This document shows, one piece after another, positions 1 to 54,808 of a stretch of 54,808 nt of DNA (position 1 is its first letter; each line of letters opens with the position of its first letter). Under the pieces are notes generated by a model. It made no database searches. It was not told where the DNA came from and saw nothing but the letters and a program-made list of their open reading frames with translations. Source of the DNA: Bacteroidales bacterium. Its GTDB lineage: Bacteria; Bacteroidota; Bacteroidia; Bacteroidales; UBA12170. The position numbers and the translations under genes are program-made. Where the stretch lies: positions 1 to 54,808 of the forward strand of contig JAGGWH010000121.1 of assembly GCA_021157585.1 (NCBI GenBank), written 5' to 3'.

Positions 1-181
1 TAAAATAAGTTCTTTTTTTACCGGAAAACAACCATCATTAACTAAAGATACGGCTCGTTCATCAATGAAAATAAGTCGATACAGCAGTAATAAAATAAAA
101 GAAAGTTTGGGTTTTAAGTTTACTTCTTTGGAAGAAATGATAAAACTGACGGCCAAGCAATTTTTACATGAGCAAGTTTGA
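1..181 (+). CDS. C-terminal fragment of a probable NAD-dependent epimerase/dehydratase (extended SDR)
   Basis: An open frame enters from the left edge (codons in phase with position 2) and stops with TGA at 179-181, giving 59 residues. The segment has a TGKQPSLTKDTAR stretch, then a short Asn-Lys-containing stretch and an ending of the type LGF-x-F-T-S-L-E-E-M-I. This resembles the C-terminal end of extended-SDR epimerases common in Bacteroidota, where a TGK-P-x-x-T-K-x-T-A-R motif precedes a substrate-side helix. The Rossmann fold and active site lie outside the window, so the substrate cannot be stated. The call rests on the tail alone. Confidence 0.55.
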   Translation, partial: KISSFFTGKQPSLTKDTARSSMKISRYSSNKIKESLGFKFTSLEEMIKLTAKQFLHEQV

Positions 182-195
182 AATTCTTTGTACCC

Positions 196-346
196 CTTTG
201 TGTTGCTTTTTGCAACTTGTGGTGAAAAAAGAAAAAACCACAGAGCCACAGAGGCACAAAGTAAAAAAGAAAAAGAGGATTCAGGAGCATAATAATTAAT
301 GAAATGTTTTAAACTTCGTGACTTAGTGACTTCGTGGTGAAAAAAG
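196..346. repeat. degenerate intergenic palindromic repeat
   Basis: The gap between the epimerase tail and the oligopeptidase holds an imperfect inverted repeat. The left arm (196-223) begins CTTTGTG and ends TTGTGGT; the right arm (237-261) begins ACCACAG and ends CACAAAG. A second related copy lies at 314-346 (CTTCGTG ... TTCGTGGTGAAAAAAG), sharing the arm end plus the following GTGGTGAAAAAAGAAA. Similar CTTTGTG/CACAAAG elements are, as far as I recall, dispersed between genes in many Bacteroidota. It could act as a weak terminator or be a non-autonomous repeat. No transposase or target-site duplication is visible. Confidence 0.5.
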
Positions 347-409
347 AAAGATTTTTGTTGTATTTTAACATGAAATCTTCTTGCTTAAATATTTAAAAAA
401 AATACAAAA

Positions 410-2230
410 ATGAAACCAAACACCCTAGATAGAAAAGATATACAAGCAGAATTCAAATGGAATTTTAATCATATTTATCCAAATTGGGAAAGCTGGCAAA
501 GCGATTTTGATATATTAAAAAAAGAAGTTGATGAAATTAAAGCTATGCAAGGCAGTCTTGGAAAGAGTGCCGATAATTTGCTTGCGGCTTTTCTTAAACA
601 CGATAAAATAGAAAAGCAATCGTATAAAATTTATGCTTATCCTGCTCTGCAAAAAAGTACGGATAACCGCGATAATACCGTGCAAGCTAAACTGCAAGAG
701 GTAACGCAGTTTTTTGCAATAATGCAAACGGCAACTTCGTGGATGGCTCCGGAACTTATGGAAATTCCAAAAGAAACTTGGCAAGAGTGGTTTGTTCAAA
801 TGCCTGATTTAGAGCCTTATCGCTTTGGTTTAGAAAATATTAATCGACAAAAAGCGCATATTTTAAGTAAAGATAAAGAACGTCTGCTTTCGTATTTTTC
901 ACCTACTGCGGGAACTGCTGCAAATACATACACAAGTTTAACTACTGCTGATGTTCAGTTTCCCGAGATTGAATTAGAAAGTGGAGAAAAATTAAAATTA
1001 ACTCACGGTAATTATGCCCATCTTTTAAATACATCAAAAGTCAGGAGCGACAGAAAAAAGGCTGCCGAAGCATTTTATCCGCTTTATGCAAATCAGAAAA
1101 ATACTATTGCATCTCTTTATAAAGGAATATGCGATAAAGATTTTGCTTTTGCTCAAGCACGTAATTTTAATACAAGTATAGAAGCCAAACTTGAAAAAAA
1201 TAATATTTCACCAAGTGTTTATACAAACCTTATCGAAACAGTTGGAGATAATACGGAAGCCTTAAAAAAATACCATGCGCTTCGGGCTAAATATTTAAAA
1301 CTTACAGGCGATTATCACGCTTATGATAGTCGGCTTACCCTAGTTGATTTTGATAAAAAATACGATTGGGAAGAAGCAAAAAAAATGGTTTTGGCTTCAG
1401 TTAAACCTTTGGGAGAAGAATATGTTTCAAAATATAAAACTGCTCTTGAGAATGGTTGGATAGATGTTTTTGAAAACGATGGAAAATCGTCAGGAGCGTA
1501 TTCTATGGGAGTATATGGTGTACATCCGTTTATTTTGATGAATTATAACGAAACTCAAGACCACGTCTTTACTCTGGCTCACGAAATGGGACATAGTTTG
1601 CATACTATTTTTTCCGAAGAGAATCAGCCGTTTGCTACTCACGATTATACTATTTTTGTAGCTGAGGTTGCTTCTACTTTTAACGAGCGTTTATTGCTCG
1701 ATTATATGTTAGAAAAAAGCACCGATAAGCTTGAAAAAATTTCTTTATTACAGCAAAGTATAGAGAATATTACGGGCACCTTTTTTATTCAAACGATGTT
1801 TGCCGATTTTGAGTTGCAAGCACATCAAAGCATTGAGCAAGGACAAGCATTAACAGCAGAAAAGCTTACCGCTATTTGCGAAGAACTTGATAAAAAATAT
1901 TATGGCGAAGAGGTTTTTACTCGCGATCAGGATAATATTTTTTGGGCGAGAATACCGCATTTTTATCGCTCTCCGTTTTATGTTTATCAGTATGCTACCA
2001 GCTTTGCTGCCTCAGCAAGTTTATATGCACAGGTGAAAGAAGGATTGAAAAACGGAGACTCAAAACCTTTGGAAAATTACCTAAATTTATTACGTTCAGG
2101 AGGAAACGATTATCCTGTCGAGCAGTTGAAAAAGGCGGGTGCGGATTTAACACAATCAGAAACCATACAAGCTGTTATTCATCAATTGAGCGATTTGGTT
2201 GATGCTTTGGAAGAAGCGTTGGAGGATTGA
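410..2230 (+). CDS. pepF: M3B-family zinc oligoendopeptidase F
   Basis: A 606-residue cytoplasmic metallopeptidase that trims short peptides. The zinc motif HEMGH is at residues 391-395, and the third ligand is probably Glu419 in the following AEVAS segment, as in family M3. Length matches oligoendopeptidase F (about 600 residues), and no signal peptide is visible. The ATG at 410 follows an A-rich stretch without a Shine-Dalgarno sequence, as usual in this window. It stands alone: the upstream gene ends 228 nt earlier and the downstream kinase is convergent. The M3B family is clear; assignment as PepF rather than another M3B member is by overall resemblance. Confidence 0.9.
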   Translation: MKPNTLDRKDIQAEFKWNFNHIYPNWESWQSDFDILKKEVDEIKAMQGSLGKSADNLLAAFLKHDKIEKQSYKIYAYPALQKSTDNRDNTVQAKLQEVTQFFAIMQTATSWMAPELMEIPKETWQEWFVQMPDLEPYRFGLENINRQKAHILSKDKERLLSYFSPTAGTAANTYTSLTTADVQFPEIELESGEKLKLTHGNYAHLLNTSKVRSDRKKAAEAFYPLYANQKNTIASLYKGICDKDFAFAQARNFNTSIEAKLEKNNISPSVYTNLIETVGDNTEALKKYHALRAKYLKLTGDYHAYDSRLTLVDFDKKYDWEEAKKMVLASVKPLGEEYVSKYKTALENGWIDVFENDGKSSGAYSMGVYGVHPFILMNYNETQDHVFTLAHEMGHSLHTIFSEENQPFATHDYTIFVAEVASTFNERLLLDYMLEKSTDKLEKISLLQQSIENITGTFFIQTMFADFELQAHQSIEQGQALTAEKLTAICEELDKKYYGEEVFTRDQDNIFWARIPHFYRSPFYVYQYATSFAASASLYAQVKEGLKNGDSKPLENYLNLLRSGGNDYPVEQLKKAGADLTQSETIQAVIHQLSDLVDALEEALED

Positions 2231-2351
2231 TGTGCTAAGTCAATTAATGTGCTAATTTGGCTATGAGTTGATTTGTCATGCTGAGCTTGTCGAAGCATCT
2301 CAAACCAATTATTACCAGTAACTTAAGATTCTTCACTTTGTTCAGAATGAC
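2231..2351. repeat. intergenic repeat with GTCAT.CTGA inverted ends
   Basis: After pepF come two copies of TGTGCTAA (near 2231 and 2249), then a palindromic element. Its left end at 2275 is GTCATGCTGAGCTTGTCGAA and its right end at 2341-2351 is TTCAGAATGAC, the imperfect reverse complement. The interior has the AGATTCTTCACTTTG stretch. Elements with these ends are, from memory, very widespread in unrelated bacterial genomes. Here it sits between two convergent genes, so it could also help terminate transcription. The short open frame across it looks non-coding. Confidence 0.55.
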
Positions 2352-2384
2352 GATATTCTTTACTTTTGCAAAGGTCTTATTATC

Positions 2385-3896
2385 TCATTTTTTAAGCACA
2401 ATCCTAAATGTTGTTCCTTTATCTAGAACAGAGCTTTTAACGAAAATTTTTCCTTTATGATAATGTTCAATAATACGTTGAGCAAGCGAAAGCCCTAATC
2501 CCCAACCACGTTTTTTGCTCGTAAATCCCGGACGAAAAACATTTTTAAAATTACTTTTTGCTAAGCCTTTTCCGGTATCGCTAATGTCTATAAAAACATG
2601 CTTTTCATCTTCACTTAGCAGAATATTTATTGCTCCATTTCCCGATATGGCATCAACGGCATTTTTACATACATTCTCTATTACCCAAGCAAAAAGTTGA
2701 GCATTTACAGGAACTAAAGTTGTTTCTTTTTGACTTAAATACTCTTTGAGGCTATAGCTCACTTTTGAAGAGGTTCTAGTTTTTAGATAGCTCACTACTT
2801 CATCAATAAGAGTATAAATGGGTTGCGCTTTAAGTTTAGGTGTAGACCCGATTTTAGAGAAACGTTCGCTTATTGTTTCCAATCGTTTTAGGTCTTTTTC
2901 AATCTCTATTAAATGCTCTTGAACAGATTCGTTAGGGCGAAGCAATTCAACCCAGGCAAGCATAGAAGAAAGAGGTGTTCCTATCTGATGTGCAGTTTCT
3001 TTTGCTAATCCTGCCCACAATTTATTTTCTGTACTTGTTTGTGCTGTTTTAAAAGCTAAATATGCAAATAGTATAAACAAGCCAATTGCCAAGAAAATTA
3101 TTATCGGATAATAAGTTAACTGAGCCTGCAAAGCAGAATCGCTATAAAAAATATATTGTTTTTCTTTTCCCGCTAACTCAATTTCAATAGGCTCATTCTG
3201 CTCTTGCATTTCTGTTAGCATTTTCCTGATAAAAATAGAATCTGAGATTATTTCACTATCAATATTCCCGGTATATAAAGCTGTTGTTTGATTCGAATCT
3301 GTAATAATTACGGGTACGGAAGATGTATTTGTCAAAACTTCGTCAATAAACGACTGCCGGAGATCATCGAGCATTTCTTGCGTTTCAGTAAAAATACGAC
3401 TGTCTTTGTAGTATAAATAAAACTTCTCACCATCGTAATAATCCATTGTTACAGGCGGATACCGACTGAAAGAAGCAAGTAAGTCACCATCAAGAATCTT
3501 AATAGAATCAAAACAATCTTCAAGATTCATACTCCCTAAAATTTCAAGTTTATTGTTACACTGAATAACAGGAATGGTTGTGTTAGAGGTAATAATATCG
3601 AAATAAAAAGTTAGATCTTCGTTAAGATTTTCTTCATTGATTCTTTTATAGGCTTTAGCCAAAAGATCGACTTTCTTTCTTTCTTCTGTTTGTAGTTGCG
3701 AAAAAAACAAATCGGTAGTTTTAACCAACTCGGCACGCTTATGAATAGCACTTGCCCAGATTTGAATATTTTCTCGTTCTCGTTCTCTAAGTTTGTTTAC
3801 CAACAGATTAGAATACCATAAGGAGCTTAAAATAATTATTACACCTAAAAGTGAGAGAATAAATTTCCATTTATTTTGATTGGTATAAAAATCCAT
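2385..3896 (-). CDS. membrane sensor histidine kinase
   Basis: A 503-residue two-component sensor kinase. A membrane segment lies at about residues 12-33, followed by a sensor region of some 225 residues rich in polar residues, then a second membrane helix at about 262-282. The H-box is AKETAHQIGTPLSS with phospho-acceptor His303, followed by the N-box (ENVCKNAVDAI), G1 (DTGKGL) and G2 (GWGLGLSLAQRI). No HAMP domain is evident between the second helix and the dimerisation domain. No response regulator lies next to it, so it is an orphan kinase here and its signal is unknown. The first gene of the leftward block, ROK kinase, lies 49 nt from its start but is transcribed toward it. Confidence 0.88.
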   Translation of the reverse strand: MDFYTNQNKWKFILSLLGVIIILSSLWYSNLLVNKLRERERENIQIWASAIHKRAELVKTTDLFFSQLQTEERKKVDLLAKAYKRINEENLNEDLTFYFDIITSNTTIPVIQCNNKLEILGSMNLEDCFDSIKILDGDLLASFSRYPPVTMDYYDGEKFYLYYKDSRIFTETQEMLDDLRQSFIDEVLTNTSSVPVIITDSNQTTALYTGNIDSEIISDSIFIRKMLTEMQEQNEPIEIELAGKEKQYIFYSDSALQAQLTYYPIIIFLAIGLFILFAYLAFKTAQTSTENKLWAGLAKETAHQIGTPLSSMLAWVELLRPNESVQEHLIEIEKDLKRLETISERFSKIGSTPKLKAQPIYTLIDEVVSYLKTRTSSKVSYSLKEYLSQKETTLVPVNAQLFAWVIENVCKNAVDAISGNGAINILLSEDEKHVFIDISDTGKGLAKSNFKNVFRPGFTSKKRGWGLGLSLAQRIIEHYHKGKIFVKSSVLDKGTTFRIVLKK

Positions 3897-3945
3897 AAAT
3901 CTTATTTTGAAAAGTAAATGTACGAAAAGATTTAAGATTTAAGAT

Positions 3946-5061
3946 TTAAGAGTGGAGAGTTGTACGTTCATCTAATTTTTGCAAGGCAAGAGTATAGGCT
4001 CCAAGGGTTACAGCTTCCGAAGTATTTAAAACACTTAGTCCAATTCCGATTTTCTTTGAATAATCGTAAGTTATGGTTTTATTGCTTCGGGGAATGGAGA
4101 TTTGCTTGAGCTTTGCTTGGTAAAAAGCTGTTCTTTCTTTTTCATCATTCAAGTTGAAAGCTTTCACTTCCATACGGTCTAATTTCTCACCTTTCAAGCT
4201 TGTAAAAGACCGATTCATTTCTGTACTTAGATGTGGTAAAAACAAGTCGGCAGCTCCCGATAATCCTCCTCCAATTACAATCAATCCGTCAATTAAAGTA
4301 ATAGCATTAGCAGCGGCATCAGCAGCAGCTTTTCCCATTGTTTCAAATGCTTTTAATGCTGCGATTTTGTTTCCTTTACTTTCACCTTTCCCTATTTTAT
4401 AAATTTCTAAAGGTTCCGGGCAATCAGCGATAGTAGTATTTGCTTTTTTGGCGTAAACACGTTTTATGGCTCTAATGCTAACGCTATCTTCAATACTAGT
4501 TTCAGGAAGCAAATGATTTCTCATTCTGTTTATTTCGGCTTGCGCCGAATTGTCACCTATAAATAAAGTTCCGTTTGAAACAATTCCGGCTCCAAAACCT
4601 GTACCTAAAGTTAGTCCAAGTAAATTTCGATAGCGTTTTGGATTTCCTGCTTTTTTTAATTCTTCGTTTACCTTTGGTAAAAGACCTCCTACGGCTTCGC
4701 CGAGGGTAAACAAATCGCCATCATTATTGATAAAAACGGGAAGTTTAAACTGTTCTTGAAGAAATGGTCCTAAAGCAACACCACCTTTAAAAAGCGGTAG
4801 GTTTTCCAAATCGCCAATAATTCCTTGTTTGTAATCTGCCGGACCCGGAAAAGCAAAACTGATTGCTGCCGGACGATCTTTGAATTGATCGATTAAAGCT
4901 TGAAATCCGTTTACAATCTTATCTAGCATTTCGTCTAAAGTGCCGGCTTTAGCAGGTAGATTAACGGTGTTGCCAATTATTTCTCCTTTTTGAATAGCAG
5001 AAAAACGAAAATTGGTTCCACCTGCATCTAATGTTAAAACTATTCGTTTATCGTTTGTCAT
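3946..5061 (-). CDS. ROK-family sugar kinase (glucokinase-like)
   Basis: A 371-residue ATP-dependent sugar kinase of the ROK fold. Visible signatures are the phosphate-binding loop DAGGTNFR (about 12-19), the FPGPADY segment, and INNDGDLFTLGEA, in which Asp114 or Asp116 fits the catalytic base; LTLGTGFGAGIV is the second phosphate loop. The cysteine/histidine zinc motif of classical ROK repressor-kinases is absent, and there is no N-terminal HTH, so it should be an enzyme and not a repressor. Its ATG overlaps the stop codon of the EnvC-like gene (ATGA, 4 nt), which suggests translational coupling. The substrate (glucose, N-acetylhexosamine or another sugar) is not decidable from sequence. Confidence 0.78.
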   Translation of the reverse strand: MTNDKRIVLTLDAGGTNFRFSAIQKGEIIGNTVNLPAKAGTLDEMLDKIVNGFQALIDQFKDRPAAISFAFPGPADYKQGIIGDLENLPLFKGGVALGPFLQEQFKLPVFINNDGDLFTLGEAVGGLLPKVNEELKKAGNPKRYRNLLGLTLGTGFGAGIVSNGTLFIGDNSAQAEINRMRNHLLPETSIEDSVSIRAIKRVYAKKANTTIADCPEPLEIYKIGKGESKGNKIAALKAFETMGKAAADAAANAITLIDGLIVIGGGLSGAADLFLPHLSTEMNRSFTSLKGEKLDRMEVKAFNLNDEKERTAFYQAKLKQISIPRSNKTITYDYSKKIGIGLSVLNTSEAVTLGAYTLALQKLDERTTLHS

Positions 5062-6260
5062 TTGGCTAACCAGTTTATAGGATTCATTTTAGAAGTATTT
5101 TTCCAAAGCTGAAATTGAAGTTTTGTACTTTGGTCGGAAGGATCTTTATAAATAAGACCTAAATTTTGACGTGCTTTAACTTTCTGTCCCGGGCTAACAA
5201 TTGCTTTTGTAATATTAGAGTAGAGTGTAAAATAATTACCGTGTTTAATTAAGATAGCATAATTGGCTGTTCCGGGAACGGAAATAATACTTCTTACTTC
5301 ACCATCGAAGACGGCTCTTGCTTGGCTGCCCTCGTCAGTAGCGATATCAATACCATCATTACGAGTTTTTATTCCTTTTAGATATGGATGTGCATGTTCT
5401 CCAAAAGAGCTAAACAGAACACCTCTCTCAACAGGCCAAGGTAATTTTCCTTTATTATTTTCAAAGCTTCCACTCAATTTTATTTCTGCAGAAGTAAGAG
5501 CATATTTTTTAATTTTTTCTGCTTCACGAGCAATTATTTTTGCAATTTCTTTTTTTAGTGCTGTCTTCTGTTTTTCTTTTTTTCTGAGTTTAGATTTTAA
5601 ACTTCTTTCTTTTGATTTTAGCTTGTTTAAACTACGCTGTTGCTCTATTTTTTTCTGACTTAATATTTCCTTAGTCTTAGTTTCTTTTAGACGAAGGCTT
5701 AATTTTTCAGCTCGGTTTACTTCTAATATTTTTATATCGGCATCTAAAGATTTTTGTCTTTCATTAATCAGTTTTACTTGATTTTTACGGTAATGACTGT
5801 ATTGTTCAAAATATTTTAAACGTTTATAAGCTTGATTAAAATCTTTTGATGAAAAAATAAACATAAGCTTATCGTAATTGCTCCTATTGCGATTAGCAAA
5901 ATAAATCATTTTGGCATATTCTTCTTTTAAAGCAGAAAGTTCAGCTTCTTTTTTTCTTATTTCGAGCTGTTTAGAGTTAATGCTATTATTGATATTATGT
6001 ATTTCTTTTTGAATAGAAATAAGTATTTTTTCGTGTCTTGAAATCTGACGGGCAATTAATTCTATTTTATAATAGGAATCGTCTTTGTTTTTAAGTGTAG
6101 TGCCAAGTAATTTATTGGTATAAGCAATTTCTTTTTCGAGCTGTGATATTTGTTTGTTGAGCTGTGTTTTACTTTGTGAAAATCCATTAGGGCTCAGTAG
6201 AAAAAAAATTATAGTGAGAGTGAGCGTTAAAAAAAAACGATATAGTTTCTTCCAAATCAT
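5058..6260 (-). CDS. EnvC-like murein hydrolase activator (degenerate LytM/M23 domain)
   Basis: A 400-residue periplasmic protein: N-terminal signal segment (about 9-28), a long Lys/Glu-rich coiled coil (about 30-255) and a C-terminal LytM-like domain (about 275-395). The catalytic zinc site is incomplete. The usual H-x-G-x-D is N301-D-G-I-D305, and the usual H-L-H motif near the end reads K380-L-Q382; only Asp305 and His340 remain. This is the pattern of EnvC-type activators, which switch on amidases at the division site without cutting peptidoglycan. It overlaps both neighbours by 4 nt within an operon. Function is inferred from the family; the partner amidase is not in the window. Confidence 0.82.
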   Translation of the reverse strand: MIWKKLYRFFLTLTLTIIFFLLSPNGFSQSKTQLNKQISQLEKEIAYTNKLLGTTLKNKDDSYYKIELIARQISRHEKILISIQKEIHNINNSINSKQLEIRKKEAELSALKEEYAKMIYFANRNRSNYDKLMFIFSSKDFNQAYKRLKYFEQYSHYRKNQVKLINERQKSLDADIKILEVNRAEKLSLRLKETKTKEILSQKKIEQQRSLNKLKSKERSLKSKLRKKEKQKTALKKEIAKIIAREAEKIKKYALTSAEIKLSGSFENNKGKLPWPVERGVLFSSFGEHAHPYLKGIKTRNDGIDIATDEGSQARAVFDGEVRSIISVPGTANYAILIKHGNYFTLYSNITKAIVSPGQKVKARQNLGLIYKDPSDQSTKLQFQLWKNTSKMNPINWLAK

Positions 6261-7078
6261 AATTTAATCGGACTATATTTTTTTGATATACTAAAAGGAA
6301 AACCAACTTTTTTATCAAGACCAATTTTATGATATAATATTTCCAAACTCATTTCTTTTTCGTTATAGAGTTTTATTTCTAAAGAATATGGAATAAGTTG
6401 TTCGTTTATTAATTTATACTGCTTATAGCTGGCAAACATTTTCTTATTCTCTTTTCCTATTTTTTTTATTTTAACTTTTTCAATTTTAAATGTTTCAGGA
6501 TTTACCCAAAGACTTTGATAATAAACCGGATGTTCAAAACTAATCATTTTTGATTGTTTTTTCAATTTATGTCTGTTAGTCGATTCTATTTGGTAGAGTT
6601 GGTTATCGAGTTTTACTTTTAAATTTTGATAATCGTACCAAGAGAAATCTTTTGCAGTAAGCAAAGCTTGAATCATTGAAAAATCAATCTTTGAGTTAAT
6701 AAAGGACGAAAGAAATTTATAATCGCCAACAAAGTAAGTCTTGTCAATGCGATTTATATATTTAACACTATCTTGCGTAAGCAATAAACGAGCTCCCTCT
6801 ATACCGATACCACTCGAGATAGAAATCCAAATAATACTATCGCTTTTCATACGTATCAGAGCAGTAAAAGAAGTTTTCTTTTTTCCTTGTATAAAATTTG
6901 CAGTTGCTTTTCCGCTAAACCATTCAAAAGCAGATTGATTATGGTGCATTTCTTTTAAAACATAATCGGGACCATAAAGTTTAATAGTTTTTTTTCTTTC
7001 AACTCTTTGGTTTTTGCAGGACGAAAAGACAGAAATAAATAAAATTATGCTAAGTATATATAGTAAACGCCTATTCAT
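6257..7078 (-). CDS. DUF4292-family lipoprotein
   Basis: A lipoprotein of about 273 residues starting at MNRRLLYILS; an in-frame ATG four codons upstream would overlap the TPR gene and is less likely. The signal peptide ends in a lipobox (VFSSC), so the mature protein is lipid-anchored. The body, with its repeated beta-strand character and paired segments such as FSGKATANF and SDSIIWISIS, resembles DUF4292, a LolA/LolB-like fold of Bacteroidota. A role in outer-membrane lipoprotein handling is only inferred from that fold. The stop overlaps the start of the EnvC-like gene by 4 nt. Confidence 0.72.
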   Translation of the reverse strand: MNRRLLYILSIILFISVFSSCKNQRVERKKTIKLYGPDYVLKEMHHNQSAFEWFSGKATANFIQGKKKTSFTALIRMKSDSIIWISISSGIGIEGARLLLTQDSVKYINRIDKTYFVGDYKFLSSFINSKIDFSMIQALLTAKDFSWYDYQNLKVKLDNQLYQIESTNRHKLKKQSKMISFEHPVYYQSLWVNPETFKIEKVKIKKIGKENKKMFASYKQYKLINEQLIPYSLEIKLYNEKEMSLEILYHKIGLDKKVGFPFSISKKYSPIKL

Positions 7079-7079
7079 T

Positions 7080-8768
7080 TTATAAACCATTATTTAGTTT
7101 GTGCTTTAGTTCATCGGTATCAAGTCCTTTTTTCTTGGCTTTTTTCCAATATTTTTGTGCTTTTCTTTCTTTTCCCAAACGGAAATATACGTCACCCATA
7201 TGATCGAGAACTTCAGCACTTGGATTCTTTTCCGCATTAATAGCCATATCTATATATTCAAAAGCTTTTTCGTAATCTCCGATTTGATAAAGTACCCAAC
7301 CATAGGTATCTTGATTAGTTGGTCCCGGATCAATACTAATTGCAGTAAAAGCCATCGTTTTTGCTTTGTCGAGATTCTGCTTTTTTAGTGCTAAATAGTA
7401 AGCGTAATTATTTAATACAAAAGTGTTAGATGGGTTTATATCGAGACATTTATCATAAGATTCAAACGCCTTATCGCTCTGGTTATCTTGATAATAAGCA
7501 TCGCCTAAATACATATAAAACTGCTCTGCCAGTTTGGGGTTTTGTACCAAAGGAAGTCCCTTTTCTAAGCTTTGAATAGTTAGCTTAATACTATCTTCCA
7601 TAAAATTTCCGATAGCGTTAAATAAATATAGAACAGGCTCTTTAGGAAAAAGTTTTATAGCACGCTTGCTAATCGTAGTAATGCTTTTAGTTTGAGTGCG
7701 ATTATTTAGACTAAAAAGTAATTGTTCCCATATAGCATATTTGCTGCTATCGAGTTTAATAACTTCCTTATATTCGTGAGCTGCCTCTGTATAAAGGCTG
7801 TCGCGATAAAGCATATCGGCATAAATAGCGTGTGATCCCGGTTCGTTGGGATGCACTTCAGCTAAAATTTTACCAAGGTTTAAGGATTCGGTACGAATTC
7901 TTTCTTCAGGGATAGTTTTTACTTTAAATAATCCCATCAAAATTTGTGTTTTGGTTTCCAAATCGAGATTAGGGTTGGCATAGCCTTGTTTAAGATTTTC
8001 TATGGCAAGATCAATTTCTCCTTTTTGCTGATAATAATCGGCCAAAGTAATACGTATATACGGATCGTCGGGGTTTACATCTAACACTTTTTGATAGAAC
8101 ATAAATGCTTTTTCTGTCTCTCCAATTCCCATATACATTTCGGCAATCATACTGATATATTGGCTGTTTTTAGGGAAATTCTCCGAAAGCTTAATCATTT
8201 CTAAAATAGCTTTTTCTGTCTCTCCTAAGTTCAAATACAAATCTCTTTTCAGAAAACTTAATCTCTCGCTAACACCTTCTTGTTTTTCAATCTTATTATA
8301 AATGGCAATAGCAGCATCAATATTTTGTGTATGAGTATACAGCTGCGACAAATCATTTAGGTAATCAATATTTGTTTCGTCATCAATCAGAAGCTCTTTA
8401 TAAATATTAATAGCTTCTTCTAACTTATTGTTATGTTTATATAAGTCGATAAGTAACAGCGCATACCATTTATTTTTCTTGTCTCTTTTATAAGCCTCTT
8501 GTGCCCATTTATAAGCCTTGTCTGTTTGGTTTGTATATAAATAAATTCTTGCTAATTGAAACATAGCAGGATCGAAATCCTTATCATTTTTAAGCACTTC
8601 TTGATAAAGTGATAATGCTTTAGTATAATCTTCTAACATAAAGGCATTTTCAGCATCTAAGTAGCTGTTTAAAACACCACGATCTAATCCAATATCTTGA
8701 GATTTAACACTTAAAGCCGTTAATGCCAACAATAGGGAAAAGATAATTATTTTAAATTTTTGCATCAT
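7080..8768 (-). CDS. secreted tetratricopeptide-repeat protein
   Basis: About 562 residues from the Met-Met pair at 8768/8765, where a clear signal peptide (MQKFKIIIFSLLLALTALS) begins; the longer frame to 8801 would overlap dut and is rejected. The body is built of roughly ten TPR units, with typical A-x-x-x-x-x-x-x-A and P-x-x-x-x-x-x-x-x-A-x-x-x spacing and a lysine-rich end. TPR solenoids mediate protein contacts, and proteins of this kind in Bacteroidota are often periplasmic scaffolds. Only 1 nt separates its stop from the DUF4292 start, so these genes are co-transcribed. No enzymatic domain is visible. Confidence 0.8.
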   Translation of the reverse strand: MMQKFKIIIFSLLLALTALSVKSQDIGLDRGVLNSYLDAENAFMLEDYTKALSLYQEVLKNDKDFDPAMFQLARIYLYTNQTDKAYKWAQEAYKRDKKNKWYALLLIDLYKHNNKLEEAINIYKELLIDDETNIDYLNDLSQLYTHTQNIDAAIAIYNKIEKQEGVSERLSFLKRDLYLNLGETEKAILEMIKLSENFPKNSQYISMIAEMYMGIGETEKAFMFYQKVLDVNPDDPYIRITLADYYQQKGEIDLAIENLKQGYANPNLDLETKTQILMGLFKVKTIPEERIRTESLNLGKILAEVHPNEPGSHAIYADMLYRDSLYTEAAHEYKEVIKLDSSKYAIWEQLLFSLNNRTQTKSITTISKRAIKLFPKEPVLYLFNAIGNFMEDSIKLTIQSLEKGLPLVQNPKLAEQFYMYLGDAYYQDNQSDKAFESYDKCLDINPSNTFVLNNYAYYLALKKQNLDKAKTMAFTAISIDPGPTNQDTYGWVLYQIGDYEKAFEYIDMAINAEKNPSAEVLDHMGDVYFRLGKERKAQKYWKKAKKKGLDTDELKHKLNNGL

Positions 8769-8778
8769 TAATTTTGGT

Positions 8779-9213
8779 TTATTTTTTTCCTGTAGAACCA
8801 AAGCCTCCGGCTCCTCTTTCTGATGGATTTAACTCTTTTACTTCAATCCACTCAGCTTGTTCGTGTTGAGCAATAACCATTTGAGCTATTCGTTCACCAT
8901 CTTCTATGGTAAAATCGTTATTACTAAGATTTACAAGTATAACTTTAATTTCTCCCCGATAATCGGCGTCAATTGTTCCGGGCGAATTTAAAACACCGAT
9001 ACCGTATTTGAATGCCATTCCGCTGCGAGGACGAACCTGCGCTTCATAACCTACCGGAAGCTCAATGAATAAACCTGTTGGAATAAGGGTGCGCTCCAGC
9101 GGTTTGAGCGTTACGGCTTTATCTAAAGATGCTCGTAAATCAAGACCTGCAGAGGCAATAGTTTCATATGCCGGAAGAGAATGTTTTGAATGGTTAACTA
9201 TATTGATTTTCAT
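8779..9213 (-). CDS. dut: dUTP diphosphatase
   Basis: A 144-residue trimeric dUTPase that hydrolyses dUTP to dUMP and pyrophosphate, keeping uracil out of DNA and feeding dTMP synthesis. All five family motifs are present in order: [12 protein letters not shown], the [17 protein letters not shown] block containing the catalytic Asp, [10 protein letters not shown], and the C-terminal [10 protein letters not shown] arm. The start is set at ATG 9213 (MKINIVNHS); the open frame continues upstream but the added residues are unlike the family and cover a candidate -7 box. It lies 10 nt upstream of the TPR gene in the same operon. Confidence 0.95.
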
Positions 9214-9240
9214 AGTTTTTGAATAAATAAAAATTTTCGA

Positions 9241-9248
9241 CAAAAATA
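9241..9248 (-). promoter_or_regulatory. candidate -7 box for the dut operon
   Basis: Read on the minus strand this is TATTTTTG, an exact match to TAnnTTTG, the -7 element used by the primary sigma factor of Bacteroidota. It is 28 nt upstream of the dut ATG at 9213. No good -33 TTTG is seen 19-21 nt further upstream, so support is partial. Confidence 0.35.
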
Positions 9249-9295
9249 GCCAAAAAAGTGTTCTAAGCTTTAAAGGCATTCTCATTTAAGAGAAT

Positions 9296-10546
9296 TTAAC
9301 TCGTTAATAAAGATTTATGGCTTGTATTATGCATCTTTATTTTTTTAGATAATTGAGATAGAGGATAAATTATAGAAAAGACACTAGTTACAACGACAAT
9401 TATCATCACAAATAAAAAATCTAAAGCTTTGAGCTGAACGGGATAAGATTCTACTACAAAATTATCGCCTCCTCCCAATGCAATAAATCCGTAAGTTTGT
9501 TGTAGGTAAGCAATAATTCCACCAATTATCAACCCTAATAATCCTCCCGCCAAGCTAATAAAGATGCCTTCCCAAGCAAATATGCTAAGAATAAATAAAC
9601 GGGTTGAACCTAAAGCATGAAGTGTAAAAACATCTTTTGTTTTATCAATTATAAGCATACTTAAGGAGCCAATAACATTAAAAGCGGCTATTAAAAGAAT
9701 AAATCCAAGAATCATAAAAATTGCCCAACGTTCGGTATGCATCATCTTTAATAAAAAAGATTGCTGTTCTTTTCTGGTTTTTACCTTAAAGTTGTTACCC
9801 AAAAGGTTTACAATCTGAGCTTTAGTTTCTGAAGGCGGAAAGCCCTTTTTAAGGCCAATTTCAATACTACTTACCGATAAAGGCAAATCGAGTAGTTTGT
9901 GTGCAAAACTGAGTGGTACAAATACATATTTTTCGTCGTAATCTTGTCGCAGACTAAAAAATCCCGAAGGAAATAAACGAGCTGTTTTAAAATTATTTTG
10001 TAAGCCGGAACTCAGTTTTTTAGTTTTATTGGGTAAGTAAAAATGCAGCGGATTTTGAAAATCACTCAATCGGGCTTGTAAGTTATAAGCTACACCATAT
10101 CCTAAAACAGCATAATGTAACCTGCCTTCTCCTAAAAGAAAATTGCCTTGCACTATAGCTGTATCCAAGCGATTCATATCGGTATAACTCTCTGTAACGC
10201 CTTTCATTCTGACTATGGTCTGCTTTTCCTTATATCTAATAAGAACATTTTCTTCGAGGGTAGGTTCTAAAAACTGAACAGCATTTAACGCTTTTATTTT
10301 ATCTGTCGGAAAGTCTTTTAAATAAAACGTTTTCCCTTTATTGGGAGTTATTAAAATTTCAGGGTTAAAACGATTGAAAAGAGAAAGTACCAAGCCTTCA
10401 AAACCATTATAGACAGAAAGTACGATTACTAGTGCAGCAGCACTTATCATTACACCTGCCATCGATATTAAAGAAATAATATTGATAATAGAATGCGATT
10501 TTTTTGAAAATAGATATCTGCGTGCTATAAATAAATTTGTCTGCAT
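9296..10546 (-). CDS. LolC/LolE-like ABC transporter permease (FtsX/MacB family)
   Basis: A 416-residue inner-membrane permease of the lipoprotein-releasing type. The N-terminus has IARRYLFSKKSHSIINIISLISMAGV, typical of LolC/LolE, followed by a first helix, a large periplasmic domain (about 45-270) and three C-terminal helices of the FtsX domain. Such proteins pair with a LolD ATPase to detach lipoproteins from the inner membrane; no ATPase is adjacent, which is common in Bacteroidota. Its 3' end is 82 nt from dut. A candidate -7 box (TAGTTTTG on the minus strand, 10554-10561) lies just ahead of the start. Confidence 0.8.
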   Translation of the reverse strand: MQTNLFIARRYLFSKKSHSIINIISLISMAGVMISAAALVIVLSVYNGFEGLVLSLFNRFNPEILITPNKGKTFYLKDFPTDKIKALNAVQFLEPTLEENVLIRYKEKQTIVRMKGVTESYTDMNRLDTAIVQGNFLLGEGRLHYAVLGYGVAYNLQARLSDFQNPLHFYLPNKTKKLSSGLQNNFKTARLFPSGFFSLRQDYDEKYVFVPLSFAHKLLDLPLSVSSIEIGLKKGFPPSETKAQIVNLLGNNFKVKTRKEQQSFLLKMMHTERWAIFMILGFILLIAAFNVIGSLSMLIIDKTKDVFTLHALGSTRLFILSIFAWEGIFISLAGGLLGLIIGGIIAYLQQTYGFIALGGGDNFVVESYPVQLKALDFLFVMIIVVVTSVFSIIYPLSQLSKKIKMHNTSHKSLLTS

Positions 10547-10791
10547 TGTTTTACAAAACTAACAATATTGCTGTTTTTATAGTCGATATTATAATTTTCA
10601 TTTTATTAATTTATAAAGAGAATAACAAAAAACGAAAATTACCGTTTAAAGAAAAGCTTACAACGATATATGCTTTTGTGAAAAAATCAGTAATGTATAT
10701 ACAATAGTATGAATGATTGTTGTATCTTTACTCTTTGGTTTTACCAATGGAGAAAAATGTAAAATTAAATATTTATTAAAATTATTATAAA

Positions 10792-11394
10792 ATGAAAAAA
10801 TTAACTGTTTTATTTCTAGCGATTTTGGTAAGTGGCGGATTATACGCGCAATTACCAAGTTTTGGTATTAAAGTGGGTGCTACCGCTTCTTCTGTAAACA
10901 CTTCTGATTTAAGATCAAATTATGATTCTGATAATCTCTTGGGTTATCAATTAGGTGCTTTTGTTCGTATTAAATCTGGAAAATTATATCTTCAACCTGA
11001 AGTAGTATATAATCACCGTAGTACTCAATTAGCTTCTTTTGAAGGGGGTAATTTAGATTTTGATATCGGAACTATTGATATTCCTCTATTACTTGGATTC
11101 AAATTGATAGATGCAAAAGTGTTTAATATTCGTGCTTTTGTAGGTCCTGAAGCTTCTTTTGCAACAAGTAAAGATTATACCTATGAGTCAGGTTTTAAGA
11201 GTGATCCAATAACTTTAGATGACTTTAACGACCTAACTTGGTATGTTCAGGCCGGTGTTGGTATAGATTTGTTGTTTTTAACTTTTGATATTCGTTACGA
11301 AAAAGGATTATCTAATCTGATTGATGATTATAATAATGAAGGAAGTCTTAAAAACAATGTTTTTGTATTTAGTCTTGGATTGAAATTTATGTAA
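10792..11394 (+). CDS. outer-membrane beta-barrel protein (PorT-like)
   Basis: A 200-residue protein with a signal peptide (MKKLTVLFLAILVSGGLYAQ, cleavage expected after Ala-Gln). The mature part has alternating hydrophobic strands such as KLYLQPEVVYNH and FVGPEAS, and ends in a hydrophobic strand with C-terminal Phe-Met. These are hallmarks of the small eight-strand barrels abundant in Bacteroidota (porin_2/PorT type). No ligand can be inferred. It is a single-gene unit followed by a clear terminator. The mature residue after cleavage may be Gln, typical of exported proteins in the phylum. Confidence 0.8.
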   Translation: MKKLTVLFLAILVSGGLYAQLPSFGIKVGATASSVNTSDLRSNYDSDNLLGYQLGAFVRIKSGKLYLQPEVVYNHRSTQLASFEGGNLDFDIGTIDIPLLLGFKLIDAKVFNIRAFVGPEASFATSKDYTYESGFKSDPITLDDFNDLTWYVQAGVGIDLLFLTFDIRYEKGLSNLIDDYNNEGSLKNNVFVFSLGLKFM

Positions 11395-11420
11395 TCCATT
11401 TGACATAAGAATTTTCTAAG

Positions 11421-11450
11421 AGTCCTGCATTTGCGGGACTTTTTTTATTT
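11421..11450 (+). terminator. rho-independent terminator of the beta-barrel gene
   Basis: AGTCCTGC and GCGGGACT form a stem (one G-U pair) with a short loop over 11421-11440, followed directly by a run of T (11441-11446). It starts 27 nt after the stop codon. Confidence 0.85.
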
Positions 11451-11469
11451 TTACAAAAAAAAATAGTCA

Positions 11470-12465
11470 ATGAAGTCTTCGGCTGTACGCTTAACTGTAG
11501 TTTTATTCTTAAGTCTGATATTTTTTTCGGCTTGTAACAGAAATAAATTTAATGTAGATATTTCGGGTATTCCTGAACAAAAAGTATTTATTCACGATTA
11601 TGGTACTGCCCTTTTTTCTCTGAATAGAGATTCTATTAAGCAAGAACTCGCAGGGATTCAGAATGAATTTGCCCTTTTTTTAGGGACAGAGCCACTAGTT
11701 GATGAACAAATTATCCAGTTAAGCTTTTATGTAAACGATACTTTCTTAAACGACTTGTATAAGGCTTATAAAAATAAATTCCCATCTTTAAATCCTTTGC
11801 AAAACGATATTGCTGAAGCGTTTAGATATTTGTTGTATTACTATCCAAAAACAATTCTACCCGAGGTATATTCCTATATTTCCGGCGTTCAAGATGCCGT
11901 TATTTTTCAAGACAACATATTAGTTTTAGGCTTGGATAATTATTTAGGAGCCGATTGTGAAATTTATGCTCGTATGGGAACTCCTCGTTATAAAATGCGC
12001 TCAATGACACCTCAATATGTTTTGCGCGACATATTCTCTGCAATGAGTTTAGATAAAATTCCTGTTCCGGCTACCGATGGGACTATCTTGGAATATATGA
12101 TTTACGAAGCCAAAAAGCTGTATTTTGTAAAGAGTATGTTACCCGAAATGGATGATAGTATTTTATTGAATTTTACCGAAGATCAAATGCAGTGGTATGA
12201 TGATAAAGAAAGTGATTTATGGAAATATTATATTGAAAACGAATTGCTTTTTAAATCAGATTACGACAGTAAGAAAAAATATATTAACGATGCTCCTTTT
12301 ACTTCGGTATTAGGAAATAATTCGCCTCCAAGAACAGGAATTTGGTTGGGATATAAAATTTTAACTGCTTACGCAGAAAACAATAAGCTTACTTTAATTG
12401 ATATTTTAAATAACCCGAATGCACAAGAGATTTTAAACAAATCTAAATATAAACCGGGGAGGTAA
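11470..12465 (+). CDS. gldB: GldB-related lipoprotein
   Basis: A 331-residue lipoprotein: signal peptide with lipobox (IFFSAC, mature Cys at about 22), then a body with FNVDIS near the start, an IQDNILVLGLDNYLGADCEIY-type segment (split here over about 150-170) and a TGIWLGYKILTAY-like block near the end. These resemble the GldB family, first known from flavobacterial gliding motility and type IX secretion but also found in non-gliding Bacteroidota. No other gld or por gene is in the window, so a motility role is not supported by context. The symbol is used in the family sense only. The start is preceded by an A-rich stretch, not a Shine-Dalgarno site. Confidence 0.72.
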   Translation: MKSSAVRLTVVLFLSLIFFSACNRNKFNVDISGIPEQKVFIHDYGTALFSLNRDSIKQELAGIQNEFALFLGTEPLVDEQIIQLSFYVNDTFLNDLYKAYKNKFPSLNPLQNDIAEAFRYLLYYYPKTILPEVYSYISGVQDAVIFQDNILVLGLDNYLGADCEIYARMGTPRYKMRSMTPQYVLRDIFSAMSLDKIPVPATDGTILEYMIYEAKKLYFVKSMLPEMDDSILLNFTEDQMQWYDDKESDLWKYYIENELLFKSDYDSKKKYINDAPFTSVLGNNSPPRTGIWLGYKILTAYAENNKLTLIDILNNPNAQEILNKSKYKPGR

Positions 12466-12534
12466 TAAACAATAAACTTAAAAAAACATATTCGCTTGGT
12501 CTAATCTTCAGATTAAGCTTAGCTAAGAATCAAA

Positions 12535-13887
12535 TTATTTTATATTTACCCATTCCGGAAGCGACTTTGAATCGGGTTTTCTTTTGTAAAGTAAATCGTC
12601 AAGTTCTAAAGCAACGCCTCTAAAAATGGAGGAGTTTTTAAGTCCGGCTCTAACCATATTATGCAAAAAATTATTGGGGTGAGAATAAGGACAAACACTT
12701 ATACATCTTCCACAGTCGGTGCCAATAGCAGCCCAATAAGTAAAACAAGCTTCCTGATTAATTTGCCAACGAATTACGCCATCAATATCTTCTTGATTGG
12801 TAAATGAAATTGCCTGACTAGGACAAGCCTCGGCACATTTTTTACATTTAATACAAAAATCGATAACAGAATATTCGTTTTTTGGTTTATCGCTTATCAA
12901 AGGTAAATTGGTAGTTACAACAGCAATACGCACTCGTGCTCCTAATTTAGGAGTCATTAATAAACCCATACGACCAATTTCTCCCAATCCGGCATCGCGA
13001 GCAACCAAAGGACAAACAACTTCGTAATTACCGTCGATATGAGCACGAGCCTCATAACCTAACTTTCGAATAAAGTGAGCAAGCTGAATGGCAATCCGAC
13101 CAGCTTCTAAATATTGCTGTCCCGACTCCATTATTGCCGATGCTTTTGGTGCCGACTGCATCATACGATAATCCATTTCAACCGTAAACGCTATGGCGTA
13201 ATTATGTTTTTTTTCGTAAACTTTATCGTAACGTTCTCCTCTGCCTCCAACGGAATACATATGATAATCGTAAAGCTCCGTAATTCCGCAATCTACCGCT
13301 CCAAGTTTTTTCGCCCAGTTTTTAATATAATTGCTAATATCATCGGCATTACTTTCTGTTTTTGTTTCCGCTACCGAACCATCTACTTCAGATTTTAATG
13401 CTCCAATAGTATCAAAGCTGGCATCTGCCGAAGCAAAAGCAAAAGGATGTGCCAAAGAAGCCTGAGGACTCAATAACCCGGGACGACATCTAAACTCATC
13501 ATCTAAAAGTTTGCTTTCAGGACGACGATTATAATATTCTTCAAATCGTTTTGTTCCTTCTTTGAGTTCAGAGCGCGAAAACATAACGTCTCTTTCGTCA
13601 ATACGCCTAATAGGAAGTGGGTTTTTATAATCTTTTTTATTGCCAAAAGGAATAATTAATAGCAATGCCATTCCCCAATAAAGGGAAACTATTATCCAAA
13701 TAATTTCTGTTTTATAGGGATAATCGAAATAAATAAATGCAAAGGTAATAATCGGATCTAATAACAGAAGAAGAAAAAGCTTTGCTGCACGAGATTCGTT
13801 TTCTCTAAAAGAAATAATTGCAGCATAAACCAATCCTAGAAAAAGAATACCTACCGTTATTCCTAAAAGCCATTCGTTTAAAAACAT
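12535..13887 (-). CDS. membrane-anchored reductive-dehalogenase-like cobalamin/Fe-S protein
   Basis: About 450 residues from ATG 13887; a TTG at 13938 would add a hydrophobic segment. The N-terminus has three membrane helices, an arrangement like the RdhB anchor subunit, followed by a linker and an RdhA-like catalytic domain. That domain carries a Tyr-containing helix then FIRKLGYEARA, an AGLGEIGRMGLLMTP block, and two ferredoxin motifs: CIKCKKCAEACP and C-x10-CGRCISVCP. These match the cobalamin and [4Fe-4S] regions of reductive dehalogenases. No Tat signal is present. It could dehalogenate organohalides, but epoxyqueuosine-reductase-like or other reductive roles are possible. It is an isolated gene on this strand. 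Confidence 0.8.
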   Translation of the reverse strand: MFLNEWLLGITVGILFLGLVYAAIISFRENESRAAKLFLLLLLDPIITFAFIYFDYPYKTEIIWIIVSLYWGMALLLIIPFGNKKDYKNPLPIRRIDERDVMFSRSELKEGTKRFEEYYNRRPESKLLDDEFRCRPGLLSPQASLAHPFAFASADASFDTIGALKSEVDGSVAETKTESNADDISNYIKNWAKKLGAVDCGITELYDYHMYSVGGRGERYDKVYEKKHNYAIAFTVEMDYRMMQSAPKASAIMESGQQYLEAGRIAIQLAHFIRKLGYEARAHIDGNYEVVCPLVARDAGLGEIGRMGLLMTPKLGARVRIAVVTTNLPLISDKPKNEYSVIDFCIKCKKCAEACPSQAISFTNQEDIDGVIRWQINQEACFTYWAAIGTDCGRCISVCPYSHPNNFLHNMVRAGLKNSSIFRGVALELDDLLYKRKPDSKSLPEWVNIK

Positions 13888-14131
13888 GGTTAAAATTGTT
13901 TGTGTTAGCAAAAATGATAAAATAATGGCAATTAGCAAAATTTCATTTTTGGTTAAGGAATATATTAAAAAGCTAAACGAACTATTGCCGGTATAATACG
14001 TTTGTCCTAAAAAAGCAGTCGTTTATCCTTAAAATATGGACGCTTGAACATTTGCAAATAAGGTTGAGGGATTAAATTATACTTTTAGAGTAACATTCTC
14101 TCAAAATTAACGCAACTTAAATACTGAGAAG

Positions 14132-14371
14132 ATGTTTAAACAAGAAAACTTAAAAGCATTAAAATTACTAGCTGCAAACTGCCCACATAATCATATCTGC
14201 CTTAAAAATCCCGGTGCCGTTTTATGTAAAATAGATTATTGTGTTAACGAAAAAGTATTATTTGTTAAACCTCAAGACGAAAGTTTTTGCCCTTACAAAA
14301 ACCATTTCGGTCATTCTTACTTTTGTACTTGCCCCGTACGGTTACACCTCTATTTAGAAAAAAAGGTCTGA
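14132..14371 (+). CDS. small cysteine-rich protein of unknown function
   Basis: A 79-residue protein with seven cysteines (17, 23, 32, 37, 53, 65, 67) and several histidines, including CPHNHIC and YFCTCP. The spacing suggests a metal or Fe-S site but fits no family I recognise. There is no signal peptide, so it is probably cytoplasmic. It is transcribed divergently from the reductive-dehalogenase-like gene, and its stop is 8 nt from the convergent miaB stop. A TACGTTTG motif (13997-14004, fits TAnnTTTG) lies upstream on the same strand. Being conserved-looking, Cys-rich and in a tight gap it is likely real. Confidence 0.65.
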   Translation: MFKQENLKALKLLAANCPHNHICLKNPGAVLCKIDYCVNEKVLFVKPQDESFCPYKNHFGHSYFCTCPVRLHLYLEKKV

Positions 14372-14379
14372 ACTAGAAA

Positions 14380-15705
14380 TTAAACAGCTTCTCCAATTAA
14401 AGTTGCGGCTGTGCAATTTGTAATTTTAACCATTACATAATCACCAACTTTAAAATCCTTTTTAGGGAAGACCACCATCTTATTTTGAGTGTTTCTACCG
14501 GCTAAATCATTATCCGAACGCTTGGAAAAGCCTTCTACCAAGACTTCGTAAGTTTTGCCAACACTTTCTTTATTAGAGCGAAGTGATAATACTTGTTGCA
14601 AATCGATAATTTCTGTCAAGCGACGACTTTTAACCTTTTCCGGAACATCATCATCAAATTTCTTTTGAGCAATAGTATTTGGACGTTCTGAATATTTAAA
14701 CATAAAAGCATAATCGTATCCTGCCCATTCCATTAGCGAAAGAGTTTCTTTGTGTTCTTCCTCTGTCTCACCACAAAAACCGGCAATAACATCGGTAGAT
14801 AAACCACATTCGGGAATATATTTTTTAATAGTAGAAATTCTATCCATATACCATTCGCGTGTATATTTCCGGCTCATTCGTTTTAAAACACTATTGCTTC
14901 CTGATTGAAAAGGCAAATGAATAGCCTTACAAATATTAGGTGTATTTGCAATGGTTTTAATTAATTCGTCTGAAATATCTTTAGGATGAGAAGTTGCAAA
15001 ACGTATACGTAACTGTGGAGAAACAGCTGCGACTTTTGCAATTAATTCAGGAAAACTAACAGTTTTATTATCGTTTTTCCAACTATAAGAATTTACATTC
15101 TGACCCAATAAAGTAACTTCTTTATAGCCTTTTGAGACTAAATCCCGAGCCTCATTGACAATAGTTTCCGGGTCGCGACTACGTTCTTTTCCCCGTGTAA
15201 AAGGGACAACGCAATAGGTGCAAAAATTCTCGCAACCACGCATAATAGAAATATAAGCCGAAATATTATTACTTCCTAAACGAACAGGTTCTATTTCAGA
15301 ATAAGTCTCTTCTTCCGAAAGCAAAACATTTATTGCCCTTCTGCCACTTTCGACGGTTTTTATTAAATTGGGTAAATCGCGATAAGCATCAGGACCAACA
15401 ATTAAGTCAACAACATCTTCTTCATCTAAAAGTTGTTGTTTTAAACGCTCTGCCATACAACCTAAAACCCCAACTTTTAAATTAGGATTATTCTTTTTCA
15501 TTTTCTTGATTTCTCGTAAACGCTTTCTGATTCTCTGTTCGGCATTATCGCGAATAGAGCAAGTATTTATAAAAATGATATCGGCATTTTCTGTTTTATC
15601 TGTAGTTTTATATCCGTCTTTTGCCATAATAGATCCAACAATTTCACTATCGGAAAAATTCATTTGGCAGCCGTAAGTTTCTATATATAGTTTTTTATTA
15701 TTCAT
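14380..15705 (-). CDS. miaB: tRNA-2-methylthio-N6-isopentenyladenosine synthase
   Basis: A 441-residue radical-SAM methylthiotransferase that adds a methylthio group to i6A37 of tRNAs reading UNN codons. The N-terminal UPF0004 domain has its three cluster cysteines in YGCQMN, NTCSIR and GCMAER. The radical-SAM motif C-x3-C-x2-C is in RGCENFCTYCVVPFTRG, and a TRAM domain ends the protein (KTYEVLVEG through KITNCTAATLIGEAV, roughly 378-441). Length and order are those of MiaB rather than MtaB or RimO. It is a monocistronic unit with its own promoter. Confidence 0.95.
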   Translation of the reverse strand: MNNKKLYIETYGCQMNFSDSEIVGSIMAKDGYKTTDKTENADIIFINTCSIRDNAEQRIRKRLREIKKMKKNNPNLKVGVLGCMAERLKQQLLDEEDVVDLIVGPDAYRDLPNLIKTVESGRRAINVLLSEEETYSEIEPVRLGSNNISAYISIMRGCENFCTYCVVPFTRGKERSRDPETIVNEARDLVSKGYKEVTLLGQNVNSYSWKNDNKTVSFPELIAKVAAVSPQLRIRFATSHPKDISDELIKTIANTPNICKAIHLPFQSGSNSVLKRMSRKYTREWYMDRISTIKKYIPECGLSTDVIAGFCGETEEEHKETLSLMEWAGYDYAFMFKYSERPNTIAQKKFDDDVPEKVKSRRLTEIIDLQQVLSLRSNKESVGKTYEVLVEGFSKRSDNDLAGRNTQNKMVVFPKKDFKVGDYVMVKITNCTAATLIGEAV

Positions 15706-15738
15706 TTATTATCAAATATTTTCTTAAAAAAAGTGGAG

Positions 15739-15771
15739 CAAAATTACACAAAAACTTTTTCCTTTATCAAA
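15739..15771 (-). promoter_or_regulatory. promoter of miaB
   Basis: On the minus strand, TTTG (15771-15768), a 21-nt spacer and TAATTTTG (15746-15739) match the Bacteroidota consensus TTTG-N19-21-TAnnTTTG at both boxes. The -7 box is 34 nt upstream of the miaB ATG. It is one of the two best two-box matches in the window. Confidence 0.6.
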
Positions 15772-15907
15772 TTACAATTTGTTTAACAAAAAAAGGGAAC
15801 GTAAAAATTTAAAAACAAAACGAATAAATTATATATGTAGCTTATTAACTTTGAAAATGATTATATTTGTCATCGTCTTGGGGAAACTTGTAATACTATA
15901 ATTAATT

Positions 15908-15920
15908 GGGGGGGGAGGGA
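15908..15920 (+). promoter_or_regulatory. poly-G tract forming the ribosome-binding region of the STAS-like gene
   Basis: Eight consecutive G, then A, GGG and A, ending 4 nt before ATG 15925. It gives a GGAGGG Shine-Dalgarno-like core. A homopolymeric G run is striking in such AT-rich DNA and could vary in length by slippage. Confidence 0.55.
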
Positions 15921-15924
15921 ATTT

Positions 15925-16296
15925 ATGAGCTATTCAATTGAGTGGGGCCAAAGTTGTGTTCACATTAAGTATTTGGGACATATAATATCGGATGATATTC
16001 TTGAAGTTCGGGAGAGACTTTCTGGTGATTATAGATACGACTCTATAAAATATGTTATTACTGATTTTCTTGATATTACATCCCTTACTTTATCAGAACG
16101 AGACCTTAAAGTAATTGTCTTCTATCACAAAACCTCATTAATTTGGAATACAAATATTAAGTTATCAATCCTTTGCAATAAAGGTGAAATTCTTGAAGTG
16201 GTATTAAGATACATCGATTTATTAAGAATTAAGGGTTGGAAAGTAAAACACTTTACTAATCGCGAAAAAGTAGCGGAATGGTGTAGTCAGAAATGA
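15925..16296 (+). CDS. SpoIIAA/STAS-like small protein
   Basis: A 123-residue cytoplasmic protein. The alternating strand-helix pattern, with YVITDFLDITSLTLSERDL in the middle and a final WKVKHFTNREKVAEW segment, resembles SpoIIAA-like/STAS proteins in which the last helix follows an F-x-x-x-E-x-A-x-x-W pattern. Known STAS proteins bind partners or lipids, or act as anti-anti-sigma factors; none of these is shown here. The start ATG lies 4 nt after the G-rich run, and a TATATTTG motif at 15862-15869 could be its -7 box. It is convergent with the Crp-type regulator and appears to be a one-gene unit. Confidence 0.6.
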   Translation: MSYSIEWGQSCVHIKYLGHIISDDILEVRERLSGDYRYDSIKYVITDFLDITSLTLSERDLKVIVFYHKTSLIWNTNIKLSILCNKGEILEVVLRYIDLLRIKGWKVKHFTNREKVAEWCSQK

Positions 16297-16340
16297 TATT
16301 ATTTAATAATATTTGTCTTTTCCGTTAAAGAATTTCTCCA

Positions 16341-17033
16341 TTAACCAAACCGGCTCACTTTTTTAAGCATATCGAGCTTAACAATTTTAATGCCTTTGCC
16401 ATCGGTTTCTATAATGCCATCATCTTTAAAATCCTTTAAAATTCTGATAGCACTTTCGTTAGACATTGCTGTTAAATCGGCTAAATCTTTACGAGAAAAA
16501 GCCAGCGAAAATTCGTATGAACCGTAGATACGGTTTGCTAAGCAAAGTAAAATATCGGCCATACGACCGTGCAGTTGTTTTTGTGTTAGACTAAAAAAAC
16601 GATCGTATATCAAAACCTGTGCTTCATGGCCGTTTTTCATTAAAAACCAAGCAAAATTAGAGTTTGATTGAGCAACTTGCTTAATTATTTGCAAATCGAA
16701 AAAACAAACTTCAACATCTTCCAAAGCTGCTACGGTATAATGGAACACATTATCTACCGACATAGAAGGGATTTCTAAAAAACAACCTGGAGGATTTATG
16801 CATAGTATTTGGGTGCGACTATCTTCTTCCAGATAACTTTTGGTTAGTCCTTTTTGTACAAACAATAAATGTGTTGCAAAAGAACCTTGCTTGCAAATCA
16901 CTTCTCCTTTATTAAATTTAAGTTCAACTCTATGTGCATTTAACAGGTCAATCTCTTCTTTACTTAAAGATTGAAAAGCTACTGACTCGCAAAAACAATC
17001 TATACATTGTGTAGTTAATTTAGGCTTGGCCAT
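16341..17033 (-). CDS. Crp/Fnr-family transcriptional regulator with N-terminal cysteines
   Basis: About 230 residues from ATG 17033 (MAKPKLT); an upstream ATG would add six residues. The N-terminal cyclic-nucleotide-binding-like domain (about 15-130) includes NKGEVICKQGSFATHLLFVQKG, and the C-terminal winged helix has FSRKDLADLTAMSNESAIRIL as its HTH. Three cysteines cluster at 10, 13 and 15 and another is at 47, which might bind an Fe-S cluster as in FNR, though spacing differs from the E. coli protein. A TATATTTG box (minus strand, 17056-17049) lies just ahead. Target genes are unknown; panB is divergent. Confidence 0.82.
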   Translation of the reverse strand: MAKPKLTTQCIDCFCESVAFQSLSKEEIDLLNAHRVELKFNKGEVICKQGSFATHLLFVQKGLTKSYLEEDSRTQILCINPPGCFLEIPSMSVDNVFHYTVAALEDVEVCFFDLQIIKQVAQSNSNFAWFLMKNGHEAQVLIYDRFFSLTQKQLHGRMADILLCLANRIYGSYEFSLAFSRKDLADLTAMSNESAIRILKDFKDDGIIETDGKGIKIVKLDMLKKVSRFG

Positions 17034-17208
17034 AAGTGATTTTTTCTGCAAATATAAGAAATTAAAGTTTTAATGAATTGTTGTATATTAAGTAGAAAAA
17101 GTATCTGTATGTAACCAATTTATAAAATTTGTATTTTGTATAATAATTCATACTTTTTTAGGGAAATTTTTTGGGTATCCTTAAAATTAAGGAAGTCTTT
17201 ATAAAACA

Positions 17209-17238
17209 TTTATATAAGCGATAAATGTTGTAGTTTTG
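17209..17238 (+). promoter_or_regulatory. candidate promoter of panB
   Basis: TTTA (17209-17212), an 18-nt spacer and TAGTTTTG (17231-17238), the latter an exact TAnnTTTG. The expected start would fall about 15 nt before ATG 17259. The upstream box has three of four consensus bases. Confidence 0.45.
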
Positions 17239-17258
17239 GCAATATAAATTCGATAATT

Positions 17259-18080
17259 ATGTCTGCATATTTAGAATCAAATTACAAGAAGGTTACCACT
17301 CACGTTCTTCAAGAGATGAAATTACGTGGAGAGAAAATTGCTATGTTAACAGCTTACGATTATTCCTCGGCTACGCTATTAGATGCAGCGGGTATAGATG
17401 TAATCTTAGTCGGTGATTCGGCATCCAATGTGATGGCCGGACACAAAACAACCTTACCTATTACTCTGGATCAGATGGTATATCATGCTTCTTCGGTAAT
17501 GCGTGGTGTCGATCGTTCTTTAGTTGTTGTTGACTTACCTTTTGGAACTTATCAGGGAAATTCCAAAGCAGCTTTGAACTCTGCCATAAAAATCATGAAA
17601 GAGTCGGGAGCAAATGCCATAAAAATTGAAGGTGGACACGAGGTCTTGGAATCTGTCGATCGTATTCTTTCTGCCGGAATTCCGGTTATGGGACATTTAG
17701 GATTAACGCCTCAATCTATTCATAAGTTTGGAACTTATGTTGTACGTGCAAAAGATGAAGACGAAGCTAATCAATTACGCGAAGATGCTAAACTTCTTGC
17801 TAATGCAGGTTGTTTTGCATTAGTATTAGAAAAAATTCCAGCTAAACTTGCTGCCGAAGTTACCAAGTCAATTAAAATCCCCACTATTGGAATTGGAGCG
17901 GGATCTCAGGTAGATGGCCAGGTTTTGGTTTTACACGATATGTTGGGTATTACTCAAAAATTCAGCCCCCGTTTTCTACGTCGTTATCATAATCTAAGTG
18001 AAGAAATTAAAGGTTCTGTGAGGGCTTATATTAAAGACGTAAAAACGCTCGACTTTCCAAATGAAAAAGAACAGTATTAG
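17259..18080 (+). CDS. panB: 3-methyl-2-oxobutanoate hydroxymethyltransferase
   Basis: A 273-residue enzyme making ketopantoate from alpha-ketoisovalerate and 5,10-methylene-tetrahydrofolate, the first committed step of pantothenate and CoA synthesis. Motifs are the metal-site region AYDYSSA followed by [16 protein letters not shown], the [10 protein letters not shown] strand, [19 protein letters not shown] with the catalytic region, and IGIGAG. Length is normal for the family. No panC, panD or panE follows; the next gene, 34 nt downstream, is an unrelated peptidase that might share the transcript. Confidence 0.95.
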
Positions 18081-18114
18081 ATAATATTTTTATAAATAGT
18101 TAAACACAAATATT

Positions 18115-19311
18115 ATGAGCCGATTTTTAACACTTTTGTTAATTGTTGCACTTATTCCGTTATCGGCATTGGCCAAAAAAAAGCCTGATAAGAAAGGCTA
18201 TAAGTTTACAATGCTTTATGAAGTTCCCACAACACCGGTAAAAAATCAGTATCGTACCGGAACTTGTTGGAGTTTTTCGGGATTAGCTTTTCTTGAAACG
18301 GAAATGTTACGAATGGGAAAAGGCGAATTTGATTTTGCCGAGATGTTTATTGTTCATCAAGCTTATATTGAAAAAGCACAACGCTTTATGCGTTTTCAAG
18401 GAAAAACAAACTTTGGTAACGGTGGTATTATTCATGATGTTTTATACAATATTAAAAAGTATGGACTGATGCCGGAATCGGCTTATCCGGGTTTAAAATA
18501 TGGTGAAGAGAAGCATGTACATGCTGAAATGGATGCTCTATTATCGGCCTATATGAATACTCTTATTGAAAATAATAATAAAAAACTTTCTACTGTCTGG
18601 TTAAAAGGATTCGAAGGTATTTTAGATGCTTATTTGGGAGAAGTTCCGGAAGAATTTGAAGTCGATGGACAGTTGTTTACTCCAAAGTCTTATGCAGATT
18701 CTCTTGGTATAAATCCTGATGATTATGTTGTTATAGGGTCTTATACCCACCACCCATTTTACGAATCTTTTGTTATTGAAATTCCTGATAATTGGTTACG
18801 AGGCAGTATTTATAATCTTCCTTTGGATGAAATGATGGAAGTAGTAAAGCATGCGCTTGAGAATGGTTATTCAGTTGGCTGGGGTGCCGACATTAGTGAA
18901 AAAGGATTTTCTTGGAAAAAAGGAGTTGCTGTTATTGCTGATGAAGAAACACCTGAACTTGATAATTTGGAACAGGCTAAGTGGGAAACAATGAGCTCTA
19001 AAGAAAAAGAAGAGTTATTATATTCTTTTGAAAAGCCCATAAAAGAAAAAGTCATTACACAGGAAATGCGTCAACAACAATTTGATAATTACCTCACTAC
19101 CGACGATCACGGAATGTTGTTTACAGGTATAGCCGAAGATCAAAATGGCAAAATATATTATAAAGTAAAAAATTCGTGGAGCGAATTAGGAAATCCTTTT
19201 AAAGGTTTTTTCTTTGCTTCTAAAGCATTTGTAGAACTTAAAACAATAGATATTTGGGTTCATAAAGATGCCCTGCCTGATGAGATTAAAATAAAACTTG
19301 GAATAAAATAA
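18115..19311 (+). CDS. exported C1-family (bleomycin hydrolase-like) cysteine aminopeptidase
   Basis: A 398-residue papain-fold protease. An N-terminal signal peptide (MSRFLTLLLIVALIPLSALA) suggests export, unlike cytoplasmic PepC/BlmH. The catalytic set is complete: Gln in VKNQYRTGTCWSFSG (oxyanion), Cys in the same motif, His in DDHGMLFTGIA and Asn in VKNSWSE. The large insert between the Cys and His blocks is usual for the bleomycin-hydrolase branch. Such exported forms in Bacteroidota probably degrade peptides in the periplasm. It lies 34 nt after panB. Confidence 0.88.
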   Translation: MSRFLTLLLIVALIPLSALAKKKPDKKGYKFTMLYEVPTTPVKNQYRTGTCWSFSGLAFLETEMLRMGKGEFDFAEMFIVHQAYIEKAQRFMRFQGKTNFGNGGIIHDVLYNIKKYGLMPESAYPGLKYGEEKHVHAEMDALLSAYMNTLIENNNKKLSTVWLKGFEGILDAYLGEVPEEFEVDGQLFTPKSYADSLGINPDDYVVIGSYTHHPFYESFVIEIPDNWLRGSIYNLPLDEMMEVVKHALENGYSVGWGADISEKGFSWKKGVAVIADEETPELDNLEQAKWETMSSKEKEELLYSFEKPIKEKVITQEMRQQQFDNYLTTDDHGMLFTGIAEDQNGKIYYKVKNSWSELGNPFKGFFFASKAFVELKTIDIWVHKDALPDEIKIKLGIK

Positions 19312-19334
19312 TAATTTACTTCATTCCTAATATT

Positions 19335-20120
19335 TTGGAATATAAACCTAAAAATATCAATCTAATTTTTGCTTTTTTAAGCGGTTTGATACTGCTGTTT
19401 ATTATGGGTCCACTGCTGGGGATGCTCCTTGATACTCCGGCAGCTAATATTTTTGATGCTGCTAAGGAAAAGGAAGTAAGAGACAGTATAGGCTTAACAC
19501 TTGGGGCCTCTTTTTTTGGAACATTGTTTTTTGCAATTGCTGCCATTCCCTTTGCATACTTATTAGCACGTAAAGAGTTTAGATTTAAACGTTTAATATC
19601 AGGAATAATAGATATTCCGGTAGTTATTCCACATTCGGCGGCGGGCATTGCTATTTTAGGATTTGTTTCGCGCGACAGTATTATTGGAGGTGCAGCAGAC
19701 TCTATGGGCTTTTCTTTAGTAGGTCATCCCGTTGGTATAGCTATTGCTATGGCTTTTGTTAGCCTGCCTTATTTGATAAATGCTGCACGAAATGGTTTTG
19801 AAGCTGTTCCTGTTCGGTTGGAAAAAGCAGCTTTAAATTTGGGAGCAAGTTCATTTAAAATGTTTTTTAGCATTTCTTTACCTTTAGCTTGGCGGAATAT
19901 TCTTAGCGGATTAATTATGATGTTTGCAAGAGGGATGAGTGAGTTTGGAGCTGTGGTTATTATTGCTTATCATCCAATGACTACTCCTGTAATGATTTTT
20001 GAACGCTTTGGCGCTTTCGGGTTAAAATATGCTCAACCGGTAGCAATTATATTTATCGCTATCAGTCTTATTGTTTTTATTTTTCTTCGTTGGTTATCAG
20101 GAAAAAATATACATGCTTGA
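19335..20120 (+). CDS. molybdate/tungstate-type ABC transporter permease (WtpB/ModB-like)
   Basis: A 261-residue inner-membrane permease with about six helices and the binding-protein-dependent transport signature around EKAALNLGASSFKMFFSISLP, which contacts the ATPase. The MSEFGAVVIIAYHP segment is typical of molybdate, tungstate and sulfate permeases, and overall the protein is closest in feel to the Wtp/Tup group. The start is TTG 19335, since no upstream ATG exists and the first helix begins within 10 residues. It overlaps the ATPase gene by 8 nt. No substrate-binding protein is adjacent, so molybdate versus tungstate cannot be decided. Confidence 0.78.
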   Translation: MEYKPKNINLIFAFLSGLILLFIMGPLLGMLLDTPAANIFDAAKEKEVRDSIGLTLGASFFGTLFFAIAAIPFAYLLARKEFRFKRLISGIIDIPVVIPHSAAGIAILGFVSRDSIIGGAADSMGFSLVGHPVGIAIAMAFVSLPYLINAARNGFEAVPVRLEKAALNLGASSFKMFFSISLPLAWRNILSGLIMMFARGMSEFGAVVIIAYHPMTTPVMIFERFGAFGLKYAQPVAIIFIAISLIVFIFLRWLSGKNIHA

Positions 20121-21165
20121 ATTAAAAAATATAAACCTGTCTTTTGAGTCATTTTCTATTTCAAATATTAATATGAAATTAGAAAAAGGAGACTATTTTG
20201 TTTTGCTTGGACCATCGGGAGCAGGGAAATCAGTTGTTTTGGAATTGATAGCCGGAATATTAAAACCTAAAAGCGGAAGCATTTATTTAAGTGAAGAAAA
20301 CATTACTTATAAAAAAATTCAGGATAGATCGATAGGTTTGGTATTTCAGGATTTCGCCATTTTTCCGCATTTGAATGTTGAACAAAATATTGCATACCCA
20401 CTAAAAATTAAAGGCTGGACAAAAACACGTATTAAGACAAGAGTTGAGGAGTTGGCAACACAAATGGATATTCTTCATTTATTGAAACGAAATACCATCG
20501 ACTTATCGGGAGGAGAAAAACAAAGGGTAGCCTTAGCCAGGACATTGGCATTATCGCCGGACTTGCTTTTGTTGGATGAGCCTTTAGCATCGCTTGATGT
20601 ACAACTAAAGAAAGATTTAAGAGCTCAATTAAGGAAGCTTCATAAAAGTGGCCAAACAATTATACATGTTACTCACGATTTTGAAGAAGCATTGCTTTTA
20701 GCCGATAAAGTGGCTATTTTTAATCAGGGGAAAATTATTCAACAAGGATTAAAAACAAATGTTTTTGCAGAACCGGAATCTGAATTTATCGCTAATTTCA
20801 TTGGAATAAAAAACTATTTTAAAGTTTCAAATATTGGAAATAATAGTGTTGAGGTTGCGAAAAAAATAACATTTCTTTGTGAAAGTCAATCTTCTTCAAA
20901 TAGAACACCAAAGGCATTAATGATTCATAGTGGCGATATTAAATTAAGTAAGCCTAATATTGAAAAAGAGTCGGATAGGAATGTATTTCCCGGAATTGTT
21001 ACAGATATTTACCCTGCTTATCGAGGGGTTGAGTTACTGATTGATATTGGTCTTCCCCTACTTGTTAATATAAGTCAAAAACAATTGTTTCAATTAGATA
21101 TAAAAGAAGGTGATAAACTAAATTGTTTTATTGCTCCGAAAAATATTCAAAAGATTTATCGGTAG
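20113..21165 (+). CDS. ABC transporter ATPase of the molybdate/tungstate type (WtpC/ModC-like)
   Basis: A 350-residue ATPase starting at ATG 20113 (MLELKNINLSF), which overlaps the permease stop by 8 nt; a longer frame from 20071 is an extension into the permease gene. It has Walker A (GPSGAGKS), Q-loop (VFQDFAIFPH), signature (LSGGEKQRVALAR), Walker B (LLLLDEP) and the switch His in HVTHD. Beyond about 230 it carries a TOBE-like regulatory domain, as in ModC, CysA and PotA-type importers. With the permease it forms an oxyanion importer that needs a binding protein encoded elsewhere. Confidence 0.85.
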   Translation: MLELKNINLSFESFSISNINMKLEKGDYFVLLGPSGAGKSVVLELIAGILKPKSGSIYLSEENITYKKIQDRSIGLVFQDFAIFPHLNVEQNIAYPLKIKGWTKTRIKTRVEELATQMDILHLLKRNTIDLSGGEKQRVALARTLALSPDLLLLDEPLASLDVQLKKDLRAQLRKLHKSGQTIIHVTHDFEEALLLADKVAIFNQGKIIQQGLKTNVFAEPESEFIANFIGIKNYFKVSNIGNNSVEVAKKITFLCESQSSSNRTPKALMIHSGDIKLSKPNIEKESDRNVFPGIVTDIYPAYRGVELLIDIGLPLLVNISQKQLFQLDIKEGDKLNCFIAPKNIQKIYR

Positions 21166-21287
21166 AGTCAACTTCTGAGTTATAGAACCATTAAGTTGTG
21201 TATAATTATTTTAATTCTTTTAACTAAATTTAAGACTAAACAAGCATATATTTTCTAATTTCGATTTTTATAACACACATTATTTGC

Positions 21288-21295
21288 TACTTTTG
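21288..21295 (+). promoter_or_regulatory. candidate -7 box of the small HTH gene
   Basis: TACTTTTG is an exact TAnnTTTG, 47 nt ahead of the ATG at 21343. No clear -33 TTTG is found at the proper distance. Confidence 0.35.
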
Positions 21296-21342
21296 TGATT
21301 GAAATATAATGGTTATTAATAATCAATTCAAAATATAAATAT

Positions 21343-21585
21343 ATGAGAATTACATTCAACGAACTTAGAAGAGTCAAAGACAGACTGCCTGATGGTGCAA
21401 TACATAAAATTGCAGAAGATTTAAACTTATCGGTTGAAACAGTAAGAAATTATTTTGGTGGGTCGAATTACGAAAAAGGTGTTACTGTTGGTTTTCATAC
21501 TGAACAAGGTCCTGACGGCGGTATCGTTGAGATTGACGATGCAACTATTTTTGATAAAGCAGTTGCTATTTTAGATGAAAATTAG
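21343..21585 (+). CDS. small helix-turn-helix protein
   Basis: An 80-residue protein. Residues about 8-40 (ELRRVKDRLPDGAIHKIAEDLNLSVETVRNYFGG, of which AIHKIAEDLNLSVETVRNYF is the HTH) look like a DNA-binding helix-turn-helix, followed by a short acidic segment, GPDGGIVEIDDATI, and a terminal helix. Proteins of this type are common single genes in Bacteroidales and have no defined role that I know of. It has its own -7 box and a good terminator, so it forms an independent unit. Confidence 0.72.
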   Translation: MRITFNELRRVKDRLPDGAIHKIAEDLNLSVETVRNYFGGSNYEKGVTVGFHTEQGPDGGIVEIDDATIFDKAVAILDEN

Positions 21586-21606
21586 TCTTTAAATGAATAG
21601 AAAGAG

Positions 21607-21640
21607 AAAGGTCAGCCATAAAAAAGTTGACCTTTTTTTT
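21607..21640 (+). terminator. rho-independent terminator after the small HTH gene
   Basis: An 8-bp stem AAAGGTCA/TGACCTTT (21607-21614 and 21628-21635) with a 13-nt loop and a run of T through 21640. It overlaps the last codon of the convergent phosphatase gene. Confidence 0.8.
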
Positions 21641-22631
21641 ATTTTATATAAAATCGCATCCAAACAGGAAAGTGATCTGATGTTTCGCCAAATTCTTGAA
21701 GAACTTTTGCGCTAAGTTTTCCGATAAACTTAGTGTTGTAAAATATATAATCTATTTTTTCTACAGGATTTCCGGAACTAAAAGTATAGTTGTGTATTGG
21801 GTCGATAGTAAATAAACTGTCGGTGATAGCCGGAGCAATTCCCTTAACTTCAAACATTTTTCGTGCTGACTCATCCAAAGGACCATTAGCATCCATTGCT
21901 CGGCTGTTAAAATCGCCAATAAGTAAAACAGCTGAGTTATCGGCATATTTTAAATACTCTTTAATAACTGCTTCCACATGCATAATTCTGGTTTCCTGAT
22001 CGTAAGCTTCTAAATGCACATTCATAATCAATAAATCGCCTTTGGTAGTTTTTACCCAGGTTTTCTGTATCAAACGATCGAGATAAAAAGCATTATAATA
22101 AAATGGGGCATTTATAGGTTTTGGAAGTCTGATGTATTCGTTTTTTAATATTTCCAAATTACTCATTAGATATTGTCCCGAAACTAATTTCCCGAAATGA
22201 TATTGAAATGGCCAATAAGGAAAAGGGACGTATTTTTTATCCCAATTAATAGCAAGAGCACCATTAAAATAATTCAAATTATTTCCTAAGCTATCGGCTT
22301 GGTTATAAAAAAAAGAGCGTTTAGCATCAATATCAATTTCTTGAAATCCAATAATATCAGGTTTATATTTTCCGATAAAATTACGAGCGTTCTTTAAATT
22401 TTCCGAATATAATTTCTCGTCTCTATCAACAGCTAAATTATTTGTCATGCCCGATAGCCATCCTATATTGTATGTCATCACACTTAGAGTGTCAGAAACG
22501 ATAGTTGGCTGATCGGTAAATTTATGAATTTGATTATACTTTTCGGCATTCCAATTATTAGAGCTGGCCCAAAAGTAAAAGACGATAAATGCCAAAATGA
22601 AGACAAGAAGGAAGTATAGTATTTTTTTCAT
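21639..22631 (-). CDS. endonuclease/exonuclease/phosphatase-family protein
   Basis: A 330-residue protein with one N-terminal membrane or signal segment (about 4-23), so it is exported or membrane-tethered. The EEP-fold motifs are in order: MTYNIGWLS, IIGFQEIDID (metal Glu), LLIMNVHLEAY, LLIGDFNSRA and the terminal SDHFPVW (catalytic Asp-His). The family includes nucleases and sphingomyelin/inositol phosphatases, and in Bacteroidota exported members often act on phosphodiesters of unknown identity. The stop overlaps the HTH-gene terminator. A TAAGTTTG -7 motif (minus strand, 22663-22656) precedes the start. Confidence 0.85.
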   Translation of the reverse strand: MKKILYFLLVFILAFIVFYFWASSNNWNAEKYNQIHKFTDQPTIVSDTLSVMTYNIGWLSGMTNNLAVDRDEKLYSENLKNARNFIGKYKPDIIGFQEIDIDAKRSFFYNQADSLGNNLNYFNGALAINWDKKYVPFPYWPFQYHFGKLVSGQYLMSNLEILKNEYIRLPKPINAPFYYNAFYLDRLIQKTWVKTTKGDLLIMNVHLEAYDQETRIMHVEAVIKEYLKYADNSAVLLIGDFNSRAMDANGPLDESARKMFEVKGIAPAITDSLFTIDPIHNYTFSSGNPVEKIDYIFYNTKFIGKLSAKVLQEFGETSDHFPVWMRFYIK

Positions 22632-22692
22632 CAGATTAGAACTTTAATTGTTTTCCAAACTTATAAAAAATCAGCGACATACCTTAAGGCAT

Positions 22693-22718
22693 AAAAAAAA
22701 GGGAGCTTTTTGCTCCCT
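22693..22718 (-). terminator. rho-independent terminator of gdhA
   Basis: The stem GGGAGC/GCTCCC with a T5 loop is followed, on the minus strand, by eight T. It begins about 25 nt after the gdhA stop. Confidence 0.88.
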
Positions 22719-22743
22719 CTATTAACAAAATACACCGATTGTT

Positions 22744-24093
22744 TTAAACTACGCCTTGAGCTAGCATAGCATCTGCTACTTTCACAAAACCAGCAATATT
22801 TGCACCATTAACATAATTAATGAAATCGCCTTCTTTACCCCATTTTACACAATTTTCGTGGATATCAATCATAATAGAGTGTAATTTATTATCTACTTCT
22901 TTGCGTGTCCAAGATAAACGCATAGAATTTTGAGACATTTCTAAACCTGATACGGCAACACCACCGGCATTAGCTGCTTTCCCCGGTCCGTAAAGAATTT
23001 TACTGTCAATATAAATCTTGATTGCTTCCGGTGTAGAAGGCATATTAGCACCTTCTGAAATGCAATAACAACCATTATTAATTAAAGTTTGGGCTTCCTC
23101 GTCGTTAATCTCATTTTGGGTAGCACAAGGAAGAGCAACATCAACTTTAATGCCCCACGGACGTTCATCTTCAAAATATTGTACGCCAAATTTATTAGCA
23201 TATTCTTTTATTCGACCACGTTTTACATTTTTCAATTCCATAATCCAAGCTAACTTTTCTGCATCGATACCATCAGGGTCATAAATAAAACCTGAAGAAT
23301 CCGAAAGGGTAACAACTTTACCGCCTAACTCAGTTACTTTTTCAGTAGCATACTGAGCTACATTACCGGAACCGGAGATAGCAACTGTTTTACCTTTAAA
23401 AGTTTCATTGCGAGTGGCCAGCATTTCTTTAGCAAAATAAACAGTTCCGTAACCTGTAGCTTCAGGACGGATTAAAGAACCTCCCCAATCTAAACCTTTC
23501 CCAGTTAAAACTCCTACAAATTCATTACGTAAACGTTTGTATTGTCCAAATAAAAACCCAATTTCACGACCTCCAACACCAATATCACCGGCAGGAACAT
23601 CTGTATCGGGTCCGATATGGCGTTGCAATTCAGTCATAAAGCTCTGGCAAAAACGCATTACTTCATTATCTGATTTGCCTTTAGGATCAAAATCGGAGCC
23701 ACCTTTACCGCCACCCATAGGGAGTGTAGTTAAGCTGTTTTTAAGGACTTGCTCAAAAGCTAAGAATTTTAGAATGCCTAAGTTTACCGTTGGATGGAAA
23801 CGTAATCCTCCTTTATAAGGTCCTATAGCACTATTCATCTCAATACGATAACCCTTATTTAATTCCACTCCGCCTTTATCATTAATCCAAGGTACTCTAA
23901 ATAAAATTACTCTTTCGGGTTCAACCATCCTATCAAGAATCCTTGCCTCTTTGTATTGAGGGTTTTCTTCTACAAAAGGAATAAGAGATTCAACTACTTC
24001 ATGAACTGCTTGATGAAATTCAACTTCACCCGGATTTTTAGCTATAACTTTAGCCATAAAACCTTGTACTTTTTGTTCCATTACATTCGACAT
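22744..24093 (-). CDS. gdhA: NADP-type glutamate dehydrogenase
   Basis: A 449-residue hexameric glutamate dehydrogenase that interconverts 2-oxoglutarate plus ammonium and glutamate. The N-terminal Glu/ammonium domain has YKGGLRFHP and the catalytic Lys in PMGGGKGGSDFDPKGK; the Rossmann domain contains AISGSGNVAQYA. Length and the SDNEVMRFCQSFM segment match bacterial NADP-dependent GDH of the 450-residue class; NADP preference is inferred from class only. It is a single-gene unit with a strong terminator, placing it as a main ammonium-assimilation enzyme. Confidence 0.95.
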   Translation of the reverse strand: MSNVMEQKVQGFMAKVIAKNPGEVEFHQAVHEVVESLIPFVEENPQYKEARILDRMVEPERVILFRVPWINDKGGVELNKGYRIEMNSAIGPYKGGLRFHPTVNLGILKFLAFEQVLKNSLTTLPMGGGKGGSDFDPKGKSDNEVMRFCQSFMTELQRHIGPDTDVPAGDIGVGGREIGFLFGQYKRLRNEFVGVLTGKGLDWGGSLIRPEATGYGTVYFAKEMLATRNETFKGKTVAISGSGNVAQYATEKVTELGGKVVTLSDSSGFIYDPDGIDAEKLAWIMELKNVKRGRIKEYANKFGVQYFEDERPWGIKVDVALPCATQNEINDEEAQTLINNGCYCISEGANMPSTPEAIKIYIDSKILYGPGKAANAGGVAVSGLEMSQNSMRLSWTRKEVDNKLHSIMIDIHENCVKWGKEGDFINYVNGANIAGFVKVADAMLAQGVV

Positions 24094-24341
24094 AGTTTTA
24101 AATTTTATCAGATTAAATTTTTATATTTATTTACTTCAAGTTTATCTATAAAAAATATTGAAAAATAATTTTTCTATACTATTTCCGTAGATTTCGTATA
24201 AAATTCAGTAAATCACGCAAAGAGTTCCAATTGCTGTTTTTTATACAAATCCACATAAATCATTTGTCAATAATGAAGTACATAATCAGAAAAATAAGTA
24301 ATTTCGCAGCCTTAAAATAAGAAGATATAAAACCTTGTACT

Positions 24342-26096
24342 ATGTTACGCACACATAAATGTGGAGAATTAAGAATTTCAGATATAGATAAGAATGTTAA
24401 ACTGAGTGGTTGGGTACAACGCTCGCGAGATTTAGGAGGAATGACTTTTATAGATTTGCGCGATCGTTATGGTATTACTCAGTTAGTTTTTAATATGGAA
24501 ACTCATGCTGCATTATGCGAACAAGCAAGGAAACTTGGTCGTGAATACGTAATTCAAGTAGAAGGATTAGTAGCAGAAAGAAGTAATAAAAATGCCAAAA
24601 TGCCTACCGGCGATATTGAGATAATTGTAGAAAAAATTGCGGTATTGAATAAATCTAAATTGCCTCCATTTACTATTGAAGATGATACCGACGGGGGAGA
24701 AGAAATACGAATGAAATATCGCTATTTGGATTTACGCAGAAATCCTTTGCGTAAAGCTATAGAGTTACGTCATAAAATGGCTATCACTACTCGTAACTAT
24801 CTCGATGCACAAGGTTTCTTAGAAATAGAAACGCCATATCTTATTAAATCTACTCCTGAGGGAGCGCGCGATTTTATTGTGCCTTCGCGTATGAATTCCA
24901 ACGAATTTTATGCTTTGCCTCAGTCGCCGCAAACATTTAAGCAACTCTTAATGGTAGGCGGTTACGATCGTTATTATCAAATAGTAAGATGCTTCCGCGA
25001 TGAGGATTTACGTGCTGACCGTCAGCCTGAATTTACACAAATTGATTGTGAGATGGCTTTTGTCGATAGGGAAGATATTCTAAATACTTTCGAGGGATTG
25101 ACACGTCATCTTTTTAAAGAAGTTAAAGGTTTGGATGTTGGTGAATTTCCACGTATGGAATATAGCGATGCTATGAAATATTACGGTTCTGATAAACCCG
25201 ACATTCGTTTTGAAATGCGTTTTGTAGAACTTAATGAGCTAACACAGAATAAAGGATTCGCTATTTTTGATCAAGCAGAATTGATAGTTGGTATTAACGC
25301 TAACGGTTTGGCAGGATACTCCAGAAAGCAATTAGATAAACTAACCGACTTTGTAAGAAGACCACAAATTGGAGCTAAAGGCTTGGTTTACATAAAATAT
25401 AATACCGATGGTAGTTTTAAATCATCGGTAGATAAATTTTATAGTACAGAAGATATGCAAGCAATAGCCGATCGTTTTGATGCTAAACCCGGCGATTTAA
25501 TGTTAATTCTTTCAGGTGATACTGATGCTGTTCGCAAACAATTGGGTGAATTACGTTTAGAAATGGGTAATCGTTTGGAATTGCGTAAGCCAAATGAGTT
25601 TGCTCCTCTTTGGGTAGTTGATTTTCCACTTTTGGAGTGGGATGAAGATAGTGAACGTTTTCATGCTATGCACCATCCATTTACAAGTCCAAAACAAGAG
25701 GATATAGCTTTATTGGAAACCGATCCCGGAAAAGTAAGAGCAAATGCTTACGATTTAGTTATTAACGGAACGGAAATTGGTGGTGGATCTATTCGTATTC
25801 ACAATCGCGAATTGCAAAAGCTGATGTTCAAACATCTTGGTTTTACGGATGAAGAAGCACAAGCGCAGTTCGGGTTCTTGATGGATGCCTTTGAGTATGG
25901 CGCTCCTCCTCATGGTGGCGTTGCATTTGGTTTTGATAGAATTACAGCTTTGTTTGGCGGTTCCGATTCTATCCGCGATTATATTGCTTTTCCGAAAAAT
26001 AATTCCGGTCGTGATATGATGATAGATTCACCTTCGCCCGTTGCACAAGAGCAGTTGGATGAGTTGATGCTGAATATTGTTAAAGTTAAAAAGTAA
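24342..26096 (+). CDS. aspS: aspartyl-tRNA synthetase
   Basis: A 584-residue class II synthetase of bacterial type. It has the N-terminal OB anticodon-binding domain (about 1-110), motif 2 with [18 protein letters not shown], the bacterial GAD insertion (about 270-420) and motif 3 [15 protein letters not shown]. No clear determinant of the discriminating versus non-discriminating form can be judged by eye. It lies alone between gdhA, which is divergent, and a repeat-rich gap. Confidence 0.96.
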
Positions 26097-26143
26097 TCTT
26101 TCGACAGACTCAACACCATCTTTTTGCATTAGCGAGGGGAAAT

Positions 26144-26170
26144 CGGGGCGCGACTTTAAGTCGCGCCCCG
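26144..26170. repeat. GC-rich perfect hairpin
   Basis: CGGGGCGCGACT and AGTCGCGCCCCG (12-bp perfect stem) flank a TTA loop. It is markedly more GC-rich than its surroundings and is the first of three palindromes after aspS. It lacks a T-run, so it is not a typical terminator, though it could slow polymerase. Confidence 0.8.
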
Positions 26171-26187
26171 AATAAAGCTAAGCGACC

Positions 26188-26276
26188 CTTCATCTCGACG
26201 GAATGCAATGGAGGAGAGATCTCATTTTAAGTTGGAATGAGATTTCTCATTTCATTACACTCCATTCGAAATGAAG
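26188..26276. repeat. imperfect inverted-repeat element, about 90 bp
   Basis: The left arm CTTCATCTCGACGGAATGCA begins at 26188 and the right arm, ending ATTCGAAATGAAG at 26276, is its imperfect reverse complement. Inner halves GAGAGATCTCAT and ATGAGATTTCTC also pair. Similar TTTCGA-centred elements with ATCTC/GAGAT interiors are, from memory, dispersed in Bacteroidota. No coding capacity is visible. Confidence 0.6.
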
Positions 26277-26313
26277 AAGTTTTATGATTAATTAGATTTG
26301 CTAATAATTCAAT

Positions 26314-26370
26314 CCCTACGAGGGTTTAAAACCCTCGTAGGGATAATGGAGAACCTTCGTAGGGATAATT
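26314..26370. repeat. perfect 14-bp palindrome with a partial third arm
   Basis: CCCTACGAGGGTTT (26314-26327), one A, and AAACCCTCGTAGGG (26329-26342) form a perfect inverted repeat. A partial further copy, CCTTCGTAGGGATAATT, follows at 26354. It lies just after the CYTH gene, whose transcription comes toward it, and might help terminate that operon. Confidence 0.75.
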
Positions 26371-26373
26371 ACA

Positions 26374-26877
26374 TCAAGCTCTATCCCATTTGATAAAAGG
26401 ATTCAAAACCAAATTGGCATTGTAATAACGAGGATCTCCGCTTACTTCTTTGCCCAGCCATTTTGGTTTTTCAAAAGCTTCTGATTCGGATTGTAATTCG
26501 ACTTCTGCGAGGATAAGTCCCTTGTTTTCACCAGAAAATACATCTACTTCAAAAATATGATTTCCAATAGGAATACGATAACGTATTTTCTCAATTGAAC
26601 TTCCAATGGCCAGTTTTAAAAGTTCCTTCGCTTCTTTTGTGTCAATTTCTTTTTCCCATTCAAAGCGCGATAATCCACTCGCATTTGTCTTGCCTTTAAT
26701 GGTTAAAAAGGCTTTTTCATTCTGAATACGAACACGAACCGTTCTCGCCTTATCTAAAGATAAATAGCCCTGAATAATATCAAGACTTTCTTTGGCTTGA
26801 CCAATAAAATCACCTTTAACTAAAAATTTACGTTCTATTTCTATTAGCACCTGACAATCTTTATTATTTACAGCCAA
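26374..26877 (-). CDS. CYTH-domain protein (triphosphate tunnel metalloenzyme)
   Basis: A 167-residue CYTH protein: EIERKFLV at the start of the domain, an alternating Lys/Arg/Glu tunnel pattern (RTVRVRIQNEKAFLTIKG, KIRYRIP, FEVDVFSGENKGLILAEVEL) and WLGKEVSGDPRYYNANL at the end. Family members hydrolyse triphosphate groups, for example tripolyphosphate, and some are adenylate cyclases. The start may be ATG 26877 or GTG 26850, closer to the motif. It is 20 nt downstream of the PPDK-like gene and probably in the same operon. Confidence 0.82.
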   Translation of the reverse strand: MAVNNKDCQVLIEIERKFLVKGDFIGQAKESLDIIQGYLSLDKARTVRVRIQNEKAFLTIKGKTNASGLSRFEWEKEIDTKEAKELLKLAIGSSIEKIRYRIPIGNHIFEVDVFSGENKGLILAEVELQSESEAFEKPKWLGKEVSGDPRYYNANLVLNPFIKWDRA

Positions 26878-26897
26878 AAATAATCAATAAAGTCGAA

Positions 26898-29800
26898 TTA
26901 TTTTTTTGTTTTCCAATCAATTATTGCGATACGCTTTTTACCGTCCATTTTTATACAGAGTGATTTTTTAAAACGTAAGTGTTTAAAATAAGTTGTTTGT
27001 TCAATAGGCTTAATAGCTTCGAGTTTCTCCCAGTTTATATTTCCTGTTTTTTCACCTGCTTGTACTGAGAAATATCCAACATCAGCAGCTGTTACATTAT
27101 GAAAGAAATGTGAGCCTGAGCTGGCATCAAGAGGAAATGTATCCAAACTTGTTTCAACAATTATTTTAGCCATTGATATTTGTGGCCAGGAAACGGGGAT
27201 TCCTATCCACGGATCGCGAGTACCCCATCTTCCTGGTCCAATAAGAACATATTCTCGTCCTTCTTCTCTCATTTTTTGATTTAGGGTGCTGATTTCGCGA
27301 ACCATATCATTGGTCTTACTCTTATCAAAAGTATTGATATCAGCATAAATTAAATCGTAAATATCTTCTACTTTACCATTTCCCATTCCGTGCTCGGTAT
27401 AAAGTAGCAGACTGTCTTTATCGACATTTTCCATATCTATGCTATAATCTTCAGCATTACCAATAAGTGGTTTAATTTGAAGAATATAAAGCTTGCTTTT
27501 GCCCAATTCATCTTTTTCCAGATTAACAGCAAATTCTATTTCGACCGGTGCTCCCATGGCTTCTTTTACAACTTCCAAAACAATTTTGAGAGAGCTAGCC
27601 AAAGGGATATAATTATGTTTTAAAATATTGGCAAAATTTAAAATTTTCGGACCTTTATGATGACTTCCGCTAAGTAGTTGATCGTTATTTACATCATAAA
27701 CGGAAGCGCAATGTTTCAGAGTGCCGTGGCTTTCAGCTTCAATTATATCCATTTTAACTAATCCCGCATCTTCTCCTTTAAGTAAATCTAAGTTTTTATT
27801 TCCCATTTGCACGGCATAAAAATGAACTTGAGAATTTTTAAGTAAAGATTTACTCGAGAAATTTTCAAGTGTAGGGTATTTAGGAGAGAATCGGTATGAT
27901 TTTTCTCCTTCAACAACATATTTCCCTAGCCCTAATGCAATATTTGCAAAGCCTTCTTCCGGCTTCATATGTCCAATAGGATAATAATTATATGATTGAG
28001 CAACACCGCTAATATGAGGATAAAATACATTATTATATTGATTTCCAACAACTTCTTGAATTATGATTGCCATTTTCTCCTCTTCAATTTTATAATTAAT
28101 GGCTTCTACATATGAAATTGAAGTGTCGGAATAAATAGAAGCATAAACCAGTTTTATAGCGTCTGTCAATTGCTTTAGTCGTACCTGAATATCAGGATGA
28201 TCATTAGGTAAGATATAGGTATCAAAAATACCTGCAAAAGGCTGAGACAAGCTGTCTTCTAACAAACCTGAAGAACGAATAGCTAAGGGTTTTGTTGCGA
28301 GTGATACTACGCGGAATAATTTTGTAATTAATTCCTTACTTATTAAACTTTTTATAAACAGAACTTTAATTTGATTATAAGAATTTGTGTTCTTCATTTT
28401 TTCCCTCAACTGATTATTATCCAAAAACTGATCGTATTCTTCAGTTCCAATAATTAAGGTAGTGGGGATTAAAATATGGATATCAGGTAAAATTTTTGTG
28501 AAATCGAAATTATATAATAGACTGTTGAAAAAAGACAAGCCGCGTCCTTTTCCACCTAACATTCCATCGGCAAGGATAACAATATTCGAAGAATCAAGTA
28601 TTTCATTATCTTCTTCAAATGGTATTAGTTTTCCTTTTTTTTGTTCGTTTCTAAATTTAGAAATGGTTTCTATTAAGTAGTTACGCAGACTCTCTCCGTC
28701 TTTAAAATCGGCAACTTTAGCAGGGTTAATTATTCGGGCAACTTGTATTTCGCCTCTAGCTTTGAGCCAAAGTGAAAAATGATTTTTGCTGGCATGATAA
28801 ATTAATGACTCATCCGGAATTAAAAATAACTGCTCTTGAAACTCTTTTAATGTATGAGCAATGGCTATCTGATTCCCATCCTTATCTTTATAAAAAAAGT
28901 TACCAAATCCCAGATATTTCATTATAAATTGTTTGAATTCCTGAAATAAATTGGGCGAATTTTTATTTATAAAAGATGTTTTTAAAGCCTCTGCTTTTAT
29001 TCTGTTATTTTCTTCTGATGATTGAATAATAATGGGTAAATCTTTAATTTGCTGTCGAATGTGATTTACAAGACTAAATCCTGCTTCACTATTTAGTTTG
29101 CCGTTTTTATAAAACTTAACATCGGTAATAAGGCAGAGGAAAAATTCTTTGTATTTGTTAAATATTTCAATTGCTTCTTCATAAGATTTAGTGAGGATAA
29201 TCTTTGCTCTGGCGCGTAGTCGAAGGACTTTATACAATTCATCTGTGCTAACATCATCAATAATACGTCTTGTTTGATCCATTACAATATTATAAAGCAT
29301 GGGCAGATAAAGAGAATAAAACTTAGGGTCGTCTTCAACAACTAAAATAACCCGAACTAAACCTTTAGTGGTGTCATTTTCAATATTAATCTTATCTTCC
29401 AAATGTTTAATCATAGTGAAAAACACCGATGATTTACCATTCCAGATAAATACTTTATTTATATGTTCATGTTCACGTGTACTATATTCTGCAATATCAC
29501 GATTGTTATTCAAGAGTAAAAAGATGGGAACATAAGGGTATTCGTTTTTTATACGTTTACTGTAATTATCGGGCATTTGCCTATCTATACCCATCATAAT
29601 AATTACTAAATCGTAATGCTTAACACTCAATACATCTAGAGCTTCTTCAATTGAAGATACTCCTGTAATTCGAGGTACTGAAGTTAAATTAAGTTGATAA
29701 TATTTTCCCAAAACTTGTTCGGAGAATCGTCCCTCTTTTTCTATGCTATAGGCATCGTAAAGATTAGCGATAAGTAAAATTTCTTTTACTTTAAATGGCA

Positions 29801-30353
29801 TTAAATCGTGGTAAATATCGCGTGCATAGTTGCTTCGGTTTAAATAACGCTGAAGTAATTGTTTGTTTGCAATACTTTGATCGGGGAAATAAGATTTTGG
29901 CGGAATGCTAACATAATCGCCTTCCATTTCATTTTTATCTCGAGCTTCCAAGCTGTTAAGATATCCTTCTAAACGAGATACAGTTTTTTCTAAGAGTAAG
30001 TTTTCACTATTTAAAAATGGTCCGTATGCAGCTTCTCCAAAATTTTCGATGTATTGAACATCAACAAAACCAATCTTTCTTTGTACGGTTCTAAAACGTT
30101 CTTTTAAATGACTTTTTGCAGGTTTAGGAGTCCCGGAATAATAATCTTGACCATCAAAATGAATATGAACAATAGTAAAAATTGGATATTGAAAATAATT
30201 AGGCAGGGCATTGGCAATCTGTTGAAGTAGCAAATCAGTTGATTTTCGCTCTTTTAACAAAGCTGTCATTTCGTTCAAACAAGCCAAAACATTTAGGTAT
30301 TCTTCTTTTGGAATTGATTGCAGTTCGTTTTGTTGATGGTAATGTTTTGCCAT
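26898..30353 (-). CDS. multidomain receiver/PEP-pyruvate-binding (PPDK N-domain) protein
   Basis: A 1151-residue cytoplasmic chimera. An N-terminal GAF-like part (about 15-130) precedes a first receiver-like region (about 190-310) lacking the acceptor Asp. A second receiver (about 335-480) keeps Glu340-Asp341-Asp342, Asp411 and Lys464. From about 595 there is a pyruvate-phosphate-dikinase N-terminal domain: GGKGRGLSF and AIRSSGLLEDSLSQPFAG. The phosphohistidine and PEP-utilising C-terminal domains of true PPDK or PEP synthase are missing, so it is unlikely to make PEP; ATP-dependent phosphorylation of a partner is one possibility. The divergent pseudo-response regulator suggests a regulatory role. 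Similar proteins seem common in Bacteroidales. Confidence 0.75.
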   Translation of the reverse strand: MAKHYHQQNELQSIPKEEYLNVLACLNEMTALLKERKSTDLLLQQIANALPNYFQYPIFTIVHIHFDGQDYYSGTPKPAKSHLKERFRTVQRKIGFVDVQYIENFGEAAYGPFLNSENLLLEKTVSRLEGYLNSLEARDKNEMEGDYVSIPPKSYFPDQSIANKQLLQRYLNRSNYARDIYHDLMPFKVKEILLIANLYDAYSIEKEGRFSEQVLGKYYQLNLTSVPRITGVSSIEEALDVLSVKHYDLVIIMMGIDRQMPDNYSKRIKNEYPYVPIFLLLNNNRDIAEYSTREHEHINKVFIWNGKSSVFFTMIKHLEDKINIENDTTKGLVRVILVVEDDPKFYSLYLPMLYNIVMDQTRRIIDDVSTDELYKVLRLRARAKIILTKSYEEAIEIFNKYKEFFLCLITDVKFYKNGKLNSEAGFSLVNHIRQQIKDLPIIIQSSEENNRIKAEALKTSFINKNSPNLFQEFKQFIMKYLGFGNFFYKDKDGNQIAIAHTLKEFQEQLFLIPDESLIYHASKNHFSLWLKARGEIQVARIINPAKVADFKDGESLRNYLIETISKFRNEQKKGKLIPFEEDNEILDSSNIVILADGMLGGKGRGLSFFNSLLYNFDFTKILPDIHILIPTTLIIGTEEYDQFLDNNQLREKMKNTNSYNQIKVLFIKSLISKELITKLFRVVSLATKPLAIRSSGLLEDSLSQPFAGIFDTYILPNDHPDIQVRLKQLTDAIKLVYASIYSDTSISYVEAINYKIEEEKMAIIIQEVVGNQYNNVFYPHISGVAQSYNYYPIGHMKPEEGFANIALGLGKYVVEGEKSYRFSPKYPTLENFSSKSLLKNSQVHFYAVQMGNKNLDLLKGEDAGLVKMDIIEAESHGTLKHCASVYDVNNDQLLSGSHHKGPKILNFANILKHNYIPLASSLKIVLEVVKEAMGAPVEIEFAVNLEKDELGKSKLYILQIKPLIGNAEDYSIDMENVDKDSLLLYTEHGMGNGKVEDIYDLIYADINTFDKSKTNDMVREISTLNQKMREEGREYVLIGPGRWGTRDPWIGIPVSWPQISMAKIIVETSLDTFPLDASSGSHFFHNVTAADVGYFSVQAGEKTGNINWEKLEAIKPIEQTTYFKHLRFKKSLCIKMDGKKRIAIIDWKTKK

Positions 30354-30475
30354 AACCTTGTTGTTTTTATATAAACAGCTGACAATTTAGGCAATTTTTC
30401 TGAAAGAATAAATCGCTCACGTATAATCAAAATCGTATATTTGTTTGATGCATATACGTTTAAAAAAGCAGATAA

Positions 30476-31132
30476 ATGATTAGCCTTTTAATAAAAGACG
30501 AATATCCTATAATTGCAGAAAGCTTAAAAGCACTCTTTAATACTACAAAAGACATTTTGGTTGAAACCACTTTGTCATCACTTCCAAACTTTGATGCAAA
30601 CGGAAGGATAATTCAACCTAATATTATTTTATTTGTTGCTCATTTGGGAAGTGCTGAAGAAGCAATTAGTATTAAGCGTTTTAATCGCAATTTTGAACGA
30701 GCAAAAATTTTGGTGTTGAGTTTATCTACGGAGGAATCATTTGTCTTGCAGGTAATAAAAGCAGGAGCTAAAGGTATTTTAACACAAAATACTAATGCGA
30801 ATGAATTAATAGAAGCTGTTTATACTCTAAGAAGCGGATACGATTATTATGGCAAATCCGTTACACAAATTCTTTTGAACTCGTACATTAAAAAGGCAAA
30901 TGAGAATAAAGACGAAGCTTTTAGTAAACCGATGAAAGCTCTGTCGGAAAGAGAAATTGATGTGTTAAAACTTTTTGCAGAAAGTTTTACAAATCAAGAA
31001 ATTGCAGATAAACTATTTATTAGTATACGTACTGTCGAAAGTCATAAAAACAATATTATGCGAAAAATAAATCTGCGTACCACAGTTGATTTAGTCAAGT
31101 TTGCAATTAGAAATAATTTAATACAGGTATAA
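30476..31132 (+). CDS. atypical NarL/LuxR-type response regulator without acceptor Asp
   Basis: A 218-residue protein with receiver fold (about 1-120) and LuxR HTH (about 156-212: LSEREIDVLKLFAES then IADKLFISIRTVESHKNNI). The acidic pair Asp8-Glu9 and Ser82 are present, but the phospho-acceptor position is Val54 (PNIILFVAH instead of PDVVLMDI) and the conserved Lys is Gln104 (GILTQN). It therefore cannot be controlled by the usual phosphorylation and is likely an aspartate-less regulator. A TATATTTG box (30436-30443) is 33 nt before the ATG. It is divergent from the PPDK-like chimera. Confidence 0.85.
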   Translation: MISLLIKDEYPIIAESLKALFNTTKDILVETTLSSLPNFDANGRIIQPNIILFVAHLGSAEEAISIKRFNRNFERAKILVLSLSTEESFVLQVIKAGAKGILTQNTNANELIEAVYTLRSGYDYYGKSVTQILLNSYIKKANENKDEAFSKPMKALSEREIDVLKLFAESFTNQEIADKLFISIRTVESHKNNIMRKINLRTTVDLVKFAIRNNLIQV

Positions 31133-31233
31133 GAGCAAACTATATTTTAAGAACAATTAGGATATTCTTATTATTTGGCTGTCGCAGACAAGTGTTTTTC
31201 GTTATTTTTGCCATCAAATTAAGATAACAATAA

Positions 31234-33102
31234 ATGTACAACCATAAAATTCATATTATTTTACTTCTTTTTATTGGAATTCTTTTTGGAAGCTGTACCC
31301 AGATAAAAAGTGTTACTAAAAAGACAAATCGTACAAAGCCTAAAGAAGAGAAGTTAGCTCAACTGAATATTTCTCAAGATGAACTTGTTCAAAATGATTT
31401 ATCTGCGGAAGTAGTTAATGATACTTTAATTGAACCAAGTGCAGATAGTTTAAGTGAAGTGAATCAGGTATTTGACACTTTAGCTTTTGCTAATTTCTTT
31501 AAAAACAAATTCGGCTATCAAGATACTATCCCGGAAAATTTAAGTATGCTAAATGGGTCTGCAATATTACAGCAATTAGATAGTTTGGCTGCGCTTAAAA
31601 TATTTGATCGTTATCATTTTGAAAAGGATACTGCCGTTTTAAATGTTCATCATTTTAAAGCTGAGGAGCGTCCCGTATATTCCGATTCTGTTTATGCTTT
31701 ACGTATTGGCGTTTTGAATTCTCAAACGCCTATCGATTTAGAATATAACCAACATGTAAAAGGATATATTAAAATGTATTCCGGAAAGGGCCGTAATCAA
31801 ACAGCACGTATGTTAGGGCTTGCAGAGATTTATTTTCCTATGTTTGAAGCTGCACTTGATAAATATAATATTCCATTAGAAATAAAATATTTAGCTATTG
31901 TTGAAAGTGCTTTAAACCCAACTGCCGGTAGTCGTGCCGGAGCAAAAGGGCTTTGGCAATTTATGTATGCTACAGGGAAGATGTATGGCCTAAAGCAAAA
32001 TTCTATGGTGGATGATCGCTACGATCCTTATAAAGCCACAGACGCTGCTTGCCGGTATTTGCTTGATCTATACGGTATTTATCACGATTGGAATTTAGTT
32101 TTAGCTGCTTATAATTCAGGACCTGGAAATGTTAATCGTGCAATTCGTCGTGCAGGAGGATTAAAAAATTATTGGGCAATTTGGCCATTTCTGCCTCGCG
32201 AAACAAGAGGATATATTCCGGCTTTTATCGCAGTTAACTATATGTTTAATTATGCGGCAGAGCATAATATTTATCCAGTAGATCCTGGGATTTTATTTAA
32301 TCAGATTGATAGTATTAGCGTTCGTGATGTTATTTCTTTCGATCAAATAGCTGAATTTATGCATCTTCCTGTTGAGGATGTAAAATTCCTAAACCCTGCT
32401 TATAAGGAAGGTATTATACCTGCTGTAAATGGTCAAAAATATATTCTTCGTCTTCCTCGTAAGTATATAAATTATTTTATTGAAAATGAAGATAGCCTAT
32501 ATGCTTTTAAATCGAAAAAAGGTATCGAGCGTGAAAAATTGTTGGCTAAAATAAAACAGGCTAAACAAAGAAGTATTCATATTGTACGCAGTGGCGAAAA
32601 TTTAGGATTAATAGCACATAGATATCGTACTTCTGTTTCTCGTTTAAAAGCTTGGAATGGTCTCAGAAGTTCACGTATTTATCCCGGACAAAAGTTAATT
32701 GTTTATAGTCCGGGTAACTCTCCCCGAACTTCCGGTATTCGGAAGCAAAGTACTACATCTTTAAATGGATTTCATAAAGTTAGATCGGGAGAAAATCTCG
32801 GACTGATAGCAAAAAAATATGGAATTACAGTCTCTCAGCTTAAGGCTTGGAATAATATTAGCAGGAATTTAATTCGTCCCGGACAGCAGCTTCGTATTAA
32901 AGCTGAAGCTCAAAAAACAACAAGTTTAACAAGTTCATCCGACAGTAAAATAATATATCATACTGTTCGTTCCGGTGATACTCTTTGGGATATTGCTAAA
33001 GAATATAATTCTACAATTAACAGTATTCGTAGACTCAATAAAATGGGGAATTCAAGTCGGTTAAAACCGGGTCAGAAATTAAAAGTACAAATTCGTTCGT
33101 AA
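31234..33102 (+). CDS. LysM-containing lytic transglycosylase lipoprotein (MltD-like)
   Basis: A 622-residue lipoprotein: signal with lipobox (FGSC), a low-complexity N-region, then a GH23 SLT domain (about 200-350) containing the catalytic Glu in VESALNPTAGSRAGAKGLWQF and AYNSGPGNV. Three C-terminal LysM modules follow (HIVRSGENLGLIAHRYR, HKVRSGENLGLIAKKYG, YHTVRSGDTLWDIAKEYN) that bind peptidoglycan. It should cleave the glycan backbone to form 1,6-anhydro-muramyl products at the outer-membrane face. A possible -7 box, TATTTTTG, is at 31203-31210. Confidence 0.9.
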   Translation: MYNHKIHIILLLFIGILFGSCTQIKSVTKKTNRTKPKEEKLAQLNISQDELVQNDLSAEVVNDTLIEPSADSLSEVNQVFDTLAFANFFKNKFGYQDTIPENLSMLNGSAILQQLDSLAALKIFDRYHFEKDTAVLNVHHFKAEERPVYSDSVYALRIGVLNSQTPIDLEYNQHVKGYIKMYSGKGRNQTARMLGLAEIYFPMFEAALDKYNIPLEIKYLAIVESALNPTAGSRAGAKGLWQFMYATGKMYGLKQNSMVDDRYDPYKATDAACRYLLDLYGIYHDWNLVLAAYNSGPGNVNRAIRRAGGLKNYWAIWPFLPRETRGYIPAFIAVNYMFNYAAEHNIYPVDPGILFNQIDSISVRDVISFDQIAEFMHLPVEDVKFLNPAYKEGIIPAVNGQKYILRLPRKYINYFIENEDSLYAFKSKKGIEREKLLAKIKQAKQRSIHIVRSGENLGLIAHRYRTSVSRLKAWNGLRSSRIYPGQKLIVYSPGNSPRTSGIRKQSTTSLNGFHKVRSGENLGLIAKKYGITVSQLKAWNNISRNLIRPGQQLRIKAEAQKTTSLTSSSDSKIIYHTVRSGDTLWDIAKEYNSTINSIRRLNKMGNSSRLKPGQKLKVQIRS

Positions 33103-33191
33103 ATAAAGCCTGTTTTTGGAATGGTATTTGCTTCTTTAAGCGAGATAATAATTTCAACAATTAAGGTTTTCTATTTGTAAAACAATAATCT

Positions 33192-34205
33192 ATGAAAAAG
33201 AAATTCGTTTATTTATTCTTATTTGTTACTGGCATTTTAAGCCTAAATTCCTGTAGTGAAGATTCTAAAAACCCTAAAGGAAAACACCCATCTTCCGGAG
33301 GTCCTAACGAAATGCTTATTATCACACAAAATTTAGGACAATGGGAAGGTGAAATAGGCGACAGTATTCGTGCTGCTTTTGGACAAGATATGCCGGTTTT
33401 ATCTATTCCGGAACCCGAATTTAATTTAGTAAACATTAATATAAAATCTCTTGAAAAGAAGATGTTTAAAACACATCATAACTTATTCATTATTGATATT
33501 AACAAAAAATTTCCTAAAGCATATACGGAAACTAAAAAAGACTTATGGGCAACACCACAAATGGTTGTTAAAATAAATGCTCCATCCATTGAAGCATTTA
33601 TCGGGGAGTTTGAAAAAAATAAAAAAACTAATCTTGAATTATTCCGAGAGAATGAGAGAATTAGGATTATTAAATCATATGCTTCAAGATTTAAAAATAT
33701 AAATGCAGTACGCGATTTACGCGAAAAATATAATTTGGAAATGAATATTCCAAAAGGGTATCAAATAGCGGTATTAGAAAATAATTTTGCTTGGATTAGA
33801 AAAGAGACTACAACTAATTCTATGAATATATTAATTTATACAGTTCCCTACTCTGATACCAATGTTTTTAATCCAAATAAAATTAAGCAAAGCAGAAATC
33901 TATTAACTAAAGTAAAAATTCCAGGTCCAACAGATGAGTCTTTTCAGAAAATCTCTGATGAATATATTCCGGTTCAAAGTCGGCGTATAAATTTTAACGG
34001 TTATTATGCAACTGAATTACGTGGTTTATGGGATTTAGAAAACGACTTTATGGGAGGTCCGTTCTTGTCTTATACTTTTGTTGATGAATCTCAAAACAGA
34101 CTTATTACAATAGACGGTTTTATGTATGCTCCTAAACAGAAAAAAGCAGTAATGCTAAGGGAGTTAGAAGCTATTTTGTGGTCGACGAAATTAGTTAAAA
34201 ACTAA
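33192..34205 (+). CDS. DUF4837-family lipoprotein
   Basis: A 337-residue lipoprotein with signal and lipobox (SLNSC), then the recognisable start of DUF4837: SSGGPNEMLIITQNLGQWEGEIGDSIR (in part), a LFIIDINKKF strand and a C-terminal ITIDGFMYAPKQKKAVMLRELEAIL block. The family is essentially restricted to Bacteroidota and has no known function. It lies 89 nt after the transglycosylase, which hints at a cell-envelope role but does not prove one. Its stop overlaps the stop of the convergent SDR gene. Confidence 0.78.
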   Translation: MKKKFVYLFLFVTGILSLNSCSEDSKNPKGKHPSSGGPNEMLIITQNLGQWEGEIGDSIRAAFGQDMPVLSIPEPEFNLVNINIKSLEKKMFKTHHNLFIIDINKKFPKAYTETKKDLWATPQMVVKINAPSIEAFIGEFEKNKKTNLELFRENERIRIIKSYASRFKNINAVRDLREKYNLEMNIPKGYQIAVLENNFAWIRKETTTNSMNILIYTVPYSDTNVFNPNKIKQSRNLLTKVKIPGPTDESFQKISDEYIPVQSRRINFNGYYATELRGLWDLENDFMGGPFLSYTFVDESQNRLITIDGFMYAPKQKKAVMLRELEAILWSTKLVKN

Positions 34206-34972
34206 TCCTTCATCATTTTAGCAGCAACTTTAATTGCCAATTTGCGAGGTGAAAAGCGAAGCATAAAAGTTAAGAAACGGTTGTTGGAGCCATAAATTGC
34301 TAAGGTTTTTCTTTTCATCATAGCCTCAAATGCAAATTCAGCTACTACAAAAGATAGGGGAGCTCCTTTAAATATTTTATTAGAATTATTCATTTTTGCC
34401 TTTTCTTGAAATTCGCTTAGTGTTGCTCCGGGACAAACGGTAGTAACGTGGACTCCTAAGGGTTTTAGTTCGTATGCAAGAGCTTCGGAAAAGTTTAGGA
34501 CATATGCTTTAGTAGCTGCATATACGGCAAAATTAGGAAGGGGTTGAAAAGCAGCTGTTGATGCAATATTTAAAATATGTCCAAAGTTATTTTCTACCAT
34601 ATGAGGTGCAATTAACCTGCATAATTTGGTTAGGGTGAGCATATTCAAATGCATCATGCTTTCAAGTCTGTTGATGTCTTCTTTGTGAAAATCGCCAAAA
34701 TCGCCAAAACCCGCATTATTTACTAATACATCAATATATAAATTTTTCTTTCGGATAATGTCCATCAATTGTTCCGCGCTATCGGGTTTAGACAGGTCTA
34801 AACTAATAACAATGGCATCGATAAAGAATTCTCTTTTTATATCTTCAGCTAAATAAATAAGTTTCGATTCTCTTCTGGCAACTAAAACCGGTCGGTATTT
34901 CTTCTCAGCAAAAACTAAAGCTAATTCTTTGCCTATACCACTTGAGGCTCCTGTAATAAGTGCTGTTTTCAT
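34202..34972 (-). CDS. short-chain dehydrogenase/reductase
   Basis: A 256-residue classical SDR: cofactor motif TGASSGIGKEL (about 8-18), NNAGFGDFG, the catalytic Ser in ASTAAFQ and YAATKAY as the Tyr-x-x-x-Lys. The type resembles DltE/YqjQ-like oxidoreductases. A following Arg at VARRESK after the second strand suggests NADPH use. Substrate unknown. It is a one-gene unit with a 211-nt gap toward yebC. Confidence 0.85.
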   Translation of the reverse strand: MKTALITGASSGIGKELALVFAEKKYRPVLVARRESKLIYLAEDIKREFFIDAIVISLDLSKPDSAEQLMDIIRKKNLYIDVLVNNAGFGDFGDFHKEDINRLESMMHLNMLTLTKLCRLIAPHMVENNFGHILNIASTAAFQPLPNFAVYAATKAYVLNFSEALAYELKPLGVHVTTVCPGATLSEFQEKAKMNNSNKIFKGAPLSFVVAEFAFEAMMKRKTLAIYGSNNRFLTFMLRFSPRKLAIKVAAKMMKD

Positions 34973-35183
34973 AAGTAAGTATCTAGTTAAGACAGTATTA
35001 ATAAATTAAACTAAAATAGACTTAGAGTGTGAAGGGTGATAAAGTTTGTGTACGAATATAACAATTTTAACCGTATAAAATAAACATCGGTAATATTCTA
35101 TAGAATAAACTTATTCTTTATATATACACTTTAGGAAAGAACGACACTCAAAAGCACAATGAAATTTATTTTCAACTATTTTT

Positions 35184-35936
35184 TTATTCTTCTTCTTCTA
35201 ATGCTTTCTGCAAATCATCAGTCATTTCCAAATTGTGGAAAACATTAACAACATCATCATCTTCTTCAAAAGCTTCTATCATTCTTAATACTTTTTTAGA
35301 TGTTTCTACATCGAGAGACTCTGTATTATTTGGAATGCGTTGTAACTCAGCTGTTTCGGGCTCTATATTTAGCTCTTCAAGTTTTTTCATCATATTGCCA
35401 AAATCTTCCAAATTAGTGGTGATAGTAACTATTCCATCTTCAATTTCAAAATCTTCGGCTCCGGCATCAATAATTTCAAGTTCTATTTCATCTATATCTA
35501 AATCGCCAATAGGGAAAGAAAAAATGCCTTTTCTATCGAAGATAAAACTTAAAGAGCCGTTTTTTCCTAAGCTTCCTGAATATTTATTAAATATTGCTCT
35601 TACATTAGAAACGGTACGCTGTGTGTTGTCTGTTGTGCATTCTACAAATACGGCAATTCCGTGAGGAGCATAGCCTTCATAAGTTAGCTCAACATAATTT
35701 GCGCCATCCTTATCGTCACCTTTTTTAATTGCTCTGGCAACATTATCTTTAGGCATACTGGCAGCTTTTGCTAAAGTAATGGCTAAACGTAAACGCGGAT
35801 TACTATCCGGATCGTTACCGCTTTCTTTTACGGCAATTGTTATATCTTTTACTAATTTACTAAAAAGCTTAGATCGTTTTGCGTCGGCAGCTCCTTTTTT
35901 TCTCTTTATAGTTGACCATTTACTGTGACCTGACAT
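35184..35936 (-). CDS. yebC: YebC/PmpR-family transcriptional regulator or translation factor
   Basis: A 250-residue protein: MSGHSKWSTIKRKKGAADAKR at the N-terminus (first 20 residues are diagnostic), NPRLRLAITLAKAASMPKDNV, YEGYAPHGIAVFVEC, then an acidic C-terminal part. Members regulate transcription (PmpR) and some help translation of polyproline stretches. Family identity is unambiguous; the mode of action in this species is not. It sits alone and is divergent from the PspC gene. Confidence 0.95.
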   Translation of the reverse strand: MSGHSKWSTIKRKKGAADAKRSKLFSKLVKDITIAVKESGNDPDSNPRLRLAITLAKAASMPKDNVARAIKKGDDKDGANYVELTYEGYAPHGIAVFVECTTDNTQRTVSNVRAIFNKYSGSLGKNGSLSFIFDRKGIFSFPIGDLDIDEIELEIIDAGAEDFEIEDGIVTITTNLEDFGNMMKKLEELNIEPETAELQRIPNNTESLDVETSKKVLRMIEAFEEDDDVVNVFHNLEMTDDLQKALEEEE

Positions 35937-36048
35937 ATTAAAATAAATTTATGTTGATTCTTATTTATGCCGTAAAATTACGAAAAAATAATAGTTGTAA
36001 CCACAATAAAAAAACTACGTCATAGAAGCGAAACAAAAATTATTTATC

Positions 36049-36537
36049 ATGGAACCAAAAAAGTTAAGAAGAAGTTATAAGGATAAAACAATTGGAGGTG
36101 TCTCAGGTGGTTTAGGTGAGTATTTTACAACCGATCCGCTTATTTTTAGAATCCTTTTTATTGTTTTACTTTTTAGCGGGGGAGGAGGTTTTATTATTTA
36201 TTTATTAATGTGGATATTTATTCCATTAGACAAATCAGAATATGGAGATAGTTTTGGTAATTCAACAAATGAGGAAAATGAAGCTACAATTGTTGATGAT
36301 GATTCTAAAGAAAATAAATCGTCCAATGGAAGTATTATAGGAGGCTCTATTTTGATTGTAATAGGATTATTTTTCTTGCTCGATAATCTATGGCCATGGT
36401 TAGATTTTGCAGATCTTTGGCCTATTGCTTTAGTTGTTGCCGGTTTAGCAATTGTTAAAATGAATTATACCGGAAAAAATAATGATAATAAAGATGATAA
36501 TAAAAATGATGACGCAGAACCTTCTGCAGAGTTATAA
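36049..36537 (+). CDS. PspC-domain membrane protein
   Basis: A 162-residue protein. The PspC domain (about 5-60) has KKLRRSYKDKTIGGVSGGLGEYF, DPLIFRILFIVLLF and a membrane helix ending IFIPLDK. After a polar linker come two further hydrophobic segments typical of DUF5668 (GSILIVIGLFFLLDNLW and LWPIALVVAGLAIV), then an acidic Asn/Asp tail. PspC proteins sense envelope stress in other bacteria. It lies 12 nt upstream of the LiaF-like gene, so they form an operon. Confidence 0.86.
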   Translation: MEPKKLRRSYKDKTIGGVSGGLGEYFTTDPLIFRILFIVLLFSGGGGFIIYLLMWIFIPLDKSEYGDSFGNSTNEENEATIVDDDSKENKSSNGSIIGGSILIVIGLFFLLDNLWPWLDFADLWPIALVVAGLAIVKMNYTGKNNDNKDDNKNDDAEPSAEL

Positions 36538-36549
36538 AAAATATACACT

Positions 36550-37497
36550 ATGAAAAATAAAAATGTTTTTTGGGGAATACTTTTAGTTGTAATCGGAACC
36601 CTGTTTATTTTTGATAACTTAGGGTGGCTCCATTTTAGTTTTAGAGCTATCTTTGATATGTGGCCTGCTCTGTTAATTCTTTGGGGAATTTCTATGCTGC
36701 CAATAAAAGGAGGATTAAAAACTACCTTGTCGGTTGTAACTGTAGTCTTAGCTATTTTAGTGGGTTCTACCCGTGATTATAGCAGCAATCATTGGCCAAC
36801 TATGTTAAGCAGACATGTTCATCATGCTAGAGGTGTTGACTGGGATGATTATGAAGACGCCAAAAGCGCAGATGACAATACTTACACCTATAAGTTTTTT
36901 GAAGATTATGAAGAATCTATAGATGTAGCTATTTTAAATATGGATATTGCTGCCGGAAAGTTTCGTATAGAAGATACAACTTCCTTTTTAATTGACTTTG
37001 AAGCTGAAAATAATTTGGGTCAGTATAAAAAAGAGATAATGAAAAATGGCTCTACTACAGAAATATATGTTAGGCTCGAAGATGGAAAATTTAGATCGGG
37101 AACCAATAAAAATCACGCATATATAAAATTAAATACTCATCCTTTATGGGAAATGAAATTAGATGTTGGTGCAGCTGATTTTGTTGCCGATTTACGTGAT
37201 TTTAAAGTAAGAAAAGTAGAAATTGATGGAGGAGCTTCGGCTATTAAATTAAAAATTGGCGATAGACAAAACGAAACAAATATTGATATTGAATCGGGAG
37301 CTTCTGCTGTTAAGATTTATATCCCTGAATCAGCAGGATGTGAGGTGATAAGTGATATAATGCTTTCTGATTTAGACCTAAATGGTTTTATAAAAGAAGG
37401 AAAAATATATCGTACACCTGACTTCGATAATAATAAACAAAAAATATATATACGATTAGAGGCAGCTATTTCTGCTTTAAATGTAATTCGTGAATAG
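36550..37497 (+). CDS. LiaF/DUF5668-type membrane protein
   Basis: A 315-residue protein starting with two DUF5668-like helices (GILLVVIGTLFIFDNLGWL and MWPALLILWGISML), then a third helix, and a large C-terminal right-handed beta structure from about residue 120 with repeated strands (MKLDVGAADFVADL, VEIDGGASAIKLKIG, IDIESGASAVKIYIP). This 'toast-rack'/LiaF-C arrangement is linked to cell-envelope stress sensing. Coupled to PspC by a 12-nt gap, and probably its partner. A strong terminator follows. Confidence 0.8.
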   Translation: MKNKNVFWGILLVVIGTLFIFDNLGWLHFSFRAIFDMWPALLILWGISMLPIKGGLKTTLSVVTVVLAILVGSTRDYSSNHWPTMLSRHVHHARGVDWDDYEDAKSADDNTYTYKFFEDYEESIDVAILNMDIAAGKFRIEDTTSFLIDFEAENNLGQYKKEIMKNGSTTEIYVRLEDGKFRSGTNKNHAYIKLNTHPLWEMKLDVGAADFVADLRDFKVRKVEIDGGASAIKLKIGDRQNETNIDIESGASAVKIYIPESAGCEVISDIMLSDLDLNGFIKEGKIYRTPDFDNNKQKIYIRLEAAISALNVIRE

Positions 37498-37943
37498 TTA
37501 ATTGTTAGAGATTAGACTTATTTTGAGGCTGTTTAAGATTAGATTAAACAGCCTTTTATTATTAATCTTTTTCTGTCTGACTTTGTCGAAAAACAAATTT
37601 TTGAATTTCTATTCTGAATATAAAAAGCTTAATTTCTATCATACTAATTGCGTAATTATTAATAAACGAATTCTTTTTTTTCTTTTATAGGTCGTTAAAA
37701 AATCATTAATATATTTATTTTTAGAGATTAAAGACAAGGATTAACTACCAAATTATCAGGCATTTATCTATTTAATAACATTTGTTTAATAATATAAAAG
37801 TTCACAAAATTCAATGTAACATTTGGATTAATAGGAATTTTATGTGTTATTTTGCCGAAAATTTAAACCAATAACAAATTTGATTTTTATCTCATACCAC
37901 TCATTTTTTGTTAAAAATCACTTAATAAATATAAAGGCTTAGA
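37498..37943. other. 446-nt intergenic region before topA
   Basis: It holds the LiaF-operon terminator (37526-37560) and then AT-rich DNA without a convincing gene. A TTG-initiated 62-codon frame covers the terminator and is hydrophobic low-complexity, so I leave it out. A possible topA promoter is TTTG (37822-37825), 22 nt, TATTTTG (37848-37854), about 90 nt upstream of the ATG; it deviates from consensus by one base in spacing of the box. Confidence 0.5.
37526..37560 (+). terminator. terminator of the PspC/LiaF-like operon
   Basis: AGGCTGTTTA (37526-37535) pairs perfectly with TAAACAGCCT (37545-37554), with a 9-nt loop, followed by TTTATT. It starts 29 nt after the stop codon. Confidence 0.85.
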
Positions 37944-40337
37944 ATGGCAAAAAATTTAGTAATTGTCGAGTCTCCTGCTAAAGCGAAGACGATAGAAAAA
38001 ATTCTCGGGAAAGATTTTCTTGTTAAATCCAGCTTTGGACATATTGCGGATTTAGCCAAGAAAAATTTTGGTGTTGATATTGAAAATGGATTTAAACCCA
38101 ATTACGAAATATCTGCTGATAAGAAAAAAGTAGTTGCCGACCTTAAAAAGGAAGCTAAGAAAGCAGAGACTGTGTGGTTGGCGGCGGATGAGGATCGTGA
38201 AGGAGAGGCTATTGCTTGGCACTTATTTAATCAATTGGGGCTGAAAAAAGAAAATACCAAACGTATTGTTTTTCATGAAATTACAAAAAGTGCAATTCTA
38301 AATGCTATTGAAAATCCACGCGATATAGATATTAATTTAGTAAATGCACAACAAGCCAGAAGAGTATTAGATCGTTTGGTTGGTTTTGAAGTTTCACCCG
38401 TTTTATGGCGTAAGGTAAAACCTTCACTTTCTGCCGGTCGTGTACAATCTGTTGCTGTACGTTTAATAGTGGAAAAAGAGGAGGAGATTAAGAAATTTAC
38501 TATCACTTCTTCTTATCGGCTTACTGCAAAGTTTTATACCGATGATTTGAAAAAAGAATTACTCGAAGCGGAACTTCCAAAACGTTTTAAAACTAAAGAA
38601 GAGGCGAGGGCTTTTCTTAAAGATTGTTTAAGTGCAAGCTTTACCGTAAAAAATATAGTTAAAAAACCCGGAAAACGAAGTCCTGCAGCTCCATTTACAA
38701 CTTCGACTTTACAGCAGGAAGCTAGTCGGAAAATGGGTTATTCGGTTAGTAAAACAATGGTGGTTGCTCAGCAGTTGTACGAATCAGGTAAGATTACTTA
38801 TATGCGTACAGATTCGGTTATTCTTTCGGGTCAAGCTATTGGTCAGGCTAAAGCTATGATTAGCAATACTTATGGCGAAGAATATTCTAAAACGCGGCAA
38901 TATAGAACTAAAAGTAAAGGAGCACAAGAAGCTCACGAGGCTATACGTCCAACAAATCTTGGTAAAAGTACAATTAGTGGAGATAGTGCTCAGCAAAAAC
39001 TTTATAACCTTATTTGGAAACGTACAATTGCCAGTCAAATGGCAGATGCAATTATTGAAAAAACAAATATTGAGATTGAAATATCTGAAAAGAAAGAAAT
39101 TTTATCTGCTAAAGGTGAGGTGGTTACATTTGATGGCTTTTTAAAAGTTTATATGGAATCTTCCGACGATGAAAACGGAAAGTCCGGTGAAGTCAAAGGA
39201 ATGCTTCCGGTAGTTAATAAAGGCCAGTTGCTTAACTTGTTTGAAATGAGTGCAATTGAGCGCTTTGTTCAACCCCCTGCTCGTTATACAGAAGCCAGTC
39301 TTGTTAAAAAACTCGAGGAGTTGGGTATAGGAAGACCGTCAACTTATGCTCCAACAATTTCGACTATCCAAAAAAGACAATATGTTGAAAAAGGCGATAG
39401 CGAGGGTTTTGAGCGTGAATATCAATTGATTTGCTTAAAACAAGCTCAACTAAAAGAGAGTATTAAAAAGGAAAAAACAGGTAATAATAAAGGAAAGTTA
39501 ATACCTACTGATATTGGTATTTTAGTAAATAAATTTCTAACGAATAACTTTACCGATATTATCGATTTTCAATTTACAGCCAAAGCCGAAAAAGAGTTTG
39601 ATGCTATTGCTGCCGGCAAAAAAGAGTGGAATAAAATGATAGGTAGTTTTTATCATCCATTCAAAAAACGTGTCGATAATGCAATGGAAAATGCTGAACG
39701 CGAAAAAGGTGAACGCCTTTTAGGTGTTGATCCAAAATCAGGGAAAAATTTATATGTAAAAATTGGTCGTTATGGAGCAATGGCACAACTTGGCGAAAGT
39801 TTAGATGAAGAAAAACCTCGTTTTGCAAGTCTTAAAAAAGGTCAGTCTATAGAAAATATCAGCTTTGAAGAAGCTATACGTCTTTTTGATTTTCCTCGTT
39901 CGCTTGGTGTTTACGAAGACTCGGAAATGACAGTTGCTATTGGCCGTTTTGGTCCTTATGTAAAGCATAATGGCTTATTTGTTTCTTTGGATAAAACCGA
40001 TAATCCGGCAACTATTGACGCAGATCGTTGTATAGAACTTATAGAAGCTAAACGCCAGAAAGATCGCGAACGTTTTATTAAAACTTACGACGAAGATATT
40101 GAAATACAAATACTTAAAGGTCGCTGGGGCCCGTATATTTCTTATAAAAAGAAAAACTATAAAATACCTAAAACAGTTGATGCTGCTGAACTTAAATACG
40201 AAGAAGCAGTAAAACTTATTGAAAGTCAGCAAAAAGGTAAGGGAACAGCAAAAACTAAAAAAGCCACGGCTAAAAAAACAGCAAAAAAAACAACGACTAA
40301 GAAAAAGTCGGTAAAATCAACAGCTAAAAAGAAATAG
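37944..40337 (+). CDS. topA: DNA topoisomerase I
   Basis: A 797-residue type IA topoisomerase that relaxes negative supercoils. The TOPRIM domain starts LVIVESPAKAKTIEKILG and contains AADEDREGEAIAWHL; the catalytic Tyr is in GKITYMRTDS, preceded by SAGRVQSVAVRLI. The C-terminus has repeats without Cys4 zinc fingers (RFGPYVKHNGLFVSL, GRWGPYISYKKKNYKIP), as usual in Bacteroidota, and ends in an extreme Lys/Ala/Thr-rich tail (last about 35 residues) like histone H1. Function is certain from motifs; the tail probably adds DNA affinity. Confidence 0.96.
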   Translation: MAKNLVIVESPAKAKTIEKILGKDFLVKSSFGHIADLAKKNFGVDIENGFKPNYEISADKKKVVADLKKEAKKAETVWLAADEDREGEAIAWHLFNQLGLKKENTKRIVFHEITKSAILNAIENPRDIDINLVNAQQARRVLDRLVGFEVSPVLWRKVKPSLSAGRVQSVAVRLIVEKEEEIKKFTITSSYRLTAKFYTDDLKKELLEAELPKRFKTKEEARAFLKDCLSASFTVKNIVKKPGKRSPAAPFTTSTLQQEASRKMGYSVSKTMVVAQQLYESGKITYMRTDSVILSGQAIGQAKAMISNTYGEEYSKTRQYRTKSKGAQEAHEAIRPTNLGKSTISGDSAQQKLYNLIWKRTIASQMADAIIEKTNIEIEISEKKEILSAKGEVVTFDGFLKVYMESSDDENGKSGEVKGMLPVVNKGQLLNLFEMSAIERFVQPPARYTEASLVKKLEELGIGRPSTYAPTISTIQKRQYVEKGDSEGFEREYQLICLKQAQLKESIKKEKTGNNKGKLIPTDIGILVNKFLTNNFTDIIDFQFTAKAEKEFDAIAAGKKEWNKMIGSFYHPFKKRVDNAMENAEREKGERLLGVDPKSGKNLYVKIGRYGAMAQLGESLDEEKPRFASLKKGQSIENISFEEAIRLFDFPRSLGVYEDSEMTVAIGRFGPYVKHNGLFVSLDKTDNPATIDADRCIELIEAKRQKDRERFIKTYDEDIEIQILKGRWGPYISYKKKNYKIPKTVDAAELKYEEAVKLIESQQKGKGTAKTKKATAKKTAKKTTTKKKSVKSTAKKK

Positions 40338-40355
40338 AACCTTATTTTTTTGATA

Positions 40356-40382
40356 AAGATTTTGTTTAAACAAAACCTTTTT
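40356..40382 (+). terminator. terminator of topA
   Basis: AAGATTTTGTTT and AAACAAAACCTT form an almost perfect palindrome (one mismatch) followed by TTTCT, about 19 nt after the stop. The hairpin needs a few unpaired bases at its centre, so it is a weaker match than others here. Confidence 0.55.
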
Positions 40383-40417
40383 CTAAAATTTGGGTATAAA
40401 TAGTCAAATTTCTCACT

Positions 40418-41599
40418 ATGGATATTTCGCTATACTTTGAACCAATAAATACAGAATATTTTCTGTATCGTCAGTTTGAAGAAACCAGAAGATATGGTAA
40501 TATAATTCCTCGCTACGATGAGCAAGGTGTTTTTCCCGATTTATCAAAGGCAAAGATCGCCTTGATAGGTGTTGGTGAAGAACGAAATGCTATCAATAAT
40601 AATGGTTGTGGAAAAGGGATGGATAATATTCGAAATTATTTTTATTCGCTTTTTGCAGGCGATTATAATGTCGAAATTGTTGATTTAGGAAATATCAGAA
40701 TAGGACACGATGTTAAAGATACCTATTATGCATTAACTACTGTAACGGCTTATCTGCTTGAAAATAGTATTGTTCCAATTATTATTGGAGGAAGTCAGGA
40801 TTTGACTTTTGCCAATTATCAGGCTTATGAAAATTTAGGTCAGATTATAAACATTGTTTCTGTAGATAATCAATTTGATTTGGGGGAAAATGAGAACGAT
40901 TTAAATGCTAAATCATATCTATCAAAAATAATTCTTCACCAACCAAACTATTTATTTAATTATACCAATTTAGGTTATCAAACTTATTTTGTAAACCCAA
41001 GCGCAGTCAAGTTGATGAAAAATTTGTTTTTTGATACTTATCGTTTAGGAAATGTACGTGCAAAAATGCAAGAGGTAGAACCAATGGTTCGCAATGCCGA
41101 TATGATAAGTATTGATATTTCTGCTATTCGTCAATCTGATGCTCCAGGTAATGCTAATGCTACTCCTAATGGCTTTTATGGAGAAGAGTTGTGCCAGATT
41201 ACACGTTATGCCGGACTTAGCGATAAACTTAGTTCTATAGGGTTTTATGAGTATAATCCCGAGATGGACGCAAATGGTCAAACGGCTCATCTAATAGCTC
41301 AGATGATGTGGTATTTTATTGATGGCTTTTATTCGAGATTAAGTGATTTTCCCGTTAATAAAAAGAGTCGAGAGTATAAAAAGTTTATGGTTAAGCTTAG
41401 CGACAGGGAAGATGAATTGGTATTCTTTAAAAGTAAAAAAAGTGATCGTTGGTGGATGGAAGTAGATTGTGCTGCAACAGTAAAAGCTAAATATGAACGA
41501 CATTATTTGGTTCCTTGTTCTCAAACCGATTATGAATATGCCTTGGAAGACGATGATATTCCTGATCGGTGGTGGCAGGCATATCAAAAATTGATGTAA
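40418..41599 (+). CDS. ureohydrolase (arginase/formimidoylglutamase)-fold protein with altered metal site
   Basis: A 393-residue member of the arginase superfamily. The three metal motifs are recognisable but degraded: GGSQD (124-128) replaces GGDH/GGGH, DNQFD (150-154) replaces DAHxD, and SIDISAI replaces S-x-D-x-D. Two His and one Asp ligands are thus lost. It is longer than usual arginases (about 300 residues), with an added C-terminal region containing SDRWWMEVD. Bacteroidota often annotate this as formimidoylglutamase; with these substitutions hydrolytic activity is doubtful. It lies 80 nt after topA. Confidence 0.8.
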   Translation: MDISLYFEPINTEYFLYRQFEETRRYGNIIPRYDEQGVFPDLSKAKIALIGVGEERNAINNNGCGKGMDNIRNYFYSLFAGDYNVEIVDLGNIRIGHDVKDTYYALTTVTAYLLENSIVPIIIGGSQDLTFANYQAYENLGQIINIVSVDNQFDLGENENDLNAKSYLSKIILHQPNYLFNYTNLGYQTYFVNPSAVKLMKNLFFDTYRLGNVRAKMQEVEPMVRNADMISIDISAIRQSDAPGNANATPNGFYGEELCQITRYAGLSDKLSSIGFYEYNPEMDANGQTAHLIAQMMWYFIDGFYSRLSDFPVNKKSREYKKFMVKLSDREDELVFFKSKKSDRWWMEVDCAATVKAKYERHYLVPCSQTDYEYALEDDDIPDRWWQAYQKLM

Positions 41600-41613
41600 T
41601 TCACTTTTTTCGA

Positions 41614-41642
41614 TTGCAGTTTCAAGAAATCTATTACATTAG
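41614..41642 (+). promoter_or_regulatory. candidate promoter of the pheA leader transcript
   Basis: TTG (41614-41616), an 18-nt spacer and TACATTAG (41635-41642), which fits TAnnTTTG at seven of eight positions when the two free bases are included. Initiation near 41649 would start the RNA about 9 nt before the leader-peptide ATG. Confidence 0.45.
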
Positions 41643-41657
41643 CAAAAAAAATTACAA

Positions 41658-41711
41658 ATGTTTACGGTTACTAACTTTCGATTTTTATTTTGTTTTAAAA
41701 TTAAAGCCTGA
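41658..41711 (+). CDS. phenylalanine-rich leader peptide of pheA
   Basis: Seventeen codons, ATG to TGA at 41709-41711, giving MFTVTNFRFLFCFKIKA. Five residues are Phe (positions 2, 7, 9, 11, 13), all encoded by TTT. It sits between a candidate promoter and a terminator hairpin just before pheA, whose product feeds Phe synthesis. By analogy with the proteobacterial pheA leader (PheL), ribosome stalling at the Phe codons would sense charged tRNA-Phe. The reading is direct from sequence; expression is inferred. It is too short for usual gene finders. Confidence 0.75.
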   Translation: MFTVTNFRFLFCFKIKA

Positions 41712-41772
41712 GGACGAACCGTATTTTATCTATAAAAAAATATAAAGTCCTAAATAATTAGGGCTTTTTTTT
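41704..41772 (+). terminator. attenuator: terminator hairpin with competing antiterminator, upstream of pheA
   Basis: The terminator is AGTCCTAA (41746-41753), loop ATAA, TTAGGGCT (41758-41765), 8 bp with one G-U, followed by an uninterrupted T-run to 41772 that touches the first ATG. Two upstream segments compete: AAGCC (41704-41708) can pair with GGCTT (41762-41766), and AGGAC (41711-41715) with GTCCT (41747-41751), and the two pairings nest. A ribosome stalled on Phe codons leaves them free (readthrough), while one at the leader stop covers them (termination). Confidence 0.72.
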
Positions 41773-42651
41773 ATGCCTATGAATGAAAAAATTAGTGTAG
41801 CTATACAAGGAGTTAGTGGAGCATTTCACGAAATTGCAAGTCGCCAATATTTTAACAAACAGCAAGTCGAAATAATTCAGTGTTTGTCTTTCAATGATTT
41901 ATTTGATACTCTTCTTTTAGATGAAGCTGAGTATGGTGTTATTGCAATTGAAAACTCTGTTGTTGGAAGTATCATTCCCAATTATGCGCTTTTGCGAGAG
42001 TCTAAACTAAAAATACTTGGTGAAATATTTTTAAGAATAGAGCAACACCTAATAGTATCAAAAGGAGAAAAACTAGAGAATATTAAAGAAATATATTCAC
42101 ATCCGATGGCTCTTGAGCAATGTCTCAATTTTTTAAATCCACTACGTAGGTCAGGAGTTAGGATACTGGAAGCAGAAGATACAGCGTTAAGCGTTAAGCG
42201 TATTGCCGACAACAACTTAAAAGGGGTTGCTGCTATTGCCAGTGATTTGGCAGCAGAAATATATGGATTAGAAATTTTGCACAGAGGAATAGAAACAAAT
42301 AAAAAAAATTACACTCGTTTTTTGGTAATTTCTAATGAGAAAAACTATTTAAGGCATCAAGAAAACATTCAAAAAAATAAGGCCTCTCTTTGTTTTCGCC
42401 TGCCTCATGAAGAAGGAAGCTTATCGCAGGTTTTATCTGTGTTGACTTTTTATAAAATAAATCTTTCCAAAATACAATCGCTTCCTGTAGTCGGTGTAGA
42501 ATGGGAATATCTATTTTATATTGATCTGGTTTTTAGTAATTATGATAAGTATAAACAAGCTTTGACAGCTATTTTACCTTTAACAAAAAAGTTGACCATA
42601 TTGGGCGAATATCAAAAAGGAAAGCGCCCCAAAGAGAACACGATAAAATAG
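41773..42651 (+). CDS. pheA: prephenate dehydratase
   Basis: A 292-residue monofunctional prephenate dehydratase converting prephenate to phenylpyruvate in Phe synthesis. The catalytic domain has AIQGVSGAFHE, the region YGVIAIENSVVGSI, HPMALEQC and the Thr-Arg-Phe motif in NYTRFLVI. An ACT domain (about 205-280: LCFRLPHEEGSLSQVLSVL, then SLPVVGVEWEYLFYID with the variant of ESRP) binds Phe for feedback control. No chorismate mutase is fused. The first ATG abuts the attenuator T-run; ATG 41779 is equally possible. Control would be both allosteric and by attenuation. Confidence 0.93.
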   Translation: MPMNEKISVAIQGVSGAFHEIASRQYFNKQQVEIIQCLSFNDLFDTLLLDEAEYGVIAIENSVVGSIIPNYALLRESKLKILGEIFLRIEQHLIVSKGEKLENIKEIYSHPMALEQCLNFLNPLRRSGVRILEAEDTALSVKRIADNNLKGVAAIASDLAAEIYGLEILHRGIETNKKNYTRFLVISNEKNYLRHQENIQKNKASLCFRLPHEEGSLSQVLSVLTFYKINLSKIQSLPVVGVEWEYLFYIDLVFSNYDKYKQALTAILPLTKKLTILGEYQKGKRPKENTIK

Positions 42652-42707
42652 ATTACATCCTCCTTTTTTACATATCTAAAAAAAATAAATATAAATTGCT
42701 ATTTTTC

Positions 42708-42758
42708 TTGCATTATGCACATATGTTCATTATATTTGCACAGCAGTTTACGTAAACT
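42708..42758 (+). promoter_or_regulatory. promoter and palindromic operator of the DUF5320 cluster
   Basis: TTG (42708-42710), 20 nt and TATATTTG (42731-42738), an exact -7 box. Six nt later lies AGTTTACGTAAACT (42745-42758), a perfect 14-bp palindrome at the expected start point, well placed for a repressor. A 6-bp hairpin (AATCAA-taac-TTGATT) follows further down the leader. Confidence 0.65.
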
Positions 42759-42866
42759 ACTATATTTTTTATAAATTTAGTATTAATAATTATGCAATAA
42801 TACGTGGGAATGTACAATGCTAATCAGTGAATCAATAACTTGATTGATAATTAATTACCGTGGATA

Positions 42867-42885
42867 TTGCATGCAAAATAGGAGG
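42867..42885 (+). promoter_or_regulatory. TTGCATGCAA palindrome and perfect AGGAGG ribosome-binding site
   Basis: A 10-bp perfect palindrome (42867-42876) is followed after 3 nt by AGGAGG (42880-42885), 5 nt before ATG 42891. Most genes in this window have no Shine-Dalgarno sequence at all, so this site also fixes the start. Confidence 0.8.
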
Positions 42886-42890
42886 TTATT

Positions 42891-43199
42891 ATGCCAAGAG
42901 GTGATAGAACAGGCCCTAATGGAGCTGGTGCAATGAGTGGACGCAGAATGGGATTTTGTGTCGGAAATAATGTTCCCGGATTTTTAAGTGATGAAACAAA
43001 TTTTCGCGGACAGAGGGGCTTTGGATTTCGACATGGATACGGAAGAGGAGCTTACCAAGGTGGCGGATACGGATTTCGTAATACGCGAGGATTATTCCCA
43101 TCAGAGCCAATTGATAAAAAATCATTACTCGAAAATCAAATTGAAAGTTTAAAAAGTCAGCTTAAAGAGCTGGAAAGTCAATTTAAAAATTTAGAATAA
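42891..43199 (+). CDS. DUF5320-family protein
   Basis: A 102-residue protein. The N-terminal MPRGDRTGPNGAGAMSGRR and a Cys at about 24 match DUF5320, whose members begin M-P-R-G-D-x-T-G-P and occur near NifX/NafY-type and Mrp-type ATPase genes in anaerobes. The middle is Gly/Arg/Phe/Tyr-rich (GFGFRHGYGRGAYQGGGYGF) and the end is a coiled coil (LENQIESLKSQLKELESQF). Function unknown; a scaffold or metal-associated role is guesswork. Strong RBS, first gene of the cluster, and its stop overlaps the next start by 1 nt (TAATG). Confidence 0.85.
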   Translation: MPRGDRTGPNGAGAMSGRRMGFCVGNNVPGFLSDETNFRGQRGFGFRHGYGRGAYQGGGYGFRNTRGLFPSEPIDKKSLLENQIESLKSQLKELESQFKNLE

Positions 43200-43420
43200 T
43201 GGGTTTATTTGGACAAGGAAAAGGCCTTGGAAAAGGCGGAGGCAGAGGACGAAATAAAGGTGGTGGATTTGGTACAGGAGGGTATTGTGTCTGTGCAAAA
43301 TGTGGTGAAAAAGTCCCACACAGTCAAGGAACTAAATGTACCGATATTAAATGCCCGGCTTGTGGACATGTTATGGTACGAGATGAATTGTTGGAGCAAA
43401 AACAGAATAAAAGAAGTTGA
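43199..43420 (+). CDS. small Cys-rich zinc-ribbon-like protein
   Basis: A 73-residue protein with a Gly-rich N-terminal half (GKGLGKGGGRGRNKGGGFGTGG) and a Cys-rich half: Cys30, 32, 35, 47, 52, 55 with His41 and His57, in the order YCVCAKCGEKVPH and CPACGHVMV. This looks like a metal-binding ribbon or rubredoxin-like knuckle and is known beside DUF5320 genes. Substrate or partner unknown. Translationally coupled to the DUF5320 gene by 1 nt. Confidence 0.8.
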   Translation: MGLFGQGKGLGKGGGRGRNKGGGFGTGGYCVCAKCGEKVPHSQGTKCTDIKCPACGHVMVRDELLEQKQNKRS

Positions 43421-43422
43421 AA

Positions 43423-43806
43423 ATGAAGCTTCATCATTTGGCTTTAACTATTCAGAATGAAAATGAAGTTCATGAGTTTTATGAAAATATACTTGATTTT
43501 CACCTAGTCCTGAAATTTAAGCTTGAAGCAGACTGGAGTAGTAAAATATTCAATATAAATAAGTCTGCTCAAGCATTTTATTTAGAAGGGCATGGCTTAG
43601 CTTTGGAATTGTTTATCGATGAAGAAAAGAAACAGCATAGTTTTAATCATTACTGTTTAAGTTTTCCCGATAGGGAATCGTTTGTTAAAAAAGCCAAAGC
43701 AAACAAAGCTATAGTTGTTAGAATTCCAAGGGGTTCTAACGACTTAATATTTATTAAAGATTTAAGTGGAAATGTTTTTGAAATAAAAGAAGATATTAAA
43801 GACTAA
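43423..43806 (+). CDS. VOC-superfamily (glyoxalase-fold) protein
   Basis: A 127-residue protein starting at ATG 43423 (MKLHHLALTIQNENEVHEFY); an upstream in-frame TTG overlaps the previous stop. It has the VOC features: LHHLALTI with a metal-type His, YLEGHGLALELF and NDLIFIKDLSGNVFEIKE with a final Glu. One domain of a paired-barrel fold, likely a homodimer. VOC proteins include lyases, isomerases and metal-binding proteins, so no reaction is assigned. Only 2 nt separate the preceding stop from its ATG. Confidence 0.78.
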   Translation: MKLHHLALTIQNENEVHEFYENILDFHLVLKFKLEADWSSKIFNINKSAQAFYLEGHGLALELFIDEEKKQHSFNHYCLSFPDRESFVKKAKANKAIVVRIPRGSNDLIFIKDLSGNVFEIKEDIKD

Positions 43807-43808
43807 AT

Positions 43809-44690
43809 ATGAGGACTTACCTAGACTGTATTCCTTGCTTTATGCAGCAAACATTACGTGCCGGAAGATTAGCGACTAACGATGAGGATAAAATTAAGCA
43901 ATTGCTTGATGAAACCGGCGATTTGATAAAACATATCCCTATGGATAAAACTCCGGCTGAAGTTGGAGAAATTATTTATGCAAAAGTTCGTGAGATTACG
44001 GGTGTTTACGATCCATATAAAGAAATAAAAGTTACAAGCATTGCCGAAGCTAAGGTAATGCTTCCTACTCTTAAAGATATTTTAGAAAAATCTGAAAACA
44101 GACTTCTTACCGCCATTCGTATGGCGATAGCCGGAAATATTATAGATTTTGGAATGAGTAAAGAATTTAATCTTACCGAGGATGTTTATCGTATTTTAGG
44201 ACAGGATTTTGCTCGTTTTGATTTTGAAGAATTTCAAGATCATTTAAATAAAGCCGAAACAATATTGTATATTGGGGACAATGCAGGCGAATCGGTTTTT
44301 GACAGAATTCTTATAGAAGAAATGGCGAAGAAAACATTTTATGCTGTACGTGAAGTTCCGGTAATAAATGATGTTGTAATTGAAGATGCTATCGAAAGTG
44401 GATTAGGTGATGTTGCAGAAATTATCTCCTCCGGCAGTCATGCTCCGGGAACCATTCTTTCTACTTGTAGTCCCGAATTTAATCTGCTTTTTAAAAATTC
44501 CGATTTAATCATTAGCAAGGGACAGGGTAATTATGAGGGCTTATCCGATGAAAAAAGATCAGTATTTTTTATGCTCAAAGCTAAATGTCCTGTTATTGCA
44601 AGAGATTTGGGTGTTAAAGAGAATGACATCGTTCTAAAAGGTGTGAATATTGATAAAACCAAAAAACAAGAAACATATGCTACAACTTAA
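43809..44690 (+). CDS. DUF89/ARMT1-type metal-dependent phosphatase
   Basis: A 293-residue protein of the DUF89 family, proposed as a metabolite damage-control phosphatase. It has the N-terminal LDCIPCFMQQ Cys pair (7 and 10) found in the archaeal/bacterial subgroup, AGNIIDFG (about 108-115), DNAGESVFDR (157-166) and a conserved late SKGQGNYEGL. The Asp-Asn/Asp residues bind a divalent metal in relatives. Physiological substrate here unknown. It starts 2 nt after the VOC gene and overlaps the flavoenzyme start by 14 nt. Confidence 0.85.
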   Translation: MRTYLDCIPCFMQQTLRAGRLATNDEDKIKQLLDETGDLIKHIPMDKTPAEVGEIIYAKVREITGVYDPYKEIKVTSIAEAKVMLPTLKDILEKSENRLLTAIRMAIAGNIIDFGMSKEFNLTEDVYRILGQDFARFDFEEFQDHLNKAETILYIGDNAGESVFDRILIEEMAKKTFYAVREVPVINDVVIEDAIESGLGDVAEIISSGSHAPGTILSTCSPEFNLLFKNSDLIISKGQGNYEGLSDEKRSVFFMLKAKCPVIARDLGVKENDIVLKGVNIDKTKKQETYATT

Positions 44691-46533
44691 GAATCAATTT
44701 ATTATGGCTCCCATTAAGTTGGGATATAGTGATGGAAAAGGTAATATTACTTCGAAACATTTAGATTTTTATCTGCAACGATCTTCATATCTTGGAGCTG
44801 TTACATTAGAGCCGTTATATATGCATCCGAGTTTACGCGAATTACCAACGCAATTAGGGCTTGATTCTGATGAAAAAATTCCTGCTTATCAGGATTTGAT
44901 AACTGAGATGCACAAAACAGATACTAAAGTCATTGCACATATCAATCATCCGGGAAGAATGGCTAATCCTAAAATTCCGGGAAATATTTTCTTGTCGTCT
45001 ACAGATAAAGCTTGTTCAAATGGTGGAGCAACTCCTATCCGCATGGATAAAAAAATGATGAAAGATGTTTTGCAAATGCATGTTGCGGCATCATTAAGAG
45101 CTCAGAAAGCCGGTTTTGATTTTATCGAAATTCAATTTGGACATGGATACCTTATGGCTCAATATTTATCGCCTAATGTAAATGATAGAACAGATGAATA
45201 CGGTGGCGATTCAGAAAACCGTATGCGTTTTCCTTTAGAAGTTTTATCTGCTGTTAAAGCAAAGGTTGATATTCCAATAATTGTTAGAATAAGTGGTGAT
45301 GAGATGATTACTGATGGCTTTCATCTGCCTGAAATGATTGTTTTTGCGAAAAAGCTTGAAGAAAAAGGTGCAGCAGCAATTCATGTTACGGCGGGTTCGG
45401 CTTGCTCAACGCCACCTTGGTTTTTTCAACATATGTTTATTCCAAAGGGTAAGACTTGGGAAATGGGAGCTAAAATTCAAGAGAAGCTTGATATTCCTGT
45501 AATTTTTGTAGGTAGAATTAATTCTCCAAAAGATATTCATTTTTTAGAAGAAAAATATAATGCAAAATATATAGCATTAGGTCGCGCTTTAGTTGCCGAT
45601 CCTGATTTTGTAGGTAAATATCTTAATAAACAGAAAGGCCAAATCCGACCTTGTCTTGCGTGTGCCGAAGGATGTTTGGGAGGAGTTAAACAAGGAAAAG
45701 GATTAGGTTGCGTTGTAAATCCATTGGTAAACACAGGACTTTCTAAGCCTTCAAAAGCTAATCAAATAAAAAAATATGCTGTTGTTGGAGCAGGTTTAGC
45801 TGGGATGCAATCGGCTATTACACTCAGAGAGCGTGGTCATACTGTTGATTTATATGAAAAAAATGAAGCCGGTGGGCAGTTTAATCTGGCATATCTTCCA
45901 CCAAAAAAAGAGAGCTTAAAAGAGATAGTTGATTATTATAAACAAGAATTAATAAATCAAAATGTAAATCTCATTTTAAAAGAAGCAAAGGCGGAAATAC
46001 TTAATGAAAATGATTATGATGCTGTTATTATGGCAACGGGTGCAATACCTGCAATTCCTCCAATAAAAGGTTTAAAAGAATATTATTGGACTGAGTTTTT
46101 AAATGATGATCAATTACCTAAAAATGAAAAAGTATTAGTTGTTGGCGGTGGACTTATAGGATTGGAAGTGGCCTCTAAGCTTATTGAAGGGAATAATAAA
46201 ATAATAGTCGTTGAGATGCTTGAGGAAATAGCCAGAGGTATGGAAATGATTGAAAAAGCATTAACGGTAAAACGTTTAAAAGAGAATAAAGTGGAGATCT
46301 ATTTAAAGCATCAAGTTGTAGAAATAGATGGTGAGAGGGTTTTGCTAAAACACGAGGATAAAGAGATAAGCCTTAACGGTATTCAAAAAATAATTATTAC
46401 TACGGGAATGAAAAGTTTTGTTCCATTAGTTGATGAGCTCTCAATACCTGTCTATACTATTGGCGATGCTAAAAAAATAGGTAAGGCACAAGAGGCCATA
46501 CATGAAGCTTATGAATTGTCGCTAAATCTATAA
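44677..46533 (+). CDS. OYE-type Fe-S flavoenzyme (2,4-dienoyl-CoA reductase/NADH:flavin oxidoreductase-like)
   Basis: A 618-residue enzyme from ATG 44677 (MLQLKNQFIMAPIKLG). Residues about 1-330 are the FMN TIM barrel (HINHPGR, HGYLMAQYLSPNVNDRTDEYGG with the active-site Tyr). The cluster motif C-x2-C-x3-C-x11-C follows (CLACAEGC ... GC). The C-terminal half binds FAD and NAD(P)H: AVVGAGLAGMQSA and VVGGGLIGLEVAS. This is the fold of FadH, trimethylamine dehydrogenase and bile-acid BaiCD-type reductases. Substrate unknown. It overlaps the DUF89 gene by 14 nt. Confidence 0.9.
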   Translation: MLQLKNQFIMAPIKLGYSDGKGNITSKHLDFYLQRSSYLGAVTLEPLYMHPSLRELPTQLGLDSDEKIPAYQDLITEMHKTDTKVIAHINHPGRMANPKIPGNIFLSSTDKACSNGGATPIRMDKKMMKDVLQMHVAASLRAQKAGFDFIEIQFGHGYLMAQYLSPNVNDRTDEYGGDSENRMRFPLEVLSAVKAKVDIPIIVRISGDEMITDGFHLPEMIVFAKKLEEKGAAAIHVTAGSACSTPPWFFQHMFIPKGKTWEMGAKIQEKLDIPVIFVGRINSPKDIHFLEEKYNAKYIALGRALVADPDFVGKYLNKQKGQIRPCLACAEGCLGGVKQGKGLGCVVNPLVNTGLSKPSKANQIKKYAVVGAGLAGMQSAITLRERGHTVDLYEKNEAGGQFNLAYLPPKKESLKEIVDYYKQELINQNVNLILKEAKAEILNENDYDAVIMATGAIPAIPPIKGLKEYYWTEFLNDDQLPKNEKVLVVGGGLIGLEVASKLIEGNNKIIVVEMLEEIARGMEMIEKALTVKRLKENKVEIYLKHQVVEIDGERVLLKHEDKEISLNGIQKIIITTGMKSFVPLVDELSIPVYTIGDAKKIGKAQEAIHEAYELSLNL

Positions 46534-46556
46534 ATTAATCAATATGAATTGGGTCT

Positions 46557-46606
46557 CTATCCGTTAGTTGACGGATAGGACGGGCTGCATCCCGAAAAAT
46601 CGGGAT
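46557..46606. repeat. double-hairpin intergenic element
   Basis: CTATCCGT-tagttg-ACGGATAG (46557-46578) and ATCCCGA-aaaa-TCGGGAT (46589-46606) are two perfect stems. It lies in the only sizeable gap of the cluster, between the flavoenzyme and the CGGC gene, and looks like a dispersed repeat. It could also shape the transcript. Confidence 0.65.
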
Positions 46607-46638
46607 AGGCTCTGACTAAAACACAAAATTATAATCAT

Positions 46639-47085
46639 ATGAAAAAGACCAAACTTGGAATTATTATTTGCGATCGTTATAAAACCTGTGCAGGAGGAAA
46701 ATGTTTTCGCTCTCTACAAAAACGCGAAGGTGCTTTTGATATTTATGCTAAAGACGAAGATGTTGAATTGGTTGGCTATACCACTTGCGGTGGATGCCCG
46801 GGAGGAAATATAGAATATGCTCCCGAAGAAATGAAAAAAAATGGTGCTGAAGTAATTCATTTAGCAACCGGCTTTGTGGTTGGTTATCCTCCCTGTCCTT
46901 ATATCGAACATTTTAAACAATTTATTCCTGAAAAATATGGGATGAAAGTTGTTGTTGGAACTCACCCTATTCCTGAAAAATATAAGATTACTCACGAGGC
47001 ATTAAAAACTTGGAATTCTGCTGAGTGGCAAGAAAATATTAAGCCAACAATGGCTGATGAAAAAACACGTTTGGATTATAACTAA
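46639..47085 (+). CDS. CGGC-domain putative metal-binding protein
   Basis: A 148-residue protein with the CGGC domain: IIICDRYKTCAGGKCF at the start (Cys11, 17, 22), YTTCGGCPGGNIEY (Cys50, 53) and GYPPCPYIEHF (Cys86, His91). Family members are thought to bind metal, mainly from anaerobes, without known reaction. It follows the flavoenzyme by 105 nt with the hairpin element between, so it may be part of the same operon or separately expressed. It closes the cluster; the next gene is convergent. Confidence 0.87.
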   Translation: MKKTKLGIIICDRYKTCAGGKCFRSLQKREGAFDIYAKDEDVELVGYTTCGGCPGGNIEYAPEEMKKNGAEVIHLATGFVVGYPPCPYIEHFKQFIPEKYGMKVVVGTHPIPEKYKITHEALKTWNSAEWQENIKPTMADEKTRLDYN

Positions 47086-47089
47086 AAAA

Positions 47090-48085
47090 TTAAAAGAGAT
47101 TTGATTTTTTGAAGTCGATAATGATTTTTTCTACTTCTTCTAAATTGTTAGTCTCCATTAATTTAGCACGTAATACAGCGGCTCCGTTAAAATCGTTGAT
47201 ATATATTTTGAAAAAGCGTTTTAATACTTGAAAATTTCTTTGCTGTCCCCAGGTTTTAATGTATAAACGACTATGTTTTAGCAGAATATTTAATTTATCA
47301 TTGATAGTTGGATTGGCATCAGGATTAAAAAACCAAGGATTTTGGAAAATACCACGTCCAATCATAAAGCCGTCTATTGGGTATTTAGAATGTATTTTTC
47401 GAGCATCATCCATAGAAAAAATGTCGCCATTACCAATAATTGGAATATGAGGTTTTAATTTATTTCTTACTTCTAATGCTTTTCCCATTTCTTCCCATTC
47501 TGCCGGAAAATCAGTTTGCATTTTTTGTGTGCGTGTATGTAAAATTATTGCTGCAGGATCTTGTGATAGTAAAAAACTTATCCAATCCTCGGTAATATGT
47601 TGACTAAATCCTGTTCTTGTTTTAACGCTGACAGGTAACTTCGTTGCTTCTTTTGTAGCTTGAATAATTTCACCTGCTAAATCAGGAAATTTTATTAAAG
47701 CAGAACAAGAACCTTGTTTTACAACTTTTTTTACAGGGCAACCCATATTGATATCAATACCATCAAAACTGTAATTTTCATCTATATATTTTGTGGCTTC
47801 ATAAAATTTTTCCGGTTTGTTACCCCAAATTTGAGCTACTAACTTTACATTTTTTTCTTTGAGTAATTTCTGTTCGGAATGGCTTACCAATAAACGACTC
47901 TTTACTTTATCTCTTCCAATAGGATGGCATAAACCATCGGTATTGGTAAACTCGGTATAAAGAACTTGTAAATAATCGGGATGACTAAGATGTAGAATGA
48001 TCTCCCTGAAAGCGGTATCGGTTACGTCTTCCATAGGAGCCAGCAAAAAGCTATGAGTTTTTATTTCATTCCAAAAATTCGACAT
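47090..48085 (-). CDS. dus: tRNA-dihydrouridine synthase
   Basis: A 331-residue FMN enzyme reducing uridines in the tRNA D-loop. It has LLAPMEDVTDTAFR at the N-terminus, the FDGIDINMGCPVKKVVKQGSC region with the catalytic Cys, KTRTGF, HTRT and IIGNGDIFS, then the C-terminal helical RNA-binding part. The subtype (DusA/B/C) is not resolved. A TATTTTTG -7 box (minus strand, 48113-48106) lies 21 nt upstream. Its stop faces the CGGC stop at a distance of 4 nt. Confidence 0.93.
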   Translation of the reverse strand: MSNFWNEIKTHSFLLAPMEDVTDTAFREIILHLSHPDYLQVLYTEFTNTDGLCHPIGRDKVKSRLLVSHSEQKLLKEKNVKLVAQIWGNKPEKFYEATKYIDENYSFDGIDINMGCPVKKVVKQGSCSALIKFPDLAGEIIQATKEATKLPVSVKTRTGFSQHITEDWISFLLSQDPAAIILHTRTQKMQTDFPAEWEEMGKALEVRNKLKPHIPIIGNGDIFSMDDARKIHSKYPIDGFMIGRGIFQNPWFFNPDANPTINDKLNILLKHSRLYIKTWGQQRNFQVLKRFFKIYINDFNGAAVLRAKLMETNNLEEVEKIIIDFKKSNLF

Positions 48086-48303
48086 CTTATTTATTTTTTT
48101 GTTTGCAAAAATAAGATTTATTTTTTTTGAAAATAGATTTGTTTCTATTATAAAAGTATTGTCGTATACCTCTGTAAGTCGTTAAATTCGTAGGATTTAA
48201 AAATTATTAACATAAGTTAAAAAAGTTTTTCATTACAATTGTTTTCAATTCTATTAGATGTTTTATATATTTGATTTTTATTTTATTTAAAAAAGGTACT
48301 ACT

Positions 48304-48750
48304 ATGGCAGAATTTTCATTTAAACAACTAATTTACGGGGGAATGATTTCGATAGCAGGAGTTGACGGAAGTGTGACGTCGACAGAGACGAAGCATGTAA
48401 ATCAGGTTTTTGATAAATACCTTAAGATGAGTGGTGGTGAAAGAAAAGAAGTACTTGCTATTTGGGATAGTAGAGGTGAAGAAGCTTTTACGGAGTTACT
48501 TATAGAAGAGCTCAAGGCTTTCCCTAAGCGTGACCAGATTGAAGCCTTTTCTTATATCATGAAATATATCAGTTGGTCTAAAACACAATACAACCAAAGT
48601 AAGCAGAAAGCGGTGAAAGGGGTTGATCCGATTCGTGCAGAAATGGAATTGTATCATAAACGTGCAGAATATATTATGCGTTCTTTAAGCTTTTCGGCTA
48701 AAGAATATGCAACCACTACACGTACCGCACGAGGTCAACAAAAACGTTAA
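48304..48750 (+). CDS. TerB-like small protein
   Basis: A 148-residue protein from ATG 48304; a TTG-initiated extension is not supported. Helical throughout, with an AGVDGSVTSTETKHVNQVF segment resembling the acidic calcium/metal loop-helix pattern of TerB-like domains (A-x-x-D-G-x-x-x-x-x-E). The C-terminal part is Arg/Lys-rich and ends TARGQQKR. No signal or membrane segment. A TATATTTG -7 box is at 48266-48273 and a strong terminator follows, so it is monocistronic. Function unknown. Confidence 0.6.
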   Translation: MAEFSFKQLIYGGMISIAGVDGSVTSTETKHVNQVFDKYLKMSGGERKEVLAIWDSRGEEAFTELLIEELKAFPKRDQIEAFSYIMKYISWSKTQYNQSKQKAVKGVDPIRAEMELYHKRAEYIMRSLSFSAKEYATTTRTARGQQKR

Positions 48751-48768
48751 ACTTATACTGATAAAAAA

Positions 48769-48801
48769 ACAGCCGGTCTTTTTAGATCGGCTGTTTTTTT
48801 A
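48769..48801 (+). terminator. terminator of the TerB-like gene
   Basis: ACAGCCGGTCT (48769-48779) pairs with AGATCGGCTGT (48784-48794, one G-U), with a T4 loop and a T-run after. Confidence 0.92.
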
Positions 48802-48887
48802 TATTTGAAAAGGGAATAACATTTGTTATTATACCAATAATAAAACCAAATCATTGATATAAATTGTTTCTTATATTTGCTGAAAAA

Positions 48888-49736
48888 ATGTTGCACTCGC
48901 GAAAATTTTATTATTCCCTCTTTGTTATCGGTGCTCTTTATATTTTAATTGTACAACAGTTTTTTAAAAATGAAAATCGTTTTATTTTTCAATCTCCAAC
49001 TTATACAAGCGAGCTTAAATATTCGTTTAATGTCGATTTTCAAGAGCTTAATTTATCTATAAATAAAGAATTAGTTCTTCATGGGATTTGGTTTAAACAT
49101 AAAGAATCAAAAGCATTAGTACTTTTTTTTCCTGATACCGATATAGATATCAGGCAGTTAAAAATGGAAGAAAATCATTATTACGCTCAAGGTTTTGATG
49201 TTCTTATGGTGGCTTATCGTGGAACGGCTGAAAGTTTAGGAAAGCCTAATAATGAGAATGATCTTTTTTCAGATGCGCAGCAGTGGTATAAGTTTGCGAA
49301 ATCACAGTTTTCTGAAAACAATATTATTTTGGTAGGCAGTGGATTTGGAAGTTCTGTTGCAGCACAGCTTGCCGGAAATAATATGCCAAAAGCTTTAATC
49401 CTTGAAAAGCCCTATTTCTCTTTTGGTGATTATCAATCAAAACATAAGTATTGGTGGTTGCCATATTCTTATTTTACTTCATTTCATTTAAATACTTGGG
49501 AATATGTTCGTAAAACAAAAAGTGAAATAATTTTAATTCAAGACGAAACGAAAAAGGATAAAAAAGGATGCTTAACGGATTTTCTTAAGCAATCTGATAA
49601 AGTATATTGGTTAAAGAATAGTAAAGATGTTTATTTTAGTTTTCAAGCCGACAAAGCCATATTCTATAATGAAATTCTACAGGCGCTTTTATATTCCATT
49701 GAGTTTGAAAATTCAATTATTTTAAAAATACAATAA
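48888..49736 (+). CDS. alpha/beta-hydrolase-fold membrane-anchored protein lacking the nucleophile
   Basis: A 282-residue protein from ATG 48888. One N-terminal membrane helix (KFYYSLFVIGALYILIVQQF) anchors it, then an alpha/beta-hydrolase domain: ALVLFFPDTDID, FDVLMVAYRGTAESLGKP and IILVGSGFGSSVAAQLAG. The nucleophile elbow, usually G-x-S-x-G, reads G-S-G-F-G-S: Gly152 replaces the Ser. The Asp and His blocks are also not recognisable. It resembles the Bem46/ABHD13 branch, where the same fold carries Ser. It may be a non-catalytic member. A TATATTTG motif (48872-48879) lies only 8 nt ahead. Confidence 0.72.
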   Translation: MLHSRKFYYSLFVIGALYILIVQQFFKNENRFIFQSPTYTSELKYSFNVDFQELNLSINKELVLHGIWFKHKESKALVLFFPDTDIDIRQLKMEENHYYAQGFDVLMVAYRGTAESLGKPNNENDLFSDAQQWYKFAKSQFSENNIILVGSGFGSSVAAQLAGNNMPKALILEKPYFSFGDYQSKHKYWWLPYSYFTSFHLNTWEYVRKTKSEIILIQDETKKDKKGCLTDFLKQSDKVYWLKNSKDVYFSFQADKAIFYNEILQALLYSIEFENSIILKIQ

Positions 49737-49750
49737 AGCAACTAACTTTG
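49721..49750 (+). promoter_or_regulatory. candidate promoter of the symporter gene
   Basis: TTTA (49721-49724), 18 nt and TAACTTTG (49743-49750), an exact -7 box, 21 nt before ATG 49771. The layout is the same as at panB (TTTA-N18-TAnnTTTG). Confidence 0.45.
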
Positions 49751-49770
49751 AATTGCCAATAATTTAAACA

Positions 49771-51051
49771 ATGAAAAAGAAAAAACTAGCCCTACACTGG
49801 AAAATTTTAATAGGAATGCTTCTTGGTATTACCTATGGACTAATTGCTGTAAATTTCGATATGGAAGGCCTTACCCGAGACTGGATTAAGCCTTTTGGTA
49901 CTATATTTATAAATCTGCTTAAGCTTATAGCCGTTCCTTTAATATTATTTTCGTTGGTTAGTGGAATCGCAAACTTGAAAGATATTTCAAAACTTTCTCG
50001 TATGGGTTTAAAAACAGTAGGAATGTATATTTTGACTACCGTGATAGCAGTATCTTTAGGTTTGCTTTTAGTAAATCTTATTGATCCGGGAGCTTCTTTT
50101 CCTCAAGACGAACAATATAAATTTGAGGAGAGATATGGCTCTGATGTGAGTAAAAAGCAACAAGATGCGGCCTCGGTTAAAGACGAATCGCCTATGCAGT
50201 TTTTAGTTGATATGGTTCCTAGTAATTTGGTCAGTGCTATGTCGCAGAATTCGCGTATGCTTCAAGTTATCTTTTTTGCCATCTTTTTTGGGGTCTCTAT
50301 TATTTTATTACCCGAAAAAACTACAGAACCTGTAACTCGCTTTTTTGTTAGTATGAATTCTGTGATTTTAAAAATGATAGATCTGATTATGGAATTTGCT
50401 CCTATAGGTGTATTTGCTTTGCTCGGAGCAATAATTGTGGAATTAAAAGGCGATTCGGCATTATTTACATCTCTTGGGCTTTATGGCTTAACAGTAGTTT
50501 TAGGATTGTTTCTGATGATTTTTGTTGTGTATCCTGTTTTCCTAAAACTATTCACTAAAATTAGCTATCGCGATTTTTATAAAGGAATTGCTCCTGCTCA
50601 AATGTTAGCCTTTTCAACAAGTTCTAGTGCTGCCACATTACCTGTAACTATGGAATGTTGTGAGAAAAATCTTAAAATTTCTAAAGAAGTTACCAGCTTT
50701 GTGCTTCCTATTGGAGCAACAATAAATATGGATGGAACTAGCTTATATCAGGCTGTTGCGGCTGTTTTTATTGCTTCTGCTTTTGGAATGGATTTAACAC
50801 TTGGACAACAATTAACCATTGTTCTTACAGCTACTTTGGCGTCTATTGGTTCTGCTGCCGTACCGGGGGCGGGAATTGTAATGTTAGTAATTGTATTAAC
50901 TGCTATTGGAGTTCCAACGGAAGGGATTGCTTTAATTTTTGCTGTTGACAGACCTTTAGATATGATTCGTACTATGGTAAATGTTACCGGCGATTCAACA
51001 ATTTCAGCAATTATTCATAGGATGGAAGCAAAAAACGGAAATTTAGTTTAA
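49771..51051 (+). CDS. dicarboxylate/amino-acid:cation symporter (DAACS family)
   Basis: A 426-residue membrane transporter of the GltP/GltT/DctA family, importing glutamate, aspartate or C4-dicarboxylates with sodium or protons. Signatures are the Ser-rich hairpin FSTSSSAATLPVT, the NMDGTSLYQ Asn-Met-Asp motif of helix TM7, and PGAGIVMLVIVL with the second hairpin. About eight helices are visible and length is normal. Coupling ion and substrate are not decidable by eye. Convergent with dnaB across a 9-nt gap. Confidence 0.93.
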   Translation: MKKKKLALHWKILIGMLLGITYGLIAVNFDMEGLTRDWIKPFGTIFINLLKLIAVPLILFSLVSGIANLKDISKLSRMGLKTVGMYILTTVIAVSLGLLLVNLIDPGASFPQDEQYKFEERYGSDVSKKQQDAASVKDESPMQFLVDMVPSNLVSAMSQNSRMLQVIFFAIFFGVSIILLPEKTTEPVTRFFVSMNSVILKMIDLIMEFAPIGVFALLGAIIVELKGDSALFTSLGLYGLTVVLGLFLMIFVVYPVFLKLFTKISYRDFYKGIAPAQMLAFSTSSSAATLPVTMECCEKNLKISKEVTSFVLPIGATINMDGTSLYQAVAAVFIASAFGMDLTLGQQLTIVLTATLASIGSAAVPGAGIVMLVIVLTAIGVPTEGIALIFAVDRPLDMIRTMVNVTGDSTISAIIHRMEAKNGNLV

Positions 51052-51060
51052 CAATTCAGA

Positions 51061-52587
51061 TTAATAAGGATTATCCGTATCATCATCATTCATCCGCGAT
51101 TGTCTGGTCATTGTCATAGGCGAATATTCATTGCTAAATTCATCAGATGGAGATAAACTGGAGAGCGATCCACCGGATAAGTCAAAAGGTACATCATCAA
51201 CAAATTTTGTGTATTGACCGATAAATTTAAGGGTAACAGAATCGAGAGCTCCATTTCTATGCTTAGCAATAATTATTTCGCCTTTACCTGTTGTGTCGCT
51301 TCCTTGTTCGTCTTCTGTAATATCGTAATATTCAGGTCGATAAATAAATATTACCATATCGGCATCTTGCTCAATAGCTCCGGATTCACGTAAATCTGAT
51401 AGCTGAGGTTTTTTTGAACCTCCTCGTGTTTCAACAGATCTGTTTAATTGCGAAAGTATTAAAACAGGTACATTAAGCTCTTTTGCCAAGGCTTTTAACG
51501 AACGAGAGATTGTGCTGATTTCCTGCTCTCTGTTTCCTGTCCCGTCTCCACCACGCATAAGTTGAATATAATCAATTACAATAAGCTCAATTTTATGCTG
51601 CTCTTTTAATCTACGACATTTTGCACGTAACTCAAATACAGAAAGTGCGGGAGTATCATCAATAAAAATAGGAGCTTCAACTAAAGATTTTATACGCTCA
51701 TTGAGTTGAGTCCATTCGTGATCTGCCAATTCTCCCTTTTTTAATTTATTAGAAGTTATCTCCGCTTCTGAAGAAATTAAACGAGTAGTTAATTGTACGG
51801 CCGACATCTCAAGTGAAAATACAGCTACAGGTCTTTTTGCCATTGCAGCATTTCGAGCCATGGTAAGTGCAAAAGCAGTTTTTCCCATACCCGGTCTGGC
51901 AGCAATAACAATTAAATCAGATTTTTGCCAACCGGCAGTAAGTCTGTCTAATTCGGTAAATCCCGAAGGGATACCACGTAAACTGCCTTCTGAATTTTTT
52001 GCGGCTTCAATTTCATCATAGGCTTCTTTAACTAGACTTTTCATATCCAGAGATTCTCTCCGGAAATTGTTTTCGCTAATATCAAACATCTGTTGCTCTG
52101 CCTTATCCAGTAACTCAAAAACATCGGTTCCGTCTTCAAAAGCATCTTTAATCGTCTCTGACGAAACGCGAATCAGCTCTCGTTGTACAAATTTTTGCAT
52201 CAAAATACGAGCGTGATATTCAATATTTGCTGAGGAGGCAACTCTATTAGTTAATTGAGTAATATAATATGCACCTCCAATTTCTTCTAATTCGCCTTCA
52301 GATTTTAACTTATTCGATACTGTAAGAATGTCAATAGGTTCTGTACTTGCAAAGAGATTTTGTATTGCTTTAAAAATTTTTTGATGCGCTTGTTTATAAA
52401 AAACCTCAGGGTGTAAAATGTCAATAACAGCAGTAAGTGCATTTTTTTCTAACATCAAAGCACCTAAAACAGCCTCCTCAAAATCTAATGCTTGTGGTGG
52501 TATTTTCCCTGAACTGGTCATAAAATTACCACTTAAGGCATTAGTTTTTTTAATAGCTGTATTTTTTCCTAAGTTTTTTTGATCCAT
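51061..52587 (-). CDS. dnaB: replicative DNA helicase
   Basis: A 508-residue hexameric helicase that unwinds DNA at the replication fork. The N-terminal DnaB domain starts PPQALDFEEAVLGALMLEK; the RecA-like core has Walker A AARPGMGKTAFAL, Walker B IDYIQLMRGG, SQLNRSVE and the terminal SDLRESGAIEQDADMV with the arginine-finger region. No intein interrupts it. The tail (about 480-508) is polar and Asp-rich. The start is the ATG at 52587. Confidence 0.97.
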   Translation of the reverse strand: MDQKNLGKNTAIKKTNALSGNFMTSSGKIPPQALDFEEAVLGALMLEKNALTAVIDILHPEVFYKQAHQKIFKAIQNLFASTEPIDILTVSNKLKSEGELEEIGGAYYITQLTNRVASSANIEYHARILMQKFVQRELIRVSSETIKDAFEDGTDVFELLDKAEQQMFDISENNFRRESLDMKSLVKEAYDEIEAAKNSEGSLRGIPSGFTELDRLTAGWQKSDLIVIAARPGMGKTAFALTMARNAAMAKRPVAVFSLEMSAVQLTTRLISSEAEITSNKLKKGELADHEWTQLNERIKSLVEAPIFIDDTPALSVFELRAKCRRLKEQHKIELIVIDYIQLMRGGDGTGNREQEISTISRSLKALAKELNVPVLILSQLNRSVETRGGSKKPQLSDLRESGAIEQDADMVIFIYRPEYYDITEDEQGSDTTGKGEIIIAKHRNGALDSVTLKFIGQYTKFVDDVPFDLSGGSLSSLSPSDEFSNEYSPMTMTRQSRMNDDDTDNPY

Positions 52588-52970
52588 AAGTGTAAAAATA
52601 ATTTTATCCTCAACCTAAGTTGATAAACATATTCTTTTGATTTCCAATTAGCAAACTTTTTATGTCATGAATTGATAACAGCTTGTAAATTTAGCTAAAA
52701 TAATCAGCTGACTCAAAAAATTAAAATATTAGTTTGAACAATATCACTTTTTGCGGGATAAAAATACATATAGTTGTATAAAAGATTGAATATCTGTTAC
52801 TTTTATCAATGGCATTTTGTATTTGATAGAAAGGAGATTTTGCAGATAATTCTAAAAATAAACCTATAAATGTGGTGTTTGGAACGACAATCAACAGATA
52901 TAATGGTTTTAGTATTTTATTAACAAGCCTTTAAAAGAAAAATTCTTTACTTTGTTAAAAACATAAATAA
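52588..52970. other. 383-nt intergenic region between dnaB and the lipoprotein gene
   Basis: AT-rich and between divergent genes, so it must contain promoters for both. I see no gene and no exact TAnnTTTG box for dnaB; TACTTTGT just ahead of 52971 is a weak candidate for the lipoprotein. AAAGGAGATTTTG near 52832 is Shine-Dalgarno-like but leads to only a very short frame. Confidence 0.4.
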
Positions 52971-53690
52971 ATGAAGAAAATAATTTTTTCTCTCCTTATG
53001 CTGATTACGCTAATTGCTTGTGAAAATAGCCCTAAGTCTTCAGATAAAGCAGTAGAAATAAATAACAAAGTAAATAATGAAATTAGAAGTTTTGTTGTTT
53101 TAGAAACTATAGATGTAGCTTCTTATGTCTATATTTTGGGTGAAGAGAATGGAGTGAAATATTGGTACGCCACTAATGTTTGTGATGTCCATAAAGGAGA
53201 TACTTTCTTTTATGATGACCCTTTGGTGATGAAAGATTTTTACAGTAAAGAACTCGACCGTCCTTTTGATGAGATTTTATTTTTGTCGAGGATTGTAAAA
53301 AATCCTGCCGAATTAAATAAACCCAAAACCGAAACTGTAAGTAAGACAAATGGGAAAATAAAAACAAAACAAATAGAGATAAGTATTGATAAGCCCGATA
53401 ATACAATTAGCATTGCTCAACTTTTTAAACAAAAAGATGTGTTTAAAGGGCAAGAAGTAATTATTAAAGGAGAAGTTGTAAAGTTTAGTCCTCAAATTAT
53501 GAATACAAATTGGATTCATATTCAAGATGGAACCTCCTTTAATGGTAAATATGATTTAACTATTACTTCTCAGGAAAATGTTAATGTAGGTGATATTTTA
53601 ACTTTTAAAGGTTTCATAGCCGTTGACAAAGATTTTGGTTATGGTTATTTTTATGAGTTTCTGATGGAGGAAGCTGAAATTATAGAATAA
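52971..53690 (+). CDS. lipoprotein with OB-fold-like domains
   Basis: A 239-residue lipoprotein: signal and lipobox (LIAC), then a first domain (about 40-100) with YVYILGEENGVKYWYA and a second (about 140-235) with VFKGQEVIIKGEVVKFSPQIMNTNWIHIQDG (in part) and ILTFKGFIAVDKDFGYGYFYEFLMEEA. The G-x-V-x-x-x-x-x-x-x-x-x-N-W-I-H-I-Q-D-G pattern is seen in OB-fold DUFs next to cytochrome or nitrite-reductase genes. Ligand unknown. It is followed after 21 nt by a ChaN-type lipoprotein, probably one operon. Confidence 0.7.
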   Translation: MKKIIFSLLMLITLIACENSPKSSDKAVEINNKVNNEIRSFVVLETIDVASYVYILGEENGVKYWYATNVCDVHKGDTFFYDDPLVMKDFYSKELDRPFDEILFLSRIVKNPAELNKPKTETVSKTNGKIKTKQIEISIDKPDNTISIAQLFKQKDVFKGQEVIIKGEVVKFSPQIMNTNWIHIQDGTSFNGKYDLTITSQENVNVGDILTFKGFIAVDKDFGYGYFYEFLMEEAEIIE

Positions 53691-53711
53691 ATCGTTTTAA
53701 AAAAAGACAAG

Positions 53712-54581
53712 ATGCAAAAAATGAAAATTAGTTTTTTAGTGTTAGCTGTTATGGTTTTAGTTGGATTCAAATCCGATAAACCCGCCTATCGTTTATATTC
53801 TAAAGAAGGTAAAGCCGTTAAGTTTGATAAAATGCTTGATGCTTTGCAAGAGGCTGATATTGTGTTTTTTGGAGAGTTGCATAATAATCCTATTGCGCAT
53901 TGGTTGGAATTTGAATTAACAAAAGAATTATTTGCTGTAAAAGGCGATAAGCTGGTTTTAGGTGCTGAAATGTTTGAAACAGATAATCAACTCTTGATTG
54001 ATGAATATCTTAGTGGCGATATAAAACAATCTAATTTTGAAAAGGAAGTTCGCCTGTGGAATAACTATAAAACCGATTATAAACCTTTATTGGAATTTGC
54101 GAAAGATAGTAGCTTGCGCTTTATCGCAACAAATATTCCACGTCGATATGCTGCCGTAGTTAACAGTAAGGGTTTTGAGGGTTTAGATGCTTTATCGGAG
54201 GAAGCAAAATCTTATATTGCACAACTTCCGATAGCTTACGATGGAGAACTTTCCGCCTATAAAAATATCTTGGAAATGATGAAAAATATGCCACATGTTA
54301 ATCCAAATCTTCCAAAAGCTCAAGCTGCTAAAGATGCAACTATGGCAGAGTTTATTCTTAAAAACTGGTCGGAAGGAAATTTGTTTTTACACTATAATGG
54401 CTCTTACCATTCCGATAATTTTCAGAGTATATTATGGTATTTATATCAGGCTAATCCAACATTAAAAATTTTAACTATAAGCTGTGTTGAGCAAGAGGAA
54501 ATAAATAAATTATCGGAAGATAATTTGGATAAAGCCGATTATATTATTGCTATTCCCGAAACTATGACTAAAACATATTAA
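53712..54581 (+). CDS. ChaN-family haem-binding lipoprotein-like protein
   Basis: A 289-residue exported protein (N-terminal hydrophobic segment KISFLVLAVMVLVGF; no Cys for a classical lipobox, despite the family name). The ChaN domain (DUF399) has IVFFGELHNNPIAHWLEFEL, LGAEMFETDNQLLIDEYL, NIPRRYA and a late LFLHYNGSYHSDNFQSI. Relatives bind haem and may pass it across the outer membrane for iron uptake. The start is ATG 53712 or the internal ATG 53721. It follows the OB-like lipoprotein by 21 nt. Confidence 0.82.
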   Translation: MQKMKISFLVLAVMVLVGFKSDKPAYRLYSKEGKAVKFDKMLDALQEADIVFFGELHNNPIAHWLEFELTKELFAVKGDKLVLGAEMFETDNQLLIDEYLSGDIKQSNFEKEVRLWNNYKTDYKPLLEFAKDSSLRFIATNIPRRYAAVVNSKGFEGLDALSEEAKSYIAQLPIAYDGELSAYKNILEMMKNMPHVNPNLPKAQAAKDATMAEFILKNWSEGNLFLHYNGSYHSDNFQSILWYLYQANPTLKILTISCVEQEEINKLSEDNLDKADYIIAIPETMTKTY

Positions 54582-54808
54582 GTGGTTATATGCAAGTTGA
54601 AGTTTCCACAAAACACAACCTATTGAAAAAATTGAAAGTATAAGTATTTATTTTATTAAAAAATGAATAAAAAAGTTTTATTTTTGATATGAGGAGGCTT
54701 AATTGAATTTAAATTTCAATACATATAAAGCAAATAAATATACGAGTAAATCTCAAATTAAATATGGTGATTGTCCATAAAACTAAATTAGGGATATTAA
54801 ATAATTTA

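Follow-up and report, generated by a model that had tools for sequence, protein, structure and literature searches.

A putative phenylalanine-specific attenuator upstream of pheA in a Bacteroidales genome and its relation to Phe/Tyr leaders in Bacteroidota

The pheA gene and its upstream region

The window, i.e., the whole stretch of 54,808 nucleotides analyzed here (contig JAGGWH010000121.1 of the Bacteroidales assembly GCA_021157585.1), contains on its forward strand the gene pheA (41779-42651), encoding prephenate dehydratase. The deduced protein of 290 residues matches PF00800 with 193.7 bits, above the cut-off, and is the sole PF00800 match found in the genome; its score with NCBIfam NF008865 (206.5 bits) is just below the curated cut-off of 219. 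No aromatic-pathway genes were found in the ~1.5 kb downstream of pheA. An alternative start lies upstream at 41773. As two relatives (G006 and G004) retain only the ATG corresponding to 41779, the latter appears to be the likelier start. A previous reading of the window, made from the sequence only, had a T run ending exactly at the pheA ATG; the run does adjoin an ATG, the one at 41773, and the likelier start is the second ATG, at 41779.

A candidate promoter of the Bacteroidota primary-sigma type is located at 41614-41642 on the same strand, with TTG at 41614-41616 (-33 type) and TACATTAG at 41635-41642 (-7 type). According to PMC7366714, the Bacteroidetes promoter consensus is TTTG/TAnnTTTG, and the phylum possesses no sigma-70 type promoter and makes no use of Shine-Dalgarno sequences. 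The candidate promoter of the sequence-only reading fits this consensus with one mismatch in each box. In the survey of relatives described below, an exact TAnnTTTG was found within 60 nt upstream of the first leader at 83 of 140 loci versus 3/140 mononucleotide shuffles, and at 129 of 140 versus 55/140 if one mismatch was allowed.

The promoter is followed by a putative leader peptide ORF on the forward strand, MFTVTNFRFLFCFKIKA (41658-41711; ATG at 41658-41660, stop codon TGA at 41709-41711). Direct reading of the sequence confirms the 17 codons with five Phe codons that had been claimed for it, including Phe at residues 7, 9, 11 and 13; the fifth Phe is residue 2, and there is no Tyr. The ORF is therefore rich in the amino acid of the downstream pathway (5 Phe in 17 codons), as expected for a leader-peptide attenuator. 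Nevertheless, ATG-initiated ORFs of 8-20 codons with at least five Phe arose in 39 of 5000 dinucleotide shuffles of 41600-41743 (~0.008), so that the leader of the window taken by itself is suggestive at most; the question of chance is settled by the comparative data across relatives. Among the 46 candidates for a hairpin with a T run on both strands of the window, four are preceded by a loosely aromatic ORF, and only the ORF at 41658 contains five Phe.

Between the leader and the gene, as required for an attenuator, lies an intrinsic terminator (41744-41772, forward strand). It comprises a 10-bp stem (41744-41753/41758-41767), with the hairpin sequence AAAGTCCTAA-ATAA-TTAGGGCTTT at 41744-41767, and a T run at 41765-41772 (eight T in the tail). 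The fold of this stretch has a z value of -3.1, and 1 of 200 shuffles was as good.

Predicted folds of the leader RNA

Two strands downstream of the Phe codons can pair with the terminator stem. The outer antiterminator strand (AAAGCCU, 41703-41709, forward strand) pairs with 41761-41767, and the inner one (AGGAC, 41711-41715, forward strand), which overlaps the leader stop codon, pairs with 41747-41751. The nested antiterminator had been proposed for 41704-41715; it is present, and is read here as 41703-41715 in the minimum-energy fold. If the ribosome is stalled at the Phe codons, the stretch left free (41697-41772) has this nested antiterminator as its predicted minimum-energy fold (-14.0 kcal/mol, z -2.1). 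If the ribosome is at the stop codon, the free stretch (41724-41772) is predicted to fold into the terminator (-10.2 kcal/mol); the ribosome edges used to choose both stretches are assumed positions. The geometry suggested earlier, in which stalling frees the antiterminator strand and a ribosome at the stop codon covers it, thus works in the predicted folds. An antiterminator that excludes the terminator, is exposed at the stall and is covered at the stop is indicated by these folds as well as by the family-wide pairing and spacing reported below.

The whole free leader RNA has a third predicted minimum-energy fold, consisting of the terminator and a possible early pause-type hairpin, P1. Its 5' strand (UACGGUU, 41663-41669, forward strand) lies within leader codons 2-4 and its 3' strand (AACCGUA, 41717-41723, forward strand) immediately after that of the antiterminator. 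The stability of the whole-leader fold does not reach significance (z -1.4), being matched by 21 of 200 shuffles. Together, the three predicted folds (antiterminator, terminator, P1 with terminator) are the states that the attenuation model requires.

The covarying stems that were to be looked for in orthologues were found in part. In six members of the genus, the terminator stem is paired in 60/60 cells, with two pairs changed on both sides, and its covariation score was reached by 9 of 500 shuffles; compensatory changes therefore exist for the terminator. For the antiterminator, there were no double-sided changes in this small genus set and no excess over shuffles, with 86% of cells paired overall (77.8% in the outer helix, which is incomplete in some members, and 96.6% in the inner one). 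P1 was paired in 54.5% of cells within the genus, without excess over shuffles.

Leaders upstream of pheA in related genomes

Loci of pheA were taken from a GTDB named set (the best 80 of 127 relatives) and from whole genomes at the genus, class and order levels, the class-level set being the best 29 of 215 matching genomes with that of the window excluded, and the order-level set consisting of 57 of 58 genomes with PheA plus seven genus members. The duplicate L001, two loci truncated at contig ends (L088, L097) and G368, which lacks upstream sequence, were left out before counting; L004 was included in the counts despite only 9 nt upstream. The resulting 173 loci contain five pairs with identical upstream sequence, leaving 168 distinct ones. 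The leader rule called for a hairpin of -7 kcal/mol or lower, a T run, and an ORF of 8-45 codons, of which four or more, and no fewer than 20%, were for Phe+Tyr. The leaders of G345 and G364 were detected under the final rule, after start codons and minimum aromatic content had been revised, and the mixed leader of G360 was recognized by eye.

An aromatic leader with a terminator was present in 147 of 173 pheA upstream regions (142/168 distinct, window included), and 31 of 173 (29/168 distinct) had two leaders. By set, these were 61/80 named loci (best 80 of 127), 29/29 class-level loci (best 29 of 215) and 57/64 order-level loci, where the window is counted. The same rule gave 6 hits in 513 shuffled regions and 3 in 171 opposite strands. 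Named carriers include Carboxylicivirga, Ancylomarina, Olivibacter, Parapedobacter, Desertivirga, Reichenbachiella and Saprospiraceae. Closer to the window, a Phe-dominant leader is found at the equivalent place in six of the seven genus genomes that have pheA apart from tyrA (window's genome included), so the search for a conserved Phe-rich short ORF that had been suggested as a check was positive.

At the scale of the family, there is evidence for the antiterminator as well. In 172 unique attenuators, the antiterminator pairing has a mean energy of -14.4 kcal/mol, versus -7.5 after shuffling of the strand and -9.3 if the strand is taken from another species, and the own strand outperforms the average of its 20 swaps in 161/172; i.e., the antiterminator strand varies in concert with the 5' arm of the terminator. 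Its start lies a median of 10 nt beyond the last control codon, and the stop codon falls within it (median start -12 and end +3 nt from the end of the stop codon); this spacing is what a stalled versus a finished ribosome needs. P1-like pairing surpassed the average of 20 swapped partners in 108/171 attenuators (p 3e-8); P1 is thus favored family-wide without confirmation inside the genus and is proposed tentatively. Judged by these comparisons, the putative attenuator of the window is a member of a widespread family of Phe/Tyr leaders.

Some loci do not follow this pattern. Of the named loci (best 80 of 127), 13 have pheA without aromatic neighbors and no detected attenuator, and in six further ones of the operon class no leader was detected, in one case for want of upstream sequence. 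No attenuator was detected at the pheA-alone loci of G005 and G385, and no leader was found before pheA in G356 and G324, where pheA and tyrA are on different contigs. G005 (L084) is a close relative that has no leader before pheA and has kept the tandem Tyr leaders on its tyrA operon. In Draconibacterium, Prolixibacter and Maribellus (L044, L046, L050, L059, L061, L062, L081), pheA stands alone with no attenuator detected, and this pattern suggests loss of the attenuator or another control.

Phe and Tyr codons of the leaders and the content of the operons

The Tyr share of the Phe+Tyr codons had a median of 0.07 for pheA standing alone, as in the window (12 leaders, six of them from the clade of the window), and was 0.43, i.e., mixed, for pheA in an operon with other Phe/Tyr genes (120 leaders) and 0.63, mostly Tyr-dominant, for tyrA operons without pheA (19 leaders), with the classes taken from draft contigs in which gene links may be hidden. 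A locus was assigned to the operon class by tblastn with three G001 proteins downstream of pheA, or by the presence of tyrA on the same contig and strand; G007, whose contig ends inside pheA, was assigned to the pheA-alone class on the basis of its clade. Leader sets that were identical entered the count a single time. The differences have p values of 7e-9 and 3e-7, or 5e-6 and 9e-5 with the clade of the window collapsed. For tyrA, 22 loci were scanned and three had no leader; the count of tyrA leaders leaves out ORFs lying far upstream in G324 (two) and G332 (one). Against the pattern are five rows of the operon class in which Tyr makes up <0.25 of the Phe+Tyr codons (among them L005 and G365, which are the same sequence), and the tyrA loci of G324 and G294, with more Phe than Tyr.

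On a PheA tree of 126 rows, built by a quick method without a mixture model, the operon state changes six times; the leader type, with Tyr shares divided at 0.25, does so ten times. The tree yields six independent pairs that differ in operon state. When the pairing was drawn at random 200 times, the leaders of all six pairs differed as predicted in most draws; in the remaining ones five did so and one showed no difference (sign test, median p 0.031, range to 0.0625).

In the genus of the window, nine genomes have both pheA and tyrA, and in seven of these the two genes lie on separate contigs. The separate operon of G001 codes for an aminotransferase, prephenate dehydrogenase and a DAHP synthase-chorismate mutase; within the reach of their contigs, the other six split genomes have their open frames in the same order. 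The tyrA operons of all seven carry two tandem leaders with more Tyr than Phe codons in 14/14. The genome of the window (G000) itself possesses on contig C161 (L169:696-944) the tandem Tyr-dominant leaders MKIYAYRYFFYWFIRP and MIRSSFYYFWNYYYLFY, each followed by a terminator, before its aminotransferase-tyrA genes. The residual Phe codons of such Tyr leaders would be expected, since the enzymes of the operon serve both amino acids. In two further members of the genus, G003 and G009, the operon is linked and its leaders are mixed. Their PheA (L102, L103) is only 46-48% identical to that of the window and the linked operon bears two mixed leaders; it is possibly a replaced operon.

No pheA was found in G296 and G023, which carry before their tyrA loci a leader with no Phe and six Tyr codons (F0Y6) and leaders F1Y5 and F2Y8, respectively. 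A leader by the rule is present in 43/45 order-level genomes with tyrA linked to pheA. In G297, tyrA is located elsewhere, yet the leader is mixed; this fits the codon rule, because the genes for the aminotransferase and DAHP synthase still follow pheA. Tandem leaders occur in 27/120 operon leader sets (e.g., L006, L010, L024, L103, L107) and in 0/12 pheA-alone sets. This codon specificity, as read from the compared sequences, is the strongest evidence for attenuation.

Proposed mechanism and alternative explanations

What computation shows are the parts of the attenuator, which exclude one another and are conserved, and the specificity of the codons among relatives; on these grounds the element of the window is very probably a Phe-specific ribosome-mediated transcription attenuator of pheA. 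The complete phenylalanine attenuator proposed before pheA is well supported: every element named is present, and the predicted folds are mutually exclusive. Such an attenuator would tune pheA to the supply of charged Phe-tRNA. We infer that RNA polymerase starts near 41648; a ribosome would begin the leader at 41658 almost immediately. With scarce Phe-tRNA, the ribosome would presumably stall at the Phe codons of residues 7-13, which end at 41696. The stall would free 41703-41715 for pairing with 41747-41751 and 41761-41767, the terminator would be undone, and transcription would enter pheA. With plentiful Phe-tRNA, the ribosome would reach the stop codon (41709-41711) and cover 41703-41715; the terminator hairpin (41744-41767) could then form and transcription would stop at the T run. 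Without a ribosome, the predicted fold with P1 and the terminator should also be an off state. The response to Phe itself is an expectation of this model.

Three other explanations have to be considered. The hairpin could be a plain terminator or a constitutive intergenic damper, with the short ORF a chance product of AT-rich sequence. The rate of five-Phe ORFs in the shuffled window sequence (39/5000) and the non-significant fold of the whole leader would agree with this explanation; against it, an aromatic leader with terminator is found at 147/173 loci versus 6/513 shuffles, and the fact that Phe versus Tyr content of the leaders tracks operon content speaks strongly against it, which makes it extremely improbable. 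To the same very low degree we would credit control of the terminator by a riboswitch, a T-box or an RNA-binding protein, with the short ORF being secondary. A terminator and an antiterminator would suit any such sensor. However, no Rfam family reached its threshold in the window (lax matches at 41600-41800 were all sub-threshold), the one Rfam match in 20 relatives (Acido-Lenti-1 in L083) lies outside the leader, the short distance from the candidate promoter to the leader leaves little space for an aptamer, and the feature that varies with function is codon content.

Alternatively, the target of the leader peptide could be translation instead of termination, through coupling to pheA or reinitiation there. 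Leader-to-gene reinitiation has been proposed for many bacteria including Bacteroidetes (PMC4833913), and the pheA start is close behind the terminator. Still, the leader stop is separated from the likely start of pheA by 67 nt that include a T-tailed hairpin, whereas PMC4833913 sets the reinitiation effect at short distances, in Bacteroidetes 11-14 bp; moreover, the antiterminator strands vary in concert with the terminator. We therefore regard action on translation as highly improbable, albeit a shade less so than the other two, and Phe-specific transcription attenuation as the preferred explanation.

Extended to the phylum, the comparisons make it probable that Bacteroidota run Phe and Tyr synthesis via codon-tunable attenuators, in which selection matches the Phe:Tyr ratio of the leader to the products of the operon. 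The leaders would have been re-tuned repeatedly when pheA was split from the aminotransferase-tyrA-DAHP synthase genes, and they would include Tyr-sensing ribosome-mediated attenuators as well as two in series as a two-gate control, all in a phylum without classical Shine-Dalgarno sites. This indicates that in Bacteroidota, a phylum with its own promoters and no classical Shine-Dalgarno signals, genes for aromatic amino acids are commonly under the control of the textbook attenuator. The split operons may be seen as a natural experiment, in which the control codons were split too and the specificity of attenuation becomes testable from sequence alone. Furthermore, the family offers candidate Tyr-sensing and tandem attenuators for bench work and a supply of possible amino-acid-responsive switches for Bacteroidota.

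Comparison with known systems

Two Rfam families were considered as the identity of the element and rejected. RF01859 (Phe_leader) scored 20.2 bits at 41713-41773 against a threshold of 55; in six genomes, it had no match over the cut-off and three sub-threshold ones (two in G000, on contigs other than that of the window, and one in G103). RF01692 (Bacteroid-trp), which we take to be a leader-peptide attenuator, had no match at threshold in the window and none at E 0.001 in the genome. In the same genome (95.5% complete), no match was found for HisG (PF01634) or the N-domain of anthranilate synthase (PF04715), so His and Trp auxotrophy, or missing contigs, are likely. The Acido-Lenti-1 match (L083:1063-1117 in G001, 39.7 bits versus a threshold of 37) ends 384 nt upstream of pheA.

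The sequence-only reading knew of no description of leader-peptide attenuation of pheA in this phylum; related precedents do exist. A 2004 survey of amino-acid attenuators reportedly names some predicted ones in Bacteroidetes/Chlorobi, which would count against novelty for the phylum. Clues to leader-peptide attenuation before amino-acid operons were described for Flavobacterium psychrophilum, together with a conserved structured 5' element upstream of pheA that is also present in other Flavobacteriaceae genera (PMC9723704). This precedent concerns the same phylum and the same gene as the attenuator of the window; section 19 of that account gives no leader sequence, Phe/Tyr specificity or antiterminator, and does not explicitly present the pheA element as a leader-peptide case. 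Bacteroid-trp is listed as a cis-regulatory RNA for Bacteroidetes in table 1 of PMC2864571; it is by name a trp-gene element, and the element of the window is unmatched by it at threshold. Short ORFs reminiscent of leader peptides are mentioned for B. thetaiotaomicron in PMC7366714. PMC2965389 (2010) states that, the ermC leader aside, no leader-peptide system was known beyond Proteobacteria and Actinobacteria before its own Firmicutes case.

In the literature searched, which included few subscription journals and neither the 2004 survey nor a second comparative attenuator survey of 2010, we found neither Tyr-dominant nor tandem aromatic attenuators described for Bacteroidota. Within the same coverage, a Phe/Tyr code tracking operon content was likewise not described.

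The pheL-pheA system of E. coli (RF01859) likewise attenuates pheA by means of a leader peptide, in response to charged tRNA-Phe (PMC11802643). In E. coli, the product of pheA is a fusion of chorismate mutase and prephenate dehydratase (same source), whereas PheA of the window is a prephenate dehydratase of 290 residues. The element of the window also differs in scoring below the RF01859 threshold and in belonging to a phylum without sigma-70 type promoters (PMC7366714, as above). The closest mixed aromatic leader found is that of aroR in Corynebacterium glutamicum, with Phe-Tyr-Phe before the DAHP synthase (aroF) operon (PMC11802643). It belongs to a different phylum and reportedly responds to Phe and not to Tyr (Neshat 2014, as cited in PMC11802643), and no Tyr-dominant or tandem form is mentioned in that passage. 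Attenuation of such genes was thus already known, and the more interesting result is the family whose leaders appear to be tuned to Phe and Tyr.
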